A stretch of 51,511 bases of DNA from an uncultured Erysipelotrichaceae bacterium. GTDB lineage: Bacteria; Bacillota_I; Bacilli_A; RFN20; CAG-826. Both the position numbers and the translations under genes were made by a program. Location of the stretch: positions 1-51,511 of the forward strand of contig ONFU01000004.1 in the NCBI GenBank assembly GCA_900317165.1, read 5' to 3'. The notes under the pieces are model-generated. The model was not told the origin of the DNA. It saw nothing but the letters and a program-made list of their open reading frames with translations, and made no database searches. This document shows positions 1 to 51,511 of the stretch, in pieces (within the stretch, counting starts at the first letter, position 1; each line of letters begins with the position of its first letter).

Positions 1-1370
1 AATCTTCGATTGAAACAAGCGAGGATTCCCCTATCGAATCCAGTGGGGAAGAACCTATCGAAACTTCTTCGGAAGAGCCGATAGAGGAATCTACCGAGGA
101 ACCGGTTGAAGAGTATTATCATGAATTCATCCTCGATGAGAATAACGGAAAGATAAGCGGATCATATTCATCAAGTGAGACCGTCAACGACTCGGGAAAA
201 GACGATAACGGAAACCCATTCAAAATCGGTTATAAGATGTGCATGGGGTCCACGAATAGCAGTTATGGATATGCCCAAATGAAGAAAAACGAAGGGGTCC
301 TGTATTCGATTTCATCCTTAGGCGAGCTTAAGGCGATTACTGTTACCTTGTCTAGTTCTGGCAACATGAAACTCGAGGTCACCAAAGGACAAAACGATTC
401 CTATACCCTCTCTACCGCCTTAAAAAGCAATGAAACCCTTGGGGTACCTTCGGGCTATACCCATTTCCGTTTGACCGCGGGAAGTTCCGCTGCCTATATC
501 AAATCGATATCCCTTGTCTATTCTTCTTCCGATATCGAAATCCTTCCTCCTAGCGAGGACGCATCCTCCTCTTCCGGAACGATCGAAACCGGAACAGGAG
601 ACATAACCCTTCCTCCAATAGATCCAACGGATACAACCTCATATTATGAGGATATCGGGGCGAATACATCGGGAAAAGAACTAAAAACCGAGTTATGCCA
701 CCTAATAGATGGCCACACCAACAAAGGCTATGACTACGCCTATACGGCCTATCAGACAACCGATGTCGACGCGGACAACAAAATCATCGACATGTATTCC
801 GCCTATCGCTTCGACCCAACCACCGACCATCAAGGCGCGCCTGGCAAATCGAATTACAACGCCGAAGGGCAGATGTTCAACCGCGAACACACCATCCCCC
901 AAAGCGTATTTAGCGAGGGGTCCCCGATGAAATCCGACCTCCATCACCTTTTGCCAACCGACGCGTACGTCAATAACAAGAGGGGGAATCTGCCTCACGC
1001 AGAAGTAAATAACGTCACCTATACCTCAACAAACGGAACCAAAATCGGGACTTCGACCGTCCAAGGTTATAGCGGAAGCGCCTGCGAGGTTCCAGACCAA
1101 TACAAAGGCGATTTCGCGAGAATCTACTTCTACATGGTCACCCGTTATGAGGAAAACCTCCCCAAATGGAAATCTTATGCTTGTTTTGATAAGCAATCAT
1201 TCCCGGGATTATCATCTTGGGCCATCGATTTGTATTTACGCTGGTCCGATGAAGACCCCGTTTCCGATAAGGAAATCATCCGTAACGAGGAGATTGCGAA
1301 AATCCAGCTTAACCGCAACCCATTTATCGATCACCCGGAATACGCGCACCGTATTTGGGATAACGCTTAA
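1..1370 (+). CDS. Secreted endonuclease I family nuclease (5' end missing)
   Basis: The frame is open from the first base of the window, so the start and any signal peptide lie outside. The first visible 35 or so residues are a Ser/Glu/Pro-rich linker, typical of an extracellular protein. A beta-rich segment follows, then another Ser-rich linker, and then an endonuclease I (EndoI/NucM type) domain over the last 240 or so residues. Visible motifs are NREHTIPQS, holding the likely catalytic His, and DLHHLLPTDAYVNNKRGN, the metal-site and Asn/Arg region. The family cuts DNA and RNA non-specifically, so the likely role is degrading extracellular nucleic acid. It is related to the nuclease at 37258 but lacks that protein's C-terminal membrane anchor. 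Its stop codon overlaps that of the convergent ABC exporter gene by 4 nt. Confidence 0.85.
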   Translation, partial: SSIETSEDSPIESSGEEPIETSSEEPIEESTEEPVEEYYHEFILDENNGKISGSYSSSETVNDSGKDDNGNPFKIGYKMCMGSTNSSYGYAQMKKNEGVLYSISSLGELKAITVTLSSSGNMKLEVTKGQNDSYTLSTALKSNETLGVPSGYTHFRLTAGSSAAYIKSISLVYSSSDIEILPPSEDASSSSGTIETGTGDITLPPIDPTDTTSYYEDIGANTSGKELKTELCHLIDGHTNKGYDYAYTAYQTTDVDADNKIIDMYSAYRFDPTTDHQGAPGKSNYNAEGQMFNREHTIPQSVFSEGSPMKSDLHHLLPTDAYVNNKRGNLPHAEVNNVTYTSTNGTKIGTSTVQGYSGSACEVPDQYKGDFARIYFYMVTRYEENLPKWKSYACFDKQSFPGLSSWAIDLYLRWSDEDPVSDKEIIRNEEIAKIQLNRNPFIDHPEYAHRIWDNA

Positions 1371-3142
1371 TCCTCTTGCCCCGCATATTGGAGCTCATAG
1401 AGTTTGTAATAATGGCCCTTCTTTTTGAGTAGTTCCTGATGGGTTCCCTGTTCAAGGATTTCCCCATTTTGGAGCACGATGATATTATCCGCGTGTTGAA
1501 TGGTGGAGAGACGGTGGGCGACCACGAGCATCGTCCCGATGTTTTTGATGCGTTCGAGGGAGTCCTGTATCAATAATTCGGTCTCGGTATCGATATTGGC
1601 AGTCGCTTCATCGAGGATAAGGATCTCCGGTTTATGGAGGATAGTTCTAGCAAAGGAAAGAAGCTGACGTTGACCGCTTGATAGGTTCTCGCCCCTTTCG
1701 ATGATTTCCTCCTCATATTTATTCGGGAGTTTATCGATAAAGGAATTCGCGTTGACGTATTTGGAAGCGGCTTCGACCTCCTCATCGGTGAAGGAATCGT
1801 CATGGAGGGTAAGGTTGGTCCTAATGGAGCCAGAGAAAAGGAAGACATCCTGCAGCATTTGGCCTATGGCCTTATGCAATGAACTGATTTTTATTTTGGT
1901 GATATCGATATCGTCTATGAGGATTTGGCCCTTTTGGATTTCATAATTTCTAACGATCAAGGAAAGGATCGTGGTCTTGCCGGCGCCTGTCGCCCCAACG
2001 AAAGCCACGGTTTCCTTGGGATTGACCACGAAGGAAACGTCCTTAAGGATCCAATTCTCCTTCTCGTAGGCAAACCAAACGTTACGGAATTCAATCTTCC
2101 CTTCGAAATGGTCGATCTCGATTGCATCTTCCTTATCGACGACTTCAGGAGGGACGTCTAGTAAGCTATATAACCTTTCCGCGGCCGTGACGGCGCGTTG
2201 AACCTGGTTGATTTGGTCCGCGATATTCTGAATTGGGTTAAAGAACTGCGACAAATAGAGGTAGAAAGCAACTATCTCCGCGGAACTTAGGGCTATCGAT
2301 AAACCGACGAAGAAAGTCAAGGCAAGCGACCCATAATAGAGGAAGGTGATGAACGGGCGGTATATGGCAAAAGCCAAGACGACTTGGTAATTGGCCTTGC
2401 GGATGTTCTTGTTCTTGACCTCGAACTCCTCCTTCTTCCGTTTCTCGGCGTTGAAGATTTGGGTAAGGCGCATACCCGAGAGGTTTTCCGATAGGAAGGT
2501 ATTCAAATCGGAGATGGCCCCTCTTTCCTTATGGAATATCTTGCCGACAATCCTCCAGAAGAAGAACGAACTGACTCCCGCGACGATCGCGAAGATAAGA
2601 AGATATAAGGATAGCTTCCAAGAGATGACGAACATGACGACCATGACCCCAATTATCGTCATCGCGTTAGAGATAAGGCTGACGAGGACGCTGGTGAAAA
2701 GCTCACTAACCGCGGAAGTGTAATTGGCAACGCGGGTCACCAAAGAACCAACCGGCATCTGGTTGAACTGGTTAAGGGACATGTTCTCGATATGCTCAAA
2801 GATATCCATCCTCATCTTGTAGACAATCCTTTGACCGGCTTTTGCTAACGTAATCGACTGCACGTATCTAATGATTTCGCCCGCAACGGCCAAAGAGCCA
2901 TAGCCGATTGCGATAGAGACAATCATCCTGACCGTGACATGGTCAATGTCATTTTTGAGGATATCGACATAACGGCTGGTGATAAGAGGCAAGACTATAT
3001 GGATGGCGACGTTAAGAAGGATTAGGAACAATGCCAAAATGATGGCCCACTTCTCTTTTTTGATGTAAGGCCAGGAATGACGGAGGATTTCCCCTAGTTT
3101 CATCTTCCTATCGCCGGAAAGACGTTCCTTTTCATCATCCAT
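1367..3142 (-). CDS. ABC exporter subunit, fused permease and ATPase
   Basis: An export half-transporter of about 591 residues: six N-terminal membrane segments (roughly residues 35-320) followed by an ATPase domain. The ATPase has Walker A GATGAGKTT, a slightly altered signature LSSGQRQ, Walker B LILDEAT with the catalytic Glu, and an AHRLST switch His. This looks like the catalytic half of a heterodimeric multidrug or lipid exporter. I chose ATG at 3142, not the in-frame GTG at 3151, because the GTG lies inside the AAGGAGGTG ribosome site. The start overlaps the end of the upstream partner gene by 8 nt, so the two were translationally coupled. That partner is broken, so this subunit may be orphaned. 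The substrate cannot be read from the sequence. Confidence 0.9.
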   Translation of the reverse strand: MDDEKERLSGDRKMKLGEILRHSWPYIKKEKWAIILALFLILLNVAIHIVLPLITSRYVDILKNDIDHVTVRMIVSIAIGYGSLAVAGEIIRYVQSITLAKAGQRIVYKMRMDIFEHIENMSLNQFNQMPVGSLVTRVANYTSAVSELFTSVLVSLISNAMTIIGVMVVMFVISWKLSLYLLIFAIVAGVSSFFFWRIVGKIFHKERGAISDLNTFLSENLSGMRLTQIFNAEKRKKEEFEVKNKNIRKANYQVVLAFAIYRPFITFLYYGSLALTFFVGLSIALSSAEIVAFYLYLSQFFNPIQNIADQINQVQRAVTAAERLYSLLDVPPEVVDKEDAIEIDHFEGKIEFRNVWFAYEKENWILKDVSFVVNPKETVAFVGATGAGKTTILSLIVRNYEIQKGQILIDDIDITKIKISSLHKAIGQMLQDVFLFSGSIRTNLTLHDDSFTDEEVEAASKYVNANSFIDKLPNKYEEEIIERGENLSSGQRQLLSFARTILHKPEILILDEATANIDTETELLIQDSLERIKNIGTMLVVAHRLSTIQHADNIIVLQNGEILEQGTHQELLKKKGHYYKLYELQYAGQED

Positions 3143-4848
3143 TGGAATCACCTCCTTTCACTTCTTTCTCAAGTTCTTGGAGATAGACCATCCTCTCATA
3201 TAAAGGGGATGTCTTCATCAATTCATCGTGGTTTCCATAAGCGGCGAGGCGACCTTCGTCAAGGACGATGATCTTATCCATCTTCATGACGGTGGAAACG
3301 CGCGAAGCGATAAGGATCGTGGTCCGACCCTTACGCATCGTCATGATGTTATGGAGAATCGTTTCCTCGGTCTTCAAATCGACCGCGGAAAAGGGTGACT
3401 CCCCTTTCGCCCGAGACGGTTTCATAACCTTTCTCGAAGCCCTCGATATTGGAGGCAACGTCCGCGAATTCCGCGGCTTCCTTGACTTTTTCCATATCCT
3501 TATCGCCGGAGAAGGCGATGTTGTTCTCGATTTTATCGCTATAGAGGAAATTATCCTGTGGGCCATAGGCAAGGGCGTTCCTTAAGGAAGGAATATCGAT
3601 TCCCATGATGTCATGGCCATCGATAAATAGATGCCCTTCCTCAACGTTATAAAGCCTGAACAAGGAATTGACCAAGGTGGTCTTCCCGCAGCCGACTTTA
3701 CCGACTATCCCAACATGGCTCCCTTCCTCTATGACGAGGTTAAGGTTTTCCAAAGACGGGGTTTTGGAGGTTGGGTAGGTAAAGGAAAAATCACGGAACT
3801 CAATACGACCTTTGACGTCAGATAAAACATACCCGTTTTCCGGGTTTTTGACGTCAAGCGGGGCATCGAGGAACTCGGAAATACGTTTCAAGGAGGCCTT
3901 GGCCCTACTCCTCATGGAGATGATTTGGCCTAAGGCGATCATCGGCCAGATGATCAAATCGACATAGCCCGCGAAACGGACGAGTTCACCAACGGTCAAA
4001 TGGATTTCGTTCCCAAAGATGATGACGGGGTTACCCGTTACGAAGGAATAAATGAAATAGCCCCCGAAACCTAAAAGGAAGGCCATCTGGAGGAAAAGAA
4101 TGACTTCGATGAAAGCGTCAAATAGGAGATACATCCTCGCGAATTTGACGTTAACTTCCTCGTTGCGCTTAGCGACCCTAGCAAAGGCCCGAATCTCCTT
4201 AATCTGCTTATTGAAGGATTTGATGACGCGGATCCCGGTGAAGTTCTCGTTCGCAAAATCATAGAGGGCGTCGAATTCCTTTTGTCTTTCTCCCCACATC
4301 TTCGTCCAGAATTTGTCGCCAATCGCGCCCCATAAGACAATGAGGAGAATCGGAACCAAACTGACAAGGGTCAACCAAACGTTGAGGTTGAACATCGAAA
4401 TCAAAACCGAGACGGAAAGGAAGAGGGCGTCGACGATCATGACGGTCCCCCAGCCGAAGAATTCGCTGATCTCGTCGATATCGCTCGTGAACCAGTTCAT
4501 GATGTTCCCGACTTTGTTCTCGTGATAATAGGAGGCCGATAGCTTTTCGGCCTTATCGAACATCTCGCTGCGGATGTTGGCGGAAATACCCGTGGAAGCG
4601 CGGAAAATCGCGACCCTCCAAACAAAGCGACCGATGAACATAATTCCCGCGCAACCCAAAATCCAGCCCACGGTCGGACCAAGTTTATTCAAATCCGCGA
4701 TAAGCTCATTGTCGTTATCGATGATTTCACCGAGGAACCTAGGGATCATCGTCTGGACCAAATCAACAAGGACAAGGAAAATGACTCCCAAAAGGAAGAA
4801 ATACCAATATTTGGCGTAATATTTGTTGATGTGCTTGCCAAATAGCAT
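3135..4848 (-). pseudogene. ABC exporter subunit, broken by deletion and frameshift in the ATPase
   Basis: The partner of the exporter half at 1367. The start is ATG at 4848, preceded by AGGAG at good spacing. The membrane domain is intact and the ATPase has Walker A GKVGCGKTT. After GERGVTL the frame runs into unrelated residues and stops at 3349. The expected continuation, SAVDLKTEE and an IASR switch motif, resumes in another frame and runs to a stop at 3135. Compared with the paralogue at 30213, 27 residues covering the LSGGQ signature and Walker B are missing and the frame shifts by one base at about 3394-3400. An 80-nt deletion between two short CCTTT repeats in different codon phase would explain both defects. 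The remaining switch residue is Ser, not His, so this was probably the degenerate-site half. An assembly error is possible. Confidence 0.8.
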
Positions 4849-5172
4849 CTTTTTCTCCTGCTGATTTTTCCAGCGGAAAAAAGTTTGCGGTCAAAACAGG
4901 AAAAAGACAATACACTTTCTTAAGAAAGCGTCATAACAATTCTGCGGGTATTCCTAAAACCACGAACAAAAAGGAAAAGCTATCAAGGTTAAAACCGCTT
5001 AAACGAGGCGTTGCAAAAGTTCCATAAAGGTGGTTGGCACAAGGTTTCTTTTCATGTTTAGGTATGCCTTCCTCTGATTCAAACCTTAGACCTTTTTTTG
5101 ATTTGTTAAGGGATATTTCGCACTTTTTTAATAAGGCTCCAAAAAGTTATAATGGAAGGCGAGGTAAAACAC
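4849..5172. other. Intergenic region between divergent ABC exporter and amylase genes
   Basis: These 324 nt hold no credible gene. On the minus strand they carry the AGGAG site of the exporter gene and a 14-nt palindrome at 4915-4928. On the plus strand a TATAAT at 5148-5153 precedes the amylase gene, but without a clear -35 box at 17 nt. Nothing else recognisable was seen. Confidence 0.6.
4915..4928. promoter_or_regulatory. Perfect 14-nt palindrome, possible exporter operator
   Basis: CTTTCTTAAGAAAG is a perfect inverted repeat about 70 nt upstream of the minus-strand exporter start. On that strand it lies just before a TATTGT that could serve as a -10 box, so it would sit in the promoter spacer. 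That placement is usual for MarR or TetR repressor operators. No regulator gene is adjacent, so the role is inferred. Confidence 0.35.
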
Positions 5173-6795
5173 ATGAAACGTGAAAGAATATTTTGTTTCC
5201 CCTTCTTACTTGTCCTTTCCTTATCCGCTTGCGGAGGAAGCGCCCCGACATCCGGTGATCCAATCGGAAGTGACGACTTACCGCTTAGGGAAAAGGATGA
5301 TAACTATCAGGCGTTCTATGAACTAGTTCCCTATTCATTCGCCGATTCCAACGGTGATAGGATTGGTGATTTGAAAGGCGTTGAGGATAAACTCGGTTAC
5401 CTTGCCGATTTGAATTACACGGGCATTTGGATGACCCCAATCTTCCCTTCGCCCACATATCATAAATATGACGCGACCGATTATTTCAACATCGATCCGC
5501 AATTCGGCAACCTCGAGGATTTTGATTCCTTGGTGACCAAAGCCCATGAAAAAGGCATCAAGGTCATCCTCGATTTGGCGGTCAACCATACCTCTAATTC
5601 CCATGAATGGTTTAAGAAATGCTGCCAAGCCTGGGTCGATGAGGATACCTCCAATTACTATTATTCCTTCTATAACATCCAAGAAAGGTCAGCGGGAGGC
5701 GCTTGGCATTCCGTTCCAGGCTCCAGCAAATATGCCTATGAAGGCCAATTCTGGTCGGGCATGCCGGACTTAAATTTGCAGGATGTCCTCGATAATCCTG
5801 ATGGAAATCTCGCAAATGAGCTGAAACGTATATTCCAATTCTGGCTAGGCGATCATAACGTCGATGGCTTCCGCCTTGACGCGGTTACCTCCTATTTCAC
5901 TTCCAGCAAGGATAAGAATCTTGAATTCATGACCTGGTTAAACAACGAATGCAAGGCCATCAATGACGATTGCTATCTCGTTGGGGAAGGCAGTTGGTCA
6001 GGCAATTCCTCGGAAAACCGTACATATCAGGATTCTGGGGTCGACTCCTTCTTCAATTTCATGAATCAATCCGCGGCGGAACTATATTCCATTCCTTCAG
6101 CAATACTTGCCCGTGATGCGTCCAAACTCGCCAAAGGCATGTCCCAACAATGGAAGACCGCTTCTAATGGAATCCCCGCGAATTTCATCGGAAATCATGA
6201 CACGGTCCGCCTGGTTGGTCCAACCGGAGGTAGAAGCAACGCCCTTGCCGCGAAGTTCGGGCATACCCTTTTGGGCATCCTCCCTGGAGCTATCTTTAAT
6301 TATTATGGGGACGAGACTGGGCAATCCGTTCCAATTAACGGCAACGAAGACCCAGACAAGAGGCTTCATGTCGAATGGGGCGATTCCTATGTCACGAACG
6401 ATCCGCCAGGATCATGCACCTACGATAAGGAAGCAACCTACCCTTACGGAACCGTCAAAGCACAGCTCGCTGATCCCGATTCCATCGTCTCCCATGTCAA
6501 AAAGGTCAATCTCTTAAGGAAGCAATTCCCGGAAATCGCTCGCGGAACCACCGCTTTGATTGACGAAAAAGAGATGGAGGACGATACGGTTATCGCCGTC
6601 ATCTCCAAGAAAACGGAGACTTCCGAGATTTATCTCGTTATCAATCCATCCACTACGAAATCCTACCAATATAATTTTGCCCATCTAGAAGGTTATAAAC
6701 CGGTGGCAGAACTATCTGTCAGCGGGAAATCCACCGCCAAAAGCGGCACCCTTTTCCTTGAGCCTGGCGCTTTGGTTGTTTTGGCAAAATCATAA
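5173..6795 (+). CDS. Alpha-amylase family (GH13) lipoprotein
   Basis: A surface-anchored GH13 enzyme of about 540 residues that should hydrolyse alpha-1,4 links in starch or maltodextrin. The lipobox LSLSAC makes Cys20 the lipidation site, followed by a short linker. The barrel starts near residue 45. Conserved regions are DLAVNH (134-139), GFRLDAV with nucleophile Asp236, GEGSW with acid/base Glu272 and a NHD motif near residue 349. FWSGMPDLN, seen just before catalytic region II, is common in bacterial GH13 enzymes. I chose ATG at 5173: the upstream in-frame ATG at 5152 overlaps a TATAAT and would put 7 extra residues before the signal peptide. The gene ends at a strong terminator, so it is a separate unit from the maltodextrin operon next to it. 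Exact specificity (alpha-amylase or neopullulanase-like) cannot be fixed by eye. Confidence 0.92.
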   Translation: MKRERIFCFPFLLVLSLSACGGSAPTSGDPIGSDDLPLREKDDNYQAFYELVPYSFADSNGDRIGDLKGVEDKLGYLADLNYTGIWMTPIFPSPTYHKYDATDYFNIDPQFGNLEDFDSLVTKAHEKGIKVILDLAVNHTSNSHEWFKKCCQAWVDEDTSNYYYSFYNIQERSAGGAWHSVPGSSKYAYEGQFWSGMPDLNLQDVLDNPDGNLANELKRIFQFWLGDHNVDGFRLDAVTSYFTSSKDKNLEFMTWLNNECKAINDDCYLVGEGSWSGNSSENRTYQDSGVDSFFNFMNQSAAELYSIPSAILARDASKLAKGMSQQWKTASNGIPANFIGNHDTVRLVGPTGGRSNALAAKFGHTLLGILPGAIFNYYGDETGQSVPINGNEDPDKRLHVEWGDSYVTNDPPGSCTYDKEATYPYGTVKAQLADPDSIVSHVKKVNLLRKQFPEIARGTTALIDEKEMEDDTVIAVISKKTETSEIYLVINPSTTKSYQYNFAHLEGYKPVAELSVSGKSTAKSGTLFLEPGALVVLAKS

Positions 6796-6815
6796 GAAAA
6801 ATCCGAATATCTATT

Positions 6816-6880
6816 AAAAAGCCACCTTTTAAAGCACACGGAAAAAGCGACCTCATTTTCCCTGATAAGGTGGCTTTTTG
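6816..6880 (+). terminator. Rho-independent terminator after the amylase gene
   Basis: The arms AAAAAGCCACCTT (6816-6828) and AAGGTGGCTTTTT (6867-6879) are perfectly complementary and end in a T run. The loop is long (38 nt). Confidence 0.75.
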
Positions 6881-6918
6881 CATTGACGGAATATCGATTC
6901 AATCGTGGTTTTCGTTAT

Positions 6919-6932
6919 TGCAAGCGCTTACA
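6919..6932. promoter_or_regulatory. cre-like operator upstream of the maltodextrin operon
   Basis: TGCAAGCGCTTACA differs at one position from the ideal CcpA/LacI-family palindrome TGTAAGCGCTTACA. It ends 8 nt before the proposed -35 box. CcpA (carbon catabolite control) and MalR-type LacI regulators bind such sites. No regulator is encoded in the window, so which one acts here is open. Confidence 0.7.
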
Positions 6933-6940
6933 AAAAACTA

Positions 6941-6969
6941 TTGTTTTGGTTAAATACGCGGTTTAAAAT
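6941..6969 (+). promoter_or_regulatory. Putative sigma-A promoter of the maltodextrin operon
   Basis: TTGTTT (6941-6946) and TAAAAT (6964-6969) are separated by 17 nt. The -10 box matches consensus at 5 of 6 positions, but the -35 box at only 3. The leader of about 80 nt contains a 7-bp hairpin, GTGGGCA (6989-6995) with TGCCCAC (7018-7024), just before the AGGAG site of malE. Confidence 0.55.
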
Positions 6970-7053
6970 TACAGTAATGAATTAAAAAGTGGGCATGCGA
7001 GATCGTCATGATTCCTTTGCCCACCAAAAAAGAAAAAGGAGAAAAAATAATTC

Positions 7054-8304
7054 ATGAAAAAAGCAACATTGCTTCTTGCCGCGTCTGCGCTTTTTGCTCT
7101 TAGCAGCTGCGGTGGCGGTGCCCCCGCCGAAACCTTCGACTACGAAGGTGACATCCTCGTTTGGTGCGCTGAAGCCGCCCAGGCTCTCACCACCTCCCAA
7201 GTCGCGAAGTTCCTTAAGGACGCCGGGCTTGACCAGAAAGTCAAACTCACCGTTGCCCCAGTTGGTGAAGGTGATGCTTCCAGCAAGATGACCACTGACG
7301 TCACCGCCGGTGCCGACATCTACTTCTTCGCTCAGGACCAGCTCGCCAGCCTCCGTACCGCTCAGGCTCTCTCCTCCATCGGTGGAAAATACAAAGAGAA
7401 CATCATCAACAACAACGGCGAAGTCGCTGTCAAAGCCGCGAGCCTTGGTGATAAGGTCTATGCCTTCCCATGCACTTCCGATAACGGCTACTACCTCTAT
7501 TACAATGCCTCCAAGCTCGGTGAAAACGATGTCAAGGAATGGGAAAAGATCATCGCCAAAGCCGAAGCCGACAAACTCGAAATCGACTTCAATTATACCT
7601 CCGCTTGGTATAATTTCGGATTCTTCTATGCCACTGGCTGCGATTCCGTTTGGGAAACCGATAAAGATGGTGTCTTCACCGACTACACCGATACCTATAA
7701 TTCCGACAATGGCGTCAAGGCTTTAAAGGCCATGGCCACCATCTTCGGCTCCTCTGCCGTCGTCGACAACTCCACCGCTGGCGGAATCGGTGCTAACTGC
7801 GCCGCACTCGTCTCTGGTACTTGGGACTTCAAAGCCATGAAGGAAAAATGGGGTGACGACCTCCGCTGCGTCGAGCTCCCAACCTTCACCGTTGGCGATC
7901 AAAAGATCCACACCGGTTCCTTCTCCGGTATGAAGTTCGTTGGCGTCAAGCCACAGACCGACGAAAAGAAAGTGAAGCTCCTCTATGCTATCGCCGACTA
8001 TCTCACCGGTGAAGCTGGACAAGCCGAACGCTTCGAGAAACTCCAGTGGGGTCCATCCAACAAGAAAGTCGCCGCCTCTGACGCTGTCAAAGCCGCTCCT
8101 CAGATCGCTGCTCTTGCCGCTCAAAACGTCTACTCCAAGCCACAGGGTCAATTCCCGAAGAAATGGTGGGACCTCGCCGGTGCTCTTCCAAAAGATGCCA
8201 TCGACCTCCGCAAGAATGGAGATCCAGCTGACGCGGATTACAAGAGACTCCTCACTGTCTACGCCGCTGCCATCGAAGAGCTCAAAGGCTCCGATGAAAA
8301 ATAA
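7054..8304 (+). CDS. malE: Maltodextrin-type ABC transporter substrate-binding lipoprotein
   Basis: A 416-residue family 1 (MalE-like) solute-binding lipoprotein. The signal peptide ends in LFALSSC with lipidated Cys19. The mature part has the family pattern: a strand beginning ILVWCAEAA, a GADIYFFAQDQLASL segment, and a C-terminal helical region that includes LLYAIADYLTGEAGQAERFE. It should capture malto-oligosaccharides at the membrane and deliver them to the permeases encoded next. The substrate is inferred from flanking amylase and pullulanase genes. It is first in the operon, behind a cre-like operator, and is followed by a strong hairpin at 8352 that may raise its level over the permeases. 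Codon use is more GC-rich and biased than in most neighbours, which fits high expression. Confidence 0.9.
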   Translation: MKKATLLLAASALFALSSCGGGAPAETFDYEGDILVWCAEAAQALTTSQVAKFLKDAGLDQKVKLTVAPVGEGDASSKMTTDVTAGADIYFFAQDQLASLRTAQALSSIGGKYKENIINNNGEVAVKAASLGDKVYAFPCTSDNGYYLYYNASKLGENDVKEWEKIIAKAEADKLEIDFNYTSAWYNFGFFYATGCDSVWETDKDGVFTDYTDTYNSDNGVKALKAMATIFGSSAVVDNSTAGGIGANCAALVSGTWDFKAMKEKWGDDLRCVELPTFTVGDQKIHTGSFSGMKFVGVKPQTDEKKVKLLYAIADYLTGEAGQAERFEKLQWGPSNKKVAASDAVKAAPQIAALAAQNVYSKPQGQFPKKWWDLAGALPKDAIDLRKNGDPADADYKRLLTVYAAAIEELKGSDEK

Positions 8305-8351
8305 CTTTCAATCAAAATCCGCCAGCCTCAAGATAATTTAGTTGGCGTAAC

Positions 8352-8381
8352 GCGGGCTGGCCAGTTAGCTGGCTGGCCCGC
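8352..8381 (+). promoter_or_regulatory. Strong intercistronic hairpin between malE and malF
   Basis: GCGGGCTGGCCAG (8352-8364) pairs over 13 bp, including two G-T pairs, with CTGGCTGGCCCGC (8369-8381) around a TTAG loop. Only CTTTGC follows, so it is a poor terminator. The position suits an mRNA-stabilising or partial-termination element that leaves malE more abundant than malFGK. Confidence 0.65.
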
Positions 8382-8420
8382 TTTGCATAAAAGCACATTG
8401 TTGCAGAAAGGAAGAGAATC

Positions 8421-9941
8421 ATGGCAATGGTCCCTACCGAGGCCGACATTGAAGCGCTACGATTGAACCCGTTCCAAAAATTCGGACGCAACTTCGTTAA
8501 CTTCTTCCGTCGTCTCCCCGGTCGATTCGTGCATTTGTTCGTCTCGATTGGATTGTTCTTTAAAAAGGCCTTCTTCGGAATTGGCCGATTCTTCCGTGAT
8601 TTGGTTCTTACTTTTGTCCACGGGAAATGGTGGACAAAACTATCATACCTCATCATGGGAACCGGGAACTTCGCCCATAAGCAGATCATGCGTGGGTGCA
8701 TTTTCCTTTTATTCGAAGTAGCATTCGTCTTCTATATGGTCTTCGCCGGAGGCTATTGGTTTGGAATGCTCTTCTCCTTAGGCACGAGGCCGACAGAAGA
8801 GGTCGAAAGCGAGGAGGGTTGGGCCACTATTGTTGAAGGTGACAACTCCTTTAAAATCTTGCTTTATGGCGTTTTGACCCTCTTCTTCATCGTCGCCTTG
8901 CTCTACACTTGGTATCTCAATATCAAGCAATGCCGCGTCAATGAGAAGATTGATGAGGAGAATAAGAAACTCCGCTATGCGAAGGACGATTTACGCGCCC
9001 TCGTCGACCGCGAGTTCTACAAGACCCTCCTTTCGCTTCCAACCATCGGTATCATCGTTTTCACGATTATGCCGATCGTCTTCATGATTCTCGTCGCCTT
9101 TACCAACTACGACGTCAATCACGCGCCCCCATACAAATTATTTAACTGGGTTGGTTTCGATAACTTCGGTCAGTTATTCAACTGGACCAGCGGTAGCACA
9201 AGCTTCGCGGCGACGTTTGGTGAGATCCTCGTTTGGACCCTCATCTGGGCGTTCTTCGCGACCTTCACCAACTACTTCCTCGGTATGTTGGTTGCCCTTC
9301 TTATCAACAAGAAAGGCATCAAATTCAAGAAGGGGTGGCGCACTATCCTCGTCTTGACCGTTACGATCCCGCAATTCATCTCCTTGCTTTACATCTCCAA
9401 GATGTTCGGTGAGAACGGTATCGTCAACGAAGCCCTTAAGAGTTGGGGCTGGATTGATAGGCCTCTCCCGTTCTGGACCGACCCGATGTGGGCCAAAATC
9501 ACCGTCATCGTCATCAACATCTGGATTGGTATCCCATATCTCATGTTGATGGTCACCGGTATCTTGATGAACATCCCTGCCGACCTTTACGAATCCGCGA
9601 AGATCGACGGTGCGAACCCCATGCAGCAATATATGAAGATTACCTTACCTTATATGTTGTTCGTAACGGGCCCGTACCTGTTAACGTCCTTCACGGGTAA
9701 CATGAATAACTTCAACGTTATCTACTTATTGACTGGCGGCGGTCCGAAAACCGGACGTCTCTACCAGTCCGCCGGTCAATCCAACTTGCTCATCACCTGG
9801 CTTTACAGCATGACCGTCGACGACAGCAACTACGCGCTTGCCTCAGTTATCGGTATCATGGTCTTCTTGGTGGTCGCGCTCATTTCCGTCGTTGTCTATA
9901 ACATCATTCCTTCCACGAGGAATGAGGAAGACTTCTCCTGA
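8421..9941 (+). CDS. malF: Maltodextrin ABC transporter permease, MalF type
   Basis: A 506-residue permease. A charged N-terminal part of about 85 residues is followed by hydrophobic segments near residues 88-120 and 150-175, then the binding-protein-dependent transport core from about residue 200. The EAA loop that contacts the ATPase is ESAKIDGANPMQQYMKITLP. It is longer than a minimal MsmF-type permease because of the N-terminal extension. It should form the membrane channel with the malG product. An AAGGAAG ribosome site precedes the ATG. The TGA stop abuts the ribosome site of malG, so the genes are tightly coupled. Confidence 0.9.
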   Translation: MAMVPTEADIEALRLNPFQKFGRNFVNFFRRLPGRFVHLFVSIGLFFKKAFFGIGRFFRDLVLTFVHGKWWTKLSYLIMGTGNFAHKQIMRGCIFLLFEVAFVFYMVFAGGYWFGMLFSLGTRPTEEVESEEGWATIVEGDNSFKILLYGVLTLFFIVALLYTWYLNIKQCRVNEKIDEENKKLRYAKDDLRALVDREFYKTLLSLPTIGIIVFTIMPIVFMILVAFTNYDVNHAPPYKLFNWVGFDNFGQLFNWTSGSTSFAATFGEILVWTLIWAFFATFTNYFLGMLVALLINKKGIKFKKGWRTILVLTVTIPQFISLLYISKMFGENGIVNEALKSWGWIDRPLPFWTDPMWAKITVIVINIWIGIPYLMLMVTGILMNIPADLYESAKIDGANPMQQYMKITLPYMLFVTGPYLLTSFTGNMNNFNVIYLLTGGGPKTGRLYQSAGQSNLLITWLYSMTVDDSNYALASVIGIMVFLVVALISVVVYNIIPSTRNEEDFS

Positions 9942-9955
9942 GGAGGTAATGGATT

Positions 9956-10870
9956 ATGGAAAACAATAAGAACCAAGAATCCCCAATGGAAAAGTTAGAA
10001 AGAGGCAACCAAAAACACGGCATGGGTCTAAAGGCCCGTCGCCGTATCGGCAACACGTTCTCCTATATCGGACTCGTGTTGATCTCCATCATCTGGATCA
10101 CGCCATTCGTCTTCCTTGTCCTTCAGTCATTCGAAACTGCGGACCCCGGCTGGAGCGCGAGAATCATCCCTGCCAAATTCGGATTTGATAACTACGTCTA
10201 CCTATTCTCCGCGAAAGCGGACTTCAATAGGTGGTACTTCAACACCTTCATCATCGCGTTAGCACTATGTATCGGACAAACCGCCATGCAACTTGCGATG
10301 GCTTATGTCCTCTCGCGCTTCCGCTTCAAAATGAGGAAGAAACTCATGAACCTCATGCTCATCTTGGGCATGTTCCCTGGCTTCCTCACGATGATCATTC
10401 TCTATAACGTCTTGAAGGACCTTGGCCTTACCCAAGCGAATGCGGTCCCCGGCTTAATCATCGTCGGTATCGCCTCCTCCGGTATGGGCTACTATGTCAT
10501 CAAAGGCTTCTTCGACACCGTTTCCAAATCTCTTGACGAGGCCGCGATGATCGACGGCGCGACAAGGGCCCAGGTATTCGTTAAGGTTATCCTCCCCCTT
10601 GCTAAGCCAATCGTCATCTACGCCCTCCTCACCGCCTTCATGGGTCCGTGGGGTGACTACGTATTCGCTTCCTATATCGCCTTCGGCAACCCGCAAGGCT
10701 ATAACGTGGCCGTCGGTTTATTCCAGTGGCTCACCAAGGAACAGATTCCTTACCACTACACGCATTTCTGCGCTGGTGGCGTAGTCGTCTCTATCCCAGT
10801 CATCACGTTGTTCTTGATGCTCCAGCGTTACTACGTTGAAGGCGTCACGGGCGGTGCCGTTAAAGGTTAA
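9956..10870 (+). CDS. malG: Maltodextrin ABC transporter permease, MalG type
   Basis: A 304-residue inner-membrane permease with about six membrane segments. The first is near residues 38-58. The EAA loop is EAAMIDGATRAQVFVKVILP, and the C-terminus GVTGGAVKG is typical of MalG proteins. It partners MalF and docks to the ATPase encoded next. GGAGGT lies 8 nt before the ATG, directly after the malF stop. Confidence 0.92.
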   Translation: MENNKNQESPMEKLERGNQKHGMGLKARRRIGNTFSYIGLVLISIIWITPFVFLVLQSFETADPGWSARIIPAKFGFDNYVYLFSAKADFNRWYFNTFIIALALCIGQTAMQLAMAYVLSRFRFKMRKKLMNLMLILGMFPGFLTMIILYNVLKDLGLTQANAVPGLIIVGIASSGMGYYVIKGFFDTVSKSLDEAAMIDGATRAQVFVKVILPLAKPIVIYALLTAFMGPWGDYVFASYIAFGNPQGYNVAVGLFQWLTKEQIPYHYTHFCAGGVVVSIPVITLFLMLQRYYVEGVTGGAVKG

Positions 10871-10890
10871 TCAAAGAAAGGAGCTTACCA

Positions 10891-12156
10891 ATGGCTACTG
10901 TTGTCTTAAAAAACGTAAAGAAAATCTACAATGGCGGCGTTGTTGCCGTCCATGACTTCAACCTCTCCATCAAAGATAAGGAATTCATCGTCTTCGTTGG
11001 TCCTTCCGGCTGCGGTAAATCCACAACCCTCCGTATGATCGCCGGTCTTGAGGACATCTCCGAAGGTACGGTCGAGATCGATGGCGTCGTCGTCAACGAC
11101 CTCCAACCAAAAGACCGCAACGTCTCGATGGTCTTCCAGAACTATGCTCTCTATCCACACCTCACGGTTTATGAGAACATGGCCTTCCCGCTTCGTTTGT
11201 TGAAGCATCCAAAGATGAGCAATGACGAGATCTATCAGCGTGTTACCGAAGCCGCGAAGATCCTCGGCATCACCCAATACCTCACCCGTAAGCCGAAGAA
11301 CCTCTCCGGTGGTCAGCGTCAGCGTGTCGCGATCGGTCGCGCCATGGTCCGTGACTCCAAGGTCTTCTGCATGGACGAGCCACTTTCGAACCTCGACGCC
11401 AAACTCCGTAACCAGATGCGTGCCGAGATCATCCTTCTCCGCAAGAGGATCCAAACCACCTTCATCTACGTCACCCATGACCAGACTGAAGCTATGACCC
11501 TCGGCGATAGGATCGTCATCATGAAAGACGGCTTCATCATGCAAGTCGGTACTCCTGTTGAGGTCTTCGACCGTCCAGGTAACCTCTTCGTCGCCGAATT
11601 CATCGGTGCCCCGAAGATGAACACCTTCCTCGCTAGACTCGAACGCAAAGGCGGCGAGTATTATGTCGAGGCCTTCGGTGGAAAACTCCCAATCAAGGGT
11701 GAAAAAGCCAAAGAACTTGCCGATAAGGGTATCGATTCCCGCACCGTTCTCCTTGGCGTCCGTCCAGAGCATATGACCTTCTCCGACAAACCGGCCGAAG
11801 GACTTATCCCCTGCGAGATCCAAGTCAACGAAATGATGGGCTCCGAGCTCCATCTCCACGTTCTTACCCCAGAAGTTCCTGAAGGAACCTTTGGTTCATT
11901 AAGCGAAGAAGAAGCCAAGAATCCGGCTTATGCCGAAGACAAGGAATTCCTCGCTGGCGGAAGGAAGAAACTCATCGTTCGCATCCCAACCGTCAATCTC
12001 ACGGAGCAGCAACGCGCCGAACTCATTCCGGGCAAGGAAATCTACCTTGGTGCGGAAGGAAAGGTCATGCATTTCTTCACCGCCGATGCGGGAAAACTCA
12101 AGACCAACCTTCTATACGGTCCTGGTGAGGAAGCGGAAGCGTCGATGGCTAGCTAA
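10891..12156 (+). CDS. malK: Sugar ABC transporter ATPase, MalK/MsmX type
   Basis: A 421-residue ATPase that powers the MalEFG importer. Motifs are Walker A GPSGCGKST, signature LSGGQRQR, Walker B MDEPLSNLDAKL and the THDQTEAM switch. The C-terminal regulatory (TOBE/OB) domain contains LGVRPEHM. The protein is about 50 residues longer than usual; the extra length is an acidic insertion near residues 325-350 in the regulatory domain. MsmX-type ATPases often serve several sugar importers, so it could also energise others. The ribosome site AAAGGAGC precedes the ATG. Confidence 0.94.
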   Translation: MATVVLKNVKKIYNGGVVAVHDFNLSIKDKEFIVFVGPSGCGKSTTLRMIAGLEDISEGTVEIDGVVVNDLQPKDRNVSMVFQNYALYPHLTVYENMAFPLRLLKHPKMSNDEIYQRVTEAAKILGITQYLTRKPKNLSGGQRQRVAIGRAMVRDSKVFCMDEPLSNLDAKLRNQMRAEIILLRKRIQTTFIYVTHDQTEAMTLGDRIVIMKDGFIMQVGTPVEVFDRPGNLFVAEFIGAPKMNTFLARLERKGGEYYVEAFGGKLPIKGEKAKELADKGIDSRTVLLGVRPEHMTFSDKPAEGLIPCEIQVNEMMGSELHLHVLTPEVPEGTFGSLSEEEAKNPAYAEDKEFLAGGRKKLIVRIPTVNLTEQQRAELIPGKEIYLGAEGKVMHFFTADAGKLKTNLLYGPGEEAEASMAS

Positions 12157-12171
12157 ACGGAGGCAATCAAC

Positions 12172-12495
12172 ATGAAGAAATCGAAAATTGCAACGATTGT
12201 CATGTTTGCCTGCGTCGCCCTCTTTATCGCGTTATTCATCACGTTCTTCGTGGTCGGCGACTCGTTCAAAGCCACTTTCAACGCCCTTAACGTACAGATC
12301 GCGGGCTTAAGCGCCGGAGATCCTGAATTGGAACAACTTCGCGCCCAGCAAGCGGGTATCAACGTTTCCTACACCGTTTGCGCCGTCATTTCCTACGTCT
12401 CATCCATTTTGGCCCTTGCTTCCGTAGGCGTCGGGCTTGCCGTTAGCGACAAGTTCAAAGAAGCCGAGGAAAAAGCGGCCGAAGCTGGACAATAA
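12172..12495 (+). CDS. Small two-span membrane protein in the maltodextrin operon
   Basis: I do not recognise this 107-residue protein. It has one hydrophobic segment near residues 7-28 and another near 63-87, joined by a polar loop, and an acidic, Ala-rich C-terminal tail (KFKEAEEKAAEAGQ). A GGAGG site precedes the ATG and it starts 16 nt after malK, so it is made with the transporter. The position suggests an accessory or stabilising subunit, but that is inference. A terminator follows. Confidence 0.75.
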   Translation: MKKSKIATIVMFACVALFIALFITFFVVGDSFKATFNALNVQIAGLSAGDPELEQLRAQQAGINVSYTVCAVISYVSSILALASVGVGLAVSDKFKEAEEKAAEAGQ

Positions 12496-12509
12496 TCATT
12501 ACGATAATT

Positions 12510-12539
12510 GGGCCGTTTCCTTTAGGGGACGGCCCTTTT
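12510..12539 (+). terminator. Rho-independent terminator, probably leaky
   Basis: GGGCCGTTTCC (12510-12520) pairs over 11 bp, with two G-T pairs, with GGGGACGGCCC (12525-12535), followed by TTTT. Only 22 nt separate it from the next start codon and there is no room for a normal promoter, so the pullulanase gene probably depends on read-through. Confidence 0.75.
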
Positions 12540-12561
12540 CTCTCTAAAAAGGAGTTTATAC

Positions 12562-15204
12562 ATGAAGAAAAGTCTACCTTTGATTCTTAGCGCTTCTTTC
12601 TTCCTTCTTCTTTCATGCGGAGGAGGCGGGAACCAAAGCGAATCAACCGCCCCATCAACTAAAACGGAAGAAAACCCCACTTCCGCTACCACTCCGGATA
12701 CCTCTGCCCAAGAATATGACCGCGATTCCATCTCCAAGTCCTTGATCATCCATTATCACCGCGACGACAAGGATTATAAGGATTGGAAGCTATGGCTATG
12801 GCCAAAGGGCGGTTCCGGCGCGGATTATACCTTTGATTACCTCGATGAATATGGCGGAATCTGCGTTGAACCAGTCGCGACATTTGGCGAAAAGACCGCT
12901 GGGTTAGAGATTGGCTTAATCGTCAAACAAGGCAACTGGACCTCCAAAGACGTCGAAGAAGACCGCTATCTAGTTCTCGATGAATTGGTCGCGGATAGCA
13001 AAGGCAATTACGAGGTGTGGCTATATACCGGGATTTCTAGTATCTATACCGAATACCCAACCAACACCTCTTATCTTTCGACCTGCGCTTTCGCCTCGAT
13101 GGACAAATTCGTGGCTAACGCGGGAAGCGGAAAAATCTATAAAGTCGAACTCTATAAGGGCACCGAAAAGGTCAAAGAAGCCGCTTTTGAAGGGGTTACC
13201 AAGGCGGAAATCGCTCTTGATGAAGCCCCCGCGATCGATGAAGGTTATACCGCGAAGGTCACCTTCGAAAACGATTACGTCATCAGCCAAAACGTTTCGA
13301 TGATCGGCCTATATGAAGACGAAGGTTTCGATGCTCTCTATTATTATGATGGAAATGATTTAGGAGCCGTCTATACTGCCGCGAAGACCACCTTCAAGGT
13401 CTGGAGCCCAGCCTCTAAGTCCATCAGCCTTTGCCTATATGATACAGGCACTCCTGCTTCCCTAAATTCCGAAGCCCACCCAGGAAGTGACACCCCAACT
13501 AAAGTCGTCGCGATGGAAAAGGGCGAGAAGGGTGTTTGGAGCGTTTCCGTCGAAGGCGATTTGAACGGAAAATACTACACGTATCGCGTGAATAACTATC
13601 TTAACAAAGACGTTGAGGTCGTTGACCCCTATGCCAAATCCGCGGGCGTCAACGGTTTACGTGGCATGATCATCGATATGGATAAGACCAACCCAGACGG
13701 CTGGAATGAGGTTAGGCCACATCAAACTGACCGCAAAGCCCTCACCGTTTATGAGACCCATATCGCCGATTTGACCTCCTCCGAGACTTGGGGCGGACCC
13801 GCTGAAGAAGCCAAACTCTATTCTGGTTTCCATAAAAAGGGAACGACCTATCAAGGTGTTAAGACCGGATTCGACCACGTTCAAGAACTCGGCGTCAACG
13901 CCGTGCAGATCCTTCCGATGTTCGATCAGGCTAACGATGAGGTTAACCCCGAATTCAACTGGGGCTATAACCCTCTTAACTACAACGTTCCAGAAGGCGT
14001 CTATTCCTCCGATCCATTCGATGGGGCAAAGCGCGTCGAGGAACTAAAATCCTTGATCGCCGATTACACCAAAGAAGGCATCAACATCATCATGGACGTC
14101 GTCTATAACCACGTTAATTCCGTCAATGGGTTGAATTTCGATGTCCTCATGCCTTATTACTACTTCCGTTACACCAATAAACTTGGTTTAAGCAATGGTT
14201 CAGGTTGTGGGAACGAAACCGCGAGCGACCATTCGATGTTTGGCAAATTCATGATCGATTCGGCCACTTTCTGGGCGAAGGAATATAAGCTTGGCGGCTT
14301 CCGTTTCGACCTCATGGCCCTCCATGATATGGATACCATGGCCTCTCTAACCGCGGCTTGCCAAAAGGTTAATCCTGGCATCGTCATCTATGGCGAACCC
14401 TGGAATGGCGGCAGCTCACCTCTTCCAACAAGGGAAGCCGCGAATCAGGATAACGCGGACAAATTCATCGGTTATGGTTGCTTCAACGACCGTATCCGCG
14501 ATGGCTTGATTTCCGGTGGTTTGAATTCGAAGACCTCCAAGGGTTGGGCCACCAACCTCACCGGCGGCTCCATCACCTCCGGCAACGACGTCATCCGTGG
14601 ACTTAGGGGCAACCAAAAGGGTTCAAGCGACCCCGATAAGGCCGTAACCTACGCCTCATGCCACGATAACTACACCCTCTATGACCGCGCTAAAGCGGCT
14701 CATGGCACCTCTTTATCCGAAGAGGACGCCAAGAAGATGGCAATGCTTGCCCAATCCGTGGTCATGACTAGCCAAGGCACCTCCTTCATGCTAGCCGGCG
14801 AAGAAATGCTTCGTACCAAAGGAGGAGATGACAATTCCTATAAGTCCTCCTACAAGGTCAATGAGCTCGATTACGCCTTGAAGGTCGCCCATCCAGACCT
14901 CTTCGCGAATTACCAAAAGCTCATCGGTTTGAAGCAAGATCTCCCTGGTCTCCATCTTGGAGAGGCCGACGCCCGTAAGCTCGTCGTCAACAATAGCGAT
15001 GACTATACCCTTATCTCCTATGATATAGTCGGAGTTGACGGCAAGACCTACCGCGTCGCCCACGCTAATGGTGCCTACAAGGGAGCCGATTCCGGCAACG
15101 TCGATTTCGAAGGCTATACCCTGGAATTAGCTACCGTTTCCTCTCCTTCTTTAGGAAAGCAAACAGTTTTGGCTCCATTCCAGACGATCGTCGCCTACAA
15201 ATAA
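12562..15204 (+). CDS. Pullulanase-type GH13 lipoprotein with CBM41
   Basis: An 880-residue surface lipoprotein (LLLSC, lipidated Cys19, then a Ser/Thr linker). Near residue 58 begins a CBM41/PUD-like starch-binding module (SLIIHYHRDDKDYKDWKLWLWP). A CBM48-like domain starts near residue 272 (YTAAKTTFKVWSPASKSISL), followed by the GH13 barrel. Barrel motifs are the pullulanase mark NWGYNPLNY, MDVVYNH, GFRFDLM with nucleophile Asp583, YGEPW with acid/base Glu612 and a CHDNYTLYD region. It should debranch alpha-1,6 links in starch or pullulan and so feed the MalEFGK importer. AGGAG precedes the ATG; expression seems to need read-through of the terminator at 12510. It is a shorter paralogue of the enzyme at 20669. 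Confidence 0.92.
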   Translation: MKKSLPLILSASFFLLLSCGGGGNQSESTAPSTKTEENPTSATTPDTSAQEYDRDSISKSLIIHYHRDDKDYKDWKLWLWPKGGSGADYTFDYLDEYGGICVEPVATFGEKTAGLEIGLIVKQGNWTSKDVEEDRYLVLDELVADSKGNYEVWLYTGISSIYTEYPTNTSYLSTCAFASMDKFVANAGSGKIYKVELYKGTEKVKEAAFEGVTKAEIALDEAPAIDEGYTAKVTFENDYVISQNVSMIGLYEDEGFDALYYYDGNDLGAVYTAAKTTFKVWSPASKSISLCLYDTGTPASLNSEAHPGSDTPTKVVAMEKGEKGVWSVSVEGDLNGKYYTYRVNNYLNKDVEVVDPYAKSAGVNGLRGMIIDMDKTNPDGWNEVRPHQTDRKALTVYETHIADLTSSETWGGPAEEAKLYSGFHKKGTTYQGVKTGFDHVQELGVNAVQILPMFDQANDEVNPEFNWGYNPLNYNVPEGVYSSDPFDGAKRVEELKSLIADYTKEGINIIMDVVYNHVNSVNGLNFDVLMPYYYFRYTNKLGLSNGSGCGNETASDHSMFGKFMIDSATFWAKEYKLGGFRFDLMALHDMDTMASLTAACQKVNPGIVIYGEPWNGGSSPLPTREAANQDNADKFIGYGCFNDRIRDGLISGGLNSKTSKGWATNLTGGSITSGNDVIRGLRGNQKGSSDPDKAVTYASCHDNYTLYDRAKAAHGTSLSEEDAKKMAMLAQSVVMTSQGTSFMLAGEEMLRTKGGDDNSYKSSYKVNELDYALKVAHPDLFANYQKLIGLKQDLPGLHLGEADARKLVVNNSDDYTLISYDIVGVDGKTYRVAHANGAYKGADSGNVDFEGYTLELATVSSPSLGKQTVLAPFQTIVAYK

Positions 15205-15211
15205 GTCGAAT

Positions 15212-15250
15212 AACCCCGCCTCAAAAATCCCTTGAGGTGGGGTTTTTCTT
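15212..15250 (+). terminator. Rho-independent terminator after the first pullulanase gene
   Basis: AACCCCGCCTCAA (15212-15224) pairs with TTGAGGTGGGGTT (15232-15244) over 13 bp with one G-T pair, then a T run. Confidence 0.88.
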
Positions 15251-15318
15251 ATAGAAAAGGCTTTTTGAAAACTTAAAAATATGGTAAAGTTTCCCCACAT
15301 GAAAGGCTTGTTCTTAAT

Positions 15319-17355
15319 ATGAAAAGAAAACTAACTTATCTTTTCCCCGTTTTGCTCGCGCTTTCTTCTTGCGGCGGCAACGGTGAACTCCCAGATCCAG
15401 TAGATACCTTCCCAAAGGAAGGAAATGAAGAATGGTCGTTGTTCGCTAACCCGACCAGCAAGAAACTACGCGATGATTTCGCTTGGGGGGTCGATTGCGG
15501 CTCTTTGGCGGAAGTCGAAAAAGGCGGAGGAAAATACTATAACCTCAAAGGAGAGGAGCAAGACCTCTTCGAAATCCTCCATGAAGGCGGCAGCAACTTC
15601 GCAAGGTTCCGCGTTTGGAATGACCCGTATGATAAAAATGGCAATCCTTATGGCGGAGGCACTAATGACGTCGCGACAAGCGTTGCCATGGCCAAAAGGG
15701 CACAGGCGGCTGGACTTAAGGTCCTCGTCGATTTCCATTATAGCGATTCCTGGGCCGACCCAGGCAAATACTACGCTCCAAAGGCTTGGAAGGAACTAGA
15801 TTATGAGGATATGGTCCCCGCCTTAGGAGAATTCACCAAGAACAGCCTTCAGGAATTCAAAAAAGCCGGGGTCAAGGTTTCCGCGGTTCAACTTGGAAAC
15901 GAGATCAACCCGGGCATCGCTGGCATCTCCTCCTCCAACTACATGTCGATTTCCACCCTTATCAATACGGGTGCGAAAGCCGCTAAGGAAGTCTTCCCAA
16001 GCATCAAGACAGTCGTCCATTACACGAATGTCCATACCCCTGACAATATCTTCAAATGGGCAGGTTATTTAAAGCAATTCAAGGCCATGCCGGATATCAT
16101 CGGTCTCTCCTACTATCCATATTGGCACGGAACACTCGATAAGCTCCAATCCTGCATGAATAAACTCGCGACCGATTACGATGTCGATGTCGCGGTCGTC
16201 GAAACCGCTTGGGGCAATACGGATGAACCAACCGATTACGCGAATAACCAATTCAATTCCTCGACCCTTGGGGAAGCTGGCGGCTATGCCACTTCCACCC
16301 AAGCCCAAGTCACCGAACTCGCGGATATCGCGGAATGCTTAGCCAACGTTCCGAATAACCATGGCGCGGGTCTATTCTATTGGGAACCCGCTTGGCTTCC
16401 TGTTAAAGGGGCTGGTTGGATCAGCAAAGAAGGCGCTTATTACAATGACCATGGCGTCGATTGGACCGATAAGATCACCAAAGCGGAATTAGAAGAGGCT
16501 TATAGCGATTCCTATTGCTATTCCTCTTGGGCCAATCAGGCTTGGTTTGATTACACCGGCCACGCCTTAGAAAGCGTGAACGCCTATAAGCATATCCGCT
16601 GGGGCGATCACCCCGCGAAAGAGGTCTACAAAGACCTCCTTGACGAAGAATTCCAAGTCGTCCTCAGCCTTTCCGAGGAATGGGCTCTTCCAAAAGCGGC
16701 GAGGGTCACCACGAACCTCGGCGCCTATCGCGAAGTGGAAATCGAATGGAACAAAGATGACGTCGCGAAAATCGTCAGTCCAGGTTATTACACCGTAAAA
16801 GGCACCTGCATTGGCAAGGAAATCACCGCCAACGTCAAAGCCGAGAAGAACTTCATCGCTGACCCCGCCTTTGAAAAGCAAGGCTGCAAGACCGAAAGTG
16901 GCGTAGTCGCCCCATGGGTTTGCGAAACCACCAACAAATACAAGGACTTCGGCGATTGCCATATCGAGGCCAAAGCCGAAATGGGCGGAAAGGGCAACCA
17001 ATACCTTCATTGGTATAGCACCTCTCCATTTAGTTTCACCGTTAAGCAAAACCTCGGCGTCGTCCCAGCCGGCAACTACACCTTCGGATTCTCCATGCTA
17101 AGTTCCTATTATGATGGAGGCGGAACCGAAGGGAAGATCCTCGAATCCAAACTCTATTACAAAGCGGGCGAAGAGCTCCATGAGATGGATATCCGTACCG
17201 AGCATAAAGGCTTCGATTCGGGCGCCCATCAAATCGATTTCGGGCCCGTCACCCTTGAAGCGGATACCGAGATCGAAATCGGCTTCTACGTCGATGCCGA
17301 AGCCCGTGCTTGGGGACACGCGGATGACTTCTATTTCTCCGCGGTCATCGAATAA
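15319..17355 (+). CDS. Endo-beta-1,4-galactanase (GH53) lipoprotein
   Basis: A 678-residue lipoprotein (LALSSC lipobox) that should cut beta-1,4-galactan side chains of pectin at the cell surface. The GH53 barrel covers roughly residues 50-430: FAWGVDCGS, FARFRVWNDPYD, VLVDFHYSDSWADP, acid/base Glu195 in LGNEINPG, GLSYYPYWHG and nucleophile Glu295 in VVETAWG. The C-terminal part has a bacterial Ig-like segment (about 445-510) and a beta-sandwich of about 170 residues that could be a galactan-binding module of the CBM61 type; that label is tentative. It is the first gene of an operon that ends with a cytoplasmic GH53. Confidence 0.92.
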   Translation: MKRKLTYLFPVLLALSSCGGNGELPDPVDTFPKEGNEEWSLFANPTSKKLRDDFAWGVDCGSLAEVEKGGGKYYNLKGEEQDLFEILHEGGSNFARFRVWNDPYDKNGNPYGGGTNDVATSVAMAKRAQAAGLKVLVDFHYSDSWADPGKYYAPKAWKELDYEDMVPALGEFTKNSLQEFKKAGVKVSAVQLGNEINPGIAGISSSNYMSISTLINTGAKAAKEVFPSIKTVVHYTNVHTPDNIFKWAGYLKQFKAMPDIIGLSYYPYWHGTLDKLQSCMNKLATDYDVDVAVVETAWGNTDEPTDYANNQFNSSTLGEAGGYATSTQAQVTELADIAECLANVPNNHGAGLFYWEPAWLPVKGAGWISKEGAYYNDHGVDWTDKITKAELEEAYSDSYCYSSWANQAWFDYTGHALESVNAYKHIRWGDHPAKEVYKDLLDEEFQVVLSLSEEWALPKAARVTTNLGAYREVEIEWNKDDVAKIVSPGYYTVKGTCIGKEITANVKAEKNFIADPAFEKQGCKTESGVVAPWVCETTNKYKDFGDCHIEAKAEMGGKGNQYLHWYSTSPFSFTVKQNLGVVPAGNYTFGFSMLSSYYDGGGTEGKILESKLYYKAGEELHEMDIRTEHKGFDSGAHQIDFGPVTLEADTEIEIGFYVDAEARAWGHADDFYFSAVIE

Positions 17356-17367
17356 AGGAAAGAACAT

Positions 17368-19200
17368 ATGAAAGACGAATTTATCCTAACTCTTATCGAT
17401 CGTCCCGAAATGGCCCCGGAATATGCGCAGAAAACGACGCAGTCCGGCCAAAGCGACGACCTCACCTCAACGGCCCTTTTAGATGAATCTCTCTCAATCT
17501 TCATCTATCAGCAGGAAGCCGCCCATAAACGCGGCCTCAAAACCACAATTGAGATGACCTATGCCTCCCTTTTCTCCGATTTGGTAGTCGAGCTTGCCAA
17601 ACGCGACCACGAGAAATACGGGGACGAAATCGCCTTGACCCTCCTTGGCCTTCCATGTGAGCAATTCTATGAGAAATACAAGACCAAGGATTTCTGCATC
17701 TGGATGTTCTCAAATGAGGATAAGGAAAGGATCGTCGACGATTGCTTCGAGCTCTTCCATTCCAAATTCGGTTTCTATCCTGAATCCACCGGCTCCTATT
17801 ACATGGACGCCTACACCATCAATTACATCAAGCGCAAATACCCGATGGTCAAATGCGCGGTCGCGACTTGCTGGGAAGAAGGCGTTAAGTGCTATCACAC
17901 CACGAACAATTCCTGGTACACCTTCATCGATGGCGGCCCATGGGCCCCATGGATTCCTTCCAAGGTCAATAGCTGCCTTCCGGCAGATTGCAAGGAAGAT
18001 GATTCAGGCATCGTCGCGATTCCGCATCTTTCCCGCGATTTGATGGCTTGCTTCGATGGCAATGGATCCAACTTCGGCACCCATCCCCAAAACGTCCTTC
18101 GCGGCATGATTTATTTGGATAACGAATTGCCCTATCTCTTCAATCTCGTCGATATGTATCGCGAACAGGGCAAATACAATAACGGCAACGCCTACAACAT
18201 GATGTTCGTCGGACCGGGCTGGCTTAATAAAGCCGGTAGATGGGAACAGCCTTATGAACTTCTCAAAAAATCCTATGAGGATGGCTTGGATTATTACGCC
18301 AAACTCAAAAAGGAAGGCAAACTCATCGATATGACCATGAGTGAATACGCGGATCATTATAGGGAAAGGCATCCTTCCTATATGGAACCTGAAGTCGCCT
18401 TATGGAAAGACGTCCTCTATGGTTCGGACAAACAGTATTTCTGGTATTATGACCCCTTCTTCAGGGTCTGCCTTGACTTCAACCAAGGCGGGGCGATGAT
18501 TTGCCTTAACCCTTACGTCTCCAAACTCGACCTTCCGGTTGGAATCGGAACTGGCAACGCCTACAATTGCTCCTACCCCTATATCATCCAAGCCAATTAC
18601 CGCGCGGGTTATTTCACCCATTACGCGGGACAAGGCACCCTTAAATCCTGCCTTATCAAATACGGTAAGGAAGAAGTCGATTTGGCTTTGGAAAGGACCT
18701 TCGCGAAATATGAGAAAATCGGTGAGGATATCCTCCTTACCACGAATCCCTGCGAAGTCGCTTTCTCCGATTTCTCGATACACGTGGTCTCCAAATACCT
18801 CTTCAAGAAGGGAAGTGGAGAGATTGTCACAACGCGCGTCGTCCTTGAGGATTTCGGCGATAGGGAAATCGAAATCGAAGATTACCTCGTCGGGTGCTAT
18901 GGCATCGACGAATATAGCGAGGATATGACCGGCATCACCCTTGAAGTCGAATCCAAGGAAAACAAGGAAAGCATCCCCTACCTCTACAAATGCCGTAACC
19001 TCGAGATGGCCAAGGCCACCGCGAGAGCGATCGTTCCACAAATCAAAACCATCGTCGAGATGGGAAGCGAGGATAAAGAAAGCAAGGGCAGGATCGAAGA
19101 AGGCATCGCCTTCTCGCCGATGTTCCGTCTTTCCAACAAGAAAGTCCTCAAAGGGAAAGGAGAATTCACCACATGGCTCAAGGTAAAAAAGGCAGACTAA
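17368..19200 (+). CDS. Cytoplasmic protein with deacetylase-like barrel, function unknown
   Basis: A 610-residue protein without signal peptide, 12 nt after the GH53 gene and behind an AAAGGA site. The first 350 or so residues look like a NodB/GH57-type distorted barrel: an early LIDRPEMAP, then FYPESTGSYYMDAYTINYI, VKCAVATCWEEG and AIPHLSRDLMA. The last 250 residues are beta-rich. From memory it resembles the DUF3863/DUF3864 proteins of gut bacteria, but I could not check this. Acting on a carbohydrate, perhaps galactan-derived oligosaccharides, is inferred only from its position between two galactanases. Several Cys and His residues are visible, but no active site can be fixed. The last 28 nt overlap the next gene. 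Confidence 0.7.
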   Translation: MKDEFILTLIDRPEMAPEYAQKTTQSGQSDDLTSTALLDESLSIFIYQQEAAHKRGLKTTIEMTYASLFSDLVVELAKRDHEKYGDEIALTLLGLPCEQFYEKYKTKDFCIWMFSNEDKERIVDDCFELFHSKFGFYPESTGSYYMDAYTINYIKRKYPMVKCAVATCWEEGVKCYHTTNNSWYTFIDGGPWAPWIPSKVNSCLPADCKEDDSGIVAIPHLSRDLMACFDGNGSNFGTHPQNVLRGMIYLDNELPYLFNLVDMYREQGKYNNGNAYNMMFVGPGWLNKAGRWEQPYELLKKSYEDGLDYYAKLKKEGKLIDMTMSEYADHYRERHPSYMEPEVALWKDVLYGSDKQYFWYYDPFFRVCLDFNQGGAMICLNPYVSKLDLPVGIGTGNAYNCSYPYIIQANYRAGYFTHYAGQGTLKSCLIKYGKEEVDLALERTFAKYEKIGEDILLTTNPCEVAFSDFSIHVVSKYLFKKGSGEIVTTRVVLEDFGDREIEIEDYLVGCYGIDEYSEDMTGITLEVESKENKESIPYLYKCRNLEMAKATARAIVPQIKTIVEMGSEDKESKGRIEEGIAFSPMFRLSNKKVLKGKGEFTTWLKVKKAD

Positions 19201-19433
19201 ATTATCGCTGCCCCCAATGTTTCAACCGCGACATCGACATAGATCTTTTCTACGATGAGGAGAAAAAGGAGTATTATTGTCTCCGTTGCTGCTTCCATGG
19301 CGATGAGAAGAAGGTCCTTGAATGGAACGAACTCATCAAAATGAAGTACGGCCACCTCAAAGACCGCATCACTTCCCTTGGGGAAGACAATGAGCCCGCA
19401 ACGTATCATCCATACAAAAAAGGAGAGCTTTGA
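19173..19433 (+). CDS. Small zinc-ribbon protein
   Basis: An 86-residue basic protein. RCPQC near residue 12 and CLRC near residue 36 form a CxxC...CxxC zinc ribbon. The rest is polar with no membrane segment. It starts inside the previous gene (28-nt overlap), with AAAGGAG 10 nt upstream of ATG, and its stop shares one base with the start of the cytoplasmic GH53 gene, so it is translated with both. I do not know the function; nucleic-acid or protein binding is usual for such ribbons. Confidence 0.7.
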   Translation: MAQGKKGRLNYRCPQCFNRDIDIDLFYDEEKKEYYCLRCCFHGDEKKVLEWNELIKMKYGHLKDRITSLGEDNEPATYHPYKKGEL

Positions 19434-20539
19434 TGATTCTAGGAATCGATGCCTCAACCCAACTAGAGCTCGATAAAACCAACCCCCATTATTACTATAA
19501 AGGTGAGGAAGTCGAACCTTGGTCTTTCATGCGTTCACATAACAACATCGAGATGATGCGTTTAAGGCTATGGGTCGATCCTTATGACGAAGAGGGCCGT
19601 CCTTATGGCGGGGGAACCTGCGATTTGAAGTCCTTCATCACCCTAGCCAAAAGGGCTTTGAAGCTAGGTTATAAAGTCGTCTTGGATTTCCATTATAGCG
19701 ATTTCTGGGCCGATCCTAGCAAACAAAGTCTTCCCAAAGCTTGGCGAAATCTTAACTTCGAAGAGCTTGTGGAAAAGGTCCATTCCTATACCTTGGAAAC
19801 ATTGCTCACCGTCAAAAAAGAGGGAATCCCCTTATTCGCGGTCCAGGTCGGGAACGAAATCACCCATGGCACATTGTGGCCTTTTGGGGCGATAAACGGG
19901 AACGAGCACAAGGATTACGATAATCTTTGTACCCTCCTCCAATCCGGGGCCACCGCGGTTAGGGAAATCTATCCTGAAGCCAAGATCATCCTCCATTTGG
20001 AGAAATCTGGCGACAAGGTTGGCCATGACGAATGGTATGGGAATATGGTTTACCATAACGTCGCTTTCGATGTCGTGGGCCTATCGTATTACCCTTACTG
20101 GCACGGCACCATGAAGGCTTTGGAGGAGAATATCGTCAACCTCCGCGACAAATATCATAAGGAGATTTGGATCGTTGAGGCGGGCTATCCCTTCACTTGG
20201 AAACCCTATGGGGCCGCAGACGAAAAAAGCATCCTCTTCGTTAAGGAAGAGCAATATAAGACCTACACAGGCGACCCATTGCCCTATCCTCTTGATAAAA
20301 AGGGCCAAGCCGATTATCTAAGGCACCTTATGTCCTTAAGCGAGGGTCTCGGGGTCAAGGCCATCTGCTATTGGGAACCGTTCTGGATTCCTTCGACCAA
20401 AGTTGGCTGGGCAAGAGTCCCTGGCATGCTTTATGAAGGCAAGGAACCGATGGCTGAAGACCTCAATGAATGGGCCAACCAAACCCTCTTCGATTATGAA
20501 GGGGAGGCCACCCCAGGGCTTGATGCCTTCAAAAAATAA
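19433..20539 (+). CDS. Cytoplasmic endo-beta-1,4-galactanase-like enzyme (GH53)
   Basis: A 368-residue GH53 barrel with no signal peptide: the protein begins at the first barrel strand (MILGIDAS). Motifs match the family: MRLRLWVDPYD, VVLDFHYSDFWADP, acid/base Glu142 in VGNEITHG, GLSYYPYWHG, nucleophile Glu249 in IVEAGYP and CYWEPFWIP. Most characterised GH53 enzymes are secreted, so this one probably trims imported galactooligosaccharides inside the cell. I chose ATG at 19433 over the in-frame TTG at 19430: AGGAG lies 7 nt upstream of the ATG, which overlaps the preceding TGA by one base. It is the last gene before a terminator. Confidence 0.88.
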   Translation: MILGIDASTQLELDKTNPHYYYKGEEVEPWSFMRSHNNIEMMRLRLWVDPYDEEGRPYGGGTCDLKSFITLAKRALKLGYKVVLDFHYSDFWADPSKQSLPKAWRNLNFEELVEKVHSYTLETLLTVKKEGIPLFAVQVGNEITHGTLWPFGAINGNEHKDYDNLCTLLQSGATAVREIYPEAKIILHLEKSGDKVGHDEWYGNMVYHNVAFDVVGLSYYPYWHGTMKALEENIVNLRDKYHKEIWIVEAGYPFTWKPYGAADEKSILFVKEEQYKTYTGDPLPYPLDKKGQADYLRHLMSLSEGLGVKAICYWEPFWIPSTKVGWARVPGMLYEGKEPMAEDLNEWANQTLFDYEGEATPGLDAFKK

Positions 20540-20564
20540 CTACCGTTTCCCCATTATTCCTATT

Positions 20565-20593
20565 GGCGTCTTCTTCTTGGAGACGCCTTTTTT
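20565..20593 (+). terminator. Rho-independent terminator after the galactan operon
   Basis: GGCGTCT (20565-20571) pairs with AGACGCC (20581-20587), followed by six T. Confidence 0.88.
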
Positions 20594-20638
20594 CCTAGAT
20601 AGGAAAATAAGGATATGGAAGGGCATAACAAGAAAGAA

Positions 20639-20644
20639 TATAAT
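20639..20644 (+). promoter_or_regulatory. Possible -10 box for the second pullulanase gene
   Basis: A perfect TATAAT lies between the preceding terminator and the AAAGGGGA ribosome site. No convincing -35 box is seen 17 nt upstream, so the promoter is only tentative. Confidence 0.4.
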
Positions 20645-20668
20645 TCTTTAATCAAAGGGGATTTATCT

Positions 20669-23600
20669 ATGAATAGGAAACGTCTCTTACTATTATCTGC
20701 TTTAGCGGCCTCTATGGCTTTGCCTTCTTGCGGAGGAGCTCCTGCTTCTTCTAGTGGCGGCGGCTCAACAGAGCCAGGCTATACCGATGTCACTTCATCG
20801 TCTTCGACGACGCCGACGACCAGCACCACCACCCCTGGTGGCGATGATCGCGAAGGCCGTGAGGATATGATCTACCAAGGAAAGCTCCGTATTTGGTATC
20901 ACCGCGATGATATGAATTACGATGGCTTAGCCATTTACCTATGGAATACCGCGGTCGATGGCAAGGAATACGAATGGAGCGGAGAAGACGAAGAATATGG
21001 CGTCTATTTCGATATCGATTTGGCGACCAATGAGCAATTCAAGGATTTCCCCTCCACCGATATTCGCGTCATCGTCAAGAAAGCCGGTTCTTGGGCCGGA
21101 CAATCCCTTGATACCGTCTGCGAATTCAAGAAATTCGATATCGAGGGCGAAGGCGAAGATGCGAGGATGAACATCTACCTAGCCGCCGGAGAAGGCAAGC
21201 TCATCGATATGTTCTATGCCCGTCAAGACGCGCTTGGCGACCATTTCGAAGCCTGCTATGTCGGGAACGACTGGAAGACCATCTACATTAGCGGCGCCGG
21301 AACGAAAGGCTCTAGAAAAGAAGAGGACGTCGGCAAGATCGCTTCCTTCACCCTTTATGGATTCACCAAAGAGTATTATCGCCTTACCCAGGCCGAAAAG
21401 AGAAAGAAACAGGATGATTTCATCATCAAAACCGTCACCCTCGAGGCGGATAAGCAATCCGCGGCCGTCTCCTTGACCCTTGATAAGGAAATCGATCCCT
21501 CCACCCAATATGAGGTCCGTGGCTATTTCGCCCAAGACACCACGAAATTAAAGAAAAAGGCCATCGCGGTCTATAAGCTTTTTGATACCGATAAGTTCAA
21601 AACTGATTATACATACACCGGAAAAGACCTTGGGGTAACAGTCAAAGACGGAAAGAAGACCTTCAAGGTTTGGGCCCCGACATCCTCAAGGATGAGGGTC
21701 TGCTTCTATATGTTCGGCACCCCCTGGAACCTCCGCGGCTCCACCAACGTCGACTCCTTCATCGGTAAGGATATGACCTTAGGCGAAAAAGGCGTTTGGT
21801 CACTAGAGATTGAACTTGATTTCGATTGGTATTGCTATGAAGCCACCAATTCCAATGGAGTCGTCTACGCTAACGACCCATACGCCAAAGCCTCTGGCTT
21901 AAACGGCGAGAGGAACTATTGCCTTGATTGGGACGATGCCTCCAAAGTTGACCCAGAAGGATGGAATGATGGCAAGGCCGTCAATACCAACCTTCCAAAG
22001 ATTAAATCCGCGAACGAACTCACCGTTTATGAGACCCATATACGCGATTTGACCGCGGATGAGACCTGGATTTCCAAGAAAGGAAACCGCAGGGGCGGTT
22101 ATAATGCCTTCGTTGAGGAAGGTACCGAATACACCAAAAACGGGAAGACCGTCAAAACCGGATTCGACCACATCAAGGAACTTGGCGTTAACGCCATCCA
22201 ACTCCTTCCTGTCTTCGATCAGGATAACGATGAGAGGATTTCCTCCAATTACACTTCAACTGAGGGAAACGGCACCCTTGATACCAGATCCTATAACTGG
22301 GGCTATAACCCACAGAACTACAATTCCGTCGAAGGCGCCTATTCCTCCGATCCGGAGGTTGCCGCAACCCGCATCAAGGAATTCAAGAACCTGATCCTCA
22401 AAGCTTCCGAAAACGGCATCAGGATCGTTATGGACGTCGTCTATAACCATATGTCCTCCGTTGCCAATAACTGCTTCACCAAGCTTATCCCCTATTATTC
22501 CTTCCGTATGGACGCTAACGGCAATTATACCGATGGCTCAGGTTGCGGAAACGAAGTCGCCACCGAACGTCCGATGATGTCCAAATACATCGCCGATTCC
22601 GTTGCCTGGTGGGCAAACGAATACCAAATCAAAGGATTCCGTTTCGACCTCATGGGCTGCATCGATCTCGATACGATGAAAGCAGTTAGGGCCGCGGTCA
22701 ACGAAATCGACCCGACCATCGTCTTATATGGCGAAGGCTGGACTGGTGGCGGAACCGCGCTTCCAGGAGATAAGCAATCTGGGACCAACAATATCTATAA
22801 ACAACTCAATACCGACGCGAACTTCCCAATCGGCGGATTCAATGACGCAGGTCGCGATGGCGCTAAGGGCAACACGGTCTATGATGATGTCATCCCTGCC
22901 AAAGGCTGGATCTGTGAGCCATCTAACGTCAATAACGTCTATAACACCCTCACCCAGATAATCGGCGAAAACCGTTGGGCGAAAGAGGCGATTGGGGCCA
23001 AATCCGTCAACCCGAACCAGACGGTAAATTATCTTGCTTGCCACGATAACTACACCCTCTATGACCAAATCAACTACCACTTCTATAGCCATGACTCCAC
23101 CTTCGACGATCCAAATCATGAATACGTCATGCAAGCCTGCACTGGTCTATCCGCGATCTCGCTTATGAGCCAAGGCATCGGCTTCATCCATGGTGGCGAT
23201 GAATTCTTCCGTCAGAAATTAATCGAGAAAGACGATTATTGGTATGACGAGCTCGTCGCTTCCTATAGGCGCGCAACAAACGGACAGAAATATTGGATAG
23301 AAGGCGATGGCATCAAGATCGATGACGACACTTGGTTAGTCCGTAACTCCTATAAATACGGCGATGCTGTCAATTCCTTCAAGTGGGATCGCTTAATCGA
23401 TACGACAGTCGATAAATATTATCAGAAGTTCGTTGAAATGGTCGCTCTCCGCAACAAGGAGATGGGCAATACCCTTGGGCAAACCGAAGCCCAAATCAAA
23501 AACGATGGCTGCACCTGCTGGAACTATAACGATTTATTCGATGATCAAAAAAATCCCAAGACCGACGTTATCGCTGGTGCCTATAAAGGCTATAGTGACG

Positions 23601-23782
23601 ACAAGTCCGCCTATATCTTCGCTAATAAAGGCAACGGCGCTGCTAGCATTGGATTTGGAAACGGAACCTACACCGTTCTATATTCAAGCAACAACGAACA
23701 TCCAGTTGGCCAAGACATCGTTATCGATTCCTCATCCATCCAAATCGCTAAATTCGAAACCCTGATTCTCAGGGCAAAATAA
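20669..23782 (+). CDS. Large pullulanase-type GH13 lipoprotein with CBM41
   Basis: A 1037-residue surface lipoprotein (MALPSC lipobox) with a long Ser/Thr/Gly linker. A CBM41-like module begins near residue 72 (KLRIWYHRDDMNYDGLAIYL). A CBM48-like region follows near residue 325 (KDGKKTFKVWAPTSSRMRVC), then the GH13 barrel: NWGYNPQNY, MDVVYNH, GFRFDLM with nucleophile Asp660, YGEGW with acid/base Glu689 and CHDNYTLYD. It should debranch alpha-glucans and is a diverged paralogue of the enzyme at 12562, with extra residues between modules. I chose ATG at 20669, which has AAAGGGGA upstream and a proper signal peptide; the reading frame is open back to 20615, but that start adds 18 polar residues before the signal. 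Confidence 0.92.
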   Translation: MNRKRLLLLSALAASMALPSCGGAPASSSGGGSTEPGYTDVTSSSSTTPTTSTTTPGGDDREGREDMIYQGKLRIWYHRDDMNYDGLAIYLWNTAVDGKEYEWSGEDEEYGVYFDIDLATNEQFKDFPSTDIRVIVKKAGSWAGQSLDTVCEFKKFDIEGEGEDARMNIYLAAGEGKLIDMFYARQDALGDHFEACYVGNDWKTIYISGAGTKGSRKEEDVGKIASFTLYGFTKEYYRLTQAEKRKKQDDFIIKTVTLEADKQSAAVSLTLDKEIDPSTQYEVRGYFAQDTTKLKKKAIAVYKLFDTDKFKTDYTYTGKDLGVTVKDGKKTFKVWAPTSSRMRVCFYMFGTPWNLRGSTNVDSFIGKDMTLGEKGVWSLEIELDFDWYCYEATNSNGVVYANDPYAKASGLNGERNYCLDWDDASKVDPEGWNDGKAVNTNLPKIKSANELTVYETHIRDLTADETWISKKGNRRGGYNAFVEEGTEYTKNGKTVKTGFDHIKELGVNAIQLLPVFDQDNDERISSNYTSTEGNGTLDTRSYNWGYNPQNYNSVEGAYSSDPEVAATRIKEFKNLILKASENGIRIVMDVVYNHMSSVANNCFTKLIPYYSFRMDANGNYTDGSGCGNEVATERPMMSKYIADSVAWWANEYQIKGFRFDLMGCIDLDTMKAVRAAVNEIDPTIVLYGEGWTGGGTALPGDKQSGTNNIYKQLNTDANFPIGGFNDAGRDGAKGNTVYDDVIPAKGWICEPSNVNNVYNTLTQIIGENRWAKEAIGAKSVNPNQTVNYLACHDNYTLYDQINYHFYSHDSTFDDPNHEYVMQACTGLSAISLMSQGIGFIHGGDEFFRQKLIEKDDYWYDELVASYRRATNGQKYWIEGDGIKIDDDTWLVRNSYKYGDAVNSFKWDRLIDTTVDKYYQKFVEMVALRNKEMGNTLGQTEAQIKNDGCTCWNYNDLFDDQKNPKTDVIAGAYKGYSDDKSAYIFANKGNGAASIGFGNGTYTVLYSSNNEHPVGQDIVIDSSSIQIAKFETLILRAK

Positions 23783-23797
23783 GCGACCCATTACATC

Positions 23798-23823
23798 AAA
23801 AAGACGGTTTCGGCCGTCTTTTG
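23798..23823 (+). terminator. Rho-independent terminator after the second pullulanase gene
   Basis: AAAAGACGG pairs with CCGTCTTTT (23814-23822) around a short TTTCGG loop, ending in a T run. Confidence 0.85.
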
Positions 23824-23952
23824 CTTTCCCTGCAGCATAGACACATGGAAGAATTTGAACCTCCTATCATACATTTAGCGTTATTCAATTAATGTGCGTT
23901 GCTTGTTTTGGAACCATTAAAAACACGGTCTGCAAATTCCCATAAAATCTTC

Positions 23953-23980
23953 TTGACAAGAAATCGCCTAGGTTTAGATT
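23953..23980 (+). promoter_or_regulatory. Promoter of the tyrosine leader and transporter operon
   Basis: A perfect TTGACA (23953-23958) is followed after 16 nt by TAGATT (23975-23980). Transcription would start near 23987, a few bases before the AAGGAG site of the leader peptide. The 130 nt between the previous terminator and this promoter show no recognisable feature. Confidence 0.65.
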
Positions 23981-24005
23981 TTTGCCATACCCAAGGAGCT
24001 AAGCC

Positions 24006-24077
24006 ATGGTCAAAGTCAACTTCAAAACCATCATCAGCAAGACTGGGTTTTATTATTACGGCTACTACTTTAGGTAA
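24006..24077 (+). CDS. Tyrosine-rich leader peptide (23 residues)
   Basis: A short reading frame with AAGGAG (23993-23998) 7 nt before its ATG. The peptide ends in FYYYGYYFR, so five of its last eight residues are Tyr and the Tyr codons lie at 24048-24068, just before the TAA stop. A terminator hairpin with a competing antiterminator follows, then a TrpXYZ-type ABC transporter operon. This is the layout of ribosome-mediated attenuation (as in the trp, phe and his leaders): scarce charged tRNA-Tyr would stall the ribosome in the Tyr run and change the fold of the RNA downstream. The peptide probably has no other function. It is too short for ordinary gene finders. Leader-peptide attenuation is uncommon in Firmicutes, which more often use T-box leaders. 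Confidence 0.75.
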   Translation: MVKVNFKTIISKTGFYYYGYYFR

Positions 24078-24106
24078 TCTTTTCCTATTGCGGTGAGCCG
24101 ATTGAC

Positions 24107-24170
24107 CCGGGATAGGGAGGAGAAATCCGATTGATCCTGGTGGCCAAAGAAATCAAGAAAAGCCCTAGGA
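24107..24170 (+). promoter_or_regulatory. Antiterminator and competing stems of the tyrosine attenuator
   Basis: Segment TCCTGGTGGC (24135-24144) can pair over 9 bp, with one bulged T, with GCCCTAGGA (24162-24170), which is also the 5' arm of the terminator; the two folds exclude each other. Segment CCGGGAT (24107-24113) can pair over 7 bp with ATCCTGG (24134-24140), which would sequester the antiterminator strand. This gives the classic 1-2, 2-3, 3-4 arrangement. A near direct repeat CCGATTGAYCCKGG occurs in the same stretch. How a stalled ribosome reaches segment 1, some 40 nt beyond the Tyr codons, needs folding analysis. Confidence 0.6.
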
Positions 24171-24190
24171 GCAATCCTGGGGCTTTGTTT
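24159..24190 (+). terminator. Attenuator terminator before the transporter operon
   Basis: AAAGCCCTAGGA (24159-24170) pairs over all 12 positions (one G-T) with TCCTGGGGCTTT (24175-24186) around a GCAA tetraloop, followed by GTTTC. It ends just before the ribosome site of the first transporter gene, so it acts on that operon rather than ending an upstream one. Confidence 0.82.
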
Positions 24191-24209
24191 CTTGAAAGGA
24201 GAAAACATC

Positions 24210-25184
24210 ATGAAAAAGAGAAACATTACGTTATTCGCCTTTAGCGCCCTTCTTCTAGGCGGCCTTTCCGCCTGCGGAAGCGGGGGCAAAACCCAAATCG
24301 GTATCCTCCAATTCGGAGGATTCGATGCCCTTGAGAAAGCTAAGAATGGTTTCCTTGACGTCATCAAGGAGAGCAAATTCAAGGACAAGATCGATATCAA
24401 CGTCCAAAACGCGAATGCCGTTGGGGCGGATAATTCGACGATGGCCGCAACTTTATCCGCTAATTCGGATCTACTTTATGGCATTGCGACCCCTTCTGCC
24501 GCCGCCTTAAAGAACGCGGTCGATAGCTTAGGGGTCAAAACGCCGGTTATTTTCTCCGCGGTCACTAATCCCGAAGGAGCTAAACTCCTAAAAGAACCGT
24601 CTGCCCCAGAAGGGAATTGCACGGGTGTCGTCGATATCGGGCCAATCGAAGAGGAACTAAGGATCCTCACGATGTTCCCTGACGTCGATAACATCGTCTC
24701 CCTCTATACCTCTAGCGAGGTCAATTCCGTTTTCCAAGTGGAAATCGCGGAAGAATGGATGAAAGATAAAGGCGTTACCTTCTCAAGGAAAGGAATAGCC
24801 GATGCGAGTCAGCTTTCCGCGGCCATCTCCTCCATCGGAAGCGAAGTGGATGCCATCTTTTTGCCAACGGACGACACGATCGCCAATGCGATTAATGTCG
24901 TCAAAACCGCCAACGAAGCAAGAACCGATAAACTTTTGATCGTCGGAAGCGATACGGGCATGATCGATGGCTGCACGTTTGCCCTAGGCGTTGATTATTA
25001 TCAATGCGGCAAACAAGCCGCGGAGATGGCCATCAAGGTTTTGGATGGAACCCACATCAAAAACATCCCGGTCGAAAGATGTGACAAAAAGGATGTCGTC
25101 ATCAATAAGAAGGAAGCGGATGCCCTTGGCATCATCATCCCTGAGGAGGTCCTCGCCATCGAAGGGGCGAAGATTATAGAATGA
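24210..25184 (+). CDS. TrpX-type ABC transporter substrate-binding lipoprotein
   Basis: A 324-residue lipoprotein (LGGLSAC, lipidated Cys22) of the family annotated as putative tryptophan/tyrosine binding proteins (ABC_sub_bind). The mature part begins with IGILQFGGFDALEKAKNGF and has two periplasmic-binding lobes, with features such as GVVDIGPIEEELRILTMFPDV and IFLPTDDTIANAINVV. It should capture an aromatic amino acid; the Tyr-rich leader upstream points to tyrosine. I chose ATG at 24210, 7 nt after AAAGGAG; the in-frame TTG at 24192 lies before that site. It overlaps the permease gene by 4 nt (ATGA). Confidence 0.88.
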   Translation: MKKRNITLFAFSALLLGGLSACGSGGKTQIGILQFGGFDALEKAKNGFLDVIKESKFKDKIDINVQNANAVGADNSTMAATLSANSDLLYGIATPSAAALKNAVDSLGVKTPVIFSAVTNPEGAKLLKEPSAPEGNCTGVVDIGPIEEELRILTMFPDVDNIVSLYTSSEVNSVFQVEIAEEWMKDKGVTFSRKGIADASQLSAAISSIGSEVDAIFLPTDDTIANAINVVKTANEARTDKLLIVGSDTGMIDGCTFALGVDYYQCGKQAAEMAIKVLDGTHIKNIPVERCDKKDVVINKKEADALGIIIPEEVLAIEGAKIIE

Positions 25185-26257
25185 ACCTCGCTTTGTTTGA
25201 CGCCATATCGACATTAAGGACCTTCGCGATCAATCCGCTCGTCAACGGATTGATCTTAGGGGTCATGGTCATCGGGGTTTTCATTTCCTTCCGCGTTTTG
25301 AATATCGCCGATTTATCCGTGGAGGGCATCGTTCCGCTAGTGACGATGCTAACCGCGGTTTTAATCGATAGATGGACAAACCCATTCTTATGTTTATTGA
25401 TTGGGATGGCGATTGGGGCAATTACAGGCATAGGCAATGCCTTATTGACGATTTATCTGAAAACGCCACCACTTCTATCTGGAATCATTATGATGGCTTT
25501 GACCTTTGGCTTTGCGATTCTTATCAATTCCTTGACCGCCGGGCAGGCCTCTTTCTCCGCTTCCGAACATCTTACGGTCTTCAATTGGCTGAAGGATTTG
25601 ATCGCGGGGAACAATGCGGATAGGGTTTATCTATTCTATGCCTCATATTTATCCTACATCATCGTTGGTTTGGTGATTCTTCTCCTTATTTGGTTCGCCC
25701 TTTATTTCTTCTTCGGAACCGAACTCGGCATGTCGATTAGGGCCGCGGGGAAAAATGAGGCCATGGCTAAAGCAAGTGGCATCTCCGTCAACAAGATGTC
25801 GATTATCGCCTTAGCGATTTCAGGGGCCCTCATCGGTTTATCCGCGTCTCTATACGGCCAGCATAACGGCATGGGCTTACCAACTGATGGGCAGGGGATG
25901 ATCGTCATCGCCCTTTCCTCATTGTTCCTTGGGGAAACGATAATCGGGAGAAAGAGCTTCAAAAGGAGCCTTCTTTCCGCGGTCATCGGCTCCTTATTAT
26001 ATTGGTATATCATCCAGGCGTTGATGCTTCTTGATACAAATGGTTCATTATTGTCCATCTTCAAGGCAGTCCTGCTTGTTTTGATAATCGCCTTGCAGAT
26101 GTTTGTGGCCTATATCAAAAAACGAATTAAGCAAGGACCCCATAAAGGGGAATTAACCCAAAGCGAAGATAAAGAAAACGCGAAAAACGATGACATGGTC
26201 CCTTCATTTAAGGAAAGTATCGTCAGACACTGCTTAGGAGAACGAAACAATGCTTAA
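25181..26257 (+). CDS. TrpY-type ABC transporter permease
   Basis: A 358-residue permease of the BPD_transp_2 type with about eight membrane segments between residues 15 and 310. Characteristic segments are FRVLNIADLSVEGIVPL near the N-terminus and GTELGMSIRAAGKNEAMAKASGI, the cytoplasmic loop expected to contact the ATPase. The C-terminal 45 residues are polar. It starts within the end of the binding-protein gene (ATGA overlap) and ends 8 nt inside the ATPase gene. Confidence 0.9.
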   Translation: MNLALFDAISTLRTFAINPLVNGLILGVMVIGVFISFRVLNIADLSVEGIVPLVTMLTAVLIDRWTNPFLCLLIGMAIGAITGIGNALLTIYLKTPPLLSGIIMMALTFGFAILINSLTAGQASFSASEHLTVFNWLKDLIAGNNADRVYLFYASYLSYIIVGLVILLLIWFALYFFFGTELGMSIRAAGKNEAMAKASGISVNKMSIIALAISGALIGLSASLYGQHNGMGLPTDGQGMIVIALSSLFLGETIIGRKSFKRSLLSAVIGSLLYWYIIQALMLLDTNGSLLSIFKAVLLVLIIALQMFVAYIKKRIKQGPHKGELTQSEDKENAKNDDMVPSFKESIVRHCLGERNNA

Positions 26258-27041
26258 AGTCGATAATCTCAAAAAGACATTCCATCTTGACGATAATCCC
26301 CTTAACGACAAGAAGGCCCTCGATGGGGTGAGTTTGGAAATCAAAGAAGGCGATTTCATCTCCGTGATCGGATCTAATGGTTCAGGAAAGACCACCTTGC
26401 TAAACATCATCGCGGGGGTCATCGCCCAAGACGAAGGCTCGATTGAACTTAACGGAATGGAAATATCAAAGCTTCCCGTCCATAAAAGAGCCAAATACAT
26501 CGGCAGGGTCTTCCAAGATCCGAACATGGGGACAATCGCGGATATCTCCCTATTCGAAAACCTCTCCATTGCTTCAAGAAGAGGTAAAAGGCAATCGCCT
26601 TTCCGTTATGCCTTAACAAAGGAAAGCGAGAGGGAATTCCAAGAACTCCTAAAGCCTTTAGGCTTAGGATTAGAAGAGAGGCTTAACGCCCCGATGGGGG
26701 CTTTCTCTGGAGGGCAAAGGCAATCCGTGACCCTTTTGATGGCGACCTTATCCAAGCCTTCCTTGCTTCTTCTTGATGAACATACCGCGGCCCTTGATCC
26801 CGCGACTGCAAAAAAAGTGATGGAGCTAACCGAGAAAATCGTCCTCGATTCCAAAATCCCGACCTTGATGGTCACCCATAACATGAAGGATGCGATCCGT
26901 TATGGGAACCGCCTGATCATGATGGATAAGGGGAGAATCGTCTATGACGTCAAAGGGGAAGAAAAAAAGAGCCTTAAGCCCCGTGGTTTGCTTGATAAAT
27001 TCGATTCCCTGGTTTTGCCGGATTCGGCGTTGCTAGGTTAA
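26250..27041 (+). CDS. TrpZ-type ABC transporter ATPase
   Basis: A 263-residue ATPase that completes the amino-acid importer. Walker A is GSNGSGKTT (residues 41-48), the signature is FSGGQRQSV, Walker B is LLLLDEHTAALDP and the switch is VTHNM. An AGGAG site lies within the end of the permease gene. It converges on the minus-strand genes with a 29-nt gap and no obvious terminator. Confidence 0.92.
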   Translation: MLKVDNLKKTFHLDDNPLNDKKALDGVSLEIKEGDFISVIGSNGSGKTTLLNIIAGVIAQDEGSIELNGMEISKLPVHKRAKYIGRVFQDPNMGTIADISLFENLSIASRRGKRQSPFRYALTKESEREFQELLKPLGLGLEERLNAPMGAFSGGQRQSVTLLMATLSKPSLLLLDEHTAALDPATAKKVMELTEKIVLDSKIPTLMVTHNMKDAIRYGNRLIMMDKGRIVYDVKGEEKKSLKPRGLLDKFDSLVLPDSALLG

Positions 27042-27070
27042 GAAATATCAAAGGCGTTATATGGTTTTCC

Positions 27071-27451
27071 CTATTTCTCGGGGAGGATTTTCCTAATAAG
27101 ACCTCCGAAGAACATCAACGCAAGGCCACCCATCATGGCGACTGGGATAAACCATTCGTAGAACCTAAAGCCGATTAGGGCTCCAGCGAAGAAAGCGACA
27201 TAAACCAATAGATGGGCGAGGGTCGGTTTCTTCCTAAAGATTAGGTTCATCAAGGCGAAGATCGAATAAAGGAAGACAAGAAGGAAATAGATAGCCCTAA
27301 AAACGGTGACGAGAACGGAGATAACCACGTTTTCCGCGAGGATGTTTTCCCCCGTGAAAAGAACGCGGAGTTCAAAGAAAGCCATCACCCCGGAAAGAAC
27401 GAGGACGACCACAAGGCCAAGGAAGAAGAGGATATGCCCAAGAACTCTCAT
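27071..27451 (-). CDS. Small four-span membrane protein
   Basis: I do not recognise this 126-residue protein. Four hydrophobic segments are visible, near residues 5-27, 42-70, 79-95 and 100-120, with a short basic loop containing RKKP between the second and third. It starts by an ATGA overlap with the phospholipase-like gene and has a perfect GGAGGT site 6 nt upstream of its ATG, so both are made together. A role in anchoring or processing the partner enzyme is only a guess. Confidence 0.75.
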   Translation of the reverse strand: MRVLGHILFFLGLVVVLVLSGVMAFFELRVLFTGENILAENVVISVLVTVFRAIYFLLVFLYSIFALMNLIFRKKPTLAHLLVYVAFFAGALIGFRFYEWFIPVAMMGGLALMFFGGLIRKILPEK

Positions 27452-28347
27452 AGGCTACCTCCGAAGAAGGCGTCCATCATCGTGGTGGTTACGAAATCAT
27501 AAAGGACCACTCCTCTATCGACAAAAGAGGATATGTTGGTAGCAACCCAAGGGTTGATCTCCTTAGCCACGCTAGGGGCGTAGCTTGGCGGGAAGGATGA
27601 AGGCTTATATCCAGAAAGGAAATTGATTTTGAGGGCGTGCCCGGCTTCGTTGAAGCAAGCGGTGATCGTGGTCTTCTTTTCCTCTATGTCATTGACCTTA
27701 TAGGCGTCTTGGACATAGATATCGTTTGGCAAGGTAAAGGAAGTCGAATTCAGCCAACCGTTATGGCAATTGACCCCAATGGTTGGATTATGGAATCTTG
27801 ATAGCAAGATGGCTTTGCCCCTAATCGAACCTAGAGTCGCGGGAAGGACATTACCCGTATACCATTTTTCGTTGATAAATGACTTAAGGGTATTCTCGAA
27901 TTTAACGGGGTCCTTATCGCCATCTTCATCCTTAATGGAGACCAATATGCCTTCGCTAGGATGGTTATTTAGGAAGGAATCGATATCCTTGGCGATATCC
28001 GCGAAATCCCTTCTTTGATCGATGGATCCATGGACGGCTTTGAGGTTATCGCCTTCCCTTTTTAGCCTTATATCCAAAAACCTAACCCCGATATTGAGTT
28101 GATCTGTAAGGGATAGGGTTTGACATTTCCCAGCGACATTAGCAAGGGAATATAAGGCCATTGTGTTATGGGTTCCAGGAATATTAAGAGTCCTTAAAAG
28201 AGTTAGATCGTTCTTCCCTTTCATCCATTCCGCGTATTTATCGCCACAATGCTGCGACAAGACAGACGAAAAGCCGACAAATGCGGCGCCTAACGAGAGG
28301 GCAGAAACGAAAGCCCCGACGATTATTCCTTTAAGTGGTCTTCCCAT
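27448..28347 (-). CDS. PI-PLC X-domain protein, membrane-anchored or secreted
   Basis: A 299-residue protein whose N-terminal hydrophobic stretch (residues 7-30) is a signal peptide or anchor. The rest matches the bacterial phosphatidylinositol-specific phospholipase C X domain: IPGTHNT with His60, VRFLDIRL, and AVHGSID with His106, the pair of catalytic His residues of the family, followed by FLNNHPSEGILVSIKDE. The family cleaves phosphoinositides or related glycolipid head groups; the true substrate is unknown. The ribosome site is weak and a TATAAT (28359-28364, minus strand) ends only 11 nt before the ATG, so the transcript may be almost leaderless. Confidence 0.85.
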   Translation of the reverse strand: MGRPLKGIIVGAFVSALSLGAAFVGFSSVLSQHCGDKYAEWMKGKNDLTLLRTLNIPGTHNTMALYSLANVAGKCQTLSLTDQLNIGVRFLDIRLKREGDNLKAVHGSIDQRRDFADIAKDIDSFLNNHPSEGILVSIKDEDGDKDPVKFENTLKSFINEKWYTGNVLPATLGSIRGKAILLSRFHNPTIGVNCHNGWLNSTSFTLPNDIYVQDAYKVNDIEEKKTTITACFNEAGHALKINFLSGYKPSSFPPSYAPSVAKEINPWVATNISSFVDRGVVLYDFVTTTMMDAFFGGSL

Positions 28348-28420
28348 TTATGGGACCTATTATATAACAAAAAAGCTTCAATGAACCAAATGCATAATTT
28401 CAAAGATGGAAACTGAAGAG

Positions 28421-30211
28421 CTATTCGGCCTTTTGGAATTGCGAATTATATAGTTCGGCATAGAAGCCGCCCTTAGCAAGGAGTTCCTTATGCGGCCCAT
28501 GCTCAACTATATCGCCATCTTTCATGACGAGGATGACGTCCGCGTTCTTAATCGTCGATAGACGGTGAGCGATAACAAAACTCGTCCTGCCTTTGGTAAG
28601 TTCATCCATCGCCTTTTGGATTCTGATTTCGGTTCTTGTATCAACCGAAGAAGTCGCTTCGTCAAGGATAAGCATTGGGCTATCCTTGATCATTGCTCTA
28701 GCTATGGTAAGTTGTTGCTTCTGACCCTCTGAAAGGGAGGTGTTTTCATCGATTGGGGAATCATAACCGTTAGGCAAAGAAGCGACATAATGGTCTAGAC
28801 CAACGGCTTCGCAGACTTTGTCGAGGGTCGCTTGGTCTACCCCTTCTTTATTGAAGACGAGGTTTTCCCTAACCGTGCCGTTAAATAGCCACGTATCTTG
28901 GAGAATCATATCGAATAGGTCATGGATTGCCTCACGTTTGTAGTCGCGGATATTGACCCCGTCTATGCGAATTTCGCCTTTGCCTACGTCATAGAAGCGC
29001 ATAAGGAGGTTGACCATCGTGGTCTTGCCGGCCCCCGTAGGCCCAACGATTGCGACCTTCATGCCCGCTTTCAAATCGGCGGAGAAATCATGGATGATCT
29101 CCCTGCTTGGATCGTAGGAGAAGGAAACGTGATCGAAGGTGACGTCGCCTTTGACGTCCTTGAATGAAGATAGCTTCTCCTTCTCATCCTCAAGTTCCTC
29201 AGCATCAAGCATCTCAAAGACCCTAGAAGAGGCTGCGGAAGCCTGTTGCATTGAGGAAAGGGATTGGGCGAATGTCGTAAGAGGATTGGAGAATTGACGC
29301 GCATAAAGGGTGAAAGCGATGATGACACCGAAGGTGACGCCGTTGCCATTAATCGCGAGGGAAACGCCGACAATGAAGACAAGAGCATAGGAGAGGTTGC
29401 CGGTGAAATTCATGATCGGGCCCATTAAGGAAGAGAGGAACATCGCCCTTCTATTGTTGGTCCTTAGCCTTCCGTTGATGTCTCCGAATTCGTTCTTGGC
29501 AAGACCTTCGGCGTTAAAGGCCTTGACCATTTTGTGGTTAGAATACATCTCTTCGATGTAACCGTTCATCTCACCAAGGCATTTTTGTCTGGCGCGGAAG
29601 AATTTTTGGGATATGGCTACCACTATGGATACTCCGACAAAGCCAAATAAGGAGGCCCCAATGGTCACGAAGGAAAGGATGTAATTGACCGTGAACATCA
29701 TGATGATGACCCCGATGAATTGGGTGGCCCCACTAAGAAGTTCGGCGATGGAGGTTCCTAACGTTTGGGAAATCGTATCGACGTCGTTAGTGATGCGGGA
29801 GAGGATATCGCCGGTCGTGTTGGAATCGAAATACCTTAAGGGGAGTCTATCGATTTTCGCCCCAATTTCGCTACGGAGTCTACGGGAAAGACGATGGGTC
29901 GCTTCGCTAGAAAGGATTCTTCCAACGAAGCCAGCAATCGCGTAGGTCGCGATAAAGGCCACGACGACCATTCCCGTCGCAAGGACTTTGTCCATATCGA
30001 CTCCGGCGGGGGTGAAGATGCCTTCTTTGATCAGATCGGTGACTTCCTGAATCTTTGATGGGGTAAGGATAACGAAAACCGCGGCGACGCTAGAGAAGAC
30101 GAGGGCTAGTAAAATCAACGGGAGATAGGCCTTACCATAACGGAAGGTTTTGCTAAGCTCCTTGAAATTGAGTTTAGCCTTTGGATAGTTCATATTACGA
30201 TGCGGAGGCAT
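28421..30211 (-). CDS. ABC exporter subunit with intact catalytic site
   Basis: A 596-residue fused permease and ATPase with six membrane segments in its first 330 or so residues. The ATPase has Walker A GPTGAGKTT, signature LSEGQKQQ (Gly replaced by Glu), Walker B LILDEATSSVD with the catalytic Glu, and an AHRLST switch His. With the gene 1 nt upstream it should form a heterodimeric multidrug-type exporter with one active and one degenerate ATP site. AAGGAGG lies 9 nt before the ATG. Substrate unknown. Confidence 0.92.
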   Translation of the reverse strand: MPPHRNMNYPKAKLNFKELSKTFRYGKAYLPLILLALVFSSVAAVFVILTPSKIQEVTDLIKEGIFTPAGVDMDKVLATGMVVVAFIATYAIAGFVGRILSSEATHRLSRRLRSEIGAKIDRLPLRYFDSNTTGDILSRITNDVDTISQTLGTSIAELLSGATQFIGVIIMMFTVNYILSFVTIGASLFGFVGVSIVVAISQKFFRARQKCLGEMNGYIEEMYSNHKMVKAFNAEGLAKNEFGDINGRLRTNNRRAMFLSSLMGPIMNFTGNLSYALVFIVGVSLAINGNGVTFGVIIAFTLYARQFSNPLTTFAQSLSSMQQASAASSRVFEMLDAEELEDEKEKLSSFKDVKGDVTFDHVSFSYDPSREIIHDFSADLKAGMKVAIVGPTGAGKTTMVNLLMRFYDVGKGEIRIDGVNIRDYKREAIHDLFDMILQDTWLFNGTVRENLVFNKEGVDQATLDKVCEAVGLDHYVASLPNGYDSPIDENTSLSEGQKQQLTIARAMIKDSPMLILDEATSSVDTRTEIRIQKAMDELTKGRTSFVIAHRLSTIKNADVILVMKDGDIVEHGPHKELLAKGGFYAELYNSQFQKAE

Positions 30212-30212
30212 A

Positions 30213-31988
30213 TTAGAGTTCCTCCTTATCGAGCTGTGACAATGCGATTTCTTTATACACGGGGTTGCTATTTAGCAATTCCTCATGGGTGCCGATTCCA
30301 ACGACGTTGCCCTTATCCATGACGATGATCTTATCCGCGTCACGAATCGTTCCGATGCGTTGGGCGACTATCAAAACGGTTTTGTCCGAAGCGGCTTTTT
30401 TGATGTTTCTCCTAACCTTCAAATCGGTTTTGAAGTCAAGCGCGGAGAAGGTATCATCAAAGATGAGGATATCGGAATTCTTATATAAGGCACGGGCTAT
30501 CGATAGCCTTTGCTTTTGACCGCCGGAAAGGTTGCTTCCACCTTGGGCGACCTCGAATTGCCTTCCTCCATCAAGCTCGGATACGAAATCGCAGCAAGCG
30601 TTTTCCAATGATGAATCGATTAATTTATCATCGATGGTTTTGCTGCCGAAGGTGACGTTCTTATCGATGCTCCCTTTGAACAACGAGGCTTTTTGAGGGG
30701 CAAAAGCGATCTTCGAACGAAGGTCGGATAACTTCATGTTCTTAATGTTCTTGCCTTCGACTTTGATTTCGCCATTGCTTACTTCATAGAAACGGAGGAG
30801 GAGGTTCATCAAAGTGGTTTTACCGCAGCCCGTAGAACCAATAAATGCTACCGTTTCCCCTTTATTGATGGCGAAATCGATATGCGAAACCGCATAATTG
30901 CTATCTCCACCATAAGAGAAATCGACGCCTTTGAATTCGATGATATGATTGGCGTCCTCCCCTTCTCCTTCCCCATCGATTATGGAGGATTCGGTGCTAA
31001 GGACCTCGTTGATACGTTTGCCGGAGACCATCGCCCTAGGAACGAAGATGAAGATGCCGACGATCATCAAGAAGGCCATGACGACCATCAAGGCATATTG
31101 GGAGAAGGCGGTCATGTTCGCGATATGGCCAACCCTTTGGGCATAAAGGAGTTGGGCTTGATCCATAGGCAATGCGGGATCGATGCTGATGGAATTGATG
31201 AGGGCCGCGCCAATCCAATAGATGGCGATGACCAAGCCATTGATGGCCAAGTTGATGGTCGGATTCAAAACCGCGAGGGCGCGGCTAGTAAAAAGGTTGA
31301 CCTTGGTGATGTCGTTATTAACCTTCTCATATTTCTTATTCTGATAATCTTCGGCATTAAAGGCGCGGATGACGCGGACGCCGGTGATGTTTTCTCTCGC
31401 GGCATTATTCAAATCGTCGGTCAAGGTTTGGATGCGTTTGAATTTGGGGAAGCAAAGGATTATCAAAATGATAATGACAACAAGGACGGCCCCTACGGCG
31501 ATAAAGGTCGCCGCGGTCCACGAGATATCCGCGGAGGAAATCTTTAGCAAGGCCCATACGGCCATGATCGGGGCGCGGATCATCATCGCGGCCCCCATCG
31601 AAATGAGCATCTGCATCTGCACGACGTCATTCGTGGTCCTCGTAATCAAGGAAGCCGTATGGAACTGATGAATCTCCTTGTTGGAGAAAGACATGATACG
31701 ATTAAAGAGCTTATCCCTTAGGGAAGCGGAGAAATTGGAGGCGATGACCGCGAAAAGGAAAGAGGAGATGACCGAGCATCCCATTCCTCCTAAGGCGCAT
31801 AGAAGCATCAATCCGCCGTTAAGCCAAACCGCATTCATGTCGGTGCTTTCGGTGGTGACCAATGTCGTTAATTCCTTCGTATAGTCAGGAAGTTTGAGTT
31901 CTAGATAAACCGAAGCGAAGATGACGCCGACGGCAAGAAGCAAAAGAAGCCATTCTTTCCAAGTTAGATGTTTCAACAATCTAAGCAT
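30213..31988 (-). CDS. ABC exporter subunit with degenerate ATP site
   Basis: A 591-residue fused permease and ATPase, first gene of the pair. Walker A is GSTGCGKTT and the signature LSGGQKQR is normal, but Walker B reads LIFDDTFSALD, with Asp in place of the catalytic Glu, and the switch motif is AQRIGT, with Gln in place of His. Both changes are known from the non-catalytic half of heterodimeric exporters. GAGGAAAG precedes the ATG. A 14-nt palindrome lies in the upstream region. Confidence 0.92.
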   Translation of the reverse strand: MLRLLKHLTWKEWLLLLLAVGVIFASVYLELKLPDYTKELTTLVTTESTDMNAVWLNGGLMLLCALGGMGCSVISSFLFAVIASNFSASLRDKLFNRIMSFSNKEIHQFHTASLITRTTNDVVQMQMLISMGAAMMIRAPIMAVWALLKISSADISWTAATFIAVGAVLVVIIILIILCFPKFKRIQTLTDDLNNAARENITGVRVIRAFNAEDYQNKKYEKVNNDITKVNLFTSRALAVLNPTINLAINGLVIAIYWIGAALINSISIDPALPMDQAQLLYAQRVGHIANMTAFSQYALMVVMAFLMIVGIFIFVPRAMVSGKRINEVLSTESSIIDGEGEGEDANHIIEFKGVDFSYGGDSNYAVSHIDFAINKGETVAFIGSTGCGKTTLMNLLLRFYEVSNGEIKVEGKNIKNMKLSDLRSKIAFAPQKASLFKGSIDKNVTFGSKTIDDKLIDSSLENACCDFVSELDGGRQFEVAQGGSNLSGGQKQRLSIARALYKNSDILIFDDTFSALDFKTDLKVRRNIKKAASDKTVLIVAQRIGTIRDADKIIVMDKGNVVGIGTHEELLNSNPVYKEIALSQLDKEEL

Positions 31989-32014
31989 GCTTCTTTCCTC
32001 TTTTCACGGTTTGA

Positions 32015-32028
32015 TATCCTAAAGGATA
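32015..32028. promoter_or_regulatory. Palindrome at the exporter promoter, possible operator
   Basis: TATCCTAAAGGATA is an inverted repeat with a 4-nt centre. On the minus strand it overlaps a possible -10 box, TAGGAT, lying 17 nt after a TTGTCT. It could be a repressor site for the exporter pair at 28421-31988. No regulator gene is nearby. Confidence 0.4.
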
Positions 32029-32103
32029 AACACCTTTTAGACAAGATATGTGCATTAAGAAAGCGATTACCGCGAAAATGCCTTGTTTTTATCTTGGGAT
32101 AGA

Positions 32104-33003
32104 CTAAATGCGCGGGCCCTTTTTGATCGCGAACTCATAACGTTCCTTCATAAGGGCAAAGACTTTCTCCGCCAAAGGACGCGGAGAGATAGACGAATAA
32201 TGCTCGGACATCGCTTCGGCCACGAATTCTTCGGGAGAGGTCGAGGCGTATTCCGACAATTCTTTTTTAATGTCCTCTTTGGAAAGGCTTTTGAAGAGTT
32301 TGTCTAAAGCTACTCCAGAAGATAGACCCGTGTATTTATCTAGGGCATGTCCTAATTCATGGAAATAGACGCTTTCAAGTCCCTTGCATCCTTTTGGGTG
32401 GAAGAGGCTCCTTTCGCAGGCGAGGATGTCTTTTTGCAAGGAGGCGATCTTGCTTTCCTTAACATCCTCCTCATCGATGATGACGCATTGGAAGAGTCCC
32501 GCGTTATCAATGAAATAAGCCCAGGTCAAACCGCGGGATATATCCCCAATCATGTCCAAGGCGGTTTTCAAAAGGATTCGTCCCAAGGTCTTAAGTTCGT
32601 TCTTATCGAGAAATTCGGATAAACCGATTTTGGTTTCCTTCTTCCCGTCCATCAAATCCATCGCGAGGAATTTGAAGGAGGAAAAGGAACCGACGTAATC
32701 CATTATTCCTCTTGCGTAAGGGAAATCATAAAGGACGCAGGCCAAAGAATAGGATAAGGCTTTGGCCGCGGGAAAGGAGAAATCGTCATAATCGACCGCG
32801 GACACCAAATCGTAGGCCCTAGTTATATCCTCAAGCTCCCTGACTGTTTTGGCTTTGTCTATCTTTTCCTTTAAGGCTCCTAAAGGGGCTCTTTTTAGGA
32901 AGGTCCTATAGGATCTCCTTGCATAGGCGGATTGCTCCTTCTCATCCAAATCGACCGAAAAGGATTGACCCCCTATATTGAATTTGACGGTTAGGTTAGG
33001 CAT
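32104..33003 (-). CDS. Zincin-like metallopeptidase-type protein with HELGH
   Basis: A 299-residue cytoplasmic-looking protein with no signal peptide or membrane segment. HELGH at residues 215-219 is a typical zinc-peptidase motif, and EFVAEAMSE near residue 260 could supply the third ligand Glu. The first 200 residues have no motif I recognise. It is the last gene of the kinase-phosphatase group, 2 nt after the PP2C gene and with a weak ribosome site, so it is probably translationally coupled. It may cleave a protein controlled by the phosphorylation pair, but that is inference. Confidence 0.75.
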   Translation of the reverse strand: MPNLTVKFNIGGQSFSVDLDEKEQSAYARRSYRTFLKRAPLGALKEKIDKAKTVRELEDITRAYDLVSAVDYDDFSFPAAKALSYSLACVLYDFPYARGIMDYVGSFSSFKFLAMDLMDGKKETKIGLSEFLDKNELKTLGRILLKTALDMIGDISRGLTWAYFIDNAGLFQCVIIDEEDVKESKIASLQKDILACERSLFHPKGCKGLESVYFHELGHALDKYTGLSSGVALDKLFKSLSKEDIKKELSEYASTSPEEFVAEAMSEHYSSISPRPLAEKVFALMKERYEFAIKKGPRI

Positions 33004-33005
33004 CT

Positions 33006-34754
33006 TTATTTTCTTTCATCAAGAAGGATGGTGCATTCCTCTTCGATTGCCTCTAGCTCATCTTTAACCTTCAAAACGGCTTTTCTCGCCCCTTCGGAAA
33101 GGCGGAGCCTTAACCTAAAGGCCTCAAGGCGGCCCGAATTATAGAAGGAATCGATAACCGATGTTTCGGTTGGATGCTTGCTTAGTCCATCGATTATTTC
33201 ATCGATAACGAAATCCTGTTTGCTCTTTCCTAAGGAAACGATTTTGTCCTTATAGGAAGATAAGACGGATTTGGATTCGTTATCGACTTTCTCTACGAAA
33301 GAGGGGGCGAAGGCTTTTTCGATTGCTAAGGCAGCCTTACCGCCTTTGAAATAGAGTTCGTTTATCTTGTTGGCCTCAATACCCGCGAGGATCCTATCCT
33401 TTATCTCTTTTTCATCTTCCGGCACTTCCTTTAAGGAAAGTTTCAATATTGCTTCATAATGGATTGATGCTTCCCGTTTTGGTTTGTTTTCCCCGAAGAC
33501 CTTTCCGATATAGTCATTAGAAAGGGCGGCTTCGTTAAGGGCGTTAGCCATCGCTTTCTTCTTGGCCTCGATTGGGTCGATAAGGGTAGAGAAGAGTTTA
33601 CGAAGTTTCTTGGTAAGGGCGATATCTTCCTTCCCGGCAAGATAGGTATCGGTAAGGGCGTTAAGAATCATCGGGAACGGAGTTGGGGTGCGTTTCCTAA
33701 CATAGGATAATGCATCCGTTCTTTCCTCTTCCGATTCTCCCGCGGCTTTGATAAGAGGAAGGTTTTCGTTAAGTTTTTCAAAAAGGCCTTCGACTTTCCT
33801 CGCTAAGGGCTTCAAGGCTTTCTTAAGCGCGCGGAAATCGCGGAAACCGAAGGAATGGAGGGCGATGGTCGTATCGTCTTCCTGATAGGAAGAGATATAT
33901 TCTTCCATCATCCTTTCGCCTGTCTCTTTGCTTGGGGCGTCCTTCTTGCCGTCGCTTCTAAGGATCGAACGGGTGAGAAGATAGGTGACACCTAAGCCAT
34001 CATGGTCACCGAAAGGATCGAAGATACCATCGGACCCCGCGAAGATAAGGACGGGTTCAGCGAATTCGAAATGACGGTAATTAAGGTATGGTTCCTTACG
34101 GTTCTTGTCGAAGGCATGGAAATAGTTATTGACGTATTTCTCTTCGTCTTCATCGTCAAGGGAGAGGAAACGAAGGCCATTAGGCAATAAGCAATATGAA
34201 CGGGAATCGCCAGCCCAAACGGAATCAACGAGGAGTTTGCCTTCCTTTTCCTCATAAATAAGGGCTGCTAGGGTAGAAGGAAGGAGACATTGCTGAGCGT
34301 ATTGGCATTCTGGGAAATGGAAGGCATCAACCACGTTTTGGAGCCCCTTCTTCACGTATTTAGCGAGGGCATCACGTTGTTTTTGCTCGCTGATTGGCCC
34401 ATCAAGAAGAGTCAAACCATAGGCAAAGCGAATCGAAACGATCCTACTTGCTATAAAGGCGCTGGTCCTTGTGACCTCTCCGCCATCGGATTCGAAAATC
34501 TCGGTTAAGGCCTCCTCGATTTCCGCCTTATAGGGATTATCCTCTGGGAAATCCGAGAAAGCGGCTTTCCTTAGTTTTTCTTTCTCCCCTACTTTGAAGG
34601 TATGGGGGGTTGAACCGCTCCCGCCGAAGCCATCGGCGATAACCAATAACCCTTCTCTTCTTATCGGATGGGCATCCTCTCCTTTTTGGGGAAGATAGAA
34701 ATCGAAATCCAAATCATCGGCTTTGACGACGTTGTTCTTATAGATTAAACCCAT
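33006..34754 (-). CDS. PP2C-type Ser/Thr phosphatase with helical C-terminal extension
   Basis: A 582-residue protein. The first 290 or so residues have the PP2C metal-site motifs: VIADGFGG (Asp41), WAGDSRSY, LIFAGSDGIFD and DDTTIAL. The remaining 290 residues are charged and predicted mostly helical, with no domain I recognise. It should remove phosphate from Ser/Thr residues, most likely those written by the kinase encoded 12 nt upstream. AAAGGAG precedes the ATG. A vWA gene and a HELGH gene flank the pair. Confidence 0.85.
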   Translation of the reverse strand: MGLIYKNNVVKADDLDFDFYLPQKGEDAHPIRREGLLVIADGFGGSGSTPHTFKVGEKEKLRKAAFSDFPEDNPYKAEIEEALTEIFESDGGEVTRTSAFIASRIVSIRFAYGLTLLDGPISEQKQRDALAKYVKKGLQNVVDAFHFPECQYAQQCLLPSTLAALIYEEKEGKLLVDSVWAGDSRSYCLLPNGLRFLSLDDEDEEKYVNNYFHAFDKNRKEPYLNYRHFEFAEPVLIFAGSDGIFDPFGDHDGLGVTYLLTRSILRSDGKKDAPSKETGERMMEEYISSYQEDDTTIALHSFGFRDFRALKKALKPLARKVEGLFEKLNENLPLIKAAGESEEERTDALSYVRKRTPTPFPMILNALTDTYLAGKEDIALTKKLRKLFSTLIDPIEAKKKAMANALNEAALSNDYIGKVFGENKPKREASIHYEAILKLSLKEVPEDEKEIKDRILAGIEANKINELYFKGGKAALAIEKAFAPSFVEKVDNESKSVLSSYKDKIVSLGKSKQDFVIDEIIDGLSKHPTETSVIDSFYNSGRLEAFRLRLRLSEGARKAVLKVKDELEAIEEECTILLDERK

Positions 34755-34766
34755 AATTTCTCTCCT

Positions 34767-36332
34767 TTATTTGAGGATATAACCACTGAGAATGGCAAGC
34801 TTCGAAGTCATTTCCTGCTTTCTTCCATCCTTATAGGTAAGACGGTAATAGTTTTGGCCATCGCGCTTGAAACGTTCGATCTTCTCGATACCCCTTCTTG
34901 CAAGGTTATCCGTATTGAAGGCCTTGCCGTCTTCTGGGAATGGAGTGACTTCGCCATCGTCTCCTTTGACGGAAGCAAGGCGGGCAAAGCCTTTGGTCAA
35001 AAGCATCTTCTTGTTGATGTCATAGGATAATCCGTTGACGGAGATGCGGTAGATCTTCCTGAAAATCGAGGGGGAACGCTTGATGTATTCGACGCCCATA
35101 TCCGAAAGTTCCTTCGCGGAAAGGAATTCGATGTTATCGCCAGGATATGGTTCATCAAGCGTGATACTGACGGCTTTTTCGATTTTCTTGACTAGTCCGA
35201 GTTCCACTAGGCGATCAAAGGTCACGCTTTCGGTGACCCCTTCCTTAATTAAGGAATAGGAATGGACGGAACCTAGTTCTTCCTTATGGAAGCCTTCATA
35301 ACCCTTGGATTTGAAGACGCTTTCCCCTAAGAGGACGCCTTTGGTGGTATCTTCTTCCCAAAGGTTGAAATCAAAATAAGGTGCTTCTTCTTTTTCGACT
35401 TCCTCATCTTCATGGTATTCGCCTTCGAAAGAGGCTTTGTCTTTTAGGATTGCGATAACTTGCTCAATGGTCGGACGCTTCTTGTAATCAAGCTCAGTCA
35501 TCCCCATGAGCAAGGTATAGAAATCGACCTTATGCTTGGAACCGATTTGCATATGGGCGGCCTTATGAAAGGAGAATTCCTTGCCATAAAGCAAGGCGTT
35601 ACCGACGTCCCTTGCCCCTGTTACGGAAGGAAGCTCGCCAAAGAGGATATGATGGATGGTGATGGCAAGAGAGAAGATATCGCTAGCCTTGGTGATGGAT
35701 TTCTCATCATAGCCATCCTCGCCTTCGATATAACCAATCGCTTCAGGAGGCTGATATCCTTCGGTGCCCCCAAGGCTTTCATAATCGGGGACGTTCCCAT
35801 CGATAAAGGAATTGTCGAAATCCAAAAGCAAGGGGATGTAGGTTGACCCTTCTTTGACGAAACCGAAGTTCTGCGGTTTGAGGTCTCCGTGGATTACATC
35901 GAGGGCGTGTATCGTTTTTATGTCTTCCGCCATTGCAACGGCAAGGGCGATTTTGGAGGCGGTAGTCGGCAAAAGAAGCTTATCGAAACCAATCAACCCT
36001 TCGATAAAGGGGGTGACCGTGACGAAATAATTGCTCTCATCGACGAAATGGTCGACCTCTGGGACTATGTGGTTTTTGCTAACGGTCAAGGAAGCGAATT
36101 TCTTCTTGATCGCGGTTTGCTTATCGCGGACCTTCTTGAATTCCACGAGCTGAAGGTCATAGCTGGCTTTGGGGAGTTTTGAGGAAGGAAAACGCACGGA
36201 GATGGAGCGTTTAAGGAAATACCGGTTGCTTCCCTTTTTGGCGGTGACGAAAGTTCCGTTACCGGTCGTTTCCCAGTTTATGCCAACGCTAGAAAGCCAT
36301 TTGGGTTCGATACTATAGCCATGGTAATCCAT
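34767..36332 (-). CDS. Ser/Thr protein kinase with C-terminal repeats
   Basis: A 521-residue soluble kinase. Visible parts are a glycine-rich loop (TGNGTF), Lys41 in YFLKR, the catalytic loop HGDLKPQN (148-155; a non-RD form with Gly for Arg), DFD at 171-173 in place of DFG, GGTEGYQPPE and DIFSLAITIHHILFG. After residue 330 there is an acidic linker and then about three degenerate repeats that pair a short helix with a charged strand (LVELGLVKKIE, LSDMGVEYIKR, LARRGIEKIER). There is no membrane segment, unlike the PASTA kinases of Firmicutes. AAGGAGG precedes the ATG. A terminator separates it from the vWA gene upstream. Confidence 0.88.
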   Translation of the reverse strand: MDYHGYSIEPKWLSSVGINWETTGNGTFVTAKKGSNRYFLKRSISVRFPSSKLPKASYDLQLVEFKKVRDKQTAIKKKFASLTVSKNHIVPEVDHFVDESNYFVTVTPFIEGLIGFDKLLLPTTASKIALAVAMAEDIKTIHALDVIHGDLKPQNFGFVKEGSTYIPLLLDFDNSFIDGNVPDYESLGGTEGYQPPEAIGYIEGEDGYDEKSITKASDIFSLAITIHHILFGELPSVTGARDVGNALLYGKEFSFHKAAHMQIGSKHKVDFYTLLMGMTELDYKKRPTIEQVIAILKDKASFEGEYHEDEEVEKEEAPYFDFNLWEEDTTKGVLLGESVFKSKGYEGFHKEELGSVHSYSLIKEGVTESVTFDRLVELGLVKKIEKAVSITLDEPYPGDNIEFLSAKELSDMGVEYIKRSPSIFRKIYRISVNGLSYDINKKMLLTKGFARLASVKGDDGEVTPFPEDGKAFNTDNLARRGIEKIERFKRDGQNYYRLTYKDGRKQEMTSKLAILSGYILK

Positions 36333-36354
36333 ACGGTTACCCTCCTTATCTAAT

Positions 36355-36390
36355 CAAAAATAAAGCCCCGCGTCATAAAGCCCGCGGGGC
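36355..36390 (-). terminator. Terminator between the vWA and kinase genes
   Basis: On the minus strand GCCCCGCG (36390-36383) pairs with CGCGGGGC (36372-36365), followed by a TTTATTTTT run. The kinase start follows only 22 nt later, so either read-through feeds the kinase or this is an attenuator. Confidence 0.85.
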
Positions 36391-36403
36391 AATTTGAATA
36401 ATC

Positions 36404-37093
36404 TTACCTACCGACTGAAGCGGCGACGAGCTTAACGATCTCATTGAAGTCGACGTCGTTTAGGCCACGGCCCGATTCAACCGCTTTAAAGATGGAACCA
36501 GGAAGCATGCCGGCGAGTTCTTCGTAGAAGGTGCCCTTCGGAGCGAAGATGACAAGCCTCTTGTTCCTCTTTTGGAGCTTGATGGAAGGATCTTGGACGG
36601 CGCAGTTCCAAACATTGATGAGGCCATCGAGATCGACCATGTCCTCTGGATAATCCGGAGAGGAGGCGCGAGATTTTAATGGAAGGGCGTCGGCGTCGGT
36701 GAACAAGACGGTGACCTGACGGTCCTTGGCTCCGACGTTCCAATCGGATTTGAAGGCATAATAGAGGGATTCGAGTCCGTTTTCGGGAGCGTCTCCGCCT
36801 CCGCTAGCGGAAATGCCATCTAACCAAGAACGGAAGAGGTCGTTATCAAGCGGAAGCTCGAAGAATGGGGATTCGACCATCGAATCCTTGCCATCGTCCT
36901 CATAATCGCGGAAGACAATTACGCGGACACGGACGCTATCGATATCAGAGCCGATATCGACGAGGGCGTTGATGAGGTCTTGGTGGAAACGGACCGCGCC
37001 TTCCTTAACGTTTTCGATGACCGGGACCATCGATCCGGTTCCATCGATGCAGAAAACGACGTCGGCGTTTCTTTTGGTGATATTTTCAGCCAT
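36404..37093 (-). CDS. vWA-domain protein (TerY-like)
   Basis: A 229-residue protein that is almost entirely one von Willebrand factor A domain. The metal-ion site shows as FCIDGTGSM (Asp17, Thr19, Ser21), with a later GGGDAPE and VLFTDADA. vWA proteins usually assemble complexes by metal-dependent binding. The kinase and PP2C genes downstream make the combination similar to the TerY-kinase-PP2C triads described around tellurite-resistance systems, though no Ter gene is present here. A perfect AGGAGGAAAG site precedes the ATG. Confidence 0.85.
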   Translation of the reverse strand: MAENITKRNADVVFCIDGTGSMVPVIENVKEGAVRFHQDLINALVDIGSDIDSVRVRVIVFRDYEDDGKDSMVESPFFELPLDNDLFRSWLDGISASGGGDAPENGLESLYYAFKSDWNVGAKDRQVTVLFTDADALPLKSRASSPDYPEDMVDLDGLINVWNCAVQDPSIKLQKRNKRLVIFAPKGTFYEELAGMLPGSIFKAVESGRGLNDVDFNEIVKLVAASVGR

Positions 37094-37157
37094 GGGCTTT
37101 CCTCCTAATACAATCCGCTTTCACTAGTGGCGGAATGCTTTTTTTTCGGTTGAATTA

Positions 37158-37163
37158 ATTATA
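37158..37163 (-). promoter_or_regulatory. Possible -10 box of the vWA operon
   Basis: TATAAT on the minus strand, about 65 nt before the vWA start. No good -35 box is seen. The leader has a small hairpin, TCCGC with GCGGA (37114-37134), just before the ribosome site. Confidence 0.4.
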
Positions 37164-37257
37164 GAGTAAACAAGGGCTCGTAGCCATAAATAAATGAAGG
37201 CATATTTTTTCTTGGCCTCCCTTTCTAAAAGAGTGGGAAAATGAGAGAATATAAGGC

Positions 37258-38964
37258 ATGAAAAAGAATCACCTATCCCTAATCGTTCCATTGCTCCTCC
37301 TATTGCCGATTTCCCATGTCATCCATGTGGGTTTGCTTGAAGCAAAACCAGTGTCCGCCGGATCTAGTTCCTATACGGGGGCCTCTCTTCCGACGACCAT
37401 CGATTTGAATGATGTGAGTATCGAGAAGGTCCGCGCTTATTACGCCCCTCTTGAAGGCAAGGATTATTCCGGGAACGATTTGCTTAAGGCCTTGAAGCCG
37501 ATTCTTTCTTCCGGTCAGCAGCATTATAGCTACGATACGGGCTCCAATATTTGGAAGGCCTACGAAATCACCGATAGGGATTGGAGCAAATCCCCGGCAA
37601 ACGCCACCATCGACGGAACTTTCGACCCCGAGAAGAATATCATCACGGGCTATAAATACGGTTCTTCCGTTTCTAACCCAGGGAATAACAACCCCTATCT
37701 CCGTCTTCTATATAGAAACGACGGGGAAACCGATGGTGATATCCAAGCCTGGGGACCCCATGGAGGAAATAACGGGAACGGCATCGATAGGGAACACGTC
37801 TGGCCCAAATCCAGGGGTTTCGACTCCGGGAATGATGGAAACTATGGGGCTAGAGGCGACCTCCATCATTTGATGGCCGCAGACCATACGGTCAATTCGA
37901 ATTACCACAATAACCTCCCTTATGCCTTTATCGACATGAACAAGAGCTTTAAGGATGCCGGGAGCGATTATAGCTACGATGACGGCAACCTCACCGGGCT
38001 TTCCCTTAACGTGAGTTCCTCGGTCAAGGTCTTCGAACCACAAGACCGCGATAAAGGGGATATCGCTAGGGCCTGCTTCTATATGGTCGCCAGATATAAC
38101 AACATCTCCGGTGATGATGACACGATAGATTCAGGCAATCCTAACCTCACCCTTGACGATACTTTGAGCACAGCGACCGAATCCTCAACCGCAAGCAAAG
38201 CCGTTTCCTTAGGCGTTTTACGCGATCTTTTAGCCTGGCATCGCCTTGACCCAGTCGACGATTTCGAAAGGCATCGTAACGACTTGCTCTACCTTAATTA
38301 CACGAAAAACCGCAACCCATTCATCGATTATCCAAGTTGGGTCGATGCCATTTGGGGTGGCGTCCTCTTGGGCTCTGATAAGCGCACCATCACCTTTAGG
38401 GATGAGACCCCAATAGGCAAAGCCAGCCCATCCAAAGACTCCGTATATGGCCAATACCCTGGTGAAGAGGTTTCCCCGATCGCCTCGATTTCCATAGAAG
38501 GGGCCAAAACCTCCTTTGAGGTTGGTGATGCCTTCAGTTTTGGCGGAAAGGTCATCGGCAAAGCCGAGGATAATTCCACGAGGGAAGTCACCTTGGAATG
38601 CACTTTCTCCGGTTATGACATGTCCAAAGCCGGCGATTATCAGGTGACCGTCACCCATACCCCGTCCGGGAAGAGCGCCTCCTATACCATCAAGGTAGTT
38701 GAAAAAGCCGCTCCTTCTTCTAGCGAGCAGCCTTCTTCCAGCGGTTCTTCGACCCCTTCGGTCGATCCTAAACCTTCCCCCGCAGACGCCGTCAAGAACA
38801 TTCCTCTCCCCATTCTTATTGGAATAGGCGCAGGGGCCATCGTCGTCATCATTCTTTTGATAATCATCTTCACCAAACTTTCCAAAAAGCAAAAGAAGGC
38901 CGTCACCAAAGCCGTCAAGAAAACGGTGAAGAGCGCTTCGAAATCCTCAAAGAAAAAGAAATAA
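37258..38964 (+). CDS. Membrane-anchored extracellular endonuclease I
   Basis: A 568-residue secreted nuclease. A hydrophobic signal (residues 6-25) is followed by an EndoI domain to about residue 375, with IDREHVWPKS (His180), GDLHHLMAADHTVNSNYHNN and RNPFIDYPSWV. Next come an Ig-like domain (about 400-480), a Ser/Pro linker, a membrane helix (PLPILIGIGAGAIVVIILLI) and a Lys-rich cytoplasmic tail. The enzyme is thus held at the cell surface by its C-terminus and should digest external DNA. It is related to the partial nuclease at the left end of the window. The ribosome site (AAGGC) is weak. It converges on the methyltransferase gene with a 7-nt gap. Confidence 0.9.
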   Translation: MKKNHLSLIVPLLLLLPISHVIHVGLLEAKPVSAGSSSYTGASLPTTIDLNDVSIEKVRAYYAPLEGKDYSGNDLLKALKPILSSGQQHYSYDTGSNIWKAYEITDRDWSKSPANATIDGTFDPEKNIITGYKYGSSVSNPGNNNPYLRLLYRNDGETDGDIQAWGPHGGNNGNGIDREHVWPKSRGFDSGNDGNYGARGDLHHLMAADHTVNSNYHNNLPYAFIDMNKSFKDAGSDYSYDDGNLTGLSLNVSSSVKVFEPQDRDKGDIARACFYMVARYNNISGDDDTIDSGNPNLTLDDTLSTATESSTASKAVSLGVLRDLLAWHRLDPVDDFERHRNDLLYLNYTKNRNPFIDYPSWVDAIWGGVLLGSDKRTITFRDETPIGKASPSKDSVYGQYPGEEVSPIASISIEGAKTSFEVGDAFSFGGKVIGKAEDNSTREVTLECTFSGYDMSKAGDYQVTVTHTPSGKSASYTIKVVEKAAPSSSEQPSSSGSSTPSVDPKPSPADAVKNIPLPILIGIGAGAIVVIILLIIIFTKLSKKQKKAVTKAVKKTVKSASKSSKKKK

Positions 38965-38971
38965 ACCCTAA

Positions 38972-39541
38972 TTAACGGTTCTTTTGAAGAATGAACCCAT
39001 AGGAGTTTTCGTCTTCGAAATCATCAATAATGTTAAAACGATCTTTGTATTGGTCAGCTTCTTCTTTCACGGGCAACAAATCACGGTAGAGATCCTTGTC
39101 CATGCCTTGATGATGGGCGTTAAGCTTCTCTCTCCCCAAGGAATGGAGGACATAGAGCTTCCCCCCATCCATTAGAAGGGAGAAGGCTTTTTCCTTGAAT
39201 CTATTCGTGTCGACGAAATGGGGATAGGCGTTATAGCAAACGATATAATCGAATTCGCCATCCATCTCATAGAAATCGGCATTGAGGAAGTAACAATCCT
39301 CAAGGCCCTTTTTCTTGGCTTCCTCGATCATTCTTGGGGAAGCGTCGATCGCGGTCACCTTGGCTTTGGACATCTTTTGAAGATAAGGCGTTATAATGCC
39401 ACATCCACAGCCAATATCGAGGACATGCCCCCCTTCTTTTATATTAAGTCGCCTTAAAAGAGGGAGGACCCGTTCTTCATCTAATCTTTCATTCGCCCAT
39501 TCCGAAGCGAACCGATCAAAGAAATCGGCCATCTTGGACAT
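38972..39541 (-). CDS. Class I SAM-dependent methyltransferase
   Basis: A 189-residue soluble methyltransferase. The SAM site is VLDIGCGCGIITPYL, with the acidic end of strand 2 in VTAIDASPRMIEEAKKKG and a strand 4 motif FDYIVCYNAYPHF. The acceptor molecule cannot be read. The start shares one base with the stop of the carboxypeptidase gene (TAATG), so they are translationally coupled. Confidence 0.88.
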   Translation of the reverse strand: MSKMADFFDRFASEWANERLDEERVLPLLRRLNIKEGGHVLDIGCGCGIITPYLQKMSKAKVTAIDASPRMIEEAKKKGLEDCYFLNADFYEMDGEFDYIVCYNAYPHFVDTNRFKEKAFSLLMDGGKLYVLHSLGREKLNAHHQGMDKDLYRDLLPVKEEADQYKDRFNIIDDFEDENSYGFILQKNR

Positions 39542-41019
39542 TATGAATATTTCCTTTCCAAATAGGCGATGAATTGTTCCGCGGAAACCTCCTTGCCCGT
39601 GACTTTGTTAAGCCATAGTTTCGCGGGGAGATAGTTATAGGCGAAGTCGTTCTTGGCAAACCATTCCCTTATTGGAATGAGGTTACCCGTTCTTAGGAGC
39701 CCATCGATATCTAGTTCTTCCTTCATCCTTTCATAGATGATCGCCCCATAAAGGTTTCCTAAGGCATAGGAAGGGAAATACCCGAACGAGCCATCGCTCC
39801 AATGGACGTCTTGGAGGATTCCCACCTTATCGGAAGGAACGTCTAGACCTAGATATTCCTTATATTTCTTATTCCATAATAACGGGGCGTCCTTCGCGGA
39901 GAGGGTTCCATTCATGATTCCCTTTTCGACTTCATAACGGATGATGATGTGGAGGCAATAGGTGAATTCGTCCGCATCGCATCTTATAAGGTTTGGTTTC
40001 ACTTCGTTTAAGGAAGCGACGAATTGGTCGTGCTTCATGAAATAGAAGGGCGAGCCAAAATGCTTTTGGCAAAGCTTCTGAAGAGGATAGGCGAAGGCAT
40101 CGCTTCTACCGAGGATATTCTCGTAGAACCTAGAATGGGTTTCGCATATCGCCGCGGAGCAAAGCATCGCCGAATAGTCTTCGTGTTGGGGTTTGCCGAG
40201 GTTTTGGAATTCGATCGCGTGGCCTCCTTCATGGATGACCGAGAAGAGGTTTCCACGATAATCGTTTTCATCGATTTCGGTGGTAATACGGGAATCGGAT
40301 GGAGAGAAATAATCGGTGAAGGGGTGCATCGATTCGCTTAAGGCCCCACTATCAAGATCAAAGCCGATAAGGTCAAGCAAATCCCTTGCGAAATGGCGTT
40401 GCTTATCCGCGTTGATATAAGGAACCTTTCCCTTAACCTTCTCCTTCTGTTTTTCCATGACTTCTGGAAGCCTAGAGATCAAATAGTCCTTAAGATTAGC
40501 GAAAATCGCATCGAGGGTTTTCACGTCATTTCCTTCTTCATACATGTTGAGGCAGCTATCGTAAGTGGAGCAACCTGGATTAGGTTTCCTCCTATCGGCG
40601 ATTTGCCTCGCGGCCTCAATCGCCTTTTCCCAATAAGGAAGATAAGAAGCAAAATCATCGTGCTCTTTGGCTAGACGCCAAATCTCGTTGCTTTTTTGGA
40701 GGGCTTCGTTCCATTTGGAATATTCCTCCATATCGACCTTGGCCATGAAATCCGCTTCAAGGGAAAGATTATGGACGACTGCTTTTTGACGCTCGTTAAG
40801 GGAAGAATCGATCTTGGCTTTTGCCAAAGCTTCAAGGAATTCGGGGTCTTTCTTGATGGAAGCCGCTTCGGAAGCATAGAAGCTGATGAGATTGCTCTCT
40901 TCCTCGATGCCGTTTTTGGGGCAAACGGTCTGAACGTCGTAATTGAGGATTGAGATTAAATGATTGAGCCTTCTCTCCTTCTTAAGGAATGGGATTAGAC
41001 CTTCAAACGAATTAGCCAT
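39541..41019 (-). CDS. M32 family metallocarboxypeptidase
   Basis: A 492-residue cytoplasmic enzyme of the thermostable carboxypeptidase 1 (Taq/Bsu) family. The zinc site HEGGH lies at residues 263-267, preceded by SRITTEIDENDYRGNLFSVI, which is diagnostic for M32. The full length is normal. It should remove C-terminal residues from peptides, fitting peptide recycling or use of imported peptides. AAGGAGG lies just before the ATG. A terminator for the upstream operon lies immediately 5', so the gene probably has its own promoter, though none is clear. Confidence 0.93.
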   Translation of the reverse strand: MANSFEGLIPFLKKERRLNHLISILNYDVQTVCPKNGIEEESNLISFYASEAASIKKDPEFLEALAKAKIDSSLNERQKAVVHNLSLEADFMAKVDMEEYSKWNEALQKSNEIWRLAKEHDDFASYLPYWEKAIEAARQIADRRKPNPGCSTYDSCLNMYEEGNDVKTLDAIFANLKDYLISRLPEVMEKQKEKVKGKVPYINADKQRHFARDLLDLIGFDLDSGALSESMHPFTDYFSPSDSRITTEIDENDYRGNLFSVIHEGGHAIEFQNLGKPQHEDYSAMLCSAAICETHSRFYENILGRSDAFAYPLQKLCQKHFGSPFYFMKHDQFVASLNEVKPNLIRCDADEFTYCLHIIIRYEVEKGIMNGTLSAKDAPLLWNKKYKEYLGLDVPSDKVGILQDVHWSDGSFGYFPSYALGNLYGAIIYERMKEELDIDGLLRTGNLIPIREWFAKNDFAYNYLPAKLWLNKVTGKEVSAEQFIAYLERKYS

Positions 41020-41054
41020 AAGATGACCTCCTTCTTTGCGAAATAGATTTTACA

Positions 41055-41092
41055 ATAAAAAGAGGGCATTTTCCTCTAAAAGGAAACGCCCT
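41055..41092 (-). terminator. Terminator at the end of the clpP-to-wHTH operon
   Basis: On the minus strand AGGGCGTTTCC pairs with GGAAAATGCCCT, with one G-T pair and a bulged A, followed by CTTTTTATT. It overlaps the TAG stop of the winged-helix gene and separates that operon from the M32 gene. Confidence 0.8.
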
Positions 41093-41480
41093 AAGGGATA
41101 GGGATGATTTCGGCTTTGATCCTTTTTAGGTGGGGACGCTTCTTCATCTTGTCGTAAGAAGAAAGGAATTTCTCCGCTTCGGGATAGCCTACCTCTTCGA
41201 TTAAGAAGAACCTCTCATTGTATCTTTCATTGAAAAACGATGTAACGTATGCCCTATTTTCCAAAGCGGTCAAAGCCCCGGAGACCGCCTTACGGCTAAC
41301 CACGGAATAGCAGCCAAACATCTTGAATTCGGAAAATTCCATATATTCCTCGCTTCCAAGAAGAAGCTTCCTGATGCCGGAATTGCATGGGCAAACGCCC
41401 TGCTCCTTCAATTCGAAAAGCAAGGACAATACCTTTAGCTGAAACTTATTGAGCTTCGCGGGCTTTCTTTTTCTAGCCAT
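41091..41480 (-). CDS. Winged-helix-like protein in the TraG-like ATPase operon
   Basis: A 129-residue basic protein. Helices around KLNKFQLKVLSLLFEL and SRKAVSGALTALENRAYV, followed by a beta hairpin (TSFFNERYNERFFLIEE), suggest a winged helix. Two Cys residues (CPC) lie near residues 34-36. Its start shares one base with the ATPase stop (TAATG), so it is translated with that gene. DNA binding or regulation of the operon is likely but not shown. I know no close family. Confidence 0.65.
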   Translation of the reverse strand: MARKRKPAKLNKFQLKVLSLLFELKEQGVCPCNSGIRKLLLGSEEYMEFSEFKMFGCYSVVSRKAVSGALTALENRAYVTSFFNERYNERFFLIEEVGYPEAEKFLSSYDKMKKRPHLKRIKAEIIPIP

Positions 41481-43051
41481 TAGAACAATCCATCGTAACG
41501 GCCGCGTTTGGTCGTTTGTTCCTCGTTCACGCTATTTCCATCGCCATAAGTCTGGATAAGTTGCGGATAAGGCATATTGGCAACGTTCTTCACGACGTTG
41601 AAATAGACGATCTTCCCTGAAGTTGTCGGAAGCTCAAGGGGCTCGCCACCCACGAATTGCTCATAACGGGAGATATCGGGAAGGAAAGTCATGTAAGGCT
41701 TCGAACGGGAGATGAGGATAAGGGCTTCAGCCCCTCCTTCTTCGCCCCAAGCCTTCTTGAGGTTAGTAAGTTCAAAGAAGGAAATAAGGGGTTCGCTTCC
41801 AGGAATCTTGGTATAGGTACCGACCATAGTCTGAACTTGCTGAATAAGATCGTTTTCCTTACTTGCAAGGTAAACCCAGTTAAGGCAGTTGGTCTTGATG
41901 GTTTCGGCCTCATTCCCGTAATTGATCTTGAGCTGGTTATCGCTTTGGACGACCAGGTAGAAACGGACGTTGCGGCTTCTACCCGCGGTGATCATCGAAG
42001 CCATATCGGAAATGCGCGGGATGTTCGCGAATTCATCGAGGAGGAAATTGAGCCTTCTTGGAAGGGCGCCACCACATTTGAAGGCGTCTTCGATGGCCGC
42101 GGAATAAAGTTGCTTGATAAAGGAAGCGATGAAGAAATGGAAGGTTGTCGATTCATCAGGAACCAAAACGAAGACCGCGACTTTCTTCTTGGGGTCTTTG
42201 AAGGCATGGATATCGATGGTGCTACGCGCGGAAATCTTCTGCAAAGACTTAGAGGAAACGAATGGTTGGAGTCCGCTAGAGACCAAACCGAGGATGCCGC
42301 TCATGGTATTGGGGGCGTTGCAAACGGTGGTCTCCATATGCTGACGGATGGAATTGCTTGGAGGGAGTTTGGTCACGAAATCCCTTAAGACGGAGTCGCT
42401 GCTACTTCCGCCTCCTCCTCTAGTGAAGGAAACGAAGGAAAGGACGCTAGCCATGTTGCATTCTTCGACCTTCTTGGAGCCGCGAATTACCGTTTCGACA
42501 CAGCCTTCGATGAATTGTTTCGCCGCGGCTGGCCAGAAGATATCGTTCGTGGTCTTCATATGAGGATCCATCAAGGAAGCGACGAAATCCATGGCCCGTT
42601 TCAAGGATTCCTCCGTGTTGCCTTCCTGATAAAGGCGGAAGCATTCATCAAGGGGATTCCAGGAATCCGAACGGGACATGTCACGAAGATTGAGGACCTT
42701 GACCTCATATCCTTTGCTCTTAAGGAAGGAACTAGAGGCATCGTAAATCTCGCCTTTTGGGTCGGTGATGACCATGTTCTCGCCCGCTAATCCAAGGGTA
42801 AAGACGGTTGGCATAATGAATAGCCTCGTCTTCATCGAACCAGTCGAGCCTAGGATGAGGGTATGGTAATCGCCATCATCGACATAGGCTTCCTTGGTAT
42901 CGGAGATGAAGGCCGCGCCGCCATGGTTAAGCTCGATATCCTTGGTGAGGTCGACGCGGTTGAGGATCGACTTGATTTCCTCTTCGGAGGCGAAACGGTT
43001 GAGGAAACTCCTATCGCCCGTATATTTTCTGAATCTATAGCTCTTGCTCAT
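41480..43051 (-). CDS. TraG/VirD4-like ATPase lacking a membrane anchor
   Basis: A 523-residue P-loop ATPase of the type IV coupling-protein kind. Walker A is GSTGSMKT (68-75), with Met where Gly is usual; VITDPKGEIYD is at 94-104; Walker B LLDEFANIPRISD begins at 336; VVQSDNQL follows near 367. Such ATPases normally have two N-terminal membrane helices and pump DNA or protein into a secretion channel. This one begins directly with a soluble, charged N-terminus. No relaxase, VirB4 ATPase or pilus gene is in the window. It lies 2 nt after the 290-residue gene and is coupled to the winged-helix gene. The cargo, if any, is unknown. Confidence 0.85.
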   Translation of the reverse strand: MSKSYRFRKYTGDRSFLNRFASEEEIKSILNRVDLTKDIELNHGGAAFISDTKEAYVDDGDYHTLILGSTGSMKTRLFIMPTVFTLGLAGENMVITDPKGEIYDASSSFLKSKGYEVKVLNLRDMSRSDSWNPLDECFRLYQEGNTEESLKRAMDFVASLMDPHMKTTNDIFWPAAAKQFIEGCVETVIRGSKKVEECNMASVLSFVSFTRGGGGSSSDSVLRDFVTKLPPSNSIRQHMETTVCNAPNTMSGILGLVSSGLQPFVSSKSLQKISARSTIDIHAFKDPKKKVAVFVLVPDESTTFHFFIASFIKQLYSAAIEDAFKCGGALPRRLNFLLDEFANIPRISDMASMITAGRSRNVRFYLVVQSDNQLKINYGNEAETIKTNCLNWVYLASKENDLIQQVQTMVGTYTKIPGSEPLISFFELTNLKKAWGEEGGAEALILISRSKPYMTFLPDISRYEQFVGGEPLELPTTSGKIVYFNVVKNVANMPYPQLIQTYGDGNSVNEEQTTKRGRYDGLF

Positions 43052-43053
43052 AT

Positions 43054-43926
43054 CTATTCCCCCACGAGTCCCATGTAGTAACGTTTCTTATCGACGAAAT
43101 CTAGGAGCCATTTGCCTCCTTCGAGGAATGGCTTAAGGGCTTCCTTGGTAACGGTAGTCTTGAGTTCGCCCTCGTTCTTATAGGCGTTATAGACGATATC
43201 CTCGGCAAGTTGATGCATGGTCCAAGGGCCTTCATGGCCTTTGGTGTTCAAGATGGCCTTAAGGGTTGGGATAATCGCTTGTTTGGCCTCCTTATCCAAG
43301 GAAAAGCCAAAAGAGGAAAGTTCTTTCTCAAGGACATTCAAAGCGACTTTGGGGTCTTCGAGGACGAGGCGAAGCTTCTCTAGCCTCGTCTTGGTGATAA
43401 GAAGGCGGTAAGCCAAATCGGCCTTAGACGGGGACCCGCTCATATCGACATAGATCGCGAGGGTCCTTTCATCGACCTCCGACATATAATGAAGGAAATC
43501 GAGGAATTTCTTCTCGCTCGTCGCTGAACGCACCACCCAATCGGTGATATCGATGACGAGGATCCCGCTATAGGCGTGATTAAACCTCGCAAGGTATTTC
43601 TCGACCGCATCGTAAAGGGCGGTGAAGGCCGGAAAATCGGGGGCATTCGGCATCGAATAATCAAGGCTAAGCTCATAATGCCTTACCGGTCCTGAGAATT
43701 TCATCAACCCGTAATGGTCAAGAAGTTCCTCAAGAGATAAAAGGATCGTTTCGAAGTCATAGCCTTCGTTAGTGGAAAGGAAGAGGTTAGGCAAAACCAA
43801 AGAACCGCCGGAAGCGAGCTTCTTTTCCCCGATCCTCTCCAAGGTCGTCGCGAGGTCTTGAAGGCTTTCAAACCCCGGCTCCTTCGCTAAGGCTAGGAGC
43901 TTGTTTTCGAATTTTCGTTCAATCAT
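43054..43926 (-). CDS. Unknown 290-residue protein of the TraG-like operon
   Basis: A soluble protein with no motif I recognise. The middle (about residues 110-185) looks alpha/beta, with strands such as YSGILVIDITDWVV and RTLAIYVDMSGS; the C-terminal third is helical and ends in a winged-helix-like stretch (MHQLAEDIVYNAYKNEGELKTTVTKEALKPFL). I chose the second ATG, at 43926, because GGGAGG lies 6 nt before it while the first ATG directly abuts that site. It overlaps the end of the 1192-residue gene by 8 nt. The close coupling suggests a complex with the ATPase or the large protein. Confidence 0.7.
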   Translation of the reverse strand: MIERKFENKLLALAKEPGFESLQDLATTLERIGEKKLASGGSLVLPNLFLSTNEGYDFETILLSLEELLDHYGLMKFSGPVRHYELSLDYSMPNAPDFPAFTALYDAVEKYLARFNHAYSGILVIDITDWVVRSATSEKKFLDFLHYMSEVDERTLAIYVDMSGSPSKADLAYRLLITKTRLEKLRLVLEDPKVALNVLEKELSSFGFSLDKEAKQAIIPTLKAILNTKGHEGPWTMHQLAEDIVYNAYKNEGELKTTVTKEALKPFLEGGKWLLDFVDKKRYYMGLVGE

Positions 43927-46900
43927 CGTCATCCTCCCGTAATTGGATATTCTCTAATAGTTGATTAATTCTTGCTGGCGATTCCTCAAGGAAATAGTCA
44001 TCTTTGTGACGGACATCCTTATAGAAGATATATAAATCGCCAACTAAGTAATCCTCCGAATCCTCGGATGGGGTCGCTATCGTGTATGTTCGACCGAAGC
44101 CGTATATCTTCCCTACCTCGAGGAACCTAACTTTTTTCTTACCGAATTCATAAAAGAATTTCTCATTATCGCGATGGGTTAAGGTAAACGAATTGATAAG
44201 GTCGCTTTGGTCGATTTCGCCTAGAGCGCTACAGGCTTTATAGAAAACGGGGTAATCGGGATTCCTATATGAAGGCTCAATCCTTCTCGCGTTTATCGGT
44301 ACCTCGCGGACACACACTTTTTTCGCGGCCATGGCAATCTGATTCCATTGTTGTGGGGCCATCGCAAAGGCGAAATCCCCTAAAGCGTTTAGCGCGTTAT
44401 GTTCTTCTATGGACCCAAGCCTAAACGCTTCGAATTCGCCCCTAAGAGAAGCGAAGAAAAGCGACTTTTCGAAGCCAGTCAAAGGAAGGAGGATGTCCGT
44501 AAACCGATAATAATAGGCACCCATGCAAGAAGGGAAATCGTTCAAGCGGTATGGGGCGGCCTCCTCGATTTGAAGATAGGCGCTTTCGATTTTGCAAATA
44601 AGCTCGAATATTTGGTTGTCCTCGATTATCTTTCCTAAATCCTCGTCTTCAAGGCAAAGCAAGCAATGGAGCAAGGCCGAGAAATAGGAAGAAAGGACGG
44701 TGCTATCAAGCGCGGTTCCATTCTTAAACGAATTGAAGACATCGGCTGAGACGGGGAGTTTGGAAACGCCAAGGTTTTCTTCCTTAAGTAGTCCCGCTTC
44801 CTTGAATTTATGGGCAATGAAGCGGCTTGCGATATTAGAGAAAGGATAAACCGCGGTTAAGGAAAGTAAGCCCTCCTTATCCTTATCAAAAGAAGCGAAG
44901 GCTTGTTTAAACGCCTCAATCCCGTTTGTTCCTTGATCGGAATGGATGAAACGCCCATTTTCGATAAAGGTTTTTTCATCGAATGAGGATGCGCCGTCAA
45001 GGAGGTTGACAAGGTTTCTTTCATCAGCCAAAAGGATACCCGCGAACAAAGGGGAGAGGATGATATTTGGGTATTCTTTCTTCAATTTGATGTAACGGGG
45101 TTCCTCTTCGCTTAAACAGGATCCTAGGAAAGAAGATTCCTCAAGGTTTGACGACCTTTCGCCAGAATCCAAAAGGGTCGCTACTTCATCTATCAGTTCT
45201 TTGGTGACGTCAAGGCCCTTTTCTCCGATTTCCTGATTCAAGGAAAGCATATCGAGAATAGCAACGGCCTCGCCGCGAGGATCAAGAAGCTCGAGTTGCT
45301 CCTTGACGGAAAGACTGAGGAAGGCCTTATCTAAACCAAGGATATTCCAAGCCTCCATCCTCAGATAGGGGAAATCCGTTTTCCTTGAAATGTCATAACT
45401 ATACAAAGCCGCCCTCACCTTTTGGAGGTTTTCGAGTTTGTTGAGTTCTTTATCGATAAAAGGCAAGACGCGGCATAGCCTTAATCCCAATCTATAGGAG
45501 ACGTTCGCCCATTGGAAACGGAAGGTCTTCCCTTTGAATCCTTCCCCATCATCCATATATTCAGTATTCAAGGCGTTCAATAATTCGTTCGGGGAATGGA
45601 AAGAGGAGGCCTCCAAAACCAAGAAGCCCATACCATCTTCTCCTTCGATCCTTAAGATATCGTTAATTCCGATGCCTTTTATCGACTCATCCTTTTCGCC
45701 CAAGATGAGGAATGTTTGGGTAAATGGATTGACCTCCATTTTGTTTCTCCATAAAGAAGAAGGAATATGGATTTCCTCTTTTTTATCGAAAAATAGATGC
45801 AGGCCCCTCCTATTTGCCTCATAGACGAAAGTGGAGAATTCGTTTTGGGAAAGGCTATATTCCTCCACTACTTCTTTGACGTTGATTTCCTTTGATTCTC
45901 TAGCCTTATCGAAAGCCTCTTGGTAATTGGTCTTTTTGATGTCATCGAGAAGGCCATAATCAAAGAGGAAGGCCAACCCCATGCAGAAATCAGAGAAGAC
46001 GATATCCTTCTCGCCAATTTTATCGTAACCGTTGATGTCTTTAGGCGCGAAGGATTTCACAAGCTGATCGAAAGGAACGAGGAGGTCGCTTTTCTTCTCC
46101 CAGTTTTCGAAATTGTAGAAAAAGTTCCTTAAGGCCCAACAATCATGTTCGAAGGAGGCGAACCTCTTCATCAAGCAATCCTTCGTGTAGCATTCCCTGA
46201 TTTCCCGATAAACAAGGTTGCCATCGACGTGTGATTTATTGGATAAAGCCGCGTGGACCAAGGGGCTACCGGATTTAGCGAATAAAGCAGAGGAAATATC
46301 CTCTATTGGGGAGGAATCCAAAACCTTCTTGTAGAGTAAGGGTGACCTAGAGGGAGCTAGATAATGGAAATCGTCGGAGAAACCGATATGGGGGATCGGC
46401 GATTCATGCCCACCCATAGGAATTGCGATATCTTGGATCGTCTTATCCCAGGTCCCTAGATAATAGGCGGCCTTCTCCATCATGGAATCCTTTGGCGAGA
46501 GGAAAAGGGAATCCGCGAATGGGCTTTGGAGGCCGATTACGGTGACTGGGAAGCCTAGTTCCTTGGAAAGCGATTCCTCCATATAGGCATAGGAGGTTGG
46601 ACGAGGGATAAGGATATAGAGCCTCCTCACCTCATCGATATACCTCATTTCGTTGAGGAAGTCCCATAAGCGGTTGTTCTCATCCGCTAAATAGACGACA
46701 ACATGGTCTTCTCTCATGTCGTCGCAATCGCCGATACGGAAGCGAATTAGCGAGGACATGTATTCGTTATGCTTTAAAGCCTCGAAATAACGATTGATGT
46801 TAAAAGTGAAGAAAACGTCCTCATCGACGAATAGATCCATCGGCTTATCGAAGCCCTTCATGGAGGAAGCGACACCCTTCATTACGTCAACGACATCCTC

Positions 46901-47497
46901 GTTGGCCCCGCAAATGTGGAAGGTCTCCCCATTAAATCCTCTTTCAAAACAGTCCTTGATTAAGGCTGATACGGTGAATTGGACCGCGGACCTACGGAAG
47001 ATATGGTATTTGATTCCAACTTTATTAACGATTTGCACATCGCTTGAATAATTCGGTTGCTCTTCCACGACATAGATATAGACGTTCGCGGTTTTTCTAA
47101 TCCTTGGGAGATTTCCGAGAATCATATCCCTCGCTTCTTTGGCTTCTTCGGTCTGAGGGGAAGGGAAGAAGACGATGGCTTCGTCTTTTTTGCTGACCCT
47201 CAATAGCCTGCCGAATTCCTCAAGAGGATAATTTTCCTCATTTCCTTCTTTGCATAAAGGAATGTATTCGGCGTCGAGGAGCCCTTCTTTGTCTATTTTG
47301 GCCAAGGACAAAAGGAACGGAAGTGCTTCCTCAGCCTCGCCGATAATGAAAATGTCGCGGTCTTTGGCTGCGCTTAAATCATAAAAACGCGTTTCTTCAA
47401 CATAGTTGAGTTCGTTGATGATAGCGTCTGCGCGGTCAGCCTCAAAATAGGCGTCGCCTTCATCGATATCAGCTGGGTTGAGGTGGAAATATCGCAT
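43919..47497 (-). CDS. Very large unknown protein (1192 residues) downstream of clpP
   Basis: A soluble protein with no signal peptide or clear membrane helix. The first 380 or so residues look like two or three alternating beta/alpha units of Rossmann type (RDIFIIGEAEEALPFLLSLA, ETFHICGANEDVVDVMKGVA, RRLYILIPRPTSYAY), somewhat like the RCK or TrkA-N units of ion-channel regulators. The middle and C-terminal parts are mostly helical and acidic, without known motifs, and the end is DDDD. It starts 3 nt after the clpP stop, with AAGGAT as ribosome site, and is followed by the 290-residue protein and the TraG-like ATPase. It is the core unknown of this operon. I assign no function. Confidence 0.7.
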   Translation of the reverse strand: MRYFHLNPADIDEGDAYFEADRADAIINELNYVEETRFYDLSAAKDRDIFIIGEAEEALPFLLSLAKIDKEGLLDAEYIPLCKEGNEENYPLEEFGRLLRVSKKDEAIVFFPSPQTEEAKEARDMILGNLPRIRKTANVYIYVVEEQPNYSSDVQIVNKVGIKYHIFRRSAVQFTVSALIKDCFERGFNGETFHICGANEDVVDVMKGVASSMKGFDKPMDLFVDEDVFFTFNINRYFEALKHNEYMSSLIRFRIGDCDDMREDHVVVYLADENNRLWDFLNEMRYIDEVRRLYILIPRPTSYAYMEESLSKELGFPVTVIGLQSPFADSLFLSPKDSMMEKAAYYLGTWDKTIQDIAIPMGGHESPIPHIGFSDDFHYLAPSRSPLLYKKVLDSSPIEDISSALFAKSGSPLVHAALSNKSHVDGNLVYREIRECYTKDCLMKRFASFEHDCWALRNFFYNFENWEKKSDLLVPFDQLVKSFAPKDINGYDKIGEKDIVFSDFCMGLAFLFDYGLLDDIKKTNYQEAFDKARESKEINVKEVVEEYSLSQNEFSTFVYEANRRGLHLFFDKKEEIHIPSSLWRNKMEVNPFTQTFLILGEKDESIKGIGINDILRIEGEDGMGFLVLEASSFHSPNELLNALNTEYMDDGEGFKGKTFRFQWANVSYRLGLRLCRVLPFIDKELNKLENLQKVRAALYSYDISRKTDFPYLRMEAWNILGLDKAFLSLSVKEQLELLDPRGEAVAILDMLSLNQEIGEKGLDVTKELIDEVATLLDSGERSSNLEESSFLGSCLSEEEPRYIKLKKEYPNIILSPLFAGILLADERNLVNLLDGASSFDEKTFIENGRFIHSDQGTNGIEAFKQAFASFDKDKEGLLSLTAVYPFSNIASRFIAHKFKEAGLLKEENLGVSKLPVSADVFNSFKNGTALDSTVLSSYFSALLHCLLCLEDEDLGKIIEDNQIFELICKIESAYLQIEEAAPYRLNDFPSCMGAYYYRFTDILLPLTGFEKSLFFASLRGEFEAFRLGSIEEHNALNALGDFAFAMAPQQWNQIAMAAKKVCVREVPINARRIEPSYRNPDYPVFYKACSALGEIDQSDLINSFTLTHRDNEKFFYEFGKKKVRFLEVGKIYGFGRTYTIATPSEDSEDYLVGDLYIFYKDVRHKDDYFLEESPARINQLLENIQLREDDDD

Positions 47498-47500
47498 GCT

Positions 47501-48097
47501 TTATCCTTCGACTTTGCCGGTTTTACCGCTTTGGATGACCTTATCGGCCAAACCCATCGCAATGGCTTCTTCGGGATCGAGGTAATTATCCTTTTCGCAA
47601 GCGATATGGATTTCATCGAGGCTCTTGCCGGAAGCGTCGGAAAGGATGGTCTCGAGTTTGCGTCTGGTGTTGCTCATCTCTTCGGCGATGCCGACGAGAT
47701 CGGTTTCCTTTAGCCCGGAGATGGAAGCGTTGCTCCAAGGTTGGTGAATCATAAGCTCGCTATGGGCGGTCATGTAACGGTGGCCTTTTTCGCCGGAAGC
47801 GAAGATGACAGCGGCCATTGAGGCGGCGATGCCATAGCAAACGGTGTAAATAGGCGATTTCACGAGGGCCATGTTATCGACAATCGTCAAACCAGCCGTG
47901 ACGGAACCGCCGCCGGAATTGATATAAAGATAGATGGGGTCATTGGATTGCTGGTCCATATGGCGGAGCAACAGCATGACTTTGAGGGCAAGGTCATCCG
48001 AAATCGCTTCGGCGATGACAATGTTCCTTTGGTTTTGAAATTCCTCCATTATCTCACCCGAAAGAATCGGGAACGACAAACCTTTGACTTCTTCCAT
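47501..48097 (-). CDS. clpP: ClpP-family serine protease
   Basis: A 198-residue ClpP-like peptidase. The catalytic triad is Ser93 in GIAASMAAV, His118 in MIHQPW and Asp170 in CEKDNYLDPEEA; YINSGGGSVTAG is also typical. The N-terminal 30 residues differ from the usual ClpP start. ClpP normally forms a barrel fed by a Clp ATPase, but no ClpX, ClpA or ClpC gene is nearby, and instead an unknown 1192-residue gene follows in the same operon. GGAAGG precedes the ATG. A TATAAA at 48142-48147 (minus strand) is a possible -10 box. Housekeeping ClpP or a second copy dedicated to this operon: the sequence alone does not decide. Confidence 0.88.
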   Translation of the reverse strand: MEEVKGLSFPILSGEIMEEFQNQRNIVIAEAISDDLALKVMLLLRHMDQQSNDPIYLYINSGGGSVTAGLTIVDNMALVKSPIYTVCYGIAASMAAVIFASGEKGHRYMTAHSELMIHQPWSNASISGLKETDLVGIAEEMSNTRRKLETILSDASGKSLDEIHIACEKDNYLDPEEAIAMGLADKVIQSGKTGKVEG

Positions 48098-48195
48098 TAT
48101 TGTTTACCTTCCTTCCGAACGGCTTTTTGTGTGTTATTAAGTTTATAGGTTTTCTTATACAAAGAAAAGGAAATCAGGAAGAAAAGCTCATAGTC

Positions 48196-48224
48196 TTCAA
48201 AAAGATGGGCCTAGAGGATATTAT
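48196..48224 (+). promoter_or_regulatory. Putative promoter of the TIR-Nudix pair
   Basis: TTCAAA (48196-48201) and TATTAT (48219-48224) are separated by 17 nt, matching consensus at 4 and 5 of 6 positions. Transcription would start near 48231, just before the GAGGAA ribosome site. Confidence 0.5.
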
Positions 48225-48243
48225 TATTTATCGAGGAACCAAC

Positions 48244-49413
48244 ATGATACGCGAAGTTGACTGGAAGAATAAGGAAATCGAGACGTTCATTTGCTATCGC
48301 AGCAGCGGCAAATGGGTGGGCGCGGCCATTTTGGCGGCCATGGAAAGAGAGAAGGAATGGGATTACGAAAGGGTTTGGTATTCCCAAAAGCAAGGGGCCG
48401 GCAACTACGTTTCCGATATCCCTCTCCTTTTAGGCTCCGCGAATAACGTCATCATCGTTTTCGTTAGGGGCTTCACCTACGATTTCTTCAAAGACGGCAA
48501 ATTCAACGAGAACTGTGTCACAGCGAAGGAGCTCGCGGCCATCGATAGAAGATACGATGAAATCAAAATCGTTCCTGTCTATATCGATAACTATGTGCCT
48601 GATGAATCGGAGATATCCACGATTGCCGATGCGATTTTGGCGATAAACGGCCCCCGTTATTTCCGCGATAAGGAAACAATCATGAAGTTCTGGGGCTACA
48701 AGAACCGCGTCGAGCTCGACTCCGAGAAAGTCGCTTCCGAAGCCGAGATGGATATGTGGCTAGACAAGAACCTCAAAAAGGAGCTTAGCCCAAAAATCAT
48801 CGCCCCCGTGGAGACGATTTCCTATTTCAAAAGCGATGATTACGATGATATGTTCCGTCAGCTTCTTCGCGATGAGAACAAATACCAGAACATGGCTTAT
48901 TTCGGATACGGCGGATCGGTATTCAAGAAAGACCTCTTCGGAGGGTCGATTAGGTATAACGACATCGTTTCCAAAAAATATAAGCATAAATCCATAAGGA
49001 TCCTTCTCCGTGACCCCGACATTGAGGAAATGGAAGAAAAAATCGATAACGCTAGACCGGAAGTCAAAAGGCCAAGGAACAAATCCGAAGGTATCCGCGA
49101 CCTTATCGACTACTACAGTAAGAACGATCCAGGCTTAGATATGGAGATAAGGTTCTACGAACACCACCCAATCCTTAAGGGTTGTATATTCTGCGACGCG
49201 GAATGGAATCCAAAAGTCGGGTTGATCAATATTGAATCCGCCTACGGGGAAAGATACCAAAAAAGCGGGGGAAGTCCTTTTAAGGGCGATGATTCGGACA
49301 TGATCTTCATCAACGCCGAAACAAAGGAAAACGGACAGGCTACCAAAATGCTTAAAGCCATCCTTTCACAGTTCAATTACGAATGGAATAAAGGGAAGAA
49401 GGCCATAAAATGA
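48244..49413 (+). CDS. TIR-domain protein with C-terminal sensor-like domain
   Basis: A 389-residue soluble protein. An N-terminal TIR domain (about residues 12-125) shows the fold in order: ETFICYRSSGKWVGAAIL, a YSQKQGAGNYVSDIP loop, NNVIIVFV, and CVTAKEL, where Glu96 matches the catalytic Glu of NAD-cleaving TIR enzymes, then IVPVYID. After a linker the C-terminal half (about 200-385) contains IRILLRDPDIEEM and MEIRFYEHHPILKGCIF, resembling ligand- or damage-sensing domains fused to bacterial immune effectors; its exact family is not known to me. I chose ATG at 48244 with GAGGAA upstream; the frame is open back to 48100, but the extra residues do not look like protein. It overlaps the Nudix gene by 4 nt and is divergent from clpP. 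Confidence 0.82.
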   Translation: MIREVDWKNKEIETFICYRSSGKWVGAAILAAMEREKEWDYERVWYSQKQGAGNYVSDIPLLLGSANNVIIVFVRGFTYDFFKDGKFNENCVTAKELAAIDRRYDEIKIVPVYIDNYVPDESEISTIADAILAINGPRYFRDKETIMKFWGYKNRVELDSEKVASEAEMDMWLDKNLKKELSPKIIAPVETISYFKSDDYDDMFRQLLRDENKYQNMAYFGYGGSVFKKDLFGGSIRYNDIVSKKYKHKSIRILLRDPDIEEMEEKIDNARPEVKRPRNKSEGIRDLIDYYSKNDPGLDMEIRFYEHHPILKGCIFCDAEWNPKVGLINIESAYGERYQKSGGSPFKGDDSDMIFINAETKENGQATKMLKAILSQFNYEWNKGKKAIK

Positions 49414-49967
49414 GCGACCCATTATGCGATAATCCATTGAATCTCGTCCTTGAGGACCCCTATTACCCAAAAGGAGAAATGGCCCCCGTTCCCCGTGAAT
49501 GCTCTCGCGGAATCATCATCAACGATAAAGGCGAGATAGCCCTTCATCATGTTCACCGTAACGATAAATATGGGGATTCAATCTATTACGAACTTCCTGG
49601 CGGAGGCGCGGAAAACGAAGAAACCCCTTTTGAAGCGTTGCAAAGGGAAATCGATGAGGAGATGGGTTATTCCATTAAGGAGATTTGCTATCTAGGAGAG
49701 GTCCTTGACGCCTACAATCTTTCAAAACGTTATAACCATCATTCATTCTTTCTAGCAAGGATAAGCGGGGAAACGAGGAAACATTTCGTTTCGGCAGGCG
49801 ATTTCCTAATCAAGGAAACCCCCTTCTTCGATAGGCATGATGCCCTTGAATTATTAAGGAACCAACATGAAGGCGGGTTTGAGGGATTAGTAAAGCAACG
49901 CGAACTCCCCTTTTTGGAATTAGCGGTCGAAATCCTGGATAAACACCCCGAGATTATCGGTCTATGA
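49410..49967 (+). CDS. Nudix hydrolase coupled to the TIR gene
   Basis: A 185-residue Nudix protein. The box is complete: Gly65, Glu71, Arg79-Glu80, Glu83-Glu84 and Gly86 fit GX5EX7REUXEEXGU. Family members hydrolyse nucleoside diphosphates linked to another group, such as ADP-ribose or NAD. The ATGA overlap with the TIR gene means both are made together. If the TIR enzyme cuts NAD, this hydrolase could remove or convert ADP-ribose products; that link is inferred. It ends before a 78-nt gap with a weak hairpin. Confidence 0.88.
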   Translation: MSDPLCDNPLNLVLEDPYYPKGEMAPVPRECSRGIIINDKGEIALHHVHRNDKYGDSIYYELPGGGAENEETPFEALQREIDEEMGYSIKEICYLGEVLDAYNLSKRYNHHSFFLARISGETRKHFVSAGDFLIKETPFFDRHDALELLRNQHEGGFEGLVKQRELPFLELAVEILDKHPEIIGL

Positions 49968-50045
49968 TTCTTCAAGGAATCAAATTTATTGATTCATCGT
50001 CGTTAGACTCCTACAATATGCCTTGCCTTTAAGGGCAACTCTTTT

Positions 50046-50366
50046 ATGGATAACGAAGAAACAATTCGCCTAGTCGAGGCGACAATCGACAAAATACGTC
50101 CATTCCTTCGTAGGGATGGCGGGGATATTGAGCTCATCGGTTTCCGCGATGGGATCGTTTATGTATCGATGGTCGGGGCCTGCCAAGGCTGCGTCATGGC
50201 CTCCGATGATATTTCAACCGGCGTTGAGGTCATCGTCATGGAAGAGGTCCCTGGAGTCCTCGGGGTCAGAATGGATGATATCCCACCAGATTTATATGAT
50301 GCCTACCTCAAAAGAAAGCAAGAAGCCGCGATTAAGGCCGTGATGGAGGCTAGCGAAGGTAATTAA
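50046..50366 (+). CDS. NifU-like iron-sulfur scaffold protein
   Basis: A 106-residue protein matching the C-terminal NifU domain (Nfu type): IRPFLRRDGGDIELIGF near residue 17 and the cluster-binding CQGC in MVGACQGCVMAS. Such proteins hold or deliver an Fe-S cluster. It is a stand-alone domain without the N-terminal IscU or A-type part. The ribosome site (AAGGG) is weak and about 11 nt from the ATG. The mechanosensitive channel gene follows after 2 nt. Confidence 0.9.
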   Translation: MDNEETIRLVEATIDKIRPFLRRDGGDIELIGFRDGIVYVSMVGACQGCVMASDDISTGVEVIVMEEVPGVLGVRMDDIPPDLYDAYLKRKQEAAIKAVMEASEGN

Positions 50367-50368
50367 GG

Positions 50369-51409
50369 ATGAACTGGGAAGAATTTTGGAATAAAGTCGT
50401 TAGTTTCTTCCAAGACAATGTTTGGAACATTGTTAAGTTCTTTTCGATTTTGATTATCGGTTGGATCCTTATTTGGATCATTATGGGAAGCCTCCGCCGC
50501 ATCTTTAGATATAGGAAGATGGACGAGGTGGCCGCGAAATTTATCCTCGCGATAATCCGTTTCTTCCTTTTCCTAACACTTGTATTGGTCCTTTTGGCCA
50601 TCGTCGGCGTGCCGATTTCCGGAATCACCACTTCCTTATCCGCGGCAATCCTTGCTATAGGCGTCGCCTTGAAGGAATTCCTATCTAACGTCGCGAGTGG
50701 ATTGATCCTTGTTGGCAGTAAGAAATACAAAACCGGCGATTATATCATCGTCGCGGGAGTCGAGGGTTCCATCATCGATATCAATTTCCTCTTCACTTCC
50801 CTAAAAACCCCAGACAGCAAACTCGTCACCTTGCCAAATAGCACGATGACGGGGTCGCCCGTTACCAATTTGGGCGCCTTCCCCCTTCGTAGGGTCAGCT
50901 TCAATTTCGGGGTGGCCTATGAATCCGATACGGCTTTGGTCGCCAAGGTCGTCACCGACGTTATGAAGAGCAACGGCAAGATTTACCTTGATCCAATGCC
51001 CTCCTGCCGTTTGAAGGAATTAAACGAATCATCCATCTCCTTCTTCGCCACTTGTTGGTGTGACAAAGAGGATTATTGGGACGTCTATTATTACGTAATG
51101 GAACACGTCTTCGATGAATTCAAACGTAATCACATCGTTATCCCCTACAAGCAGATTGAGCTTAGGGAAAGAAAGGATAACGTTGTCATGTCCCCCGCAT
51201 CTTCCCTTCCTCACCGCGTTGAGAAGGTTAGGGAAGCAAGCCGTAGAAAACTCACCTACGAAGAGCTTGAAGGCATGAGCCTAAAGGACATTGCTAGGGA
51301 AATGAAACTCGAGGCCGAAAGAAAAGAAAACGAGCGTAAGGAAAAAGGTTCGAAGAAAACCTCAAAGAAGGGTTCGAAGAAGAACCCTGAAAAAACCAAA
51401 GAAGAGTAA
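50369..51409 (+). CDS. MscS-type mechanosensitive channel
   Basis: A 346-residue membrane protein of the small mechanosensitive channel family. Membrane segments lie near residues 20-42, 60-85 and 90-115; the last is the pore helix (LSAAILAIGVALKEFLSNVASGLILV). A soluble beta domain follows (YKTGDYIIVAGVEGSIIDINFLFTSLKT, LPNSTMTGSPVTN). The last 60 residues are highly charged and Lys-rich. It should release solutes under hypo-osmotic stress. GAAGG lies 9 nt before the ATG. Confidence 0.93.
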   Translation: MNWEEFWNKVVSFFQDNVWNIVKFFSILIIGWILIWIIMGSLRRIFRYRKMDEVAAKFILAIIRFFLFLTLVLVLLAIVGVPISGITTSLSAAILAIGVALKEFLSNVASGLILVGSKKYKTGDYIIVAGVEGSIIDINFLFTSLKTPDSKLVTLPNSTMTGSPVTNLGAFPLRRVSFNFGVAYESDTALVAKVVTDVMKSNGKIYLDPMPSCRLKELNESSISFFATCWCDKEDYWDVYYYVMEHVFDEFKRNHIVIPYKQIELRERKDNVVMSPASSLPHRVEKVREASRRKLTYEELEGMSLKDIAREMKLEAERKENERKEKGSKKTSKKGSKKNPEKTKEE

Positions 51410-51421
51410 ACGAATAATTAT

Positions 51422-51444
51422 CCACCGGACAATCCGGTGGTTTT
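51422..51444 (+). terminator. Rho-independent terminator after the MscS gene
   Basis: CCACCGGA (51422-51429) pairs with TCCGGTGG (51433-51440) around a CAA loop, followed by TTTT. Confidence 0.88.
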
Positions 51445-51511
51445 GCATTTTCGGGCAACATAGCCCTCTGGTACCAGCTGCCGCTCAAGGCGGCCGCGGG
51501 AACGGACCAAC
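51445..51511. other. GC-rich end of the window, unexplained
   Basis: The last 50 or so bases are far more GC-rich than the rest and pack four palindromic hexa- or octamers: GGTACC (51470), CAGCTG (51475), GCGGCCGC (51490) and CCGCGG (51494). They could be the start of a structured RNA gene or cloning/adapter sequence. I recognise neither. Confidence 0.3.

What the first reader, a model, noticed from the sequence alone, without database searches (positions are those of the whole stretch)
32104..37093. vWA, kinase, PP2C and HELGH protein module close to the TraG-like operon
A writer, an eraser and a metal-dependent scaffold in one cluster match the TerY-type phosphorylation triads and the threonine phosphorylation control of type VI secretion by analogy. 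Here the fourth member is a HELGH zincin, and no ter or T6SS gene is present. The nearby ClpP and TraG-like operon on the same strand could be the controlled machine.
Basis: partly seen in the sequence, partly recalled or inferred. Interest (0 to 1): 0.65.

Follow-up and report, generated by a model that had tools for sequence, protein, structure and literature searches.

The report
Phospho-switch operon with lethal-factor-fold protease
A gut bacterium carries a conserved four-gene cassette (a metal-binding scaffold, a protein kinase, a matching phosphatase and a zinc protease) that resembles the TerY-P anti-phage and stress switches, with the protease as a long-standing partner not described in the papers I could search.

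Summary
They are more than chance. A vWA search of 84,980 species found 61 loci (Clostridia, Lachnospiraceae, spirochaetes, cyanobacteria); 54 hold the complete triad. Catalytic residues are nearly invariant. With vWA-kinase-PP2C gene order a zincin is present in 17 of 22 loci; in the 32 loci of other order it is never present, and 9 carry a transglutaminase-like gene instead. On the kinase tree the zincin has one origin. Its model matches the catalytic domain of anthrax lethal factor and the Pro-Pro endopeptidases. Relatives carry TerD, YbjN, AAA+/FtsH-like, TIR-LRR and DUF4231 genes nearby.

So this is a TerY-P-like phospho-switch with a protease partner, probably a stress or phage-defence cassette. 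It is not filed as TerY-P proper: the kinase lacks the zinc ribbon and ends in three ~60-residue repeats that match no Pfam family.

The proposed link to the ClpP/TraG/1192-residue cluster fails (2 of 146 family genomes; beside none of 63 triad loci). The T6SS analogy has no support. Substrates, trigger and phenotype are unknown. New variant of a known kind.

The parts
36404..37093 (-). vWA-domain protein, 229 aa; MIDAS residues D17, T19, S21, D133
   Evidence: D17 81/81, T19 81/81, S21 79/81, D133 79/81 in homologous vWAs
36356..36390 (-). terminator-like GC-rich hairpin plus T tail between vWA and kinase; may let vWA be made in excess
   Evidence: sequence; present in the sister species L035 and folds in both; not listed by the consensus scan
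34767..36332 (-). Ser/Thr protein kinase, 521 aa, active-site residues intact (K41, HGDLKPQN, DFD)
   Evidence: Pfam PF00069 E 1e-16; H148, D150, N155, D171 in 61/61, K41 59/61, K152 57/61; model pLDDT 88 with a kinase fold
34776..35366 (-). three ~60-aa repeats in the kinase C-terminus (residues 323-384, 393-451, 463-519), possible docking domain, no Pfam match
   Evidence: secondary structure; 38 kinase-labelled ORFs carry one to three copies by a profile built from them, and the same repeat occurs at the N-terminus of one PP2C, L052
33006..34754 (-). PP2C-type phosphatase (about residues 1-305) with a long C-terminal extension, 582 aa
   Evidence: homologues match PF13672; E26, D27, D41, G42, D183, D242, D293 conserved in 57-59 of 59
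32104..33003 (-). cytosolic-looking zincin metallopeptidase, 299 aa, HELGH at residues 215-219 (32347-32361); lethal-factor/PPEP catalytic fold
   Evidence: HExGH and E259/E263/E267 invariant in 17 of 17; model pLDDT 89.5; LF catalytic domain Z 11.8, 3.7-4.0 A over 181-184 residues; PPEP-1 Z 8.6

Best explanation
It is a TerY-P-like protein-phosphorylation switch with a protease output. The vWA protein, through its metal-dependent peptide-binding (MIDAS) site, holds the kinase, the phosphatase and a client together. Kinase and PP2C set the phosphorylation state of a shared target. On a trigger (phage infection or envelope/metal stress), the changed phosphorylation frees or redirects the lethal-factor-fold zincin, which cuts one or a few intracellular proteins. 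In related cassettes a transglutaminase-like Cys-His-Asp protein or other accessory genes fill the output role. Shown: gene content, intact active sites, operon-like spacing, conservation, single origin of the zincin partnership, fold of the zincin model. Inferred: that the four proteins form one pathway, that the zincin is the output rather than a regulator, and that the purpose is defence or stress response.
For: Complete triad in 54 of 61 vWA loci. Zincin in 17 of 22 vWA-kinase-PP2C loci and 0 of 32 others; transglutaminase in 0 of 22 and 9 of 32. Zincin label needs one change on the 59-kinase tree (support 100/98; shuffled mean 7.7). Catalytic residues near-invariant in kinase, PP2C, vWA, zincin and transglutaminase. 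Purifying selection in all four genes. TerD near the triad in 5 of 61 loci plus G200. In the order, 2 of 4 triad genomes have TerD against 2 of 275 others. Relatives carry TIR-LRR genes 63-98 bp after the zincin in L043, L044, L045, plus YbjN, AAA+/M41 and DUF4231 genes. Patchy spread: strong vWA hits in 4 of 279 order genomes, and the same-genus copies W and G200 lie on long separate branches. Published TerY-P and TerY-P-like triads protect against phages (passages read in PMC11090510, PMC10889362, PMC7699616).
Against: No phenotype, trigger or substrate is known for this cassette. Three loci of the same gene order with at least 3 kb covered on both sides (L046, L050, L054) lack a zincin, so it is dispensable there. 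The window has no defence or mobility gene next to the cassette among the proteins scanned, and its own genome has no TerD match. Defence-gene content around the loci was tallied but not compared with a background. The loci were found with vWA patterns from three sequences, so the sample is not even. Related loci are not independent; the zincin association is one origin, not many.
Confidence: 0.5

Rival explanations
1. The zincin is a regulator inside the switch, not the output: it trims the kinase, phosphatase or vWA protein (or a phosphorylated anti-factor) to turn signalling on or off, and the effector lies elsewhere in the genome.
For: The zincin is encoded directly after PP2C with a 2-bp gap and moves to just upstream of vWA in L055, L056 and L058, i.e. 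it stays with the switch while the wider neighbours change. Some loci add separate candidate effectors such as TIR-LRR after the zincin.
Against: No cleavage site or substrate could be tested; three loci keep the switch without a zincin.
Confidence: 0.25
2. The cassette is a metal- or envelope-stress response module of the Ter type with no role against phages.
For: TerD association; in G200 the triad is flanked by a ZnuA-type zinc-uptake operon and a Fur-like gene before TerD; the zincin and vWA both bind metal by family.
Against: TIR-LRR and DUF4231 neighbours in other loci point to conflict systems; the metal-transport neighbours were seen in one genome only.
Confidence: 0.2
3. The module controls the neighbouring ClpP/1192-residue/TraG-like cluster.
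For: Both clusters are on the same strand 4-11 kb apart and are kept in the same order, across a contig break, in the sister species.
Against: 1192-aa protein in 2 of 146 family genomes, 0 of 63 triad loci have the 1192-aa, 292-aa or ClpP proteins; other genes lie between on both strands.
Confidence: 0.03

Closest known systems
TerY-P triad and TerY-P-like anti-phage systems (Anantharaman 2012 and Gao 2020, as cited in passages of PMC11090510 and PMC7699616; P. aeruginosa variant in passages of PMC10889362)
   Same: vWA + PP2C + Ser/Thr kinase encoded together; duplicated vWA genes in several loci; TerD in some relatives
   Different: kinase C-terminus has three unnamed repeats instead of a zinc ribbon or (in the Gao type) an OB-fold; a zincin (or transglutaminase) is a fourth member; no plasmid gene annotated terY among the hits at E up to 10
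Kinase/PP2C/vWA genes linked to GAP1-N2 GTPase conflict systems (passage of PMC7159879)
   Same: active kinase, often with zinc ribbon and beta-rich domain, PP2C and standalone vWA as neighbours
   Different: described there for actinobacteria with GTPases; no GTPase system seen beside this cassette
Anthrax lethal factor / Pro-Pro endopeptidase (ATLF, M34-like) peptidases
   Same: catalytic fold and HExxH with downstream glutamates; the lethal-factor-like peptidase is also known as a toxin domain of bacterial polymorphic toxins (passage of PMC3482391)
   Different: 13-17% identity; sub-threshold for PF07737; own N-terminal ~130 residues; no signal peptide recognised by eye; encoded with a kinase/phosphatase switch rather than delivered as a toxin
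MADS kinase MAD6
   Same: best PADLOC kinase hit (E 3.5e-15)
   Different: 50.4 bits against a cut-off of 460 in NCBIfam; none of the other three module proteins matches any PADLOC family at E up to 1

Membership tests
TerY-P triad | vWA protein with MIDAS motif | tested here: met
TerY-P triad | vWA belongs to the TerY subfamily | tested here: inconclusive
   no TerY reference sequence was at hand; no plasmid gene annotated terY among 26 hits at E up to 10
TerY-P triad | PP2C phosphatase with metal-binding residues | tested here: met
TerY-P triad | Ser/Thr kinase | tested here: met
TerY-P triad | three genes encoded together | tested here: met
   54 of 61 loci
TerY-P triad | kinase C-terminal zinc ribbon | tested here: not met
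   residues 320-521 have no Pfam hit at E up to 5 and no cysteine; three repeats instead
TerY-P-like anti-phage module (Gao type) | kinase C-terminal OB-fold | tested here: inconclusive
   model shows three helix-strand repeats; they were not searched as a separate model
TerY-P-like anti-phage module (Gao type) | protects against phage | not testable with these tools
   needs a plaque assay
ATLF / lethal-factor-like peptidase (PF07737) | Pfam gathering score | tested here: not met
   20.7 vs 27.4 bits
ATLF / lethal-factor-like peptidase (PF07737) | HExxH catalytic motif and catalytic fold | tested here: met
T6SS threonine-phosphorylation control | T6SS structural genes nearby | tested here: not met
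   none among 15 window proteins scanned with Pfam
MADS | MAD6 equivalog score | tested here: not met
   50.4 vs 460 bits

The most novel reading that the evidence does not exclude
A phosphorylation switch made of vWA, kinase and PP2C controls a lethal-factor-fold protease that acts inside its own cell as an immune effector, and swaps that protease for a transglutaminase-fold or TIR effector in sister cassettes. A fold known from toxins that cut host signalling proteins would here be under the command of the bacterium's own signalling kinase.
Probability: 0.3. Interest if true: 0.75.

Novelty: new variant of a known kind. Interest (0 to 1): 0.52.

Why it matters
How TerY-P triads act is open: the passages seen here propose control of protein phosphorylation but name no output. 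A variant that carries a conserved protease right after the phosphatase gives a concrete candidate output with a measurable activity, and comparison with the transglutaminase and TIR variants offers a way to find what the switch controls. It also places lethal-factor-type peptidases in a cell-internal signalling setting.

Tried and rejected
Link to ClpP/TraG/1192-aa cluster: rejected. T6SS: no gene found. Phage or prophage carriage: no relative of the vWA in viral contigs; three weak zincin-domain matches only; three records in the phage collection, one of them an unverified faecal contig with a PP2C-kinase-vWA set. Empty-site test: the flanking ABC genes and endonuclease I have relatives in the genus but not next to each other, so no empty site could be shown. 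Defence-island test: tallies on 97 of 119 listed neighbour proteins of the vWA-kinase-PP2C loci and 91 of 148 listed neighbours of the others; the lists were shortened to stay under the residue limit and no background set was scanned, so no enrichment is claimed. mad3 was matched by 5 of 97 and mad8 by 2 of 97. Fold search of the kinase returned only kinases among the rows shown, so the repeats remain unassigned. Foldseek gave no PDB match at E below 0.001 for the zincin; the fold call rests on VIA-align Z 11.8, the sub-threshold profile hits and the motif. In the viral library the best zincin matches were MuF-like or minor capsid proteins (E 1.2e-5). Distant zincin-profile hits without a triad exist (G065, G081, G133, G161, G168, G188; E 5e-4 to 3e-12; four of these regions read); they match only part of the profile and were not counted as the same family. 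A stronger one, G076 (E 8e-36), sits at a contig end with an in-frame stop and no vWA hit in that genome. The first gene map dropped real genes under long opposite-strand ORFs; later counts use six-frame fragments. In the tree the zincin label of L058 was set by hand; one search finds it at E 2e-114.

Rows dropped before counts: L035/L037 and L034/L072 are copies of one locus each. The 61-locus count includes L037 (the sister genome) and L072 once. The kinase tree leaves out L037. The 7 incomplete loci are L057, L063, L067, L094, L095, L096, L097; L057, L067, L094, L095 and L096 have their vWA within about 1.4 kb of a contig end, L063 and L097 do not. Of the 5 vWA-kinase-PP2C loci without a zincin, L042 and L052 are not covered on the downstream side.
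Full report
What is there. Four intact genes lie on the minus strand of the window in the order vWA (37093-36404), Ser/Thr kinase (36332-34767), PP2C (34754-33006) and zincin (33003-32104), with gaps of 71, 12 and 2 bp. A terminator-like hairpin sits in the first gap, in this genome and in its sister species. Its effect is inferred: more vWA than the rest. The window lies in a 1.66-Mb, 84%-complete genome.

Domain evidence. Pfam finds the vWA and kinase over their cut-offs, the zincin only under threshold, and nothing in the window's PP2C. The PP2C call rests on homologues: L089 matches PP2C_2 over the cut-off and L039 just under it, and the metal-binding positions D27, D41, D183, D242 and D293 are kept in 58 or 59 of 59 sequences. 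Kinase H148, D150, N155 and D171 are kept in 61 of 61; K41 in 59 and K152 in 57. vWA MIDAS residues D17, T19, S21 and D133 are kept in 79 to 81 of 81. The motif names are recalled knowledge.

A conserved system, not a chance cluster. In the order, strong vWA matches occur in 4 of 279 genomes: own, sister G109, G038 of another genus, and G200 of the same genus; four further hits are weak (E 5e-7 to 1e-5) and were not counted. A scan of 84,980 species genomes gave 61 loci. Of these, 54 hold the full triad on scanning all six frames. Gene order is vWA-kinase-PP2C in 22, vWA-PP2C-kinase in 26 and PP2C-kinase-vWA in 6. The sample comes from vWA patterns built on three sequences, so it is not an even census.

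The fourth gene. A zincin is present in 17 of the 22 loci of the first order and in none of the other 32; a transglutaminase-like gene is present in none of the 22 and in 9 of the 32. Fisher's p for the zincin split is 6e-10, but related loci are not independent. On a tree of 59 kinases the zincin rows, set against the transglutaminase rows, need a single change (support 100/98), so the partnership most simply arose once and was kept. Of the five first-order loci without a zincin, two are not covered downstream and three (L046, L050, L054) seem really to lack it within at least 3 kb on each side. Zincins are 26-34% identical to the window's, and 16 of them form 12 clusters at 70%. All 17 aligned keep HExGH and three downstream glutamates. 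The nine transglutaminase-like proteins keep Cys, His and Asp, and the one scanned matches Transglut_core just under its cut-off (20.5 vs 23 bits).

Structure. The zincin model (pLDDT 89.5) aligns to the lethal-factor catalytic region at Z 11.8 over 181-184 residues (3.7-4.0 A) and to PPEP-1 at Z 8.6. Foldseek itself found no PDB match below E 0.001. The kinase model (pLDDT 88.2) has a kinase fold followed by three repeats at residues 323-384, 393-451 and 463-519. No Pfam family matches them. The same repeat occurs twice at the N-terminus of one PP2C, in L052.

Company. TerD genes lie near the triad in 5 of 61 loci, all of the second order, and 3.1 kb from it in G200, with a ZnuA-type transporter and a Fur-like gene between (Fur by eye). 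In the order, 2 of the 4 triad genomes have TerD against 2 of 275 others (p 9e-4 by Fisher, small numbers). In G038 the TerD gene is on another contig, not beside the triad. The own genome has none. In other loci the neighbours include TIR-LRR genes directly after the zincin (L043, L044, L045), YbjN, AAA+ proteins (one of two scanned with an M41 peptidase domain), DUF4231 and a helix-turn-helix gene. Background rates were not measured.

Mobility. The cassette is patchy in the order. The same-genus copies in the window and G200 sit on long separate branches of the kinase tree and in different surroundings. Triads occur on a Herpetosiphon plasmid and a Calothrix plasmid. They were not found in viral contigs. 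Gain by transfer is inferred.

The proposed controlled machine. The 1192-aa protein is found in 2 of 146 family genomes, own and sister, and beside none of 63 triad loci; TraG gave one 24% hit. It differs from the cassette in evolving faster (dN/dS 0.13 against 0.01-0.08). I reject the link.

Known relatives. Passages in PMC11090510 describe TerY-P as a TerY-like vWA, a PP2C and a kinase with a C-terminal zinc ribbon, and report TerY-P-like modules with an OB-fold kinase as stand-alone antiphage systems. PMC10889362 (passages) shows a P. aeruginosa TerY-P variant protecting cells. PMC7159879 (passages) describes kinase, PP2C and vWA genes beside GTPase conflict systems. PMC3482391 (passages) lists lethal-factor-like peptidases as toxin domains. 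PMC4978471 (passages) reports a TerY-P island in Helicobacter. I saw no mention of a zincin as a TerY-P partner in the searches; the two founding papers (2012, 2020) were not among the papers these searches listed, and I did not read them.

Mechanism and verdict. Most likely the triad is a phospho-switch whose output, in this branch, is the zincin. I hold that at 0.5. A regulator role for the zincin is at 0.25 and a metal-stress role without phage defence at 0.2. It is a new variant of a known kind: it works like TerY-P but fails the zinc-ribbon test for membership.

Noticed in passing
window 41480-48097: Lone VirD4/TraG-like ATPase (CD1115 family), 292-aa and 1192-aa orphans and a ClpP-like gene form their own cluster; the 1192-aa protein is found only here and in the sister (87% identical) and evolves faster than its neighbours.
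   Followed up: partly
window 36356-36390: Terminator-like hairpin between the vWA and kinase genes, kept in the sister species; fits higher dosage of vWA, which is also duplicated or triplicated in many other loci.
   Followed up: partly
L136 1-2780: A 12-kb faecal record labelled 'Bacteriophage sp.' (unverified) carries a PP2C-kinase-vWA triad; either phage-borne or a mislabelled bacterial contig.
   Followed up: no
L052 13077-16673: PP2C homologue of at least 1199 aa with two copies of the kinase repeat at its N-terminus, suggesting the repeat is a shared docking domain of the system.
   Followed up: partly
L117 4758-5555: A zincin of the same family at a contig end in G076 with an in-frame TGA and no vWA hit in that genome; possibly decayed or on a contig break.
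   Followed up: no
L043 13398-15209, L044 13721-14803, L045 13398-15251: TIR domain fused to BspA-type leucine-rich repeats directly downstream of the zincin.
   Followed up: partly
L074, L075, L078 upstream of vWA: Large AAA+ proteins of 1148-1167 aa (M41 FtsH-type peptidase domain confirmed in L074) preceding a YbjN-like gene and the vWA.
   Followed up: partly
window 27448-28347: PI-PLC X-domain protein (PF00388) near the ABC transporter pair.
   Followed up: no

What the first reader, a model, noticed from the sequence alone, without database searches (positions are those of the whole stretch)
41091..48097. Operon of ClpP, a 1192-residue protein, a 290-residue protein, an anchorless TraG-like ATPase and a winged-helix protein
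Five genes on one strand, all spaced by 3 nt or less or overlapping, closed by one terminator. The ATPase has coupling-protein motifs (Walker A 68-75, DEF at 338-340) but no membrane anchor, and there is no relaxase or type IV channel gene in the window. Coupling such an ATPase to a ClpP peptidase and two large unknown proteins is not an arrangement I know. One possibility is a cytosolic machine that feeds substrates to ClpP or processes DNA.
Basis: partly seen in the sequence, partly recalled or inferred. Interest (0 to 1): 0.8.

Follow-up and report, generated by a model that had tools for sequence, protein, structure and literature searches.

The report
ClpP protease with borrowed conjugation motor
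A gut bacterium carries an operon that pairs a protein-shredding chamber (ClpP) with a motor of the kind used to push DNA through conjugation pores, joined by a linker protein whose tail looks like a ClpP plug; the same pairing arose twice, often beside genes that resemble immune-signal makers and sensors, so it may be an unknown kind of protein-destroying machine, perhaps for fighting viruses.

Summary
The operon is real: ClpP, P1192, P292, an anchorless VirD4-like ATPase and a 129-aa protein (41091-48097, minus strand). It is not part of a conjugative element. P292-ATPase-ClpP recurs in 12 genomes of the same family (one, G200, keeps its ClpP at a second locus), in three distant genomes and on one metagenomic contig. 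In this family ClpP occurs only in genomes with the module (12/12 against 0/11, p=7e-7). ClpX is missing; in the eight genomes checked the only strong Clp-type unfoldase is ClpB, which lacks the ClpP-docking loop. P292 proteins of the family end in [MLIY]-G-[LF] (11/11). A second subtype pairs ClpP, an inactive ClpP and another anchorless VirD4-like ATPase with an unrelated adaptor ending in [ILMF]-G-F (8/8), the canonical ClpP-docking tripeptide. The two ATPase clades arose separately (AU p=0.0014). RyR domains, rare here, occur only at these modules (8/8 hits); TIR genes flank three loci. P1192 carries a divergent RyR-like domain. Best reading: a ClpP protease driven by a VirD4-type motor through an IGF-tailed adaptor, probably switched by an NAD-derived signal. 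The machine is implied by genomics; switch and defence role are inferred. Nothing was tested at the bench.

The parts
47501..48097 (-). ClpP peptidase, 198 aa; catalytic triad S93, H118, D170 intact
   Evidence: Pfam PF00574 1.3e-50; triad invariant in 7 module ClpPs; the only ClpP found in this genome
43919..47497 (-). P1192, 1192-aa soluble protein with a divergent RyR-like domain at about residues 390-515 (H451, W454 kept); proposed sensor or switch
   Evidence: no Pfam family; profile of its RyR-like family finds RyR structures, E 0.012 and 4.2e-4; 87% identical in G109; a distant 1270-aa relative in L035
43054..43932 (-). P292, 292-aa adaptor; AAA+-like without Walker A; C-terminal tail YYMGLVGE proposed to dock on ClpP
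   Evidence: 11 orthologs; tail motif in 11/11; profile hits HolA at 7.7e-8
41480..43051 (-). Anchorless VirD4/TraG-like ATPase, 523 aa; Walker A GSTGSMKT (68-75), Walker B LLDEF (D339, E340); proposed motor
   Evidence: PF02534 1.8e-41; NF045973 4.3e-80; no TM helix; motif alignment
41091..41480 (-). 129-aa protein of unknown fold, last gene of the operon; possible regulator
   Evidence: no family match; a 130-aa relative, 29% identical, at the same place in L035
41061..41077 (-). terminator-like stem-loop with T run after the operon
   Evidence: pattern scan; not above chance for the region as a whole
48100..49413 (+). divergent neighbour, TIR-like N-terminal region (weak); the true start is probably downstream of 48100, as in G109; membership in the system uncertain
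   Evidence: hhalign 0.008, hmmsearch 0.021; no Pfam TIR hit; present in G109, not between ATPase and NifU gene in G200

Best explanation
The operon encodes a layered ATP-dependent protease. ClpP is the proteolytic chamber. P292 (AAA+-like, no P-loop) docks on the ClpP face through its C-terminal Met-Gly-Leu tail, in the way the IGF loops of ClpX and ClpC do. The anchorless VirD4-type ATPase stacks on P292 as the motor that unfolds or threads substrate into ClpP. P1192, with its RyR-like domain, is the likely switch: it senses an ADP-ribose-type nucleotide made by TIR-type enzymes and turns proteolysis on, probably as an anti-phage or cell-suicide response. Shown by sequence: gene set, conservation, intact ClpP triad, no detectable HSP100 unfoldase that could serve this ClpP, tail motifs, two separate origins of the motor, RyR and TIR neighbours. 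Inferred: the complex itself, its threading action, nucleotide gating and defence. I put the ClpP-adaptor-motor machine at about 0.7 and the nucleotide-gated defence role at about 0.4; the figure below is for the machine with some form of signal control.
For: P292-ATPase adjacency in every subtype I locus and ClpP at the module in 11 of 12 family genomes and 4 of 4 distant loci. ClpP present only with the module, 12/12 against 0/11, p=7e-7. No ClpX; in eight module genomes the one strong AAA_2 protein is ClpB-like without the IGF insertion. [MLIY]G[LF] tail in 11/11 P292. Subtype II with an unrelated adaptor ending in [ILMF]GF in 8/8. Separate origins of the two ATPase clades. Loss of the membrane anchor in both. 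RyR hits only at modules, 8/8. TIR genes at L055, L107, L110. RyR-domain proteins bind cADPR immune signals (PMC13232231).
Against: No structure or experiment. The subtype I Walker A has Met instead of Gly, so ATPase activity is not assured; subtype II and L073/L074 have a canonical motif. The distant P292s (L055, L072) lack the G-[LF] tail. P1192's RyR-like domain is below the Pfam threshold and lacks the residue corresponding to RyDEP H100 by eye. Six carriers, L038 and L041-L043 among them, show no RyR or TIR that I can detect. TIR evidence in the window itself is weak. VirD4-type motors are not known to me to unfold proteins for a peptidase.
Confidence: 0.55

Rival explanations
1. The ATPase acts on DNA (HerA-like pump or helicase of a defence system) and ClpP is a separate effector that P292 activates without unfolding, so that only unfolded or small proteins are degraded.
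For: The ATPase family moves DNA; HerA pairs with nuclease effectors in defence (PMC11291478, found); weak mad8 match; the Met in Walker A may mean a weak motor.
Against: No nuclease or DNA-binding gene is a constant partner; the ATPase is coupled to ClpP in two separately evolved subtypes.
Confidence: 0.2
2. A housekeeping protease: lineages that lost ClpXP and ClpCP regained ClpP with a substitute motor for general protein quality control, without immune function.
For: It is the only ClpP in most carriers; fixed chromosomal site in three genomes of the genus.
Against: Patchy distribution (12 of the order's genomes for subtype I); most family genomes live without any ClpP; variable large partner genes; RyR, TIR, CHAT and STAND genes nearby.
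Confidence: 0.15
3. A remnant of a conjugative element or an ordinary coupling protein that lies beside clpP by chance.
For: The ATPase scores above the NF045973 conjugation-family cut-off.
Against: No relaxase in 7 family genomes; no anchor in module ATPases, whereas most conjugative relatives have one; conserved partners; fixed chromosomal site.
Confidence: 0.04

Closest known systems
ClpXP / ClpCP / ClpEP proteases
   Same: ClpP chamber with intact triad; partner carries a [ILVM]-G-[FL] docking motif
   Different: The motor is VirD4-type instead of HSP100 AAA+; the docking motif is on the C-terminal tail of a separate adaptor, not on a loop of the ATPase
VirD4/TraG coupling proteins, CD1115 family (NF045973)
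   Same: ATPase domain and Walker B; score above the family cut-off for the window protein
   Different: No membrane anchor, no relaxase or T4SS, Met in Walker A of subtype I, operon with ClpP
HerA-effector defence (HerA-DUF4297, HerA-Sir2)
   Same: FtsK/HerA-superfamily ATPase paired with an effector enzyme
   Different: Effector is a compartmental peptidase; an adaptor lies between; ATPase is VirD4-like, not HerA
Thoeris (TIR signal plus effector)
   Same: TIR genes beside several loci, and RyR domains, which bind cADPR-type signals in phages
   Different: No ThsA-type effector; the effector would be a protease; signal not shown
RyDEP and RyR repeat-domain proteins (PF02026)
   Same: RyR domains at subtype II and some subtype I loci match Pfam or PDB RyR; His-x-x-Trp kept in the P1192 domain
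   Different: Host-encoded and module-linked, some fused to membrane helices; the P1192 domain is divergent and below the Pfam threshold

Membership tests
ClpP peptidases (PF00574) | fold family match and Ser-His-Asp triad | tested here: met
   1.3e-50; S93, H118, D170
Classical Clp protease (ClpXP, ClpCP, ClpEP) | HSP100 AAA+ unfoldase with IGF loop in the genome | tested here: not met
   no ClpX over cut-off in any family genome tested; only ClpB-like AAA_2 proteins without the IGF insertion in eight genomes; the window genome is a draft, 84% complete
ClpP-docking proteins | exposed [ILV]-G-[FL] motif that binds ClpP H-sites | tested here: inconclusive
   motif present at the C terminus, 11/11 and 8/8; binding itself not testable
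VirD4/TraG coupling proteins (CD1115) | ATPase domain above curated cut-off | tested here: met
   269.7 bits against 250
VirD4/TraG coupling proteins (CD1115) | N-terminal membrane anchor | tested here: not met
   no TM helix; module ATPases against conjugative ones
VirD4/TraG coupling proteins (CD1115) | relaxase and T4SS partners | tested here: not met
   no PF03432 relaxase in 7 family genomes; VirB4 not searched
VirD4/TraG coupling proteins (CD1115) | canonical Walker A | tested here: not met
   GSTGSMKT, Met for Gly in all 11 aligned orthologs
RyR domain (PF02026), for P1192 | Pfam score above cut-off | tested here: not met
   no Pfam match of the P1192 segment or its relatives
RyR domain (PF02026), for P1192 | profile similarity and ligand residues His-x-x-Trp | tested here: inconclusive
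   RyR structures are the best PDB hits, E 0.012 and 4.2e-4; His and Trp invariant
TIR domain, for 48100-49413 | family match | tested here: inconclusive
   no Pfam hit; hhalign 0.008
Thoeris | ThsB TIR plus ThsA effector | tested here: not met
   no Thoeris model matched among the operon proteins and the neighbour; other genes of the window not scanned
MADS defence (mad8) | mad8 together with the other mad genes | tested here: not met
   only mad8 at 1e-6 among the operon proteins and the neighbour
AAA+ proteins (HolA-like), for P292 | AAA+ fold | tested here: inconclusive
   profile hits HolA 7.7e-8; model too poor

The most novel reading that the evidence does not exclude
Bacteria have at least twice built an ATP-dependent ClpP protease from a conjugation-type (VirD4) motor and an adaptor with a C-terminal IGF-like tail, and control it with RyR-type sensors of TIR-made ADP-ribose signals: an immune system whose effector is a nucleotide-switched proteolytic machine.
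Probability: 0.4. Interest if true: 0.95.

Novelty: categorically new. Interest (0 to 1): 0.85.

Why it matters
To my knowledge every known ATP-driven partner of ClpP is an HSP100-type AAA+ unfoldase. A ClpP served by a VirD4-type motor through a separate IGF-tailed adaptor would be a new architecture for regulated proteolysis and would show that secretion motors can be turned to protein unfolding. The repeated link with RyR domains and TIR genes also gives a bacterial setting in which the old question whether RyR-type domains read cyclic ADP-ribose signals can be tested with a proteolytic readout.

Tried and rejected
Conjugative or integrative element: rejected (no relaxase, no anchor, chromosomal site). 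Phage or plasmid origin: the 1192-aa protein has no match in phages, plasmids or viral contigs; L055 comes from the viral collection but its genes look cellular. The Pfam MEDS hit of P292 (0.19) and single weak hits of other members were discarded as chance. P292 against PDB: nothing. AlphaFold of P292 with 3 sequences gave pLDDT 41 and was not used for a fold search; the P1192 1-560 job did not finish. A TIR call for the 48100-49413 gene is kept only as a lead. One common origin of the two ATPase subtypes was tested and rejected. Literature searches for ClpP with VirD4, HerA, TIR or RyR found no description; subscription papers and most preprints are not in that library.

Full report
OBSERVATION. 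One search confirms five minus-strand ORFs from 48097 down to 41091 with junctions of +3, -14, +2 and -1 nt. ClpP and the VirD4/TraG-like ATPase are certain. The 1192-aa, 292-aa and 129-aa proteins match no Pfam or NCBIfam family at a meaningful level. The ATPase has no transmembrane segment. A terminator-like stem follows the last gene.

NOT A CONJUGATIVE ELEMENT. The window is a whole 51.5-kb contig of a 1.66-Mb draft genome, 84% complete. A near-identical operon is in a MAG titled uncultured Erysipelotrichaceae bacterium (L004; its contig has the same length as G109:C29, so the two are probably one record). No relaxase is found in seven family genomes that carry the module. The operon lies between the same chromosomal genes (NifU-like and M32 peptidase) in G000, G109 and G200, with different contents and an extra peptidase gene in G200. 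Conjugative relatives of the ATPase mostly have a strong N-terminal hydrophobic anchor (peak Kyte-Doolittle 1.8-3.3; one, L058, only 1.3), whereas the module ATPases have none (0.5 or less; one, L073, has an uncertain start).

THE CONSERVED MODULE, SUBTYPE I. Searching the order with the ATPase and reading the neighbourhoods gave 12 family genomes in which a P292 homolog is directly upstream of the ATPase. ClpP is at the module in 11 of them; G200 has its ClpPs at another locus. Profiles reached distant examples: IMG/VR contig L055 and genomes of another family, L072, L073 and L074, all in the order P292-ATPase-ClpP. In the window ClpP comes first and P1192 lies between ClpP and P292. The ClpP triad is invariant.

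CLPP HAS NO OTHER DETECTABLE PARTNER. In this family, 12 genomes with the module each have ClpP, and 11 genomes without it, some 100% complete, have no ClpP at all (Fisher p 7e-7; related genomes are not independent). ClpX is absent from all family genomes tested and from the single-contig genome G573, while control genomes and G415/G503 score over the cut-off. In the eight module genomes checked, the one strong AAA_2 protein is ClpB-like, without the insertion after sensor 1 that carries the IGF loop in ClpC and ClpE (the place of that loop is from my own knowledge); other AAA_2 matches are marginal.

THE TAIL. P292 proteins of this family end in a short motif: window YYMGLVGE, others LGLVG, LGLLGE, YGFKG, IGLI. 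All 11 have [MLIY]-G-[LF] in the last ten residues; shuffled proteins have the slightly looser pattern [ILVMY]G[LFI] in 3-6% and 40 of 486 background ORFs have it. The 11 are related, so they are not independent. ClpP-binding ATPases dock through such tripeptides, for example VGF of ClpE into the H-sites (PMC13125188).

SUBTYPE II. G200's extra ClpPs led to a second module: a 302-aa protein unrelated to P292, an anchorless VirD4-like ATPase with a canonical Walker A (GTTGSGKT), an inactive ClpP-like protein lacking the catalytic Ser, and an active ClpP. Searching with the 302-aa protein found seven more genomes; in L111 the contig ends within the ATPase gene, and in L113 the adaptor is cut by the contig end. 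All eight adaptors end in [ILMF]-G-F (KKIGFKIGE, KKLGFKVGK, TKMGFNLGGK, SRIGFIL, TRIGFSI, KKLGFNVKGGK, QIGFKVRR, KGFGFRIDEE); shuffles give 0.4-0.6%. A maximum-likelihood tree puts subtype I and subtype II ATPases in two well-supported clades separated by anchored conjugative proteins, and one clade is rejected (p-AU 0.0014; the grouping was defined before the tree, but long branches exist). The association of ClpP, anchorless VirD4-like ATPase and a G-[FL]-tailed adaptor therefore probably arose twice, which is the strongest argument that it is functional.

WHAT P292 IS. The P292 profile picks up DNA polymerase III delta (HolA; identity confirmed) with E 7.7e-8 in a small set and about 1e-5 per genome. 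HolA has an AAA+ fold without a working ATPase site (own knowledge). P292 has no Walker A. The AlphaFold model is too poor to decide (pLDDT 41).

RyR AND TIR. Large partner proteins in L036, L037 and L039 have four N-terminal hydrophobic helices, an RCK-like stretch (by eye) and a C-terminal RyR domain (Pfam 3e-4 to 3e-3, below cut-off; PDB RyR 2.4e-13 by profile). Subtype II loci carry stand-alone RyR domains (3.3e-26, 2.9e-36). Across 42 genomes, PF02026 is found in eight, all module carriers, and every one of the eight hits lies at the module; 0 of 20 module-less family genomes have one (p 0.001). P1192 residues 390-515 belong to a divergent family shared with proteins in L035, L037, L039, L040 and L044 that keep His-x-x-Trp, the spacing of RyDEP H75 and W78, which contact ribose and adenine (PMC13232231). 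Their profile finds RyR structures as best hits, E 0.012 without L044 and 4.2e-4 with it. TIR genes flank L055 (three), L107 (three) and L110 (one), including TIR-STAND proteins. The window's divergent neighbour is TIR-like only at E 0.008-0.02. A CHAT-TPR gene (L072), a PP2C-like gene (L041, just below its cut-off) and vWA genes (L039) are also found nearby.

MECHANISM. Shown: gene content, conservation, intact ClpP triad, missing classical partners, tail motifs, double origin, RyR linkage. Inferred: the tail docks the adaptor on ClpP; the ATPase ring stacks on the adaptor and drives substrate in; RyR proteins (P1192 here, membrane proteins elsewhere) gate the system on ADP-ribose-type signals; the output is anti-phage or suicidal proteolysis. 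Open problems: the Met in the subtype I Walker A (all 11 aligned orthologs; L055 and L072 read ASSGMKKS and ASSGMMKS) and the missing tail in the distant P292s.

NOVELTY. No PADLOC system, curated family or paper found by me describes it. The parts belong to known families; the machine is not a known kind.

Noticed in passing
family f1 genomes: This lineage of small-genome gut Bacilli appears to lack ClpX and, outside the module, ClpP; 11 genomes up to 100% complete have no ClpP at all.
   Followed up: yes
window 42827-42850 (- strand; ATPase residues 68-75): Walker A with Met (GSTGSMKT) in place of the invariant Gly, conserved in all 11 family orthologs; ASSGMKKS and ASSGMMKS in L055 and L072, canonical in L073, L074 and subtype II.
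   Followed up: partly
L107 11459-12004, L108 11605-12141, L109 11483-12025, L110 14130-14696, L112 6676-7218, L113 6134-6667, L094 9994-10536: Inactive ClpP-like proteins (no catalytic Ser) paired with an active ClpP in subtype II, suggesting a mixed ClpP ring.
   Followed up: partly
L036 2618-5641, L037 3332-7936, L039 1833-6440, L110 15244-17628: Large proteins with N-terminal membrane helices and a C-terminal RyR domain: possible bacterial RyR-gated channels.
   Followed up: partly
L055 14595-16193; L107 4618-5970: Unusual fusions: TIR-LRR-CutA1 and TIR-methyltransferase.
   Followed up: no
L039 9909-18169: BspA-like repeat protein (by eye) followed by four vWA-type genes downstream of a subtype I module.
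   Followed up: no
L035 5373-14450: G200 has two subtype I ATPase genes in the same insertion between the NifU-like and M32 peptidase genes, with no ClpP on that contig.
   Followed up: partly
window 34767-36332 (-) and 37258-38964 (+): A protein kinase-domain protein (PF00069 1.3e-16), and an endonuclease I with a Big_3 domain and a C-terminal membrane helix by eye.
   Followed up: no
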